Shown: positions 1 through 42,531 of the stretch, one piece after another | Position numbering within the stretch: the first letter of the stretch is position 1 | Layout: the number at the start of each line of letters is the position of its first letter | NCBI GenBank assembly: GCA_018830285.1 | Contig: JAHJSB010000054.1 | Coordinates: 1-42,531 of the forward strand | From: Alphaproteobacteria bacterium | Lineage (GTDB): Bacteria; Pseudomonadota; Alphaproteobacteria; Caulobacterales; Hyphomonadaceae | Length of the DNA stretch: 42,531 nucleotides | Direction of reading: 5' to 3' | Made by a program: the position numbers and the translations under genes | The notes under the pieces: generated by a model | The model's input: the letters and a program-made list of their open reading frames with translations, nothing else | What the model was told of the DNA's origin: nothing | The model's database searches: none

Positions 1-54
1 GATCTCTTTGACGTGTCGTTCAGCCGATCCTTCGGCCTTTGGTTTCTGTCTCAT
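1..54 (-). CDS. IS3-family transposase OrfA, N-terminal fragment
   Basis: An ATG at 52-54 on the minus strand opens a frame that runs off the window edge, giving 18 residues (MRQKPKAEGSAERHVKEI). Basic, Lys/Arg/Glu-rich starts of this kind are typical of IS3-family OrfA helix-turn-helix proteins, usually followed by an 'IRRxTRxxxSAEEKIRIVL' segment that lies outside the window. A good ribosome site (GGAAGGGA) lies just upstream of the ATG. It sits directly beyond the broken 3' end of pdxH, which supports an inserted element. The identification rests on few residues and is tentative. Confidence 0.5.
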   Translation of the reverse strand, partial: MRQKPKAEGSAERHVKEI

Positions 55-120
55 CGTCTTTCCCTTCCAAGGAAATGATGAGCCACAAACCCTCCTTTAG
101 CAATTTAACCGATCTGTCTC
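1..120 (-). mobile_element. End of a probable IS3-family insertion sequence
   Basis: The pdxH reading frame stops at 119-121. From there to the start of the transposase-like frame (54) the sequence has no PdxH similarity. Read on the minus strand the junction begins TGAGACAGATCGG, compatible with the TGA-type tips of IS3-family elements. Only one end is in the window, so the inverted repeat and target duplication cannot be confirmed. Confidence 0.45.
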
Positions 121-490
121 ATAGTCGCTGACGGGGAACAGCGAAATAGACGTCTGCCTCTTGCGATGTCACAGGTGTCACCACGCCCTCGATCCTTACC
201 TGTCGTCGAAGTGCCGGCCAGTAAAAGCACAACGCCGCTCCGGGATTGGCGCGCAAGTCGCGGCCCTTCCGACTGTTCAGATTTGTATAGAAGACGAAGC
301 CACGCGCATCGAAGGATTTCAGCAGAACAACCCGGCACGAAGGACGCCCGGAGTGATTGGCAGTCGCGAGCGACATCGCGCTCGCATCGTCGACAAGCGG
401 ATTTTCGACCGCATCCTCGTACCAGGCCCTGAACGTCTCGACTGCCTGACGCGGAAGCTCCTGCCCCGGTGTGTTACACTGCAATGGCAT
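119..490 (-). pseudogene. pdxH: Truncated pyridoxamine 5'-phosphate oxidase
   Basis: PdxH oxidises pyridoxine/pyridoxamine 5'-phosphate to pyridoxal phosphate with FMN and O2. The visible protein matches the N-terminal half of the family: 'SAMSLATANHSGRPSCRVVLLK', 'FVFYTNLNSRKG' and 'LRRQVRIEGVV' correspond to the FMN and phosphate-binding strands. It ends at 'YFAVPRQRL', where full-length proteins continue with RPRxSQIGAW and about 70 more residues, so the C-terminal half with its substrate and dimer contacts is missing. I prefer the start at 490 (MPLQCNTPGQ); a longer frame begins at 535. Either start overlaps the end of hemN. The break coincides with a probable IS3 end. It is the last gene of the long nar operon and is most likely non-functional. 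Confidence 0.8.
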
Positions 491-1823
491 GCCGGGACGT
501 TTCCTGATCAAGATGCGCATCAAAACATGATGCAATTAACCTGAGAGCCGGACGCCCTCGCTCGGGTATCTGCAGCGCGCGACCATTGACGGCCACCAAT
601 CCGTCGGCCTCGTACTTGCGGCAGACTGCCATCTCTTCGTCCAGCACGCTTTCGCGGAATCCGTGCTTTTGGCTGATCTGCCCCAGATCGGCGTGCATGA
701 AACACATGATATGACTGATAACCTCACCGCGCATGCGATCCATCTTGTCCAGAACGTGACCGCGTTTAACCGGCAAGTGTCCCGATTCAACAGCGTGACT
801 CCACGCGCCTGTTTCCGAGAGGTTCTGAACATAGCCTTCTGGGACACAGGAAATAGACGAACTGCCGACGCCAATGATCGTTGATGGCGTATCAGCCACA
901 TATCCCTGGAAGTTTCGCATCAGTGTCTGGTCGTCCAGCGCCTTGGCAAGGCCGTCTGCCGGCAGGGCAAAGTGGTCAAGACCGATGCGCCTGTAACCGC
1001 CCGCGATCAGGTCGCCAGCAGCGCGCTCTGCCTGATCGAATCGTGCCTCCAGTCCTGGCAGGGTCTGCTCGTCGATCTGGGTCTGACGCCGCGCAGCCCA
1101 GGGAACATGTGCGTAGCCGAAGAGTGCAATACGGTCGGGGCGAAGCGCGAGTGTCCGGGCGACAGTTGTCTCCAAAGTCTCCACGGTCTGGAAAGGTAAT
1201 CCGTACATGAGATCAAAATTGATCCGGCAGATATTTGCATCCCGAAGGCTGTTGACCACGTCCCTCACCTGTTCGAATGGCTGGATACGATTGACCGCCG
1301 CCTGCACCTTCGCATCAAATTCCTGAACACCTAGGGACACCCGGTTGACTCCCAGCGCCGCCAGGTCGCGTGCGCGAGCGAGCGCGAACGTTCTTGGATC
1401 GAGCTCAAACGCCGTCTCTGCCTGCGGCGAGACATTAAACAGCTTTCGGATTTTTGCAGTCAGGGTCGCGAGACTGTCATCATTCAAAGATGTCGGCGTC
1501 CCGCCGCCCCAGTGGATTGCGTCGACCCGCATGCCAGGCGGGAGGGCTTCGCAAAGAAGTTCCAACTCGCGTTCGAGTGTAGCTGCATAATCGGCAAGTG
1601 GCTTTTCCCGTCTCACAAGCTTCATGTTACACGCGCAATACCAGCACACTTCCCGGCAAAACGGCACATGGAGGTAGAGTGCGATCGGTGTGCCAGGGTC
1701 GCGTCTGGAAAGCCACTTTCGATAAAGCATTTCATCGGGCGATGTCCCGAAGGCTGTGGCAGGTGGATAACTGGTATAACGTGGAACCCGTGCATTGGCA
1801 TGTTTCAGGATTGCGTTTGTCAT
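474..1823 (-). CDS. hemN: Oxygen-independent coproporphyrinogen III oxidase (radical SAM)
   Basis: HemN decarboxylates coproporphyrinogen III to protoporphyrinogen IX without O2, using radical SAM chemistry in the cytoplasm. The 449-residue length is normal. The N-terminus has the family's 'RYTSYPPATAF' substrate region. The cluster motif 'HVPFCREVCWYCACN' supplies C56, C60 and C63 for the 4Fe-4S cluster, with the extra HemN cysteine C65, and 'HWGGGTPTSL' is the SAM-binding GGGTP segment. The start overlaps the mobA stop by 4 bases, which implies translational coupling. In a nar operon it supplies heme for NarI and cytochromes when O2 is scarce. Confidence 0.95.
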   Translation of the reverse strand: MTNAILKHANARVPRYTSYPPATAFGTSPDEMLYRKWLSRRDPGTPIALYLHVPFCREVCWYCACNMKLVRREKPLADYAATLERELELLCEALPPGMRVDAIHWGGGTPTSLNDDSLATLTAKIRKLFNVSPQAETAFELDPRTFALARARDLAALGVNRVSLGVQEFDAKVQAAVNRIQPFEQVRDVVNSLRDANICRINFDLMYGLPFQTVETLETTVARTLALRPDRIALFGYAHVPWAARRQTQIDEQTLPGLEARFDQAERAAGDLIAGGYRRIGLDHFALPADGLAKALDDQTLMRNFQGYVADTPSTIIGVGSSSISCVPEGYVQNLSETGAWSHAVESGHLPVKRGHVLDKMDRMRGEVISHIMCFMHADLGQISQKHGFRESVLDEEMAVCRKYEADGLVAVNGRALQIPERGRPALRLIASCFDAHLDQETSRHAIAV

Positions 1824-2440
1824 GATGCGACCCCTTCGGAACCTGAAAGACTTGTATTGATCGACCGACTGACCCGAGCGAGGTCGCCTGATGTATTGAT
1901 GTTGTAAAACGGATCGCGGCCATCCTGAACTGACCAGTCAACGCTGACAGCTGCGCACCGCTCCAGCGCACCATTCAGACTGCGTCGCCCGCTATTGGCG
2001 TAGGATTGCAGTGGCCCGAGGCACCTGACCGGCCAGACAGAGCAAACCGGATGTCGGCGCTGCAACGAGGTCGCGACGGCAGGCTGGTCGAATTGCACCG
2101 CCATGGCGTCAAGTCGGGTCTTCAGGTCGCAAGGCAAATAGGGCATGTCGCATGGAACAGTGATGACCCGACGCGCGCCAAACGCCACTGCCCAAGCCAG
2201 GGCCCCCAACAGTCCGCCGAGCGGACCTTCTATGCGCGGGTCATCGACGACCTCGGGTAGTCTTGCCGGATAAACCTGCCCGGGTTCGCGTACCGACAAC
2301 CTCGCCGGAATACGCCATTCCGCAACATGGTCGATCGCGTGGTCGATTAGACGGCGCCCATCGAGCCTGATATTCGGCTTGCCGCCTCCGATCCGGCATC
2401 CGTCTCCACCCGCAAGGATCACTGCCACGAGCTCAGTCAT
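1820..2440 (-). CDS. mobA: Molybdenum cofactor guanylyltransferase
   Basis: MobA transfers GMP from GTP to molybdopterin, making the bis-MGD form that NarG needs. The start 'MTELVAVILAGGDGCRIGGGKPNIRL' carries the nucleotide-binding LAGGxGxRxGG loop and the conserved Lys. 'VPCDMPYLP' is the metal-binding (D)xP segment, and 'DDPRIEGPLGGLLGAL' is the family's central motif. The 206-residue length fits. A longer frame begins at 2470, but the chosen Met starts exactly where the family does and overlaps the carbonic anhydrase stop by 8 bases. Its 3' end overlaps hemN. Confidence 0.92.
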   Translation of the reverse strand: MTELVAVILAGGDGCRIGGGKPNIRLDGRRLIDHAIDHVAEWRIPARLSVREPGQVYPARLPEVVDDPRIEGPLGGLLGALAWAVAFGARRVITVPCDMPYLPCDLKTRLDAMAVQFDQPAVATSLQRRHPVCSVWPVRCLGPLQSYANSGRRSLNGALERCAAVSVDWSVQDGRDPFYNINTSGDLARVSRSINTSLSGSEGVAS

Positions 2441-3071
2441 TGGCAAACCAAGGGCGCGCCGACAATACATCCGCCTCCTTCGGGCGCTCTATCGTCAGAT
2501 CAAGGTTTCGCAACAGCCCATCGCGGATTGAATAAATCCATCCGTGGATCGCCAAGGACTGGCCTTTTCGCCATGCATCGGTCACGAAGGGATTTCTGCC
2601 AATATACTCGACCTGGGCCCGAACATTATGTTCGCACATGACATTTACGCGCGTGTCGAAATCGGTAATGGCGTGAAGGTGCGACTTATGCCGATGCGCC
2701 ATGTCAGAGATGGGCTGCAGCCAATGATCGATGAGCCCCAGACGTTTCGTCTCAATGGCAGCCCGTACGCCGCCACATCCATAATGCCCGCAGACGATCA
2801 CGTGCCTGACTTTGAGTATCTGAATCGAATATTGCAGAACGGATAGAAAATTTACATCCCGCGGTGGCGCCAGATTGGCGACATTACGATGAACAAACAA
2901 CTCGCCCGGATCAAGACCGACAATCTCGTTCGCGGGCACGCGGCTGTCTGAACACCCTATCCAGAGATATTCAGGCGATTGCTGTGCTGACAGTCTTTGA
3001 AAATATTTGGGATCAGCGCGCACGCGCGCGCTGGCCCAGTTCATGTTATTGTCAAGCAGTGCCTCGATCAT
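2433..3071 (-). CDS. Beta-class carbonic anhydrase
   Basis: This cytoplasmic zinc enzyme interconverts CO2 and bicarbonate. The 212-residue protein has the full beta-class signature: C40-S-D42-S-R44 in 'IGCSDSRVPANEI' and H96-Y-G-C99-G-G in 'VCGHYGCGGVRAAI', giving the Cys-Asp/His-Cys zinc site and the Asp-Arg dyad. It overlaps the hemerythrin stop by 4 bases and the mobA start by 8, so it belongs to the nar operon. Its role there is not established; bicarbonate supply or pH handling during denitrifying growth are possibilities. Confidence 0.93.
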   Translation of the reverse strand: MIEALLDNNMNWASARVRADPKYFQRLSAQQSPEYLWIGCSDSRVPANEIVGLDPGELFVHRNVANLAPPRDVNFLSVLQYSIQILKVRHVIVCGHYGCGGVRAAIETKRLGLIDHWLQPISDMAHRHKSHLHAITDFDTRVNVMCEHNVRAQVEYIGRNPFVTDAWRKGQSLAIHGWIYSIRDGLLRNLDLTIERPKEADVLSARPWFAND

Positions 3072-3628
3072 GACGCCTCCGCAAACGGATCCGGTAAGCC
3101 TCTGCGAGCGGCCAGCCGACGACCGAGGCTGCGAAGATCCGTTTCGCTCAGGCGCGCGCGCGCAATCGGTAGCACGACAGCATTTTCAACGGCAATATGG
3201 CGTTCCTGAGACCGGCAAAAAGGCGGAATGACCTGGGGTGCCTCAACGTATCCAGCGGGACCGCGACGATCATTCAAGGCCGAGGCAATGAGAGACTTGA
3301 CGGCTGAGGCATCATGCAAATCGCTGGCATGTTCTCCAGACAGCATTCCCAGGACGTTCTCGATCTGGTCATCTGCCTCGCATCGTCGCCGCAGGAGTGG
3401 AAACAGGTCATCCTCCTCGTCAATGATGTGGAGCGGCAGATCACTGTCCAGAAATTGCAGAACGTCTCGCAATGCGTCTTCATCAAACGCGACAGTTTTG
3501 GCCAGTTCGCGCAATCGCTTGCAGACGGAGCGATGTCGGTAGTGCTCAGCGAAGAACCATACCAGCGGTTCCCGGAGCAACTCCGTCGGCATGGCTTCAA
3601 TAAAGCCGCCCTTATAAACCGGTTCCAT
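3068..3628 (-). CDS. Hemerythrin-like (HHE) domain protein
   Basis: A 186-residue helical protein with two HxxxE signatures typical of the HHE cation-binding fold: H67xxxE71 in 'PLHIIDEEDDLFP' and H144xxxE148 in 'ERHIAVENAVVLP'. Further histidines lie at 29, 32, 100 and 105. Such proteins bind a di-iron centre and are tied to O2 or NO sensing, or to repair of nitrosylated iron-sulfur clusters. The start at 3628 has an AAAGG ribosome site and overlaps the parvulin stop by 17 bases; an internal Met at 3592 is an alternative. A role in protecting against NO made from nitrite is plausible but inferred. Confidence 0.85.
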   Translation of the reverse strand: MEPVYKGGFIEAMPTELLREPLVWFFAEHYRHRSVCKRLRELAKTVAFDEDALRDVLQFLDSDLPLHIIDEEDDLFPLLRRRCEADDQIENVLGMLSGEHASDLHDASAVKSLIASALNDRRGPAGYVEAPQVIPPFCRSQERHIAVENAVVLPIARARLSETDLRSLGRRLAARRGLPDPFAEAS

Positions 3629-4784
3629 CGGGTTGACCTTTCTCTACCGGATCCGGGCCCCCTCCCCGGCGCGTCAGAATGAGCGTGCGGGTTGCCTTGA
3701 CCTGTGGAAACTGATTCCTGACCATGGTTTCAAGACAATCCGCGAGTGGTGACGTGCTGTCCCTGAGACGCGAAATCACCTGTGTCCAAGCGTCATCCTT
3801 GGCCTCCGTCAGGAAAGAATTTATCGCATCGGACAAGACGCTGGCCGGTGCACATTTCTTGCTTGCCGCCTCAGCATCAATCACTTTCAGAACATCAGGT
3901 TTCAGCGCGAAGAGAGCTGCTTGCGGATTGGCGAAGACATCGCCAAGAAGCGCGTAGACGCGTGTGACAGGTGTTTGGTCCGTCTCCAGCGTTCCAAGTG
4001 CCGAAATACCGAGAGCCGGCGGCGTTGCGGACGCGCGCTTCAGAAGCGCATCGACATAGCGGGCAGCGGCCAATGTCCAAGCGCGCGCTTCCAGTTGCAT
4101 TTCGATGTGCGCCGCGACGTGTTCGAACGGCAGGCGCCTGCCATCAACCCGATGGTCCAGCTTGAGTACGTGCCAACCATGTTCTGTCCGGACCGGTTCG
4201 TCCGCGAGCTCTCCAGGCTCGAGCGCAAGCAATGCTTGCCAGATTGAGGGCAAGACATCACCCGGGCGCAATTGCCCGAGAGTTCCACCATCACTTCCTG
4301 ACGGGCAAGCTGACACGGTACGCGCGAGCCCTGCGAACCTGTCCGGTTGCCGGGCAAGCACAGCCAAGAGTTCGTCTGCCCGAGCGCGCGCATTTGTCGC
4401 TGCGATATCGTCGCGCTCATCCGGCGCGACCAGAATATGCGACGCTTCCAGCAAGGGCGGGGTCCTGAAGCCGTTGGGCTGGTCATCATATATGCGTCGC
4501 ACCGCGTCAGCTGGCGGCGCTTCGGCCTCGACCTCTTGGCTGAGGAGCTCGCGGATCAGGGCCTCTTCATCTGTCTCTTCAAGGCCGTCTGCATTGAGCT
4601 CAGGCTGTGCGGCAATACCGAGCTGGCGCGCTCGGTCGAGCAAGACAGCCTTGGCGGCAAGCGCTCGACCTGCACGCACACGCGCTTCGGAAAGACTGGC
4701 GGCCTGATGGTTCTGCATTTCTGCTGCGAGAAGTGTCTCGGGGACTTCCACGCCATGGAATATGGCTGTTGCGGTGTTGGCCAT
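3612..4784 (-). CDS. Parvulin-type peptidyl-prolyl isomerase of the nar operon
   Basis: A 390-residue protein with a central rotamase domain at about residues 115-210: 'LEASHILVAPDERDD', 'GGTLGQLRPGDVLP' and 'TEHGWHVLKLDHR' are PpiC/parvulin motifs. The region before it is helical (SurA/NifM-like). About 100 residues after it carry no motif I recognise. There is no signal peptide, so it probably acts in the cytoplasm. Parvulins are commonly found after narI in proteobacterial nar operons, and a folding role for the nitrate reductase is assumed. Its ATG overlaps the narI stop by one base (TAATG). Confidence 0.85.
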   Translation of the reverse strand: MANTATAIFHGVEVPETLLAAEMQNHQAASLSEARVRAGRALAAKAVLLDRARQLGIAAQPELNADGLEETDEEALIRELLSQEVEAEAPPADAVRRIYDDQPNGFRTPPLLEASHILVAPDERDDIAATNARARADELLAVLARQPDRFAGLARTVSACPSGSDGGTLGQLRPGDVLPSIWQALLALEPGELADEPVRTEHGWHVLKLDHRVDGRRLPFEHVAAHIEMQLEARAWTLAAARYVDALLKRASATPPALGISALGTLETDQTPVTRVYALLGDVFANPQAALFALKPDVLKVIDAEAASKKCAPASVLSDAINSFLTEAKDDAWTQVISRLRDSTSPLADCLETMVRNQFPQVKATRTLILTRRGGGPDPVEKGQPDGTGL

Positions 4785-5551
4785 TATGCACCTCCTGCCC
4801 GCTTGCGCGCGGCAATCGCCTGATCCACCTTGATGTCGCGACGCGTACGTACAAGCTGCCAGCCGCGGCGGCCCATATACCAGACCGGCGCAGAAAGCAT
4901 GTGGACCAGCCGTGTAAATGGAAACACAAGAAATATGGTCAGTCCCAGGAACAGGTGCGCCTTGAAAATCCAGTGAACATTGGCGACATAATCGGCTGCA
5001 TCGGCCTGAAACGTAAAGATGCCTTGCGCCCAGTACATGAACTTCACCATCTCAGAACCATCAAGGTGATTGGCCGACAATGGAATTGTCGAAAGACCAA
5101 ACGCCAACTGGAGCGTGAGCAGCGCCAGAATGGCTGTATCCCCAAACGATGAATTGGCACGTATGCGTGGATCAAATACGCGCCGATGGAGCAAGATCAA
5201 CGCACCCAGGATGGCAGCAGCCCCCGCAACGCCGCCCGCGACCATGGCGAGCACCTGCTTTTGCCCGTGCGTAATACCTATCATGTCGAACACCCAGAGC
5301 GGCGTCAGCAAGCCGACGAAATGCCCGCCGAAAATCACAAGAACGCCGACATGGAACAGGACCGAGCCAAGAACCAGTTGCTTTCGTCGCAAGAGCTGAG
5401 ACGATCCCGATCGCCATGTGTAAGGCTCCCGGTCAAATCGCAACACAGATCCGATCGCGAGAACGGCAAGCGCGATATAGGGATAAAAGCCGAAGACAGC
5501 CTGATCGAGCCAGCCGGCTGAGGTAATTGTCGTGACGTGCTCTGGTGCCAT
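4784..5551 (-). CDS. narI: Respiratory nitrate reductase gamma subunit (cytochrome b)
   Basis: NarI is the membrane diheme cytochrome b that takes electrons from quinol to NarH. The 255-residue protein has five hydrophobic segments. H67 and H77 (spacing 10) and H199 and H217 (spacing 18) match the spacing of the four heme-ligating histidines of the E. coli protein. The frame is open upstream to 5788, but 'MAPEHVTTITSAGWL' at 5551 begins the NarI-like part; the upstream extension is the antisense of the porin gene and has no similarity. It follows the porin by 22 bases and overlaps the parvulin start by one base. Confidence 0.95.
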   Translation of the reverse strand: MAPEHVTTITSAGWLDQAVFGFYPYIALAVLAIGSVLRFDREPYTWRSGSSQLLRRKQLVLGSVLFHVGVLVIFGGHFVGLLTPLWVFDMIGITHGQKQVLAMVAGGVAGAAAILGALILLHRRVFDPRIRANSSFGDTAILALLTLQLAFGLSTIPLSANHLDGSEMVKFMYWAQGIFTFQADAADYVANVHWIFKAHLFLGLTIFLVFPFTRLVHMLSAPVWYMGRRGWQLVRTRRDIKVDQAIAARKRAGGA

Positions 5552-5573
5552 GTCGGGCTCCCTCCTGATGGGT

Positions 5574-6773
5574 CTAGAAGCTGGCCTCGAGGGCCAGCCA
5601 GAATTTGGTACGGTCGGCCGGACCGCCGGGCTCGCCATTGAATACGGCGACCTTGCCTTCGAGACTGAAATTCGCGCTGATTGGCAGGCGGGCCAAGGCA
5701 TCGATCTCGCTGCCGAGATCGTTGGCTCCGTTGTCGGAGGCGAAGTCATGGTAACCGACGACCCAGCTGACCGGTTTGGCATCGGCAATGAACGATGGCG
5801 CCTTACCTTTCAGCGTGGCCGATACATCGCGCACACCGGTTGCCGGTGTGTTGAGAAATATATCGGCCCAACCCTGAAAGGCATGCAAAGTCGCAAGCGG
5901 CGTCGTAAAACCGCGCCCACCCGCCCCATCGAGAATTTCAACACCCAATGCCCCGGTGAGACCTTTTTGTGTTAGGGAAACGCTCGCAGCCTGGTAGCCG
6001 AGATCAGCTGCGGGTCCTGCCCCGTTCCATTCACTCTGGATGGCGGCGTCACCATCAAGCGTGAGCTTGCCGAGATCGGTGTCCCATGACCTTGTCCAGC
6101 TGGCGCCCCAGGTCTGGCCAGACGCCGCCGGCGCATTGTCGAAATCAAGCAACAGGCCGTAAGCCGTGACATCGCCAAGCGATGTCTTTGCCGATAACCG
6201 GACGATATGCGAGGCGCTATCCCACTCACCGACGGGGCTGTCATCGCCGAACACACGGCGAACCTTGTCGATATAGACATAGTCGACTGAAACGGACTTG
6301 GAGAGCGCATGACCGAAGCGAAGCGCATCAAAGGTCTGCTCGTTCTGCCGGAAGCCGACATTGCCCACAAATCGCGCATCATCGAAAATGATGCGCTGAC
6401 GCCCGAGCGTGACCGAGGTCGCCCTATCTTTCCAGGACACCTGCAGGCGGTTGATCTCCAGTGCCTCCGGATCCGCGACAATCGCCTTGCCGGGAACAGT
6501 GTCCACGGTGTCGGAAAAATCGTCACTCAGATGCGCGACACCTTCGACCTCACCGAGGAAGCTCCAGGCGTCACTCGCCTTGTAATCGTAACCAAATCGC
6601 CCGCGCACCGTCAGCGCTGTTGTGTCATCAAATCCGCTTTGATCGACCTGTTCGGCCCGCAACCGAATATCAAGGATGGGGCTACCCTCACCTGCTTGCG
6701 CAGGTGCTGCGCCAAATACGCAAACAGAAGAGATCGCCGCACCCACCATGAGCGCTGTTCGCAACCTGGACAT
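5574..6773 (-). CDS. Outer-membrane beta-barrel porin, alginate-export-like
   Basis: A 399-residue exported protein. The signal peptide 'MSRLRTALMVGAAISSVCVF...APAQA' should be cut at about residue 27. The remainder has alternating polar/hydrophobic strands and ends in Phe ('FWLALEASF'), as outer-membrane barrels do. 'LEINRLQVSWKD' followed by 'VTLGRQRIIFDDARFVGNVGFRQNEQTFDALR' resembles the alginate-export (AlgE-like) family. The start at 6773 overlaps the narJ stop by one base (TAATG); an in-frame Met at 6824 lies inside narJ and is less likely. It lies between narJ and narI, an unusual place. Nitrate or nitrite passage across the outer membrane is an inference from context. Confidence 0.8.
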   Translation of the reverse strand: MSRLRTALMVGAAISSVCVFGAAPAQAGEGSPILDIRLRAEQVDQSGFDDTTALTVRGRFGYDYKASDAWSFLGEVEGVAHLSDDFSDTVDTVPGKAIVADPEALEINRLQVSWKDRATSVTLGRQRIIFDDARFVGNVGFRQNEQTFDALRFGHALSKSVSVDYVYIDKVRRVFGDDSPVGEWDSASHIVRLSAKTSLGDVTAYGLLLDFDNAPAASGQTWGASWTRSWDTDLGKLTLDGDAAIQSEWNGAGPAADLGYQAASVSLTQKGLTGALGVEILDGAGGRGFTTPLATLHAFQGWADIFLNTPATGVRDVSATLKGKAPSFIADAKPVSWVVGYHDFASDNGANDLGSEIDALARLPISANFSLEGKVAVFNGEPGGPADRTKFWLALEASF

Positions 6774-7456
6774 TAGCCGCGCGCTCCCTGCATTTTGCTC
6801 ACCATGGCTGCCGCTTTTGGACAACCGTCGGATGGCGCCCCAGGACCAAACGTAACGGGTTCCTCAGCCCAGTTTTCGTCAAGCGCCTCCAGATCATCCG
6901 GATCATCCTCAGGCATGGCCAGAAGATCTGCCAGCGCCGCCTTGTCTGCCGCACGATCTGAGAGCGTCATCAGGGCGCCAAAGATAGCGCGATAAGGGCT
7001 CTGGCGCTTCTTCAGACGTTCGCCGATGGCTTCGATCACATGGGCCGCCTCGCCGATAAGCGACGCCGCTTCCGAGTCCGGGATGATTGACAGAAACTCC
7101 AGGAAGATCGGCAGATAATCCGGCAAGTCACTGACATCAAGTTCAAGTCCATGCGACTTGTAAAGTTCGACAAGGCCAACCATGGCCGGCCCTCGCTCAC
7201 GGCTCTCGCCATGCACGTGCTCATAGAGGTGCAGGGACAAGGTACGTGACCGGTCGAACTGATCGACATAGATCGCCTGAGCCTCATAGATATCCGTGCT
7301 GGCAAGGCTGAGCGCCAGTTTTCGCAAGGATTTAATGATCCGTTCCGGAACGATACCTTCTTCTTGAATGGCATCGACAATTGCGCCAGCCTCTGCCTGC
7401 AAGGTGGCATCCGGGTAGGACAGGAGACGCGACAGAGCACGATACGTGATGGCCAT
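6773..7456 (-). CDS. narJ: Nitrate reductase assembly chaperone (delta chain)
   Basis: NarJ is the cytoplasmic TorD-family chaperone needed to load the molybdenum cofactor into NarG and dock NarGH on NarI; it is not part of the final enzyme. The 227-residue protein shows 'YRALSRLLSYPDATL', 'LSLHLYEHVHGESRERGPAMVGL' and 'DLPDYLPIFLEFLS', all standard NarJ motifs. The acidic tail (EDDPDDLEALDENWAEEP) is also usual. It starts two bases after the narH stop. Confidence 0.95.
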   Translation of the reverse strand: MAITYRALSRLLSYPDATLQAEAGAIVDAIQEEGIVPERIIKSLRKLALSLASTDIYEAQAIYVDQFDRSRTLSLHLYEHVHGESRERGPAMVGLVELYKSHGLELDVSDLPDYLPIFLEFLSIIPDSEAASLIGEAAHVIEAIGERLKKRQSPYRAIFGALMTLSDRAADKAALADLLAMPEDDPDDLEALDENWAEEPVTFGPGAPSDGCPKAAAMVSKMQGARG

Positions 7457-7458
7457 GA

Positions 7459-8982
7459 TTAAAGCTCCATTGGGGTTTTGGCTTTGGACCGCTTGTCCCG
7501 GCCGAACAGGCCGAGTTCCGTGCGCCCGCCAGAACAGTCATTGCCGAAAGTAAATCCGCACTCACCGCGCATTTCAAATGCATCTTCCTGCGATTCCCGG
7601 TGGGTTGTAGGGATGACGAAGCGATCCTCGTAGTTGGCGATCGCCATGTAGCGGTACATTTCATCGATCTGACGGGCGGTGAGGCCCACCTTCTTGGCGG
7701 TGGGGTGATCGATCACCCCTTCAATCGTCTTGGCCCGCATGTATTTGCGCATGGCCATCATTCGTTCGAGCGCCAGAACGACCGGTTCTTCCTTGCCGGC
7801 GGTCAGCATGTTGGCAAGATAGCGGACTGGAATACGCATGCTGGAAACATCCGGCATATCCGCATCGGTTTCGAGCGCGCCCGCAGCCACGGCCGACTGG
7901 ATCGGAGAGAGAGGTGGCACATACCAGACCATGGGCAGCGTGCGATATTCCGGATGCAGCGGAAACGCGACCTTCCACTCCATCGCCATCTTGTAGACTG
8001 GACTCGCCTGCGCCGCTTTCAGCCAGGCTTCCGGAATCCCATCCAGTCGCGCTTGCGCGATAACAGCCGGATCATTCGGATCCAGGAAAACATCGAGCTG
8101 CGCTTGATAGAGATCCTTTTCGTCCGGCGTGCTGGCTGCTGCTTCGATCTTGTCGGCATCGTAGAGCAAGACACCGAGATAGCGGATCCGCCCGACGCAG
8201 GTTTCCGAACAGACAGTCGGTTGGCCAACCTCGATGCGCGGATAGCAGAAGGTGCATTTTTCCGACTTTCCGGATTCCCAGTTATAGTAGACTTTCTTGT
8301 AGGGGCACGCCGAGACGCACATCCGCCAGCCGCGACACTTGTCCTGATCAATCAGGACGATGCCGTCCTCTTCCCGCTTGTAGATCGCCCCTGACGGGCA
8401 GGCCGCCACACATGTCGGATTCAGGCAGTGTTCGCACAAGCGCGGCAAGTACATCATGAAGGTTTGCTCGAAGGCGCCGTAGATAGCCTTTTCCACCCCT
8501 TCGAAATTGTAATCTGCACTGCGCTTTTCAAACTCGCCGCCAAGGATTTCCTCCCAGTTGGGGCCCCACTCGATCTTCTCCATGCGCTGACCCGTGATCT
8601 TCGATCGGGGGCGCGCGGTCGGGAACGCTTTCATCTCAGGCGCGGTCTGGAGATGCGCATAGTCGAAATCGAAGGGTTCATAATAGTCGTCGATTTCGGG
8701 CAGGTCCGGATTGGCAAAGATCTTGGCGAGAATGCGCCATTTTGCGCCCATTTTCGGTTCTATCCGGCCATTCGCCTTACGCCGCCAGCCACCATTCCAG
8801 CGCTTCTGGTTCTCCCAGTCTTTCGGAAAACCAATGCCCGGCTTGGTCTCGACATTGTTAAACCAAGCGTATTCAACTCCCTCCCGGCTCGTCCATACAT
8901 TCTTGCATGTTACCGAACAGGTGTGACACCCGATGCACTTGTCGAGGTTGAGGACCATTCCAATCTGAGCACGGATTTTCAT
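7459..8982 (-). CDS. narH: Respiratory nitrate reductase beta subunit (Fe-S)
   Basis: NarH carries electrons from NarI to NarG through three 4Fe-4S clusters and one 3Fe-4S cluster. The 507-residue protein has the four Cys groups: 'CIGCHTCSVTCKNVW' at the N-terminus, 'CEHCLNPTCVAACP', 'CRGWRMCVSACPYKK' (Trp in place of one Cys, as in the 3Fe-4S site) and 'CTFCYPRIEVGQPTVCSETCVGR'. It overlaps the narG stop by 4 bases and leads into narJ after two bases. Confidence 0.97.
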   Translation of the reverse strand: MKIRAQIGMVLNLDKCIGCHTCSVTCKNVWTSREGVEYAWFNNVETKPGIGFPKDWENQKRWNGGWRRKANGRIEPKMGAKWRILAKIFANPDLPEIDDYYEPFDFDYAHLQTAPEMKAFPTARPRSKITGQRMEKIEWGPNWEEILGGEFEKRSADYNFEGVEKAIYGAFEQTFMMYLPRLCEHCLNPTCVAACPSGAIYKREEDGIVLIDQDKCRGWRMCVSACPYKKVYYNWESGKSEKCTFCYPRIEVGQPTVCSETCVGRIRYLGVLLYDADKIEAAASTPDEKDLYQAQLDVFLDPNDPAVIAQARLDGIPEAWLKAAQASPVYKMAMEWKVAFPLHPEYRTLPMVWYVPPLSPIQSAVAAGALETDADMPDVSSMRIPVRYLANMLTAGKEEPVVLALERMMAMRKYMRAKTIEGVIDHPTAKKVGLTARQIDEMYRYMAIANYEDRFVIPTTHRESQEDAFEMRGECGFTFGNDCSGGRTELGLFGRDKRSKAKTPMEL

Positions 8983-11900
8983 TGTGCGCCCTCCATTTGC
9001 GAGGCCGGCTCTTCGAGCCAGTCGACATTTGCCATTTTGCGGATGACCACGAATTCATCCCGGTTTGAGCCAACTGTGCCGTAATAGTTGAACCCGTAGG
9101 ACAGCTGGGCATATCCACCGATCATGTGGGTCGGTTTCAGGATCGTCCGCGTGACCGAATTATGGATCCCGCCGCGTTTTCCAGTGATTTCCGATCCAGG
9201 CGTATTCACGATCTTCTCCTGTGCGTGGTACATGAAGATCGTGCCTTCCCGGATTCGCTGGGATACGACGACGCGAGCCGTCAGTGCGCCATTCGCGTTG
9301 AACACCTCCACCCAGTCATTGTCGACAAGGTCTGCACGCTTCGCATCAGTCTCCGACAACCAGACAACCGGACCACCGCGGTTCAATGTCAGCATCATCA
9401 GATTGTCGGAATAGGTCGAGTGGATGCCCCATTTCTGGTGCGGCGTGATGAAGTTCAGCGTGATCTCCTTGTTACCGTTTGGCTTGTCGCCCTGGACGAA
9501 CGTTGTCTTGAGATCGATCGGAGGCTTGTAAACAACAAACCCCTCTCCGAATGCGCGCATCCAGTCATGGTCCTGGTAGAGTTGCTGGCGTCCCGTCAGG
9601 GTCCGCCAAGGGATCAGTTCGTGGACGTTCGTATAGCCGGCATTATAGCTGACATGTTCGCTCTCGATGCCTGACCATGTCGGAGAAGAAATGATCTTGC
9701 GCGGTTGGGCGACGATGTCACGGAACCGGATCTTCTCGTCTTCCTTGGGCAGGGCCAGATGCGCGTGATCACGTCCGGTCTGCTTTTCGAGCGCATGCCA
9801 AGCCTTGACGGCGACCTCGCCATTGGTTTCCGGTGCAAGCATCAGGATCGTCTCGCAGGCGTCGATATCGGAATCGATGCGCGGTTGGCCCTTGGCGACG
9901 TTTTCATCGAGCACGCGCCCATTGAGCGAACCGAGATTGGCCACATCATGCGCCGTGTCCCAGCCAATCCCCTTGCCGCCATTGCCAAGTTTTTCGAGGA
10001 GCGGGCCGAGTGAAGTGAATTTCGCATAGGTTTGGGAATAGTCCCGCTTGACCACACTGATCTGCGGCATGGTCTGACCGGGGATCGGTTCACTCCCGTC
10101 GGTCAGCCAGTCCGTAACGCCCGCTGCCTGGGCAAGCTCTCCGGCAGTGTCGTGCTGTATCGGTGTGAGGACGACATCGGTCACCGCATTGAGCACTTCC
10201 GGTGCCACTTCCGAGAACTTACGGGCGAGGCCTTTGAATATCTCCCAGTCCGACTGTGATTCCCATGCTGGATCGACGGCCGCACCCAGGGGGTGGATGA
10301 ACGGGTGCATATCGGACGTATTGAGATCGTTCTTCTCGTACCAGGTGGCCGTGGGCAGAACGATATCGGAATAGACCGCAGTGGTAGACATGCGGAAATC
10401 GATACACACGAGCAGGTCGAGTTTCCCTTTAGGGGCGTCCTCGTGCCATTTGACCGTCGTCGGTTTCACACCGCCGGTCTCTCCGAGGTCCTTGCCCTGC
10501 ACGCCGTGATCGGTTCCGAGCAGATGCTTGAGGAAATATTCATGCCCCTTGCCCGATGAACCGAGCAGGTTGGAACGCCAGACGAACATGTTACGCGGCC
10601 AGTTGGCTTCATGATCCGGATCCATGCACGACATTTCGAGATCGCCGGATTTCAGAGACTTCACGACATAGTCCTTCGGATCCATCCCTGCCTTTTCAGC
10701 GAGGGCTGCAATTTCGATCGGGTTCGTTTTGAGCGCTGGCGCAGAAGGCAGCCAGCCCATGCGTTCGGCTTTGGCATTGTAATCGATGAAACTACCGGTC
10801 CAGTCGCCCTCAGGCGCTGTCGGTGACAGGATTTCGCCGATAGGAACGGTCTCATAGCGCCACTGGTCAGTATGTGCATAAAAGTATGAGGTCGAGTTCT
10901 GTTGACGCGGCGGGCGCACCCAATCGGTCGCAAAGGCAAGCGGCGCCCAACCCGTCTGCGGGCGCAGTTTCTCCTGACCAACATAGTGCGACCAGCCACC
11001 ACCAGACTGGCCAACACACCCGCACAGGACCAGCATATTGATCACCGCGCGATAGTTCATGTCCATATGGTACCAGTGGTTCATGCCCGCACCGATGATG
11101 ACCATGGACTTCCCATTGGTCTTTTCCGCATTGGTAGCGAACCCTCGCGCGACCGCGATGACCTGCTCGCGCGGGACTGAGGTGATCGCTTCGGCCCAGG
11201 CCGGCGTGTAAGGTGCTGGGTCGTCGAAATCTTTCGCGAGGTGCTCGCCGCCATAGCCTTGATCGACGCCGTAGTTCGCCATCAGGAGGTCATAGACGCT
11301 GGCCACCAGGGTTTCGGCGCCGTCAGCAAGCTTCATGCGCTTGACAGGAATGTTGCGGGTCAGCACGTCCGGATGATCGGTGGAGGCAAAGCCATTGCTG
11401 GCAGAGTTGGCAAAATAGGGGAAACGGACGCTGGCGACATGGTCCTCGACGCCCTTCAGGCCAAGGCGCAGCTTGATCTCTTTGCCCTTGCCATCGCGTT
11501 CCTCAAGGTTCCACTTGCCTGTGTCTCCCCACCGAAACCCGATCGAGCCATTCGGGACAACAACCTTGCCCGTCGTCTCGTCGAGCCCGACTGTCTTCCA
11601 TTCGGGCTTGTTCTCTTCCTTGAGCGCACCATCGAAATCCGATGCGCGCAGGAGACGCTCAGGCACATAGCCGTCTTCTTGTTCCTGCAGGCGAACGAGT
11701 AATGGCAGGTCACTATACTTGCGGATGTAATCGCGGAAGTAAGGTACATCGCGATCACGGTGATACTCTGTCAGGATGACATGCCCAAATGCCATGCCGA
11801 GGGCCGCATCCGTGCCCTGCTTGGCCGCAACCCAGACGTCCGAGAATTTCGATGCCTCCGAATAATCCGGGCATATGACCACGGATTTGACACCCTTGTA

Positions 11901-12713
11901 GCGCGCTTCGGTATAGAAGTGCGCATCGGGCGTGCGGGTCTGTGGCACGTTCGATCCCCAAAGGATAAGGAAGCCCGAATTGTACCAGTCAGCGCTTTCG
12001 GCGACGTCCGTCTGCTCGCCCCAAGTCTGCGGGCTTGCCGGCGGAAGGTCGCAATACCAGTCATAGAAGGACCCGGTTACCCCGCCGATAAGCTGGAGGT
12101 AACGCGCGCCGGCCGCATATGAAACCATGGACATGGCCGGGATCGGGGAAAACCCGAATACGCGGTCAGGTCCCCACTTCTTGATCGTGTGCGCATTGGC
12201 TGCCGCAATAATCTCGTTGACCGTCTCCCAGTCTGCGCGCACGAACCCGCCAAGTCCGCGCCGCGTGACATAGTCGGCGCGTCTTTCCGGATCGTCCTGG
12301 ATCGACCTCCAGGCAGCAACCGGTTCCATTGTCTTGCGGGCTGCACGATAGGATTTCAATAACCGTGCCCGGATCAGGGGATACTTCACGCGATTGGCCG
12401 AATAGAGATACCAGCTATAGCTCGCGCCACGCGCACAACCTCGGGGTTCATGGTTCGGCAGGTCATCGCGTGTCCGCGGATAGTCTGTCTGCTGAGTTTC
12501 CCATGTTACGATGCCACCCTTGACATAGATCTTCCATGAACACGATCCGGTGCAGTTTACGCCGTGAGTCGAGCGCACAATCTTGTCGTGGCGCCAACGA
12601 TTGCGATAGGCTTCCTCCCAAGAACGATCCTCGTCATTGAGGACGCCGTGTCCGCCCGAATAGAGCTCGGTCTGCCGCCGGAAAAATGTCAATCTGTCGA
12701 GTGTGTGGCTCAT
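8979..12713 (-). CDS. narG: Respiratory nitrate reductase alpha subunit (catalytic)
   Basis: NarG reduces nitrate to nitrite at a bis-MGD molybdenum site on the cytoplasmic side of the inner membrane. The 1244-residue length is standard. H50, C54, C58 and C93 ('HGVNCTGSCSW', 'NHEPRGCARGAS') ligate the FS0 cluster. 'FYDWYCDLPPASPQTWGEQT' contains D222, the molybdenum ligand. 'DYAEIA'-type MGD segments are present as 'VICPDYSEASKF'. The N-terminus has no Tat signal, as expected for membrane-bound Nar rather than periplasmic Nap. It follows narK by 14 bases. Confidence 0.98.
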   Translation of the reverse strand: MSHTLDRLTFFRRQTELYSGGHGVLNDEDRSWEEAYRNRWRHDKIVRSTHGVNCTGSCSWKIYVKGGIVTWETQQTDYPRTRDDLPNHEPRGCARGASYSWYLYSANRVKYPLIRARLLKSYRAARKTMEPVAAWRSIQDDPERRADYVTRRGLGGFVRADWETVNEIIAAANAHTIKKWGPDRVFGFSPIPAMSMVSYAAGARYLQLIGGVTGSFYDWYCDLPPASPQTWGEQTDVAESADWYNSGFLILWGSNVPQTRTPDAHFYTEARYKGVKSVVICPDYSEASKFSDVWVAAKQGTDAALGMAFGHVILTEYHRDRDVPYFRDYIRKYSDLPLLVRLQEQEDGYVPERLLRASDFDGALKEENKPEWKTVGLDETTGKVVVPNGSIGFRWGDTGKWNLEERDGKGKEIKLRLGLKGVEDHVASVRFPYFANSASNGFASTDHPDVLTRNIPVKRMKLADGAETLVASVYDLLMANYGVDQGYGGEHLAKDFDDPAPYTPAWAEAITSVPREQVIAVARGFATNAEKTNGKSMVIIGAGMNHWYHMDMNYRAVINMLVLCGCVGQSGGGWSHYVGQEKLRPQTGWAPLAFATDWVRPPRQQNSTSYFYAHTDQWRYETVPIGEILSPTAPEGDWTGSFIDYNAKAERMGWLPSAPALKTNPIEIAALAEKAGMDPKDYVVKSLKSGDLEMSCMDPDHEANWPRNMFVWRSNLLGSSGKGHEYFLKHLLGTDHGVQGKDLGETGGVKPTTVKWHEDAPKGKLDLLVCIDFRMSTTAVYSDIVLPTATWYEKNDLNTSDMHPFIHPLGAAVDPAWESQSDWEIFKGLARKFSEVAPEVLNAVTDVVLTPIQHDTAGELAQAAGVTDWLTDGSEPIPGQTMPQISVVKRDYSQTYAKFTSLGPLLEKLGNGGKGIGWDTAHDVANLGSLNGRVLDENVAKGQPRIDSDIDACETILMLAPETNGEVAVKAWHALEKQTGRDHAHLALPKEDEKIRFRDIVAQPRKIISSPTWSGIESEHVSYNAGYTNVHELIPWRTLTGRQQLYQDHDWMRAFGEGFVVYKPPIDLKTTFVQGDKPNGNKEITLNFITPHQKWGIHSTYSDNLMMLTLNRGGPVVWLSETDAKRADLVDNDWVEVFNANGALTARVVVSQRIREGTIFMYHAQEKIVNTPGSEITGKRGGIHNSVTRTILKPTHMIGGYAQLSYGFNYYGTVGSNRDEFVVIRKMANVDWLEEPASQMEGAQ

Positions 12714-12727
12714 TTTTCAGTATCCTT

Positions 12728-15460
12728 TTAGACAGTCGCCGCAGGGGCAGAAGTGGAGATGGTCGCGCGCCCGCGTTCGATGTCGTGCAAGAGGCCACCC
12801 TTGCGGGTGTACACACGCCAGGTCAGGACGAGACACGAGACGTAGAAGACCAGGAAGCAGATCAAGGCCGGCATAGCGCTGCCGCTCGCTGAAAGGGACG
12901 TGCCAAATCCCATTGGAATGAAGAAGGCGCCGTAAGCTGCAATGGCCGAGGTAAAACCCGTGATCGCAGCGCTTTCCTTGTCCGACTGACGGACGAGTTC
13001 GTCGGGCGACAGGTGCGGCTCAAGGCGCGCCACTTCCTTGCGCATAATGACGGGGATCATCTGGAAAGTTGAGGCATTGCCAACCCCAGTTGCAAAGAAC
13101 AGGAACATGAAGCTCGAAAAGAACCCGGCAAAACTTCCGACTTGCAGGGATGCCATGACGCCGAGCGTGCCGAGTGCCATCGCAACGAAAACCCAGACCG
13201 TTACACGCCCCCCCCCCCATCGGTCGGATATCCATCCCGTGAAGGAACGCGACAAGGCGCCGACCAAAGGCCCGAGGAAGGCAATCTGCAAGACGTTGAC
13301 GTCCGGAAACTGCGTCTTTGTCAGCAGGACGAAGGCCGCCGAGAAACCGATGAAGGAACCGAACGTGCCCGTATAGAGCCAGCACATGAACCAGGTATGG
13401 GCTCGTTGGAATATCACAGACTGTTCAGCAAAGGAGGCCTTTGCCGAAGCCAGGTCGTTCATGCCGAACCAGGCAGCGAAGGCTGAGGCAATAATGAACG
13501 GAACCCAGATAAAGCCTGCGTTCTGGAGGAAAATTTCCTCGCCAGTGCCGGTCACGATCGGGTCACCGCCAAGGACACCAAACACGCCCATCGTAATGGC
13601 GATGGGCACAAGGAATTGCATGGCGCTGACCCCGAGATTGCCGAGCCCTGCATTGAGTGCGAGCGCATTGCCCTTCTCCTTCTTGGGGAAGAAGAATCCA
13701 ATGTTTGACATCGAGGAGGCAAAGTTGCCGCCACCGAAGCCGCAGAGTAATGCCAGTACCAGCATGATCCAATAGGGCGTATCCGGATTCTGGACCGCAA
13801 AGCCGATACCAAGCGCAGGCGCCAGAAGTGACCAGGTGGTCAGGGTGGTCCAGAGCCGTCCACCGAAGATCGGCACCATGAAACTGTAGAATATACGCAG
13901 CGTGGCACCAGACAGGCCTGGCAATGCTGCGAGCCAGAACAGCTGGCTGGTCGAGTATCCAAAACCAATCTGCGGCAGTTTGGCAACCACAACCGACCAC
14001 ACCATCCAGACCGAGAAGGACAGGAGCAAGGCCGGGATCGAGAGCCAAAGATTGCGATTGGCAACTTTCTTCCCGGTCTCCTGCCAGAAGGTCTCATCCT
14101 CCGGGCGCCAGTCAGTAATCAGTTTTGGCGAAAGCGCCTTATTCGCCGCAACATCGTGAAGAGGCTGCATTTCCGGTAGCTGCGGCAGTTGATCAAGGGC
14201 CGCTCCCGACGCCTCGCGCTCCATCCGCTGGATTGCCAGATGCATCCATATGAATGAACCAGACACCAACAAGAACAGCGCCATGAACGAACTTGTCCAC
14301 ACGCCGGTCAAATCGTTCAGCATACCGAATGCAATCGGGAGGATGAATCCACCCAGTCCCCCGATCATGCCCACAAGGCCACCCACAGCGCCAACATCCT
14401 TGGGATAATAGATCGGGATGTGCTTGTAGACCGCCGCCTTGCCGAGACTCATGAAAAAGCCAAGCACAAAGATCAGGACAACAAACGCGGCAGGACCCAT
14501 GGCCAACCGAAACGTGATCGGACCGTTGACGCCATCGACGATGTAGGAGGTTGGGGGATAGGACAGGATGAAGGTAACAACCATCGACACAAGGAAAGTC
14601 CAGTACATCACCTTGCGGGCACCGACCTGGTCAGCCAGATGGCCGCCATAGATGCGGAAAATGGAAGCCGGGATCGAATAGGCTGCAGCCAGCATACCCG
14701 CCGTCCTGATGTCAAAACCGTACACGCCGATGAGGTAGTGGGGCAGAGACAAGGCGAGCGCGACAAACCCACCAAAAACAAAGAAATAGTAGAGTGAAAA
14801 ACGCCAGACCTGGACATTGCGTAACGGTGCGAACTGAGAGGAGAAACTGCGCGGCTTGGCACCCGACCTGCGCCGTTCGGCGAGGTCTGGGTCATCCTTG
14901 GTGAAGGCAAAGAAGATGATGGCCGTCACTGCCAGAGCAATTGCCCACACCGTCGCCACGCCCGTCCAGCCGATCGACGCCATCACGATTGGCGCGGCAA
15001 ACTTGGTTACAGCCGCACCGACATTGCCCGCCCCGACGATACCGAGCGCCGCACCTTGCTTCTCGATGGGAAAGAATTTCGATACGTAGGTAATCGATAC
15101 GGCAAATGACCCGCCCGCCAGACCAATACCCAGCGCGGCGATCAGGAATTGGGGATATGTCTCGGCAAAGGTCAGGAGCCAGGTCGCCAGTGCAGACAGC
15201 AGCATGACGATGACATTCACGATGCGGCCACCATACTGGTCGGCCCAGATACCCAAAACCAGGCGCGACAGCGAGCCGGTCAGGATCGGAGTCCCCACGA
15301 GCAAGCCGAACTGCGTTTCCGTCAGGCCAAGATCCTTCTGGATCTGGATGCCCAGGATCGCGAAGATGACCCATACAGCGAAGCAGATCGTGAAGGCGAA
15401 AGTCGTGAGACCCAGTGCTGTATTGGCACCAGGGGCCGGCTGGGTTTTGGAATCTGTCAT
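12728..15460 (-). CDS. narK: Fused NarK1-NarK2 nitrate/nitrite transporter
   Basis: A 910-residue protein made of two complete major-facilitator units, about residues 1-430 and 475-900, each with about 12 membrane segments. The nitrate-signature loops appear in both halves: 'GLAGGSFAVSITYVSKFFP' and 'GGLVGMIGGLGGFILPIAFG' in the first, 'GFGGGNFASSMSNIGFFFPK' and 'ATGVGNASTFQMIPVIM' in the second. In the Paracoccus fusion, NarK1 is linked to proton-coupled nitrate entry and NarK2 to nitrate/nitrite exchange; I transfer that by family. An 11-G run in the coding strand (13208-13218) falls at about residue 748. It is the first gene of the nar operon, with a 313-bp control region upstream. Confidence 0.95.
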   Translation of the reverse strand: MTDSKTQPAPGANTALGLTTFAFTICFAVWVIFAILGIQIQKDLGLTETQFGLLVGTPILTGSLSRLVLGIWADQYGGRIVNVIVMLLSALATWLLTFAETYPQFLIAALGIGLAGGSFAVSITYVSKFFPIEKQGAALGIVGAGNVGAAVTKFAAPIVMASIGWTGVATVWAIALAVTAIIFFAFTKDDPDLAERRRSGAKPRSFSSQFAPLRNVQVWRFSLYYFFVFGGFVALALSLPHYLIGVYGFDIRTAGMLAAAYSIPASIFRIYGGHLADQVGARKVMYWTFLVSMVVTFILSYPPTSYIVDGVNGPITFRLAMGPAAFVVLIFVLGFFMSLGKAAVYKHIPIYYPKDVGAVGGLVGMIGGLGGFILPIAFGMLNDLTGVWTSSFMALFLLVSGSFIWMHLAIQRMEREASGAALDQLPQLPEMQPLHDVAANKALSPKLITDWRPEDETFWQETGKKVANRNLWLSIPALLLSFSVWMVWSVVVAKLPQIGFGYSTSQLFWLAALPGLSGATLRIFYSFMVPIFGGRLWTTLTTWSLLAPALGIGFAVQNPDTPYWIMLVLALLCGFGGGNFASSMSNIGFFFPKKEKGNALALNAGLGNLGVSAMQFLVPIAITMGVFGVLGGDPIVTGTGEEIFLQNAGFIWVPFIIASAFAAWFGMNDLASAKASFAEQSVIFQRAHTWFMCWLYTGTFGSFIGFSAAFVLLTKTQFPDVNVLQIAFLGPLVGALSRSFTGWISDRWGGGRVTVWVFVAMALGTLGVMASLQVGSFAGFFSSFMFLFFATGVGNASTFQMIPVIMRKEVARLEPHLSPDELVRQSDKESAAITGFTSAIAAYGAFFIPMGFGTSLSASGSAMPALICFLVFYVSCLVLTWRVYTRKGGLLHDIERGRATISTSAPAATV
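13208..13218 (-). repeat. 11-base poly-G tract inside narK
   Basis: The plus strand has 11 consecutive C, so the narK coding strand reads G11 in the second transporter unit, at 'SDRWGGGRV', the loop between membrane segments 2 and 3. As given, the frame is open. A slip of one base would truncate the second half of the transporter. Confidence 0.9.
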
Positions 15461-15773
15461 ATCGGTCCCCCTCAGATCGGTGATGAAAATCCAGACCGAG
15501 ACGTGGCACTGCTCCTGTTTGGATGCCTTGATATTTGCGAAGTGGTGGGGTGTCGTTTGTCCGAATGTCCGGCCAAATTGAGATCAATCTTTTCAGAACT
15601 GATCAGTGCATCGGGGCGCCTTGAGAATGCACTCGGAAAGACCTGAACCTTTCGGGATCGATCCTTGACATTTATCAATCCGGTTTCTAAGAATTCTCTC
15701 ATGCATTGGCAGGAGGTTGGCTTACCTCTGTCGATTTTCAGACCTTTCACGCGCGACACTCACAGGAAGCTGC
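15461..15773. promoter_or_regulatory. Divergent narK / narR-like control region
   Basis: This 313-bp gap separates the ATG of narK (minus strand) from that of the Fnr-family regulator (plus strand). It contains one perfect Fnr-type palindrome (15665-15678) and one half-site with a poor second arm (TTGAT at 15528-15532, followed after four bases by GCGAA). The half-site is about 70 bp upstream of the narK ATG and the perfect site about 96 bp upstream of the regulator ATG. I see no confident -35/-10 pair. No gene is visible in it. Confidence 0.7.
15665..15678. promoter_or_regulatory. Fnr/Dnr/NarR-type binding site
   Basis: The sequence TTGACATTTATCAA matches the Fnr-family consensus TTGAY-N4-RTCAA at every defined position. 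The adjacent regulator has the E-x-x-S-R recognition helix expected to read TTGA half-sites, so autoregulation and activation of narK are likely. Confidence 0.8.
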
Positions 15774-16550
15774 ATGACGCTGAAACCTACAGATATTGTG
15801 CGCACGCGCGAACTCGCCTTCTTCAGAGCCGCAAGTGACGAAACCTTTGACCGCGTCATGTCAGGCGCGTTCCTGCAGCGCTTTCCCTCTGGAACAACAT
15901 TGCTTTTGGAAGGCGACAGCGTCGACTTTCTCTACGTCCTGCTCGATGGCTCGGTCGAACTCGGTGCCGGCTGGAAGTCGAAGGATACCACGCTCGCAAT
16001 ACTCAGACCCGTATCTACCTTTATCCTGGCAGCTGTCGTTCTTGAGTCGGACGCCCTGATGTCGGCTGTCACGCTGGAGCGTTCTGAAATCCTTATGGTG
16101 CCCGGCGAATCGATCCGGCGCGCCATGAGCGATGACCCGGTCTTCGGTTTTGCAATCTCGGAAGAACTCGCTGGCTGCTATCGCGGACTGGTACGCTCGA
16201 TCAAGAACCACAAGTTGCGCGATTCGACCGAACGACTCGCGAACTATTTGATGACTCAGCGCGCCCGTCAGGGCGAGACGGACGAAATCACGCTACCTCA
16301 TGAAAAGCGAGTGCTGGCTGCCCTGCTGGGAATGTCTCCCGAGAACCTGTCGCGCGCCTTCGCGAAACTGTCGGCTCAGGGCGTAGCGGTTGACGGTGCC
16401 CTTGTGCGTTTCAGCAAAGTGCAGGCGCTCGAGCGACTGGCTCGGCCGAGCCCGCTCATCGACAATCATTTTGCCCAGAGCCGCAGCCAGCTTGGCAAGG
16501 CCAATACCGAACGCCAGCAAGGTGTGTTGAACGACCCCCAAAACCGCTAA
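15774..16550 (+). CDS. Crp/Fnr-family regulator without Fe-S cysteines (NarR-like)
   Basis: A 258-residue transcription factor. The N-terminal cyclic-nucleotide-binding-like barrel has 'FPSGTTLLLEGDSVDFLYVLLDGSVEL' at about residues 37-63. A long dimerisation helix follows, then a C-terminal winged helix with 'LLGMSPENLSRAFAKLSAQG'. E190, S193 and R194 match the Fnr recognition helix (E-x-x-S-R). It has only one cysteine (C135), so it cannot bind an Fnr-type cluster; NarR, Dnr and NnrR share this feature. Position next to narK and Cys-poverty favour a NarR-like nitrate/nitrite-responsive activator, but Dnr-type NO sensing cannot be excluded. Start chosen at 15774 for its GGAAG ribosome site; an upstream in-frame Met lies at 15717. 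Its stop overlaps that of convergent moaA. Confidence 0.85.
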   Translation: MTLKPTDIVRTRELAFFRAASDETFDRVMSGAFLQRFPSGTTLLLEGDSVDFLYVLLDGSVELGAGWKSKDTTLAILRPVSTFILAAVVLESDALMSAVTLERSEILMVPGESIRRAMSDDPVFGFAISEELAGCYRGLVRSIKNHKLRDSTERLANYLMTQRARQGETDEITLPHEKRVLAALLGMSPENLSRAFAKLSAQGVAVDGALVRFSKVQALERLARPSPLIDNHFAQSRSQLGKANTERQQGVLNDPQNR

Positions 16551-17539
16551 CCCCCCGTTTGTGCGAGGTTTCGGATGTCACCCGGATTTGCGGCGTGCAG
16601 ATCGTGCGACAGGCTTTTGCCGCCAAGCGCCGAGACAATTATATCCTGAAGCGCCTCTTTCTGATCATCCCTTTCAAGAAAGCTGCGTAGATCGTGTCCG
16701 CCCTGACCAAACAGGCAGAGGCGAAGCTGACCGCGAGCGGTTATTCTGAGGCGATTGCAGCCATCACAGAAACCAGGCGCGTAGGGCGCGATCAGTCCGA
16801 TCCACCCTGCATGATCAGGATGGGAAAATTCTATCGCCGGGCCATCATCAATGCCGCGCTCTCGGGGTTGCCAGCCATGTTGAAGGAGCCAGTTGCGCAA
16901 CGCTGTATCGCTGACATGCTGATCCTGGAAAAAGGCAGCATTATCACCTGTCCGCATCAATTCAATAAACCTCACGGAGATCCGACGATCCCTGACAAAA
17001 TCAGTCCATGCCGAAAAGTCATCCTCAAGTCCGTCGCGCAGCAGAACCGCGTTGACCTTGACGGTCGACAGAGGCAAAGCCTGCGCCCTGTCGAGACCGG
17101 ACATTACGTCGTCGAGCCGGTCATGTCCCGTGATCCGGGCAAAGGCATTCCGATCGAGCGCATCAATGCTGACATTGAGGTGGGTCAGACCAGCCGACAC
17201 CCAGTCATCCACATGGCGCGCCAAATTCCAGCCATTGGTCGTCATGGCGACCTTGTCGACTTGGGGTTGGGCAGAGACCCTTGCAATTATTTCGGTCAGG
17301 TCCTTGCGCACGCTGGGTTCACCGCCGGTCAGACGGATCTTGCGTAATCCGAGTTCAGAAAAGGCACGCGCGAGACGTTCGGTCTCGATCGGCGAAAGAA
17401 AGTCCATGGCACCTGTTTTCTTGTAGCCATTCGGAAGGCAATAGGTGCATCTGAAGTTGCACACCTCCGTAACCGATAGCCGCAAATAGCGGAATCGGCG
17501 TCCGAAAGCATCCGTCGCATCGCGAGCGGTCAGTGTCAT
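16547..17539 (-). CDS. moaA: GTP 3',8-cyclase, molybdenum cofactor step 1
   Basis: MoaA is a radical SAM enzyme that, with MoaC, turns GTP into cyclic pyranopterin. The 330-residue protein has the N-terminal cluster 'CNFRCTYC' (C27, C31, C34), the SAM motif 'RLTGGEPSVRKD', the C-terminal second cluster 'GFCDGCNRLRITARGQLRLC', and the conserved C-terminal Gly-Gly tail. The start at 17539 has an AAGGAG site; the frame is open upstream to 17785 but without similarity. It stands 191 bp from nnrS and overlaps the regulator's stop tail to tail. Confidence 0.96.
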   Translation of the reverse strand: MTLTARDATDAFGRRFRYLRLSVTEVCNFRCTYCLPNGYKKTGAMDFLSPIETERLARAFSELGLRKIRLTGGEPSVRKDLTEIIARVSAQPQVDKVAMTTNGWNLARHVDDWVSAGLTHLNVSIDALDRNAFARITGHDRLDDVMSGLDRAQALPLSTVKVNAVLLRDGLEDDFSAWTDFVRDRRISVRFIELMRTGDNAAFFQDQHVSDTALRNWLLQHGWQPRERGIDDGPAIEFSHPDHAGWIGLIAPYAPGFCDGCNRLRITARGQLRLCLFGQGGHDLRSFLERDDQKEALQDIIVSALGGKSLSHDLHAANPGDIRNLAQTGG

Positions 17540-17730
17540 CGCGGGCTCCTTTCCAAGCGCGGGAGGCGACACGGTTTCCCAATGCCACCCTCGGCCAGGC
17601 CGCCATGGCGAATGCTTTAGGCGGACGGGCTCGGAGCGAATTAAATCAAGGTTATGAGGGTTGCCGCACCTTGTCGTTGACTGGGCGCGCGACAACAGTT
17701 GATGTCCATCAAGCTTGGGCTGCCTGAGGA
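17540..17730. promoter_or_regulatory. moaA upstream region
   Basis: A 191-bp gap between nnrS and moaA. It holds one Fnr-like half-site (ATCAA at 17645-17649, with GCGAA as the opposite arm at 17636-17640) and no full palindrome. It probably contains the moaA promoter, but I cannot place it. Confidence 0.35.
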
Positions 17731-18927
17731 TCAAGCCGCGTTCGATTGCCGCGGCATTAGCAGGCGCGGACCGTAGACCAGACAAAAGCCTGCTAACGCC
17801 CCAAACCAGATCAATGCCGCGACAGGGTTGAGGCTCGTCTGAAACGATATCGGCAGGAAAGTTGCTCCGACCCTGAGAAGGGCGGCCAGATTGATCAGAA
17901 AGTATATCATAACGGTCCCAGATCCTGCCACAAGCGCGCGTCCCGTATGACCGAGACTTGACCGCGTCATAACCGCGAGTGTCATCACGCCGATGGCCCC
18001 GGCACCTGCCGCATGAATCCCTGCTACACGCGGCACTATCTCCGGAACGATGCTACCCAGTCCCAGCAAGAGCAACGCCACCGCAGCCCATGCATACCCG
18101 ACATGCAGGATCAAGACGAGCGGCTCGGCCAGGCATGCGTAGCCTCGCCAGCGTGCAAGCCGCAGGACGCTCAACCCGCCCGCCAGGATCATTCCAGCGG
18201 CCGCAAACTCGTGATCACCCGCAAAAACCCACGCCGCAAGCGCTACAAGCGAAAAAACCAAAACAGCCGCGTCGAACCTGCCATAGGCCACAGGTGGGGG
18301 CGCACCGCGCCTGGCAAGCCAGTTGCGGGTGAAACTCGGTGTGATGCGCCCGCCGATCAGCATGATCATGAACAGAAGCGTCGCCAGACCGCCATCGATC
18401 GCGATGCGGGGCAGTCCGCCCGATGACAGATGCAGATAATGAAACCCGGCATTGGCCAGGGCAAGCGTGGTGACCGCAGCAGCCACCTTGATATTTTTTG
18501 TGTTACGCCCTGCAATGACTTCACGCCAGACCAGTGCGGCGAACAGGAAAAGAAACGCCGCATCGACCGTCGCCCCGATCCAGGCCGGATCGGTCTGTAC
18601 GAACAGGGCGACACGCCCTGCGACCCATACCAGAACCAACACAATGAGCGGTGTCCCGCAGACAGGCAACCGGCCCGTCCAGTTCGGGATTGCGGTCAGC
18701 AGGAATCCGGCCACCACAGCGGCCCCATAGCCGAACAGCATTTCATGAACATGCCAGACAAGCCCTGCCTCGAATGGCAACGCCCCGGGCCCGAATGAAT
18801 AGGTCACAATCCACAAGGGAACAGACACGGCCGCCCAAACAGCGCCCAGCAGGAAGAAAGGCCGGAACCCGAAGCTGAACAGGGCGGGCCCCGTATAGGC
18901 CCGAACCTGCTGGGCTGTGCTTGCCAT
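17731..18927 (-). CDS. nnrS: NnrS family heme-copper membrane protein
   Basis: NnrS proteins are inner-membrane proteins with about 12 helices, found with denitrification genes and linked to tolerance of NO stress. The 398-residue protein begins with 'ALFSFGFRPFFLLGAVWA' and has 'GLVWHVHEMLFGYGAAVVAGFLLTA', the His-rich family signature, followed by 'IPNWTGRLPV'. Later motifs include 'HYLHLSSGG' and 'LTLAVMTRSSLGHTGR'. It starts 24 bases after nrdJ, so the two are probably co-transcribed. Confidence 0.93.
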   Translation of the reverse strand: MASTAQQVRAYTGPALFSFGFRPFFLLGAVWAAVSVPLWIVTYSFGPGALPFEAGLVWHVHEMLFGYGAAVVAGFLLTAIPNWTGRLPVCGTPLIVLVLVWVAGRVALFVQTDPAWIGATVDAAFLFLFAALVWREVIAGRNTKNIKVAAAVTTLALANAGFHYLHLSSGGLPRIAIDGGLATLLFMIMLIGGRITPSFTRNWLARRGAPPPVAYGRFDAAVLVFSLVALAAWVFAGDHEFAAAGMILAGGLSVLRLARWRGYACLAEPLVLILHVGYAWAAVALLLLGLGSIVPEIVPRVAGIHAAGAGAIGVMTLAVMTRSSLGHTGRALVAGSGTVMIYFLINLAALLRVGATFLPISFQTSLNPVAALIWFGALAGFCLVYGPRLLMPRQSNAA

Positions 18928-18951
18928 TTCAATACCTCCGGTGGTCAGTCA

Positions 18952-21141
18952 TCATCCGCATTTCGAGTGACCGCATTCGAGACATGTATCACACCCTTCC
19001 TTGCGTACGAGCGCCTTCTGCCCGCACTTTGGACAGCAACTGGCCGATGTATCATGTGCAACATCCGTGGCTGGGACTGTGTGTCCGAGATGCTCCGCCA
19101 CGATCCGCCCGATGGCTGCGGGCAGTGACGGAACATAGCGTCCATCCATGAACGCGCCGCCTTGCGGGTCGAACACGGCCTGCAATTCTTCGGCAACAAA
19201 GCTGACATCTCCGCCACGCCGGAACACGGCAGAAATCATGCGTGTCAGAGCGAGCGTCCACGCATAGTGCTCCATATTCTTGGAATTGACGAATATCTCG
19301 AAGGGCTGGGTGCTCTGCCCCTCCTCGGAATCGTTGATCGTTACATAGACCGCATGAGCAATGGGCGGCCATTTCAGCTTGTAGGTCGCGCCGGTGAGAC
19401 GCGCTGCGCGTGGCAGCAATCCTTGTTCGCCCAGCGGGCTTGCGACGGAATCGATCATGCTCAGAACGGATCCCGTGATCGCATTGGGCCGGTATGTCGT
19501 CAGCCCTTTGCAGCCAAGACGATATCCGTCGAGGTATATGTCCTTGAAAGCATCGAAATCGATTCCGGCCGGACAATTGACCGTCTTCGAGATCGAACTG
19601 TCGACATGGCGCTGGGCCGCGGCCTGCATGCGCACATGATCGGCTGGCGCAAGCGTCTGTACACTAACGAATATGCCTTCCGGTGGCGATACCTCGCCAT
19701 GCAGACTCTTCCACAGCGCCAGCGCGTAGTCGGTCACGGCTTCGTCACGGGTCGAACCATCTGCCTGCTTGACCTTGCGCATATAGGAAAAGGCGAATAC
19801 CGGCTCAACGCCCGAAGATACATTGTCGGCCAGAAGCGAGGTCGTCCCCGTCGGGGCGATTGATGTCAGGCACCCGTTGCGCAGACCATGCGCCGCAATG
19901 AGCGAGCGGGTCTCGTCATCCAGGCTGAGCAGGTTGGGACGGTCAAGGATGGCGCAATCGTAAAGGGGGTATGTCCCTTTTTCCTCGGCAAGTCTGGCGG
20001 ACGCACGATAGGCTGCGCGCTTGATTGCTCCAAGCCAGATGTCCGTTTTTGCCAATGCCTCGGGCGATCCATAGGTCGCGCCGCAGAATATAAGCGCATC
20101 GGCAAGTCCAGTAATGCCAAGTCCGATCCGCCGCTTCGATTTCGCTTCGCTTTCCTGCGCGGCGAGCGGAAAGCGGGAAATGTCGATCACATTGTCAAGA
20201 AATCGGACCGCTGTCTCCGTCAGGTGCTCAAGCTGGTCTACGTCCAGTGCTGCCTCCTGCTCGAACGGCGCACTCACCAGACGGGCGAGATTGATCGATC
20301 CAAGCAGGCAAGCCCCATAGGGTGGTAACATCTGTTCGCCACACGGATTGGATGCCGAGATGGTCTCGATGTCGGCCAGGTTGTTTTCCGCATTCACCCT
20401 GTCAACGAAAATGACGCCCGGTTCAGCCGCATCATGCGTTGCCTGCATCAGGCGATCCCAAAGTTCGCGCGCCGCCACGCTGCGATAGGATGTTCCCGCA
20501 TGCTTGAGAGTCCAGTCACCCCCAGATTCAAGCGCCTGCATGAAGGCATCGGTGACGAGCACGGACAGGTTGAAGTTTCGAAACCGTTCTCCGTCGCGTT
20601 TGGCATCGATAAACATTTCAATGTCGGGATGGTCGATACGAAGGCAACCCATCATCGCGCCCCGTCTTTGTCCGGCGGACATGATCGTCCGGCACATCGC
20701 GTCCCAGGTGTCCATGAAGCTGAGCGGTCCGGACGCGTGAGCGCCAACACCCAGAACCGGCGCGCCAGACGGTCGGATGGTCGAAAAGTCCATACCGACC
20801 CCGCCGCCCTGCTGCATCGTGATCGCGGCTTCACGCAGATGTTCGAAGATGCCGGGCAGATCGTCAGGAATAGTGCCCATCACGAAACAATTGAAAAGAG
20901 TCACATTCCGGCCGGTCCCGGCACCAGCAAGAATGCGGCCTGCCGGTATAAACTGGAAATTGGTGAGCGCGTCGCGAAACCGGGATGTCCAGACCTTTCG
21001 CTTCGCAGGCTTTTCGGCTTTGGCGACGGCTCGCGCAACGCGCTCAAGCGTCCCCGCAAGATCACTATCGTCACCCGATGCGGACCGAAAGCGGTATTTT
21101 TTATCCCAGATTTCTTCAGCGAGCGGTGTATCGAAGGGCAT
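18952..21141 (-). CDS. nrdJ: Class II (B12-dependent) ribonucleoside-diphosphate reductase
   Basis: NrdJ makes deoxyribonucleotides with an adenosylcobalamin radical and works with or without O2. The 729-residue protein has C85 ('LFNCFVMG'), the active-site N265-P-C267-G-E269 in 'SASNPCGEQMLPPYGACLLG', and a Cys-rich zinc-binding tail 'CCPKCGQKALVRKEGCDTC'. I chose the start at 21141 because AGAGG is 9 bases upstream; Mets at 21147 and 21150 are too close to it. A Fnr-type site lies about 120 bp upstream. I see no cobalamin riboswitch. Placement in a nitrate-respiration island fits O2-independent DNA synthesis. Confidence 0.95.
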   Translation of the reverse strand: MPFDTPLAEEIWDKKYRFRSASGDDSDLAGTLERVARAVAKAEKPAKRKVWTSRFRDALTNFQFIPAGRILAGAGTGRNVTLFNCFVMGTIPDDLPGIFEHLREAAITMQQGGGVGMDFSTIRPSGAPVLGVGAHASGPLSFMDTWDAMCRTIMSAGQRRGAMMGCLRIDHPDIEMFIDAKRDGERFRNFNLSVLVTDAFMQALESGGDWTLKHAGTSYRSVAARELWDRLMQATHDAAEPGVIFVDRVNAENNLADIETISASNPCGEQMLPPYGACLLGSINLARLVSAPFEQEAALDVDQLEHLTETAVRFLDNVIDISRFPLAAQESEAKSKRRIGLGITGLADALIFCGATYGSPEALAKTDIWLGAIKRAAYRASARLAEEKGTYPLYDCAILDRPNLLSLDDETRSLIAAHGLRNGCLTSIAPTGTTSLLADNVSSGVEPVFAFSYMRKVKQADGSTRDEAVTDYALALWKSLHGEVSPPEGIFVSVQTLAPADHVRMQAAAQRHVDSSISKTVNCPAGIDFDAFKDIYLDGYRLGCKGLTTYRPNAITGSVLSMIDSVASPLGEQGLLPRAARLTGATYKLKWPPIAHAVYVTINDSEEGQSTQPFEIFVNSKNMEHYAWTLALTRMISAVFRRGGDVSFVAEELQAVFDPQGGAFMDGRYVPSLPAAIGRIVAEHLGHTVPATDVAHDTSASCCPKCGQKALVRKEGCDTCLECGHSKCG

Positions 21142-21255
21142 GAGCATCATCCTCTTGGTTCCAGGTGCAACAGACTCACGAACCTGCCTGATTCGGCGCG
21201 GCGTGCTGGAGGGTGCGCAGCCCACCCCTCCCCCATGCAAATGTCAGCTCCATGT

Positions 21256-21269
21256 TTGATCTCGATCAG
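21256..21269. promoter_or_regulatory. Fnr-type binding site upstream of nrdJ
   Basis: TTGATCTCGATCAG matches TTGAT-N4-ATCAA at nine of ten defined positions. It lies in the 155-bp gap between moeA and nrdJ, about 120 bp before the nrdJ ATG. It resembles the site next to narR/narK, so nrdJ and nnrS probably belong to the same regulon. Confidence 0.7.
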
Positions 21270-21296
21270 TTGCCCCGTCGCCGATGAAGACGCACG

Positions 21297-22481
21297 TCAG
21301 AAATCAAGCACGGTCACCACCGCGCCTGGCAGTACGGCTGGCGCGCCCGCTTCGCGGCAGATCAGGATATTACTAAGAGCAAGTGTCATCTGGCTGGAGG
21401 TATCCTGCGAGGCGGAAAGTGTGACACCCGCCTCTGTCCCGATCGCGCGAAGAAACGTTTCGCGATCGCCCGTCTCCGGCAAAGCATCCAGACAGCGACG
21501 AGAGTAAAAGACGAGCGCTGACATCGGATTTCCGCCCGACAGGCCCGCAAGGAGCGGCGCGAGGAACAGCCTGGCGGTGACGAGCGCCGACGTCGGATTG
21601 CCTGGCAGGCCGAGAACCAGTCGCTGTCCGACCTTCGCTAGCCAGACAGGTTTGCCAGGCTTGATCGCCACTTTCGGAAACACGTAGTCAAGCTTCTCGC
21701 TGAACATTTCACGGGAATAATCTTTCTCGCCCACCGACGCACCGCCGATCACCACAACCAGATCGGCGTCGGCGAGCGCTGAGCTGGCCGCTGGCCTCAG
21801 GATGTCCCGGTCATCTGGCAGACGAAGAGATCTCAGAACCTGAGCGCCACATCCCTCTGCGAGGCTCCGGACGGCGAACGAAATGCTTTCGGGAATGGCG
21901 CCCGCGCGTTCGTGGGCCTGGCCGGGCGCGGCCAATTCATCGCCGGTCGCCAGAATGACGAGACGCGGAGCACGGAAGACCTCCACATCCCTCCGGTCGG
22001 CCGCCGCTGCGCTGGTCATCGAACGCCAGTCAAGCCTGTGCCCGACTGGCAACAGGATATCTCCCTGCCGGAAATCAGACCCTGTCTGGCGGATATGACG
22101 TGCCGGACCGTAAGAGCGCACGACACGCGCAATATCTCCGTCCCGTTCAATGTTTTCCTGAACAATCACCCGGTCTGCCCCCTCAGGCACAGGCGCCCCT
22201 GTGAATATCCGGCACGCGGTGCCGGGTGTCAGTACGATGGACGGATCCGATCCCGCAAATGATTCCCCGCCTACTGGCAGGCTGAAAGGGACAGCCTGCG
22301 TATCAGCGTCCCGAACCGCATACCCATCCATGGCTGATACGTTCTGAGCCGGCATGCTGGCACGCGCAATGACCGGTCCGGCCAGGGTCCGCCCGGCGGC
22401 CTGCTCAAGTGGCAGGCGCTCGGACCCCAGTGGCAAGGCGAGCGCAACGATCCTCGCTGCAGCCTCTTGGAACCCGATCAT
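21297..22481 (-). CDS. moeA: Molybdopterin molybdenumtransferase
   Basis: MoeA inserts molybdate into adenylylated molybdopterin. The 394-residue protein has the domain markers 'MPAQNVSAMDGYAVRDAD' (substrate loop), 'GTACRIFTGAPVPEGADRVIVQE', 'RHIRQTGSDFRQGD', and the MPT-binding core 'VVVIGGASVGEKDY' followed by 'KPGKPVWLA' and 'LGLPGNPTSALV'. Its ATG overlaps the stop of the small upstream gene (ATGA), so it is translationally coupled. Confidence 0.96.
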   Translation of the reverse strand: MIGFQEAAARIVALALPLGSERLPLEQAAGRTLAGPVIARASMPAQNVSAMDGYAVRDADTQAVPFSLPVGGESFAGSDPSIVLTPGTACRIFTGAPVPEGADRVIVQENIERDGDIARVVRSYGPARHIRQTGSDFRQGDILLPVGHRLDWRSMTSAAAADRRDVEVFRAPRLVILATGDELAAPGQAHERAGAIPESISFAVRSLAEGCGAQVLRSLRLPDDRDILRPAASSALADADLVVVIGGASVGEKDYSREMFSEKLDYVFPKVAIKPGKPVWLAKVGQRLVLGLPGNPTSALVTARLFLAPLLAGLSGGNPMSALVFYSRRCLDALPETGDRETFLRAIGTEAGVTLSASQDTSSQMTLALSNILICREAGAPAVLPGAVVTVLDF

Positions 22482-22702
22482 GGCGCATCGTCCGCAGCGG
22501 TCCAGTCACCCGATTTCCCATCGCTTATCGCCATCATGATGACAGCCCCCTTCGGTGGGAGATTTTCATGGACAGGGTTGAAAGCAATTAGACAGCGTCG
22601 AATCTGCCTGCCCGCCGCAACACGCTGCGCAGATATAGCTCTCTCGCCCAAATCCGCCCTAAGCCAATGCCCCTCAGTGTCGAGATGGACCAGGCCGGTC
22701 AT
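22478..22702 (-). CDS. Small unknown protein between moaB and moeA
   Basis: A 74-residue frame starting 'MTGLVHLDTEGHWLRADLGE'. It overlaps the moaB stop and the moeA start by four bases each, both as ATGA junctions, which is strong evidence that it is a translated gene. An alternative Met lies two codons earlier. No membrane segment, signal peptide or Cys motif is visible apart from a single cysteine. 'FNPVHENLPPKGAVIMMAISDGKSGDW' might form a small beta domain. I do not recognise the family; a role in cofactor synthesis or nitrate respiration is only suggested by its place. Confidence 0.6.
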   Translation of the reverse strand: MTGLVHLDTEGHWLRADLGERAISAQRVAAGRQIRRCLIAFNPVHENLPPKGAVIMMAISDGKSGDWTAADDAP

Positions 22703-23241
22703 GGGCATATCCCCCGATAGCGTTCAATCTGCCCGACCAGCGAACACGGCCGGTAGCGACTGTTCAGCTCGAACGCAAAAACATGGTCCCACGCGTCCCG
22801 GCACGCGCCGGTCGAGCCTGGCACGCAGAAAATGAACGTCTCGCCGGCCTGTCCGGCAAAGGCGCGCGACTGCAATGTCGAAATCCCTACCGTGCCCAGG
22901 CTGACATGGTGAAACACTGTCGAAAAACCATCCATCTCGCGGGAGAAAAGCGGGCGGATCGCTTCTGGGGTTACATCCCGCGGCGAAAAACCCGTACCGC
23001 CCGTCGTGAGAATGACATCAATGCCCGGATCCGCCACCCAGCGCGCCACCGTTTCGCGGATTGCGCTGACCTCATCCTTCACAATCTGGCGGGCGACGAT
23101 TGTGTGACCGGCCGCACCTGCACGCTCGATCAACAAGCCACCAGAAGTGTCCGTCGCCTCGTCGCGCGTGTCCGAGACCGTCATCACGGCAAGGTTAAGC
23201 GGGTAGAATTCCAATGTTTCATCAATTCTGGCTTTGGTCAT
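22699..23241 (-). CDS. moaB: Molybdopterin adenylyltransferase-type protein
   Basis: MoaB/MogA proteins adenylylate molybdopterin before molybdenum insertion. The 180-residue protein has 'LNLAVMTVSDTRDEATDTSGGLL', then 'DVILTTGGTGFSPRDVTPEAIRPL', the MPT-binding TTGGTG signature, and 'IFCVPGSTGACRDAWD'. The N-terminal extension and the F-S-x-R-D-V-T-P form favour MoaB over MogA. Start chosen at 23241 (MTKARIDETLE). It overlaps moaE by 20 bases and the small gene by four. Confidence 0.93.
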   Translation of the reverse strand: MTKARIDETLEFYPLNLAVMTVSDTRDEATDTSGGLLIERAGAAGHTIVARQIVKDEVSAIRETVARWVADPGIDVILTTGGTGFSPRDVTPEAIRPLFSREMDGFSTVFHHVSLGTVGISTLQSRAFAGQAGETFIFCVPGSTGACRDAWDHVFAFELNSRYRPCSLVGQIERYRGICP

Positions 23242-23719
23242 GATTCCATCTCGTTCGGTCGTATTGATCTCTTTGGGTGGGCTCGATCCAGCGGGATCCA
23301 AACGCCCCCTCTTCGCGTTTCCAGAATACGGCATCAGTCTTGAGCCGGTCCATCAGGTAGTCTGCAGCGAGAAAAGCGTCACGCCGGTGGTCGCTGGCGA
23401 CAGCGACAAGCACGATGGTTTCGCCGGAAAGAATTACGCCGCAGCGATGCACTACTGTCACTGCGCGCGCTGCGAACCTGTCGGCGCCAGCCTGCGCGAT
23501 CTGGTGCAGAGAAATTTCGGTTAAGCGTGGATGCCACTCCAGCACGAGCCGGTCCAGTGGTTCGCCGCCTTTGGTTTCAGGCCGCGTGATGCCCTGAAAA
23601 GAGACGATGGCACCGGCACCCATTGCCGATACAGAAAACCGCGCGAGCGCGCCTGCTACGTCGAACGTCTCTTCCGTCAAAATCGCGCTGACCGGAACGG
23701 TTCCCGGCAATTGTCTCAT
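23222..23719 (-). CDS. moaE: Molybdopterin synthase catalytic subunit
   Basis: MoaE transfers sulfur from MoaD thiocarboxylate to cyclic pyranopterin to form molybdopterin. The 165-residue protein has 'GAIVSFQGITRPETKGG', 'VLEWHPRLTEISLHQI', 'VTVVHRCGVILSGETIVLVAVASDHRRDAF' and the active-site lysine motif 'LKTDAVFWKREE'. The start at 23719 gives GAGGGG a suitable spacing; a Met two codons upstream (23725) is possible. It overlaps the moaB start and follows the membrane gene by about 10 bases. Confidence 0.94.
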   Translation of the reverse strand: MRQLPGTVPVSAILTEETFDVAGALARFSVSAMGAGAIVSFQGITRPETKGGEPLDRLVLEWHPRLTEISLHQIAQAGADRFAARAVTVVHRCGVILSGETIVLVAVASDHRRDAFLAADYLMDRLKTDAVFWKREEGAFGSRWIEPTQRDQYDRTRWNHDQSQN

Positions 23720-23729
23720 CGTCATCCCC

Positions 23730-24203
23730 TCATCGCAATGCACCATGGGCACCAGGCAAGGCCGCGCCGATCGTGACCGCACTGACGATCAACAAGACAT
23801 AGTGGCCCATCTGTACCCGGTTGAGCGTTCGCACAGGATCAACAGCGACGGCCGCCTCGAACCAATTGTGTAAAAAGAGGGGTTCGAAGACGAACAAGAC
23901 CAGCGAGAAGATCAGCCAGATCGCGACCATCGCGTGCATCCACCAAAACCCTGGATCAAGGAACCGGCCCCAAGCCGCAAGGGAATGGGTCATATAGAAA
24001 CCCGTCAATCCCGCCAGCGTCACCGACAGCTTGGCCTGCCAGGAAAAAGCCGACTCCACGCGAGAAAACAGATCGGCCTGATCTGTTGGTGCCACAAATT
24101 TTCGAATGCCCGGCAAGAGCACCAAGGTTACGAATGACACGCCGCCAATCCAATGAACAATTGCCAATACATGCAAGACCCGGGCAATACTCATGTCCAG
24201 CAT
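23730..24203 (-). CDS. CopD-like four-helix membrane protein, His-rich
   Basis: A 157-residue integral membrane protein with hydrophobic segments near residues 8-30, 52-75, 86-110 and 130-152. The first helix has 'LHVLAIVHWIGGVSFVTLVLLP', which resembles the CopD/DUF2269-type start. Histidines recur in or next to the helices (HVLAIVH, MTH, MHAM, FLHNWF, MGHY), as in proteins that bind heme or copper. It lies between moaD and moaE with gaps of about 10 bases. A redox or metal role in nitrate respiration is likely, but the substrate is unknown. Confidence 0.65.
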   Translation of the reverse strand: MLDMSIARVLHVLAIVHWIGGVSFVTLVLLPGIRKFVAPTDQADLFSRVESAFSWQAKLSVTLAGLTGFYMTHSLAAWGRFLDPGFWWMHAMVAIWLIFSLVLFVFEPLFLHNWFEAAVAVDPVRTLNRVQMGHYVLLIVSAVTIGAALPGAHGALR

Positions 24204-24213
24204 GGCTCTGTCC

Positions 24214-24453
24214 TCAACCTCCCGACAGGACGCTCATGAACATCAGATCGTCTCCAGGCATGACCCTGTGGTCTTCCATAACGATCTTGTCATTGACGGC
24301 GGCGCGAATGGTCTGGTCGAGAATGAGCTCAGTCTGGCAGGCTTCCGCAATTTCCTGGCGAATATCCGAAACACATAGCCCGGACGCAGGAACCGCTATA
24401 TCCGTCGTCTTGCCAATTGGATCCGAGATTTTACCAAAAAAGCTGATTCTCAT
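24214..24453 (-). CDS. moaD: Molybdopterin synthase sulfur-carrier subunit
   Basis: A 79-residue ubiquitin-fold protein ending in the diagnostic Gly-Gly ('MFMSVLSGG'), which carries the thiocarboxylate used by MoaE. 'VNDKIVMEDHRVMPGDDLMFM' is the family's C-terminal pattern. It is the first gene of the moaD-membrane protein-moaE-moaB-small gene-moeA run. No Fnr-type site was seen upstream. Confidence 0.92.
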   Translation of the reverse strand: MRISFFGKISDPIGKTTDIAVPASGLCVSDIRQEIAEACQTELILDQTIRAAVNDKIVMEDHRVMPGDDLMFMSVLSGG

Positions 24454-24804
24454 TCTCTTACTCTTTCACGCGGCACAACGACCAGTTCCGAAAAGGATAC
24501 CAAAGACCATTTCTAAAGAAGGTCTGCCTCAAGTGTTCAATTTGGCGCCCGAGTGCATCGACATTTTATCATGCCCACCAATAGTCGCGGAAAACTTGCC
24601 GACGTATGACATCCATCATTCGCCCGCCCGATTTTTGCAGGCCACGAGCCAAACAAAAGTATTAGGCGCACGGCGAGACCACGGAAATTGCGTTTCGTGA
24701 GTTCGGGCTTCGCCTCGCACTGGAAAACTCTGTCCTGCAGGATAACGTCCCGATATTTAAACCACGCTATCTGTCGTCCGCTATTACAGGGACCGGTATA
24801 GTCA
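24454..24804. other. Gap between the moa operon and the left IS6 element
   Basis: About 350 bp with no gene I can support. It must hold the moaD promoter, but no clear -35/-10 or Fnr-type palindrome was found. A GTCAGGGG octamer at 24801-24808 repeats one inside the adjacent IS tip (24815-24822). Confidence 0.5.
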
Positions 24805-25627
24805 GGGGGGTATTGTCAGGGGAACCGGTCTTGAGGCGACATATCCAGGCGTCTAGCTTCAGGAAATGGCCAAGAACCCGTTTCGTTACTTCAAGACTTC
24901 GCCCGAAATCATCCAGCTAGGCGTGCTGATGTACGTCCGATTTCCGCTCTCGCTTCGGAATGTCGAAGACCTTCTCCACGAACGCGGCATTGATGTCTGT
25001 CACGAAAGCGTCCGCCTATGGGTCGACCGGTTCGGGACTTATTTCGCTCACAAGATCAGGAAGCGGCGGGCCGAAGCGATGCGCCGGAGCCCGCAATGGC
25101 AGTGGCACCTGGATGAGGTGTTCGTCAAAATCCGGGGCGAGCGACACTATCTCTGGCGCGCTGTGGATCATGAAGGGGAAGTGCTGGAATCCTATGTCAC
25201 GAAGAAGCGGGATAAGGCTGCTGCATTGAAATTCCTAAAGAAAGCCATGAAGCGGTACGGGAAACCGCATGTCGTGGTGACGGACAAATGCCCCTCCTAT
25301 CGGGCCGCGATGAAAGTCATCGGAAATGAGAGGCGCCAGGAAACAGGACGCCATCTCAATAATCGCGCCGAGAACTCTCACTTACCATTCCGAAGGCGAG
25401 AGCGGGCCATGTCCCGTTTCCGGCGGATGCGAAGTCTGCAGAAGTTCGTCTCAATCCATTCGTCAGTGTACAATCACTTCAACTTCGAAAGGCACATCAA
25501 CTCCCGAATACGGTTCAAACAGAAACGAGACGCCGCTCTTCGCGAATGGCGCGACCTTCTCGTCGCCTAGCACCTGCTCGTCCGCGAATTATGGAGACGG
25601 GTTCGCATTAGCCTGACAGCACCCTCC
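24805..25627 (+). mobile_element. IS6-family insertion sequence, intact copy
   Basis: About 823 bp, a normal IS6 length. The proposed tips are GGGGGGTATTGTCAGG (24805-24820) and, read on the minus strand, GGAGGGTGCTGTCAGG (25612-25627), identical at 13 of 16 positions. The right tip coincides exactly with the point where the neighbouring integrase gene loses family similarity, which supports the boundary. One transposase gene fills the element. Confidence 0.8.
24866..25570 (+). CDS. IS6-family DDE transposase
   Basis: A 234-residue transposase. The N-terminal helix-turn-helix covers 'LSLRNVEDLLHERGIDVCHESVRLW', the typical IS6 start. Catalytic acids are D83 ('WHLDEVFVKIRG'), D140 ('VVVTDKCPSY') and probably E169 ('NNRAENSHLPFRRRE'). 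Start and stop are intact and the protein is full length, so the element is probably active and could supply transposase to the damaged partner copy. Confidence 0.95.
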   Translation: MAKNPFRYFKTSPEIIQLGVLMYVRFPLSLRNVEDLLHERGIDVCHESVRLWVDRFGTYFAHKIRKRRAEAMRRSPQWQWHLDEVFVKIRGERHYLWRAVDHEGEVLESYVTKKRDKAAALKFLKKAMKRYGKPHVVVTDKCPSYRAAMKVIGNERRQETGRHLNNRAENSHLPFRRRERAMSRFRRMRSLQKFVSIHSSVYNHFNFERHINSRIRFKQKRDAALREWRDLLVA

Positions 25628-25927
25628 GAAGGTCGGGACCTCGTTTTCTTCACCGCCCTTGAGCGCATGGCGCGGATCGCGTGGTGGTAGTTCAGCAAGC
25701 ACCGCCCTGGCCATCTCAGCGCGGCGGCGGGCCTCGGCAAGCGTCACGGCAGGATACGAGCCCAGCCCAATCTCAGGCCGCCCGCCCTGCCAGCGATACC
25801 GGAACAGCCATGAGCGAGCCGCCGCCGTTGTAACCTGCAAGTACAGACCCCCACCGTCGGCGAGCATCTGTTTGCCCTTGGCGGCCTTTATCTGGTTGGC
25901 TGTAAGACGGTTCAATGTGCGCGCCAT
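25628..25927 (-). pseudogene. Tyrosine-recombinase integrase, N-terminal fragment
   Basis: The frame starts at 25927 with 'MARTLNRLTANQIKAAKGKQMLADGGGLYLQV' and continues 'WLFRYRWQGGRPEIGLGSYPAVTLAEARRRAE', the N-terminal arm-binding (DUF4102) domain of P4-type integrases. Family similarity ends at 'ENEVPTFG', exactly at the tip of the left IS6 element; the core-binding and catalytic domains are gone. It is a relic of an integrative element. No tRNA attachment site is visible upstream. Confidence 0.85.
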
Positions 25928-26221
25928 GCCCTGCCCTTTCGGTCAGGCGCACTGGAGCCCTTCCAGCTACCCATCCATTTACCCATCCTTTATAGCTGGT
26001 TATGGGCGGTCTGTCATGGACAAAGGCGGAAAGGCGATCTGTTAGATCACTATATTATATGGGGTTTTGCGGTTATCGGCGGTCAGGCATGGAGGAAGGT
26101 GCGGCGGGCTTCCTCTCCGCCATTACATTTATTTTATCTGTAGTATTTGTTGGGTATAATTTTCGCTGGTGTTTTCCAACCCCGCCACCTACCCCGCCAT
26201 GTGACGCACGAGAGACCAAAG
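25928..26221. other. Gap between integrase remnant and beta-galactosidase end
   Basis: About 294 bp upstream of the integrase remnant and downstream of the GH42 gene. AT-rich patches occur near 26050-26165. I found no gene, tRNA or convincing terminator; an attachment site could lie here but is not recognisable. Confidence 0.4.
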
Positions 26222-28168
26222 TTATATTCGCCAGGCAGACACTCCGGCGCCTTCGATGTCTCGTGCTCCGATCAGGTAATCCTCATCCGTCTCCGGCGCA
26301 CCGACAAATGTGAGGTCAATGACATCCGGGCCGTAATTGAAGGCAAACTGGATATTCCCGGCGCGACGAAGACGAATATCACGCCCGGTCTCGCGAACCT
26401 CCAGTTTCGCCTCCTGGCAGAGCTGACGAAGCACATGCATCAAGAGCGGCTCATCCGGCCAGCAAGCGAGATAATGCACCCGTCCGTTCCGAAGCCAGGC
26501 CGATTCGCTATTTTCGAATAGTGCCAGGGGTTGCGCCGTACTCTTTACAGACTCCCGCCAGAGCGAGCCATCAAACATTTGACCACCTGCCATCACGCGA
26601 GGCTTTGCAAATGGCGGAAGGCTTTCGAATACCCTAACTTGCATAGGCATGAGATTCGCGAACGGGCCTGGGGCCAGATTCTCAGGAATATGCCCATTGA
26701 GAGTCCGCGACCCTGTGAGAGGCGTCGCCAGCACAGTCGCACCACTGTCGCGCAACCGCTCACACATCCCAGCATCCAGGATCGAAACACTCGGCAAGAT
26801 GACGAGCCCATAAGATTCAAAATCGGCACCTTGCGGAACGACGTCCACATCCAGTCCCAACTGCCGGCAACAAGAGTAGAGCGTACGCGCCATTTCAAGC
26901 ACCGAGCCCGCTCGCCCCTGTGGCTGGATCTCATGTTGCCAAAGGCTTGGATAGTCGAGGACAATCGCGATACGAGCGGACGTTGATTCCAACTCTCCCG
27001 TTGTTTCTCGTTCACCTGCAACATGTGCAATTTCCACAAGAGCCTGCGCTTTCTGCCGGTCGGGCGTCAGAAGCGCCGCATGCATCTGCTCCTGACCGAA
27101 TGGCACTTGCCGCCATCGGAAATAGCTGACGAACGCGGCCCCGTGCGCGAACGCCTCCCAGGTCCATAGTCGCACCATGCCTGGCGCAGGCGCCGCATTA
27201 TGGGTGGCCCAGTTCACAGGGCCCGGCTGCTGCTCCATCACGCCCCATTGGGGCGAACAGTGCCGGAATACATCATGATTGAAAGCGGCGAAGTCCGGGT
27301 GCCCGTAGCGAAGCCAATGAGCTTTGTCCGCTTCGCTGTCATCGCCCTCGCTCAGCAGGCCAATCGGGTAGCTGTCCCAGGCGGCTACATCGAGCGATGC
27401 GCCAATTGCGTGATGGTCCAGCTTGGTGAAATCGCCAATGTAGTTGTGAGCTATCTGTCGCCCCGGACTATGGCGACGCAGGATGTCTACCTGCTCCCTG
27501 TTGAACTCGCAGATTTCATCACTGGAGAAGCGTCGATAGTCGAGGCGGTGAGACGGGTTTGCCTCCGTGACAGTTGCATTCGGCGGATCGACCTCTTCGA
27601 ATGACCGATAGTCTTGCGACCAGAAAACGGTCCCCCATGCCGTGTTGAGGGCATCGATCGATTCATATCTGCGCTGCAGCCACTGCCGGAAGGCCCCTGC
27701 AGCATCCGGAGAAAAACTCTCATGGGTACCGTGATGGCCGTATTCATTGTCCGTCTGCCACATTACTACCGCCGGGTGATCGCCATACCGGAGCGCCAAT
27801 GCCTCGGTAATCCGCGCGCTCTCCCGGCGGTAAGTTGGTGATGAGAAACAATAGTGCCGCCGCGATCCGAATTTTTTCGGGCGACCGTGTGCGTCCCATG
27901 GAAGAATATCGGGATATTGGTCCACCAGCCATTTCGGCGGCGTGGCAGTCGGCGTACAAAGAATTATTTGCAGCCCTTCGGCATGCAGCGTTGAGATAGC
28001 TCGGTCGAGCCACGACCAGTCATACTCACCCGGCGAAGGCTCGATCCTGGACCAGGCAAACTCTCCGATACGGACCAGTTCAAGGCCTAGCAACTTCATG
28101 CGCCGTGCATCATCTGCCCAGTCTGACTCTGGCCAATGCTCAGGATAGTAGCAAACGCCAAGCTTCAT
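26222..28168 (-). CDS. GH42 beta-galactosidase
   Basis: A 648-residue cytoplasmic glycosidase without a signal peptide. It opens with '[25 protein letters not shown]', the GH42 hallmark. The acid/base is E142 in '[11 protein letters not shown]' and the nucleophile is E312 in '[15 protein letters not shown]'. '[18 protein letters not shown]' is also typical. It would release galactose from beta-galactosides that have been imported or pre-digested. Its ATG overlaps the alpha-galactosidase stop (ATGA), so the two form an operon. No partner transporter is in the window. Confidence 0.95.
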
Positions 28169-30240
28169 GATCGTAGCACCTCGAGGCGGTTCAGGTAGAA
28201 TAGACGCCCTTGGTTGGGCTTTCTGGGATCCATGTCCAATCCAGACCAGGCCAGGCTTTCAGCGGAAAAACTGCCGATACCAGTGTCGGAGCCACCGTCA
28301 AAGGCCACTTCTGAAACAGCGTAGACGCACTTTGATTCAAGCCCCAGCAGGGCGATCCGGGCATGCAGTGGCCGGGCAGACATTCCCGTTCTCAGCACAC
28401 GAACGAGAATGTGTTCAGCGTCCTTCGATTCCACGATAGTTACATTGAGGTGTTTGTCGTTCACCGGCAGTATTCTGATACGTCCGGAATGCATCCAGCC
28501 CCGAAACCGTTTGTGTACTTTGATGGCGACCACAAGCGCTGTCTTGTCCTTTTCCGACAAAGCAGACGGGTCAAGCTCAAGTCCGAAATGCCCGAACAGG
28601 GAAACCAGTGCGCGAAAGCGCATGGAGAACGTCCGGCCCGTAATGTGGTTAGGGGATGGCCCGACATGCGAGCCAATCATCTCGACCGGTATGTACCGGG
28701 AAAGGTCCTGGTTGATCCGGATACGATCCAGCGCGTCTGTCGCATCACTTGCCCAGAATCGCGTCACTCTCGGAAGAATACCAAAATCGATCCGGCCGCC
28801 ACCACTGGCACAACTTTCTATTTCAAGCTCAGGGAATCGCGCCTGCAGTCTGTCCATCAGCGCGTAGACACCAAGCGTCTGGGCCGTTGCACGGCCACGT
28901 CCGTTAATTGCAGCGGGATAGAGCTCACGATTGCAATCCCATTTGAGGTACTCGATGCCGCCAACATCTAGGCATTTGGAAAAGGTCTTGAACAGATAGT
29001 CTCGCACCTCCGGATTTGACAGATCCAGAACCAGTTGATTGCGCCCGGTAGGTGCTTCGCAATCGGGATACCCCAAGACCCATTCAGGATGCGCGCGATA
29101 GAGCGCGCTCTTGCGGCTCACCATTTCGGGTTCGACCCAAAGGCCAAAAGTCATTCCAAGGCTGTGCACATTGTGGATTAGCGGACCAAGCCCTTGCGGG
29201 AACCGGTCTGCGTCCGGTTCCCAATCTCCAAGGCTACTGGTGTCATCGCGTCGTCCGGTGAACCAGCCATCGTCCAGAACAAATCGCTCCGCGCCGAGCG
29301 CGGCGGCCTGAGACGCGAGCTCGGAGAGGGATGCCTCATCGAAGTCGAAGTAGCGAGCCTCCCATGTGTTGAAATGCACCGGCCTGGGCACAACACGCGA
29401 CTGAGAGCGTGCGAACGCATGCAGCCGGTCGCTCAGTTCATCGAATCCATTTTCTGACACCGCGACGATCAGTTTTGGGGTCACAACGTGTTCCCCGGGA
29501 GCAAGCCGAATTTCACCCGGCTCGTAGAGGGCTTCGGCACATAGCTCTGTTGAGCCATCAGGCAACCGTTCCACGCTGATGGAGTGACTACCGCTCCAGG
29601 CGAGGTGCGCTGCGGTAGCACGTCCATGGCCAGGACTGGCGGAGCATTCGCAAACGAGCATCGAGGGGGAGCCGTCAAAACCAGTCCGGCCCAGCCGCGA
29701 CACAGATTGGACGCGTCCCGCATCAATCGGAACCCGGGAGGAATGCCCTTCCCGGGCCCATGCTCCGTAGGAAGTGATTGCGTCACTGCTCCAGTCATCA
29801 AGCGGCAACAAGCCTGCGGCGCAACGCTGCACGTCCACGATATTGGATCCGTCATTGAAAACGCGAGTCTCGACAACCAACACGCCGCCCAAAATTTCGA
29901 GATATGTCTGCGCCCGAACGTCGCAGTCGGGGTCTGCAGACTCCAGCAAAAGAATCGTGTCCGAGATATTGCGCATTCCGGATGGACGAAGCCTGACCGC
30001 AAGCCCATCTGGCAGGCAGACCGCGTCCAGCAGACCAACGCCCGCATAGCCCGAACCCCGCTGTGCCATCAGACTGACACCCGGAACGACATCAGGGCTC
30101 GCAGGCAGCTTTTCCGAGCGTACAGGCCGCACGCCATCTTCAGCGCCAACTGGACCAAGAAAGGACAATCTGAACCCGGATCCGGTAACTCTATCCACAA
30201 TGCATGTAAGGCCGTCTCCACTGATCGAGCGCGAATCCAT
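28165..30240 (-). CDS. GH36 alpha-galactosidase
   Basis: A 691-residue retaining alpha-galactosidase. The N-terminal beta domain runs to about residue 285, followed by the barrel: '[16 protein letters not shown]', '[16 protein letters not shown]', '[10 protein letters not shown]', the nucleophile D435 in 'YLKWDCNRE', and the acid/base D499 in '[13 protein letters not shown]'. It would release galactose from melibiose or raffinose-type sugars. No signal peptide is seen. I chose the start at 30240 (MDSRSISG); the frame is open to 30282, but the extension is basic and unlike the family. The 117-bp gap to galT should hold divergent promoters. Confidence 0.92.
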
Positions 30241-30357
30241 TGCTGTTACCTTGTGTTTGTGCCGCGGTAAGAACGCCTGCACTTCGATGAAGCCTATCGC
30301 AATCCATCCCGCATGATTTAACTATATGCAAATCAGAACTGAATATTGGCGCGCCCT
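30241..30357. promoter_or_regulatory. Divergent promoter region of the galactoside operons
   Basis: This 117-bp gap separates the alpha-galactosidase (minus) and galT (plus) starts and must hold both promoters. It contains short symmetric elements (TTACC and GGTAA arms near the alpha-galactosidase start) that are too weak to call an operator. No regulator gene is in the cluster. Confidence 0.4.
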
Positions 30358-31437
30358 ATGGATGAAGACAAAACAGTCGTGACGCTGGAGGGACGTTCGC
30401 GGACGCTCTACCGCCGCGACCATATCAAATCCGATGGGCGCAAGGTTTCGCTCTACGGATTTAGGTCGCCTTCAGGCAGGGTGGGTCCCGAGCTTGTCAG
30501 TTTCGGCAATCATAGCTCCGAACTTCGCCGCGACCCGCTTCGCAACACGTGGGCCATATACTCGCCCCACCGCCAGTCACGCACGTTCATGCCGGAAACA
30601 GCAGCTGATCCCCTCGCCCCTGAGCGCCCGGGATCGGCGCCCACAGAGATACCCTTTTCGCAGTTCGAACTCGCCGTCTTCGACAACCAGTTCTCCAGCC
30701 TTCAAGCTGATGGAGGCGCATCCAAGCCAAGCCAATGGGCAACCGGCCCTGCATATGGACGATGCGAAGTGGTTGTCTACACCGCTGATGCCGAAGGCAG
30801 CCTGCAAAGCATAGGGCAAGAGCGGCGCGTATTGCTTATTGAAGCGCTTATTGACCGGTATAAGTCGCTTTTCGAAGGTGGCGCAGCCTATGTCTTGCCA
30901 TTCGAGAACCGAGGACAGGAAGTTGGCGTGACACTGCCCCATCCCCATGGTCAGATCTACGCATTTGCCATTGTTCCGGAGCCACAGGCGGCGGCTGCGC
31001 GGGCGTTCGCGGCCGGCTATGACTTGGTTGCGGACCACGCCTCCTGGGACGGCGCTTTCGATATCGCATCAGACGATGGCTTCGTGGCATTCTCTCCACC
31101 CTTCGCTCGGTTTCCTTTTGAGACATGGATCATGCCTACCCGGCCCTGTCGGGGGCCCTGGGACCTGAACGCAGATGGTATAGAGGCCCTCGCCCGCATG
31201 CTCGGTGATATCCCGCGACGTCTCGACAGCCTATTCGGCGCACCCATGCCTTACATGATGAGCTTTCAGGCTGCACCGCGTGAGGCCGGAGACGAGTTTC
31301 AATTCACCGTCCAGTTCTTCCCCATCATGCGCGATGCAGGCCGGCTTAAATATCTTGCCAGTGTGGAACAGTTTACGGGCGTATTCACCGTCGATGTCGT
31401 ACCGGAGCAAGCAGCCGAGAGGCTCCGGGCACGATGA
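30358..31437 (+). CDS. galT: Galactose-1-phosphate uridylyltransferase
   Basis: GalT exchanges UMP between UDP-glucose and galactose 1-phosphate in the Leloir pathway. The 359-residue protein has the active site 'VTLPHPHGQIYAF', with H195, H197 and Q199, and the upstream 'RHDPLRNTWAIYSPHR'-type segment as 'LRRDPLRNTWAIYSPHRQSR'. 'NRGQEVGVTLPHPHG' is fully conserved. The ATG at 30358 is preferred; a TTG lies four codons upstream. Its stop overlaps the next gene's start (ATGA). Confidence 0.94.
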   Translation: MDEDKTVVTLEGRSRTLYRRDHIKSDGRKVSLYGFRSPSGRVGPELVSFGNHSSELRRDPLRNTWAIYSPHRQSRTFMPETAADPLAPERPGSAPTEIPFSQFELAVFDNQFSSLQADGGASKPSQWATGPAYGRCEVVVYTADAEGSLQSIGQERRVLLIEALIDRYKSLFEGGAAYVLPFENRGQEVGVTLPHPHGQIYAFAIVPEPQAAAARAFAAGYDLVADHASWDGAFDIASDDGFVAFSPPFARFPFETWIMPTRPCRGPWDLNADGIEALARMLGDIPRRLDSLFGAPMPYMMSFQAAPREAGDEFQFTVQFFPIMRDAGRLKYLASVEQFTGVFTVDVVPEQAAERLRAR

Positions 31438-32468
31438 CAAGCCCATCCAGTTTCGTCACGCGGGAGGCGACGGTTCCGTGCCGGGTAAACCTCATCGGCG
31501 AGTGGATTGATTTCAATGGCGGCACGGTTTTGCCAATGGCGTTGGCACCATCCGCGACCGTGCAGATAACCGCCAACGGAACGGGCCTGGACTGTATCAA
31601 ATCCACGCATTTCGCGATGAGTCAAAATTTCGCCATTGACGCGCCTGCACAAGACCATTGGTCCGATTATGTTCGCGGCGCCTTGCAGTACGCGCGAGGT
31701 CGACATTGGATCGAAAGTGGACAAGACGTGAGCGTCGATAGCACCATTCCTGTTGGGGCCGGGCTGTCATCGTCAGCTGCCATCATCATCGCAACGCTAA
31801 AGGCTGCAAGCATTGGCCTTGCAGACTTGGATGGAGAGGCGCTGGCGTTCGCAGCAAAGGACATCGAGAACACCTTTATCGGTGTGCCCTGCGGTATCAT
31901 GGACCAGATGGCTGTGGCACTGGGAACGCCCGGTACGGTGCTGGCGCTTGATACCCGGGATTGTTCCTATTCGTTGCTGGACCTGCCGCAGACATGGTCG
32001 ATTGTCGTTATTCATTCAGGTGTCCGCCGGGCGCTTTCCGATGGGCGCTATCGGGTCCGGCGCGACCAATGCCTTGAAGCTGCCGCGGCACTTGGCGTGG
32101 ATTACTTATGCGACGCCAGCCTGCTGTCTATTGACGCTCTCGAAGAGCCGCTCGTCAACAGAGCCCGACATGCAACATCTGAGGCTGCGCGGTCAAGGGA
32201 TGCCATCGCAGCGTTGCGCACAGGTGACCGCTCCAGATTCGGTAGATTGATGAATGAAAGCCACGACTCGCTTCGCGACGATATGGAGGTTTCCGTCCCG
32301 GACATCGACCAACTCGTTTGCGACGCTGTCAGCCTTGGTGCTGACGGTGCACGCATCACAGGTGCGGGATTCGGTGGCTGTATTGTGGCGCTTGTTGAGC
32401 CCGAACGCATGGAAGACTGGTGGAGCGCCCTCAAACTTCGACATCCTTCAATCGAGCGGGTCGTTTGA
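31434..32468 (+). CDS. galK: Galactokinase-like GHMP kinase with altered sugar-binding motif
   Basis: A 344-residue GHMP-family kinase that should phosphorylate galactose at C1. The ATP loop is 'STIPVGAGLSSSAA' (about residues 103-115), the catalytic base is D157 in 'GVPCGIMDQMAVALG', and the C-terminal motif is 'ITGAGFGGCIVAL'. The N-terminal galactokinase signature reads 'VPCRVNLIGEWIDFNGG': R17, E23 and D26 are kept, but the canonical His after the Glu is Trp24 and the Gly before Arg is Cys16. Galactose remains the likeliest substrate, given galT upstream and an epimerase downstream. Translationally coupled to galT. Confidence 0.88.
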   Translation: MTSPSSFVTREATVPCRVNLIGEWIDFNGGTVLPMALAPSATVQITANGTGLDCIKSTHFAMSQNFAIDAPAQDHWSDYVRGALQYARGRHWIESGQDVSVDSTIPVGAGLSSSAAIIIATLKAASIGLADLDGEALAFAAKDIENTFIGVPCGIMDQMAVALGTPGTVLALDTRDCSYSLLDLPQTWSIVVIHSGVRRALSDGRYRVRRDQCLEAAAALGVDYLCDASLLSIDALEEPLVNRARHATSEAARSRDAIAALRTGDRSRFGRLMNESHDSLRDDMEVSVPDIDQLVCDAVSLGADGARITGAGFGGCIVALVEPERMEDWWSALKLRHPSIERVV

Positions 32469-33377
32469 TTGCGAACCTCTGGCCAGACTGAGATTAACAC
32501 GCACGATTGGCGTATCAAGATAGATGCAGCGCGTGGGGGCCAGATCGTCGAATGCACATGGAGGGAGCAAGAAATCCTTGCGTCCGGACGGCCAGGGCTC
32601 TGGCCAGTCGATCAGCATGCCGGTTGCTTCGCGCTCGTGCCGTTCTCAAACCGGATCCGCGACGCGGAGTTCACATTCGAAGGGCGAAGGGAACGCCTTT
32701 CAGAGCCCGAATTCGCAATGCCTCACGCCCTACACGGCATGGGTTGGCGGCAGGCCTGGACGATTGAGCAGCGCCTCCCCGGTTCAGTAGAGATGGTGCT
32801 TGATCACGGCAAGGGTCAATGGCCCTGGCCATTTCGCGCCACGCAGGTTGTTCGGGTGAATGCAGCGGGTCTTTCGCTTTCGCTTTCCATTTTGAATACG
32901 GGCAAGGAGCGTATGCCAGCCGGGCTTGGGTTTCATCCGTACTTTCCGCGCACGATCGATGTACGCCTAAGGATGGAAGCCGAGGGCTATTGGCGGACAG
33001 ACCCGGCAAGCCCCGGTCTGCCAGTTGTCTGGTGTGCGATGTCGCCTGATACAGACTTTGGCGAGTTTCGCAGTCTGAAGGGCATCGACCTGGACAACTG
33101 CTTCACGGGATGGAGTGGACACCTGACGCTGGATTATCCAACCAGGATGCTTCGCATTTCGATGCATGCGAGTCACCAGCAAGGCAATCTTATTGTCTAC
33201 TGCCCGGGTGACGGTGGCGTACTTTGTTGTGAACCGGTATCTCACGCGAACAATGCTATAAACGCCCAAAATCTTCCCCAGCGGCAGGCGATGGACGTAC
33301 TCGCACCGGGAGAGGCAATGTCCGTGGAAATGACTTTATCCCCGCGTGTAATATCAGCTAATCAGCGAGACACCTGA
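32469..33377 (+). CDS. Aldose 1-epimerase (galactose mutarotase family)
   Basis: A 302-residue beta-sandwich protein that should interconvert alpha and beta anomers, feeding the galactokinase. Motifs: 'ALVPFSNRIRDAEFTFEGR' (substrate loop), 'MPHALHGMGWRQ' (first active-site His), 'GLGFHPYFPR' (second His) and 'VLCCEPVSHANNAIN' with the likely catalytic Glu. The only start near the galK stop is a TTG at 32469, directly after galK. Its last ten codons form one arm of a perfect inverted repeat, so the C-terminus may have been remodelled by a rearrangement. Confidence 0.85.
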   Translation: MRTSGQTEINTHDWRIKIDAARGGQIVECTWREQEILASGRPGLWPVDQHAGCFALVPFSNRIRDAEFTFEGRRERLSEPEFAMPHALHGMGWRQAWTIEQRLPGSVEMVLDHGKGQWPWPFRATQVVRVNAAGLSLSLSILNTGKERMPAGLGFHPYFPRTIDVRLRMEAEGYWRTDPASPGLPVVWCAMSPDTDFGEFRSLKGIDLDNCFTGWSGHLTLDYPTRMLRISMHASHQQGNLIVYCPGDGGVLCCEPVSHANNAINAQNLPQRQAMDVLAPGEAMSVEMTLSPRVISANQRDT

Positions 33378-33441
33378 TTGAAGAATTCTAGCCGTTCTCG
33401 GAGCGCCTCGTAAGGTGTCTCGCTGATTAGCTGATATTACA
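33347..33441. repeat. Perfect 29-bp inverted repeat with 37-bp spacer
   Basis: Arm 1 is 33347-33375 and arm 2 is 33413-33441; they are exact reverse complements. Arm 1 overlaps the last codons and stop of the epimerase gene; arm 2 lies between that gene and the right IS6 copy. It could fold as a very long hairpin in mRNA, but there is no U-tract and the loop is long, so a simple terminator is not the best reading. Confidence 0.9.
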
Positions 33442-33503
33442 ATATGCGAATGTCGATATGGGGAGAACAGATTCGTGCTCCCAGAAAGGGCTTGAATAGC
33501 ACT

Positions 33504-34349
33504 GAACGGCATTGTCAGGGGAACCGGGCTTGAGGCGTCCGATCCAGGCGTTTAGCCTCAGGAAATGACCAAAAGCCCCTTCCGCTACTTCAAAACATCG
33601 CCCCAGATCATCCAGCTAGGCGTACTCATGTATGTCCGATTCCCGCTCGTCCCTTAGGAACGTTGAAGACCTTCTCCACGAACGTGGGATCGATGTCTGC
33701 CACGAGAGCGTCCGCCTATGGGTCGACCGGTTCGGGACTTATTTCGCTCACAAAATCCGGAAACGCCGGTCGGAATCGATGCGACGTAGCCCCCAATGGC
33801 GGTGGCACCTGGACGAGGTCTTCGTGAGCCGAAGGCAGGCGTAGCCAACATCCGTGGGAAGACTCACTACTTATGGCGCGCTGTCGATCACGAAGGTGAA
33901 GTACTGGAATCTTACGTTACAAAGAGCCGGGATAAAGCTTCCGCATTGAAATTCCTGAAGAAAGCCATGAAGCGGTACGGGAAACCGCATGTCGTGGTGA
34001 CGGACAAATGCTCATCATATCGTGCGGCGATGAAAGTGATTGGGAATGAAAGGCGTCAGGAAACGGGTCGGCATCTGAACAATCGCGCTGAGAACTCACA
34101 CCTGCCCTTCCGAAGACGGGAACGAGCCATGTCCCGTTTCCGGCGCATGCGAAGTCTGCAGAAGTTCGTTTCAATCCATTCGTCAGTGCACAATCACTGC
34201 AACTTCGAAAGGCACATCAACTCCAGAATACGGTTCAAACAGAAGCGAGACGACGCTCTTCGCGAGTGGCGCGACCTTCTCGTCGCCTAGCACCTGCTCG
34301 TCCGCTAATAACGGAGACGGGTTCGCATTAGACTGACACCCCACCCTCC
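33504..34349 (+). mobile_element. IS6-family insertion sequence, degenerate copy
   Basis: The same type as the left element and in the same direction. The left tip is near 33504 (CATTGTCAGGGGAACCGG follows) and the right tip near 34349 (minus-strand GGAGGGTGGGGTGTCAG). The sequence is clearly diverged from the left copy, mostly at synonymous positions, but has stretches of perfect identity (for example 47 bp within the helix-turn-helix/DDE linker). Its transposase is broken. Confidence 0.8.
33565..34290 (+). pseudogene. IS6-family transposase, two frame-disrupting insertions
   Basis: The frame starts at 33565 (MTKSPFRYFKTSPQIIQ) and meets a stop at 33655. Compared with the intact copy, one extra base near 33649 shifts the frame just after 'VRFPL'. 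A further insertion of about 20 bases at about 33826-33845, after 'LDEVFV', adds another stop. The two together total 21, so the last part (from 'NIRGK' to 'LLVA') returns to the original frame. Catalytic Asp/Asp/Glu codons are still present, so decay is recent. Confidence 0.9.
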
Positions 34350-34711
34350 AGACTGTAAGGGCAGAATGTACATGATGATGATCAGTATAGGGCCGTTACC
34401 GGGATACTCCGCGGTGGTGTCAGGGTGTCAAGAGCCCGATAGTCTGAAAGGAACCCGGAAGCGGACTTCATCAGGGCCAGCGGTCACATGCCGCGCAAAC
34501 AGGCCGGACACATGACCGCATCCCTCCGATTATCCCTCGCTCAAACTTTGTGCTTGCGGAACCGTCGCTGTCCACACATCACACCACCGAAATGAGGCCG
34601 CACTCGATCGGCTTGCGTGTTTCCAAGGCATAGTTGACCCAAGTTGCCATTGCCCTTCCACAAGCCGGGCGATTGTGCTTTCGTATGCAAATGGTAAGTG
34701 GGAGATGGAAT
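34350..34711. other. Gap between right IS6 copy and caspase-like gene
   Basis: About 360 bp. It contains a short IS-tip-like sequence GGTGGTGTCAGG (34413-34424) and the ribosome site of the next gene (GGAG at 34701-34704). I see no gene in it and no confident promoter. Confidence 0.4.
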
Positions 34712-36646
34712 ATGCGTTGGCTCTTGGTAACATTCCTGTTCATTGCCGCTGCTTCGAGTGCTATTGCGGAAACGCGGATGGCACTCGTCATCAGTCAGAC
34801 CGAATATCGAAGTGCAACGCTTTCGCGTGTCAGCTCGGCTGAGTCGGAAGCCAACGCCATTGCCGATTCTCTGACGGCCACGGGTTTCGATGTCATACGA
34901 GTTCGAAATCTGTTCAAGACCCAATTGAATGGAGAACTGGATTCATTCCGCAAGAAGGTAGACAGAGCAGGCCCAGATGCGATCGGCTTTGTCTACTATA
35001 CCGGACACGGCGTTCAGAATCCCGAGACCAAGGAGAGTTTTTTACTCGGTATTGATTCAGAGATCGAGGTTCCGTCAGATCTGGTCCGCTATGGCGTCAA
35101 CCTGGAGATCGAACGAGACATGTTTGCCGCAACGGGTGCGAAGGCCGTCTTTATGGTGTTCGATGCCTGCCGTAACGTGCCGTCCCTGCCAGGGTTCAAG
35201 TCCGGAACGAAAGGACTGTCTGTCACGAGCGCTCAGACGAACATGCTGATCGCCTATGCAACAGATGCCGGCGACGTCGCCCAGGAAGGCCTTTATGCGC
35301 CGGTTTTGGCCAACGAAATTCGTCGTCCGATGATGAATTCCGGCATGGCGTTCTTGAATACGCAATTGCTCGTTGCCCAGCAGAGCGGCGAAAAGCAGCG
35401 CCCCTGGACCGACAACAAGATATACAAACCGATTTGCTTTGCCGGATGCGGCGACGAGGCCAGCGCAACGGCCGTCTCAATGTCTGGCGCACCCAAGCAG
35501 ATACAATCTGCATCGCCAGATGTCTTGTCCGCCTACGAGGCGATTGGAAGAGCCTACTTTCAGTCCATAACAGGCGGTAGCGGCTCGCATGCGGCAGGTA
35601 ATGCCGATTTTTCATCTATGGGGTGCAACCCGTCTACCGTTTGGGATGAGAATAGCTGCCAGGCGATCGTCGCGGACAACGAAGATGGAAAGACACATCT
35701 GATGAATGCGCTGTCAGCGGACAACATCGATGAGCTTATCCCGCTGAGTGATCTCAAACGGATCTATGCCGATCTTGCAGACCCGACCTTTGAGCCGACC
35801 CGCCAGATGCTTGGTTATCTCAGCACACCTGGCAATGGCTGGTACAGCTGGCTTGAAGGCGAAGGGCAGGCCAAGCAATTGCTGCGTGAACGTTTGAAGC
35901 TCGGCGATCCCTGGGAAATTGCGAAGGCCTACGCTCAGGCGATCACAGGTGGCACCGGCCCGAAGGCCAGCGGCATTGTTGATTTCAACGAGCTTGGCTG
36001 TGGTCCTTCGAGCGTCTGGGACGAAGCGCGATGCCAGAAGATCGTTCTAGATGGAAAAGACGGCAAGTCCTTCCTGATGAACGCGATCCGGCCTGACACT
36101 ATTGATCAGCTTCTCCCCCGCCGGGACCTTGTCCGGATTAGTTCCGATCCGGCATACAAGGACACCTGGTTCATGCTGAAGAATCTGAGCACGGCCGGGA
36201 ATGGCTGGTACCAGCAACTCGAGGGAGAAGGCAACGCCAAGCAATTGCTCCGAGACCATCTGACTCTGTGGGATCCTGTATTGGTCGGGCGGGCGTATTT
36301 CCAAGCGATTTCGGGCGGCTATGGACCGACTTCCGTTGAAGAACTCGATTTTTCGCTTATGGGCTGCAACGAGGCGACAGTGTGGGACGAATCGAGCTGC
36401 CAGGCCTTCGTTTCAGCCGGCAAGGACGGCAAGACGTTCATGATGGAGTCGCTCAATCAGCACACGATCGATGACCTCTTGCCGATGAGTGACCTGAGAC
36501 GCGTATATTCGCAGGACGGTTACCAAGCCACACGAGATATGCTCTTCAACCTGAGCGCAGCGGGCAACGGCTGGTATGATTACCTGGAAGGCCAGGGCGG
36601 TCCTAAGGAGCTTCTCAGACGGCGCATCATCGAGGCGCAGAACTGA
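34712..36646 (+). CDS. Exported caspase-like peptidase with three C-terminal repeats
   Basis: A 644-residue protein. Residues 1-19 are a signal peptide (MRWLLVTFLFIAAASSAIA), so it is probably periplasmic or secreted. Residues about 20-245 form a C14 caspase/metacaspase-type domain with H99 in 'FVYYTGHGVQ' and C153 in 'VFDACRNVP', the His/Cys dyad. Residues about 273-637 are three tandem repeats of about 122 residues, each with 'AYxQxIxGG', 'GC-x10-C' around 'VWDE', 'DGKxFLMNA', 'IDxLLPxxDL' and 'GNGWYxxLEGEG'. The paired Cys (305/316, 430/441, 552/563) could form disulfides outside the cytoplasm. I do not recognise the repeat family. Start at 34712 has a GGAG site; an earlier in-frame Met at 34634 would spoil the signal peptide. 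Convergent with the protease downstream. Confidence 0.85.
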   Translation: MRWLLVTFLFIAAASSAIAETRMALVISQTEYRSATLSRVSSAESEANAIADSLTATGFDVIRVRNLFKTQLNGELDSFRKKVDRAGPDAIGFVYYTGHGVQNPETKESFLLGIDSEIEVPSDLVRYGVNLEIERDMFAATGAKAVFMVFDACRNVPSLPGFKSGTKGLSVTSAQTNMLIAYATDAGDVAQEGLYAPVLANEIRRPMMNSGMAFLNTQLLVAQQSGEKQRPWTDNKIYKPICFAGCGDEASATAVSMSGAPKQIQSASPDVLSAYEAIGRAYFQSITGGSGSHAAGNADFSSMGCNPSTVWDENSCQAIVADNEDGKTHLMNALSADNIDELIPLSDLKRIYADLADPTFEPTRQMLGYLSTPGNGWYSWLEGEGQAKQLLRERLKLGDPWEIAKAYAQAITGGTGPKASGIVDFNELGCGPSSVWDEARCQKIVLDGKDGKSFLMNAIRPDTIDQLLPRRDLVRISSDPAYKDTWFMLKNLSTAGNGWYQQLEGEGNAKQLLRDHLTLWDPVLVGRAYFQAISGGYGPTSVEELDFSLMGCNEATVWDESSCQAFVSAGKDGKTFMMESLNQHTIDDLLPMSDLRRVYSQDGYQATRDMLFNLSAAGNGWYDYLEGQGGPKELLRRRIIEAQN

Positions 36647-36654
36647 AACGGCGT

Positions 36655-36670
36655 CTTCGGCCAGCCGAAG
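36655..36670. terminator. Hairpin between convergent genes
   Basis: CTTCGG-CCAG-CCGAAG forms a perfect 6-bp stem just after the caspase-like gene stop and before the end of the convergent protease gene. There is no clear T-run on either side, so its use as a bidirectional terminator is only likely. Confidence 0.45.
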
Positions 36671-36709
36671 TGGCTAGCCGGGGACTAGATCGGACTAAGC
36701 CACCTCGTT

Positions 36710-38266
36710 CTACTTGATGATCTCGTATTGCGCGCGGCCGGACGACCAATTTTCCAGGTCGGAACTCGTGCGAGACGCCGATATAATTTGCTTCTGAAGT
36801 CTCAAGGCATAGTCCGTCGATTGAGCTCTGACGCCGATTGTCTTGTTCATTTCCGGCATGGAGTCGCCGATAAGCTCAACCGAAGGCGGCAATACAATTG
36901 CGAATATCTCGTTCTTCTCGGATGAGACGGACGGATTCGACAGGTTTGCCGTGAACCGGAACTTGTGTTGATAGGATTCATCCGGAATCAGAACTGTTTG
37001 CCTAGGTGAGACCAATGTGTCGCGTGCATCAATGAATCGGTTTGGATAGATGGGCGTTATCGTTCCATCCGCGCCTTTGTCCAGCACCCAGAGGCGCCCG
37101 CCAATTTTTGAGGTGACAGAAATCCGCATTTCCTGACCGACACTTATCGTCCCGGCTGGAATCGTGGTGATCTGAATGTTGTCTTTCGATTGATCGAACA
37201 GACTGTAAATTGCCAGCAGGGAGTCCTGGCTTACAGAAATCGCTGTTTCCGGATTCGCGCTGACAAATTTTGCGTCCGGAACGTGAGACAGGACCCAGGC
37301 TACGTGGTTTGAGATGCGCGTGTACACGCCCGGCCAGCCGGCCTCGGCACAACCGAACCCGAAGCTCACAACACCGACCTGATAAGCGCGTCCTTTTTCA
37401 TCGAGGGCTGCCATCGGACCTCCGGAATCGCCCTGACATGAATCGATTCCGCCATCATCAAATCCGGCACAGATCTGGTCGGATGGGTCATATGCCATCC
37501 CTGAGAAGGTAGCCGAACATGCATAGGGCGATTTCATTGGAACCATCGCATGCTGCATGTATTGGGATCCGGCATACCCATCTCGCCCGGAGCGTGTGTA
37601 AATGAATGGCACGATCGATGAGGAGGCGTACTCCAGCCCAAAACCAGCGACAAATCCACGACCAAAATACTGGTCAGGATCTGAGCCGGCGCCGTTTGAC
37701 AGGCGTGCAACCGGACCGTTCCATGTCCCGTCGAACCGGACAAGTGCGATGTCGGATTTCGGGCCACGGAAATCACTGAGCGTGGGGGCATCATTGGATG
37801 CCCGGTAGTCAGGCGGCACGACGACTTCGACTATCTTAAAAATATTCTTTGTGTCGGTCTTTGAAAGATCCGAGACGCCCATAACCAAGTCAAGGCGGCC
37901 AAATGAGGGACGGGAGATATCGCCATTGGCGTCCTTGTAGAGATCCGGTACGCAGTGAGCCGCCGTAAGCGCCCAATGCGGGCTGATCATTGTCGCGCCG
38001 CAGAAATGAGTGGTCTGTCGACTGGTCGTCCCGCGGATCGTGCCCAGATATGGCCATTCGCCGGAACGTGCGCGTGTTCCACCAACCATTTTCTCGTTCG
38101 CGCGTGACACAGGTGTGAGGGTCTCCGTCCAGTCGGATTCTGCCAGGCCCGGTTCTGTGACGGTATTGCTTATGTCTTGATCGCCTGTCTGCGCGCTGGA
38201 CGAACAACCTACGATGAGCAGGATGGTACACAGCGCTTGTAGGCGTACAAAATTCAAAAGAGTCAT
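36710..38266 (-). CDS. Trypsin-like lipoprotein with C-terminal DUF4384-like domain
   Basis: A 518-residue protein. The lipobox I-V-G-C21 ends a short signal sequence; the Ser after it suggests sorting to the outer membrane. A linker of about 38 residues ends at K59, followed by M60-V-G-G, the position of the activating cut in S1 zymogens; cutting there would free the protease from its anchor. The S1 domain has H104 ('LTAAHC'), D172 ('SDIALVRF') and S281 ('GDSGGP'), with D275 at the base of the S1 pocket, predicting cleavage after Arg/Lys. Residues about 365-465 ('GRLWVLDKGADGTITPIYPN') resemble DUF4384, a domain often fused to caspase-like domains. Divergent from the WD40-protease gene. Confidence 0.88.
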   Translation of the reverse strand: MTLLNFVRLQALCTILLIVGCSSSAQTGDQDISNTVTEPGLAESDWTETLTPVSRANEKMVGGTRARSGEWPYLGTIRGTTSRQTTHFCGATMISPHWALTAAHCVPDLYKDANGDISRPSFGRLDLVMGVSDLSKTDTKNIFKIVEVVVPPDYRASNDAPTLSDFRGPKSDIALVRFDGTWNGPVARLSNGAGSDPDQYFGRGFVAGFGLEYASSSIVPFIYTRSGRDGYAGSQYMQHAMVPMKSPYACSATFSGMAYDPSDQICAGFDDGGIDSCQGDSGGPMAALDEKGRAYQVGVVSFGFGCAEAGWPGVYTRISNHVAWVLSHVPDAKFVSANPETAISVSQDSLLAIYSLFDQSKDNIQITTIPAGTISVGQEMRISVTSKIGGRLWVLDKGADGTITPIYPNRFIDARDTLVSPRQTVLIPDESYQHKFRFTANLSNPSVSSEKNEIFAIVLPPSVELIGDSMPEMNKTIGVRAQSTDYALRLQKQIISASRTSSDLENWSSGRAQYEIIK

Positions 38267-38410
38267 GTCATCCCCCTCTTCATTTCAGACCAACAGCCAT
38301 GAGCACGGATGGCCGGCTGTCAAGGCGGTCTTAGTGTGCACCTGCGAACGGCTTGGGAGACGAAATCGACGAAGTTCGGAATTCATTCGTTTCAAGAATA
38401 ATCTGGTGCC

Positions 38411-38416
38411 TATACT
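38411..38416 (+). promoter_or_regulatory. Possible -10 element of the WD40-protease gene
   Basis: TATACT lies 40 bp before the ATG at 38456 in the 189-bp divergent gap. No good -35 hexamer sits at the right distance, so an activator may be needed or the call may be wrong. A G-rich ribosome site (GGGGGT) precedes the ATG. Confidence 0.3.
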
Positions 38417-38455
38417 GTTGGCGAGTGCATAGGCGCAGCCGGATGGGGGTAAGCG

Positions 38456-40549
38456 ATGTTTCGTATTTGGGTGCTGATGGTCGTCTTGTCATTTTCGGGG
38501 GCCTGCCGATCAGCGCCGCTGTCTCAGGATGCAAGCAATGTTTCTGTGAGATTGGCGCCGAGTGGCATCGACACCGTAACCCCCGATGCCTCAGATGCAG
38601 AGATTGATGCGGAGAGGACGAGTGAAAGTTGGAGGCGCGAAAAGGAATGTGCTGCCCACCCTGAGCGAACTTGTCCAAGCCGCGGCATCAACGCTCGAAT
38701 TGTGCCGATTTTTGCCGCACCATTTCAAGCGCAGATTTATTATGGCGGTCCGTTCAGCCAGCGTGACGTATCGCTGCTGGCTTCGAAAAACAGAGCCGGT
38801 TGGGAGGCGCGACATTATTGCGGGGGATCTCTCATTGCGCGCAACTGGGTTCTGACAGCGGCTCACTGTATCGATGATGATCTCGTTCGTCGCGGCTATG
38901 GCATACGGCTCGGAGCTGGCGATATTTCAACGGCTGACGGCGAATTCTTCAAGATTGCAGAAGTCAGGTATTTCCCCGGTTTCGTTCGCCCCGCACCGGG
39001 CAAGATCATCTACCAGCACGATATTGCATTGATCCGGCTTGCCAACGACGTCGATACGGGGCGCACGCAGCAAAACGCATCGTGGACACAAATCGCCCGC
39101 TCGCGATACGCAACCATGGTCCGCGGTGCCGAGCTTTCGCGAGATAGTGGGAAATTGATGACATGGAGCCTGGATGGCACAATTCGCATATGGGACACAA
39201 AGACGGGCCGCCTGAAGTCTACCATCGATCACGGCTGGTACATCCAAGGCGCGGCCTTGGCACCCGACGGCGACCATATTGTCAGTTGGGGCATGGGGTC
39301 CAAATTATGGGATGCGGACAGCGGAACTCTCGTGAGTGAAATTTCTGACGATTCCGACTCAGTCGCCGGGGCACAATTCAGCTTGGGTGGCTCTCGGGTT
39401 CTCGTCTGGGGCAGCAAGCCCGGTATGCTGAAACTGGTCTCCACCCTTCCCATAGGCGTTTCGAAGACTCTGATCATCGGCCGCTCGATCGATGACCTCA
39501 AAGTGTCCTCCGATGGGTCCACAGCGATTGTCCTCAGCGCAACTGGCGACTCGCGCTGGCTCAGCCAGGTAGATCTCATAAAAATGAGCGAAACATCGCC
39601 TGCTATCGAAGTATCATCGGGCTTGCCTGCAAGACTGCTCAGTCTCAAGCTGGTTGGGGACGGCCTTGATGGCTCTTACCAGCTTTCAATGATCGATGGC
39701 CCGGTCTTTGAACTCAGGTCAGTCGACGGGACCTCCGTATTGAAAGTGGACCATGGGGCCTTTCTGGTCGGCGCATCCATGTTCGACGATAACTCGCGGC
39801 TTGTAAGCTGGGGCATGGATCAAGCGGTCCGTCTCTGGGACGTCCGCAACGGAAAACAGCTTCATGCCCTCGACCAGGGCGCCTTCGTGGCTGGGGCCGA
39901 AGTCATGAAGAATGCCAAGACTGTATTGACATGGAGTCCCAGCGGGATCGGGCGCATCTGGAACGTGAACACAGGAAAGCAAGTCAAAAGTTTCGATCTT
40001 GGAAAGTATCTTCAGGGCGTGAGCTTTGCGCGCGACAGTAAACGTCTCCTTGCGTGGAATGCGGATGGCAAGGTCACGCTCCGTAATGCCAGCAATGGCA
40101 AACCCATCCAGACGTTCGATCATGCATCGCCGACGGGCGTGAGCATTGGCTACATCCGTTTCAACCTTCCAGAAAGCGAACTGGTCGCTGGTGACCCCGT
40201 CACAGCATTCGGTTGGGGAAAGGCGGCCAACATTCCCGGTGAGAAGCCGAGCGCCGTATTGCAGGTCGTTGATTTGACCGTAATCGATACGGAATCTTGT
40301 CGGTCTGAAGGAGGGTGGAACGAAAATCAGATCACCGACACCGTGTTTTGCGCCCGGAATGCCAGTTCGAAAACTTGCCGTGGAGACAGCGGTGGTCCCG
40401 TCGTGAAAGACGATAGGCTTGTGGGAATCGTCAGCTGGGGCAAGAAGACCTGCGCCACCGATGGAATGCCCAGTGTCTATACCGATGTGGCTCAATATTC
40501 CGACTGGATAGCAAAAGTTATATCTGAATCAGTCGCGCCATCCGAGTAA
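38456..40549 (+). CDS. Trypsin-like protease with a WD40 propeller inserted in its catalytic domain
   Basis: A 697-residue exported protein; the hydrophobic start (about residues 1-16) is followed by C17, an atypical lipobox. R81-I82-V83 marks a zymogen-type activation site. The first S1 barrel has C122/C138 and H137 ('LTAAHC') and D189 ('QHDIALIRL'). Residues about 205-558 are WD40-type repeats ('DGTIRIWDTKTG', 'DQAVRLWDVRNGK', 'GIGRIWNVNTGK'); five are clear and the middle is diverged, so seven or eight blades fit. The second barrel resumes at 'YIRFNLPESELVAGDPVTAFGWG' and has C615/C632, C641/C666 and S645 ('CRGDSGGP'). All expected S1 disulfides remain, so the protease should fold around the insert. 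Residue 639 (position 189 of trypsin) is Lys, so Arg/Lys cleavage is not expected. Confidence 0.9.
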   Translation: MFRIWVLMVVLSFSGACRSAPLSQDASNVSVRLAPSGIDTVTPDASDAEIDAERTSESWRREKECAAHPERTCPSRGINARIVPIFAAPFQAQIYYGGPFSQRDVSLLASKNRAGWEARHYCGGSLIARNWVLTAAHCIDDDLVRRGYGIRLGAGDISTADGEFFKIAEVRYFPGFVRPAPGKIIYQHDIALIRLANDVDTGRTQQNASWTQIARSRYATMVRGAELSRDSGKLMTWSLDGTIRIWDTKTGRLKSTIDHGWYIQGAALAPDGDHIVSWGMGSKLWDADSGTLVSEISDDSDSVAGAQFSLGGSRVLVWGSKPGMLKLVSTLPIGVSKTLIIGRSIDDLKVSSDGSTAIVLSATGDSRWLSQVDLIKMSETSPAIEVSSGLPARLLSLKLVGDGLDGSYQLSMIDGPVFELRSVDGTSVLKVDHGAFLVGASMFDDNSRLVSWGMDQAVRLWDVRNGKQLHALDQGAFVAGAEVMKNAKTVLTWSPSGIGRIWNVNTGKQVKSFDLGKYLQGVSFARDSKRLLAWNADGKVTLRNASNGKPIQTFDHASPTGVSIGYIRFNLPESELVAGDPVTAFGWGKAANIPGEKPSAVLQVVDLTVIDTESCRSEGGWNENQITDTVFCARNASSKTCRGDSGGPVVKDDRLVGIVSWGKKTCATDGMPSVYTDVAQYSDWIAKVISESVAPSE

Positions 40550-40613
40550 AAGCTATATGCTACGGCTTGCGAGCCACCGTTCGTCTTCTCCGGATGCCAG
40601 GCGAGCAGTCAAT

Positions 40614-40642
40614 CAGCAAGCCTGCTCCAAGCAGGCTCGCTG
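40614..40642. terminator. Strong hairpin between convergent genes
   Basis: An 8-bp perfect stem (AGCCTGCT-CCA-AGCAGGCT) extended by four more pairs after one mismatch. It lies between the ends of the WD40-protease gene (plus) and the small lipoprotein gene (minus). No long T-run follows on either strand, but position and stability favour a shared terminator. Confidence 0.65.
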
Positions 40643-40657
40643 ACCAAGATTGGATTT

Positions 40658-40834
40658 TCAGTTGCCGACGCGCTCGCCGCCGCCCTGGCCTTCATCTTCT
40701 TCTGTTGCCGCAGGGGCGTCAGTTGCAGCTGCAGGCTCAACGGAGGCTGACGTTTCATCGTCAACCGGCGCAAGTGTTGCGCAGGCCGACAGAACGGCAC
40801 CCGCCATCAGGATAGACAGTACACTTCGTTTCAT
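40658..40834 (-). CDS. Small lipoprotein, acidic
   Basis: A 58-residue protein with a classic lipoprotein signal: 'MKRSVLSILMAGAVLSAC', lipobox L-S-A-C18. The mature part is about 40 residues, rich in Ala, Glu, Asp and Thr and probably disordered ('ETSASVEPAAATDAPAATEEDEG'). A good AAAGGGG ribosome site precedes the ATG. It follows the TIR/TPR gene by about 32 bases on the same strand. Function unknown; it could be an envelope anchor or a small partner of the neighbouring exported proteases. Confidence 0.7.
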   Translation of the reverse strand: MKRSVLSILMAGAVLSACATLAPVDDETSASVEPAAATDAPAATEEDEGQGGGERVGN

Positions 40835-40866
40835 TATCAAGCCCCTTTGTTATCATTTTTGCGGCA

Positions 40867-42531
40867 CTATTCGAAGCCCATCTGCACCTGCAATTTTGAA
40901 AAATCGGATCGCTGGCGCAGCGGGGAAAGCATTGGGTCGATGTAGAGGTAAGTCAACCCAGAATCGCCTGCCAACCAGGCCTTGCCGAGTGCGGATATCG
41001 CTTCGTCGGATTTTCCGCTCTGCGCGAGGATCTGAGCCTGCTGATAGAAGCTACCATCACCGTATTCGTTGATGAGCGCATCCATGGCGTCATTTGCTTC
41101 TTCTTGGTGGCCAAGTTTCCAGTGTGCTACCGCAAGGCACGGATAGCGTGATAGCCCATAAGACTCCTTGGTACAGATGGCGAGCGCTTCTTCGGGGCGT
41201 CCGAGATACAACAGTGCCCGCCCTATCCTGGCGTGGGAGTCGCTCAGTTGCGGGTTCAGGATCAGAGCCTGCTCGACAGCCGCAATCGAACGCTCGTACC
41301 GACCAGCTGCATAGTGAACGAACCCGACAGCTCTGTGGATGGTCGGGTTCAGCGGATCAAGATCGCGCGCGCGTTCGATAGCAGTCAAAGCCAGTTCGTC
41401 TTGTCCGGTAGCGGATGCATAGCCTGCGAACCGTGCAAGCACCGGAGCTTCACCATTTCCAAGCTGCCGCGACTTTTCATAGGGCTTGCGCGCGGCTCTT
41501 ATCTCCAGTTGTGCCTGGAACAGCACGAAACCGAGTGTGGAATGAGCGTCAGCCAGAGACGGCGCAAGCTCCGCACCCCGATCGGCAGCCACACGGGCCG
41601 CTTCGTAGAACAGTTTGGATTTTGCTGGGCTGTCGCTGGAATTTCCAAGGACCGTCAAAGTGCGTGCTCGCGCGGAATGGGCTGCAGCGAATTTTGAGTC
41701 GAGCCGCAGGGCTGCATCGAAATGCGCCAGCGCCCGGACGTCGGTCTCGTTGCTGATGGCCGCCGTATAGAGATCATTTCCCTTGAGGTATTCGTTGAAG
41801 GCTTGTGCGTTTCTGGTCGCGCCGATCTGCGAATCTCGTGGCTCCTGAGAAACCTCTGAAGACAGGGCAGCGGTCACCGCATTGGAAATTTCGCTTTTCA
41901 CGAGAAGCAGGTCTTCCATGGATTGATCAAATGTCTTGGACCAGAGACTGAACCCCGTCGCTCCGTCAATCAGTTCGGAGTAGACGCGAATCGACTCGCC
42001 AGCCTGCTTCATAGTCCCGTCGAGAATGAATGAAACGCCGAGCTCCTTGGCTATTGAAACGGCGTCCAGTGCCTTCTTTTTAAGCGCTTCCGACGATGAC
42101 TGGGCGACGACTTTCAGGGCGGAATTGCGTGCAAGCGTGGCCCGGACTTCTGCAGCAAACCCAGCGGAGAGATAATCCTGATCGGCCTGTCCACTGACAT
42201 TGTCGAACGGGAAGACCACAAGGCCATTTTCTGTCAATTTGCGTGTCTGTGATGGCAAGGTTCGTGAAACCGCATAACCACCAATCAGGACAGCCGCCGC
42301 TGCTGCTCCGCCAAACAAAAGTCGACGCCTGCGGATAGCAAGGAAGACGGGCTCCTTGGAAGGAGGTCGGTCGGGCAGCTGACGCCCGTGCAGTGCAGCA
42401 GTCGCGCGGATTAGGTTGATGACTTCGGGGTCATTGGAGCGCCCATATGAACCCGATATGTCGATCACCTGAAACTGGCGGAACCCCAAGGGTGGTTCGG
42501 CACCATCAATCGACAAGGGAATGAGGCACCC
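40867..42531 (-). CDS. TIR - membrane - TolB-N - TPR protein, 5' end outside the window
   Basis: The frame is open to the window edge, so the N-terminus is missing; a TTG at 42516 is not a likely start. The first visible residues ('LIPLSIDGAEPPLGFRQFQV') match the C-terminal part of bacterial TIR domains. A basic stretch and one membrane helix follow ('RRRRLLFGGAAAAAVLIGGYAV'). Next comes a TolB-N/FlgO-like domain ('GLVVFPFDNVSGQADQDYLSAGFAAEV' to 'SFILDGTMKQAGESIRVYSELID'), then about seven TPR-like repeats to the end. This layout is common in alphaproteobacterial TIR or adenylate-cyclase-like TPR proteins. The TIR part would be cytoplasmic and the TPR part periplasmic. The catalytic region of the TIR is not in view, so NADase activity cannot be judged. 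Confidence 0.75.
   Translation of the reverse strand, partial: GCLIPLSIDGAEPPLGFRQFQVIDISGSYGRSNDPEVINLIRATAALHGRQLPDRPPSKEPVFLAIRRRRLLFGGAAAAAVLIGGYAVSRTLPSQTRKLTENGLVVFPFDNVSGQADQDYLSAGFAAEVRATLARNSALKVVAQSSSEALKKKALDAVSIAKELGVSFILDGTMKQAGESIRVYSELIDGATGFSLWSKTFDQSMEDLLLVKSEISNAVTAALSSEVSQEPRDSQIGATRNAQAFNEYLKGNDLYTAAISNETDVRALAHFDAALRLDSKFAAAHSARARTLTVLGNSSDSPAKSKLFYEAARVAADRGAELAPSLADAHSTLGFVLFQAQLEIRAARKPYEKSRQLGNGEAPVLARFAGYASATGQDELALTAIERARDLDPLNPTIHRAVGFVHYAAGRYERSIAAVEQALILNPQLSDSHARIGRALLYLGRPEEALAICTKESYGLSRYPCLAVAHWKLGHQEEANDAMDALINEYGDGSFYQQAQILAQSGKSDEAISALGKAWLAGDSGLTYLYIDPMLSPLRQRSDFSKLQVQMGFE

Follow-up and report, generated by a model that had tools for sequence, protein, structure and literature searches.

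Does the open reading frame described here encode one S1 protease that is interrupted by a WD40 propeller, and, if so, with which partner does such a protease work? The window in which this question arises, i.e. the whole stretch of DNA that was analysed, is one complete contig of 42,531 bases, and its features are listed in Table 1. Judged from its sequence, the protein is a single S1 protease whose halves flank a WD40 propeller, and this layout is consistent with the models. The Pfam Trypsin profile matched the protein with an E-value of 5.5e-46, but the match was split in two stretches, the better of which aligned residues 569-685 with profile positions 107-220, and several WD40 propeller models found their matches between these two stretches. 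Compared with solved proteases, residues 118-215 corresponded to barrel 1 and residues 579-689 to barrel 2 of one chain (factor D, 1dst), and both S1 parts, taken in order, fit a single S1 domain. The nesting of a WD40 propeller within an S1 domain, which had been proposed in the original prediction, is therefore borne out by the single reading frame, the split Trypsin match and the WD40 matches in between, and the same holds for the placement of the catalytic His and Asp on the first barrel and of the Ser on the second.

Table 1. Features of the nested WD40-S1 protease gene and of its neighbours in the window
Feature	Positions	Strand	Remarks
Exported S1 protease with DUF4384	36710..38266	-	Asp at position 189; common to L009
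Nested WD40-S1 protease gene	38456..40549	+	697 aa; single open reading frame without interruption
Export signal with lipobox-like Cys17 (residues 1-17)	38456..38506	+	
First S1 barrel (residues 82-200)	38699..39055	+	His137 at 38864-38866; Asp189 at 39020-39022
Linker before the propeller (residues 201-218)	39056..39109	+	Model confidence low
WD40 propeller (residues 219-555)	39110..40120	+	About 8 blades (strand count)
Linker after the propeller (residues 556-578)	40121..40189	+	Model confidence moderate
Second S1 barrel (residues 579-693)	40190..40534	+	Lys639 at 40370-40372; Ser645 at 40388-40390
Partner TIR-TM-TolB-like-TPR gene	40867..42531	-	Truncated at the contig end; the remaining 554 aa lack most of the TIR domain

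In the structure model of the WD40-S1 protein (pTM 0.71) the strand pattern fits S1. The fold searches with this protein gave match lists full of propellers, and the WD40 part was found to have the closure and the four-stranded blades of a propeller. The size of the insert follows from the distance between the catalytic Asp and the GWG motif of barrel 2, which is 397 residues here and 309-560 residues in 16 proteins with an insert, versus 36-64 residues in 19 plain S1 proteins. This yields a net insert of about 350 residues, in agreement with the approximately 355 residues estimated previously.

Like trypsin, complement factor D, the kallikreins and the plain bacterial protein P0010, the WD40-S1 protein has the same catalytic triad, three cysteine pairs and a GDSGGP loop, as well as the same strand order and C-terminal helix. 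It differs from these proteases by the extra propeller residues in its inter-barrel linker, and its family differs from them by a Lys at position 189 and the lack of a conserved activation site. H137, D189 and S645 were invariant in all 15 aligned inserted proteins, and the triad was kept in 45 of 45 aligned rows (16 inserted proteins and 29 plain S1 relatives). C122/C138, C615/C632 and C641/C666, which by position are the usual S1 pairs, were likewise invariant (15/15), as had been noted for both barrels. Trypsin has an Asp at position 189. At this pocket position of the chymotrypsin numbering the window protein has Lys639, and a Lys followed by a Thr is found here in 16 of 16 inserted proteins. 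Because of this Lys in place of trypsin's Asp, cleavage after Arg or Lys appears unlikely, and trypsin specificity was rejected for the WD40-S1 protease. The Lys is, in turn, no proof of acidic specificity, since an engineered D189K trypsin reportedly gained none. Activation at R81 was also rejected as a family feature. The predicted R81-IV site is present in the window sequence, but residue 81 is R in only 8 of the 15 aligned inserted proteins, K in 2 and neither in 5, and none of the 15 has IVGG after this residue, i.e. the Arg-IVGG pattern of a zymogen was not found among them. Taken as a whole, the original prediction has stood with respect to the architecture, but not with respect to a conserved activation site at R81 or to a lid over the cleft.

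Homologs with an insertion at the same point, in which the original prediction saw a means of verification, do exist: 16 proteins share the insertion point and the triad, with identities to the window protein that range from 94% down to about 24%. The full-length relatives P0002 to P0008 are 94, 55, 54, 39, 38, 37 and 35% identical (protein search and alignment), and the distant relative P0057, from the same protein search, is 23% identical. Among named records, the protein occurs in one MAG each of Hyphomonas (95%), Hellea and Marinicaulis, and further relatives were found in genomes G149, G164, G400, G124 and G181; the sixteenth inserted protein, L071, was added to the alignment of 15 rows. 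The distribution is patchy: among 25 genomes of the window's genus, the full protein is present in 2. When 385 genomes from across the class were searched with a profile, the matches were the window and G511, the latter over the WD40 part only. Viral contigs contained 26 matching loci, 25 of which (all but L115) have a spacing of 125-197 residues, inside one frame, between His-Cys and GDSG and hence no comparable insert. The 67 plasmid records that matched included none with a match over 80% of the protein.

To trace the origin of the insertion, a tree was built from the S1 parts of 35 proteins (16 inserted and 19 plain), from which the insert had been cut out. Not included in it were L046b (by choice), L069a (no anchor motif) and the L066 S1 genes. 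All 16 inserted proteins were located on one side of one branch, which corresponds to 1 change, and this branch was recovered in 77% of the bootstrap trees, with a support of 75/84. The tree is consistent with one insertion event, which fits but is unproven because several long branches meet in it.

The gene that follows the protease gene in the window encodes the TIR-TM-TolB-like-TPR protein of Table 1. Over its 554 aa the fragment shares 98% identity with the complete L009 protein (671 aa), which has a TIR_2 match (E 6.8e-18) and TPRs. We counted this pairing from both sides. An order-wide search of 398 genomes with the window protein (E <= 1e-20), in which the second, short S1 piece of G379 (contig of 3,254 bases) is left out of the count, gave 8 genomes; the TIR-TPR gene adjoins in all 8, next to an inserted protease in 7 and to plain S1 genes in 1 (G032). 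From the TIR side, 17 places were found in 16 of 299 genomes and an S1 gene adjoins at 12 of them, inserted at 6 and plain at 6, though these places are not all independent because five of the six plain cases belong to one genus. The five places without an adjoining S1 gene are those in G268 (an ORF without the TIR part), G293 and G247 (both near contig ends) and G259, and the second copy in G124. This adjacency contrasts with the small number of S1 matches per genome, only 5-12 in the genomes checked. Since the TIR gene is paired at 6 places with plain S1 genes instead of an inserted one, a propeller is dispensable for this pairing. A phylum search with a plain relative matched 1 of 398 genomes, and no TIR-TPR match was present among the ORFs of the 20-kb stretch around that match. 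The nested architecture and its pairing with the TIR gene are both well supported.

At most loci the two genes converge tail to tail rather than sharing an operon. In L071 and L068 the TIR and S1 genes are separated, or overlapped, by a short ORF. At L043 the protease, TIR and SLATT-like genes are consecutive and share a strand, the intervals between them being about 80 and 270 bases, while at L009 the protease and TIR genes are approximately 1 kb apart, with two ORFs between them that look transposase-like by eye. At L046 two plain S1 genes come after the TIR gene; one of them (8018-9130, + strand) encodes an S1-like protein with Asn for the catalytic Asp and the motif GDSGA, possibly an inactive partner of the product of the preceding S1 gene. 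Plain S1 genes with ADSGG for GDSGG, whose products are possibly impaired, stand beside the TIR gene in L065, L067 and L069, where the second adjoining S1 gene is normal.

A topology of the partner with its TIR domain on the cytoplasmic side is supported, and an arginine-led hydrophobic segment follows the TIR domain in 9 of 13 S1-linked TIR proteins (hydropathy cut 1.6). The motif W-V-x-x-E, whose Glu we take to be the catalytic Glu of the TIR domain, is present in 18 of 19 TIR-family rows. When the PADLOC models were compared singly and without system rules, none matched the protease at E <= 0.01, and the partner gave weak matches over its TIR part only.

Sequence distances support a co-divergence of the TIR and S1 genes beyond that of RecA. 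The correlation between TIR and S1 distances was 0.96 for 13 loci and 0.95 for the 8 WD40 loci, and in neither case was a value as high reached in 5000 permutations. The partial correlation given RecA, which is a stand-in for species history and, being a single control gene, a modest control, was 0.81 for 12 loci (0/5000) and 0.78 for 7 WD40 loci (17/5000); upon addition of L046 to these 7 loci it fell to 0.65 (51/5000). L044 was left out of the RecA analysis because G400 is without a full RecA. The L009 row contains its own protease (the S1 part of P0002 is the same in 228 of 231 residues) and the RecA from the window's genome.

SLATT-like genes were present at 11 of the 20 loci examined, either as a gene for 336-354 aa (L010, L043, L045 and L071) or as part of a larger protein with a GVTGHR N-terminus (L065-L068, L070, L072 and L122). 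We name them SLATT-like because the model matches are under the curated cut-offs, with E-values for SLATT_1 of 3.7e-8 and 1.1e-7 and with Pfam SLATT_3 and DUF4231 also just below. The GVTGHR N-terminal domain, which is fused to the SLATT-like part near the TIR-TPR gene, looks SLOG-like by eye. No SLATT-like gene was detected by tblastn in the window or L009, and a Novosphingobium plasmid carries a TIR-TPR gene and a GVTGHR-SLATT-like gene with no S1 gene adjoining. Positions 34346-42531 of the window are 96-98% identical to L009, and to the left of this block the two differ. An IS240/IS6-type copy is located at the break in both, the two copies being about 80% alike, and L009 has an additional partial IS copy to the right of the shared block. 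This block is probably mobile, and we regard its mobility as supported.

A lipobox-like Cys pattern is present in 13 of the 16 inserted proteins, the exceptions being L011, L042 and L045. Cys17 is invariant across the eight closest proteins, and the window protein has a Ser at lipobox position -3, which is unusual compared to the common Leu. In view of the export signals and the lipobox-like Cys, the nested WD40-S1 protease is most likely periplasmic. Because its gene travels with that of a membrane protein with an immune-type TIR domain, the exported protease of this marine-type bacterium and the membrane TIR protein probably act together as an envelope sensor. For this sensor we tentatively favour, with slightly less than even confidence, a model in which a protease-sensor in the periplasm acts across the inner membrane to control a TIR receptor, with the propeller as recognition or docking module. 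The exported S1-fold endopeptidase would be the periplasmic half, and the adjacent TIR-TM-TPR protein, which it would contact, the other half. The propeller may bind either the cue or the partner's periplasmic TolB/TPR part, and it would bring the protease to its substrate and influence the active site via the inter-barrel linker rather than as a lid. Proteolysis of, or docking on, the periplasmic part of the partner would switch the cytoplasmic TIR domain, which, judging by known families, would then consume NAD+ or make a nucleotide signal. Where present, the SLATT-like membrane protein may execute the response, again by comparison with known families. The system would likely serve to sense damage to the envelope or an attack by phage and to respond with growth arrest or cell death. 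It should be noted that the signalling direction, the TIR catalysis, the SLATT-like role and the defence/stress or immune purpose are elements that we infer. Rather doubtful is the reading in which the genes constitute an undescribed TIR defence or stress system with periplasmic detection, where the S1 protease senses an attack on the envelope and, through the inner membrane, switches a single-pass TIR receptor, SLATT-like membrane proteins are the executioners and the propeller controls the S1 domain.

We consider it unlikely that the protease serves envelope quality control, where the propeller would recruit proteins that are misfolded or on the surface, and the neighbouring TIR-TPR protein would do no more than report on or regulate this housekeeping activity. 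The export signals would suit such a role, as would the commonness of S1 proteases in these bacteria, with 5-12 S1 matches per genome (13 genomes counted, split halves counted twice), but the patchy presence in the genus, the IS-edged block and the SLATT-like neighbours are unlike housekeeping. Even less credible is a steric gate, in which the propeller would cover the S1 cleft and filter substrates by size. In the prolyl oligopeptidase family (S9) a propeller interrupts a serine protease in sequence, and the analogy with the WD40-S1 protein, whose propeller splits the protease between its halves, lies at that level; the S9 enzymes, however, are alpha/beta hydrolases unrelated to the S1 fold, and their propeller covers the active site. 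The WD40 insert sits in the inter-barrel linker, which in S1 proteases runs behind the molecule. For this reason there is no support for a lid over the cleft, and this speaks against the earlier view of a propeller next to the cleft that gates activity. The low model confidence of the linker before the propeller also argues against a gate, as does the finding that proteases of the plain S1 type, which have no propeller, are used next to the same TIR family. Just as improbable is a protease that acts as downstream effector, damaging the surface proteins of the cell itself or of an invader after the TIR protein has sensed first. Trypsin-like domains are listed as effectors of bacterial conflict systems in passages of two papers (PMC7159879, PMC8195603); here, however, the TIR domain, which commonly is the effector, faces the cytoplasm, and the outer TPR/TolB-like regions look like sensing ones. 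An assembly error joining two genes was rejected and has a negligible probability, because the 16 proteins, which stem from separate genomes and metagenomes, are independent copies of the same single-gene architecture.

Trypsin, caspase, TIR and SLATT domains have been reported in bacterial conflict systems (Kaur et al. 2020, PMC7159879; 2021, PMC8195603), and the same kinds of domains co-occur here, but neither the nested propeller-S1 architecture nor the TIR-TM-TPR pairing is described in the accessible portions of these papers. Likewise, a whole propeller between S1 barrels did not turn up in the accessible portions of the open-access literature. Streptomyces plasmid matches annotated as trypsin-like peptidase represent a propeller match in a trypsin-annotated multidomain protein; these trypsin/WD40 proteins differ in that the propeller part alone was matched, among the matches listed. 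Thoeris and other TIR anti-phage systems share the TIR domain, with weak ThsB and Retron-TIR model matches to the TIR part only, but our partner sits in the membrane, includes TolB-like and TPR regions and probably senses on the periplasmic side. To our knowledge, the known bacterial TIR systems sense inside the cell. The pairing suggests a testable route by which a signal from the envelope could reach a TIR enzyme in the cytoplasm. If this proposal is true, the propeller between the barrels would be a new means of controlling an S1 protease, and the WD40-S1 protein lends itself to testing whether control of this best-studied of protease folds can be exerted through the inter-barrel linker.

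Lastly, several other genes in the window deserve mention. The S1 protease with DUF4384, which is also encoded in the block shared with L009, had no match among the ORFs of the other loci examined. As its residue at position 189 is trypsin's Asp, it might be able to cleave the WD40 protease at R81 where this Arg exists, although this is speculation. A caspase-like (C14) protein, probably exported, is encoded at 34634-36646 on the + strand, near the WD40 protease and inside the shared block; it carries the motifs GHG and DACR and, C-terminally, three repeats that resemble one another, and is 98% identical to its L009 counterpart. The IS240/IS6-type copies at 24809-25624 and 33506-34340 bracket a galactose-metabolism cluster (galactokinase, uridyltransferase and epimerase), and the latter copy borders the block shared with L009.
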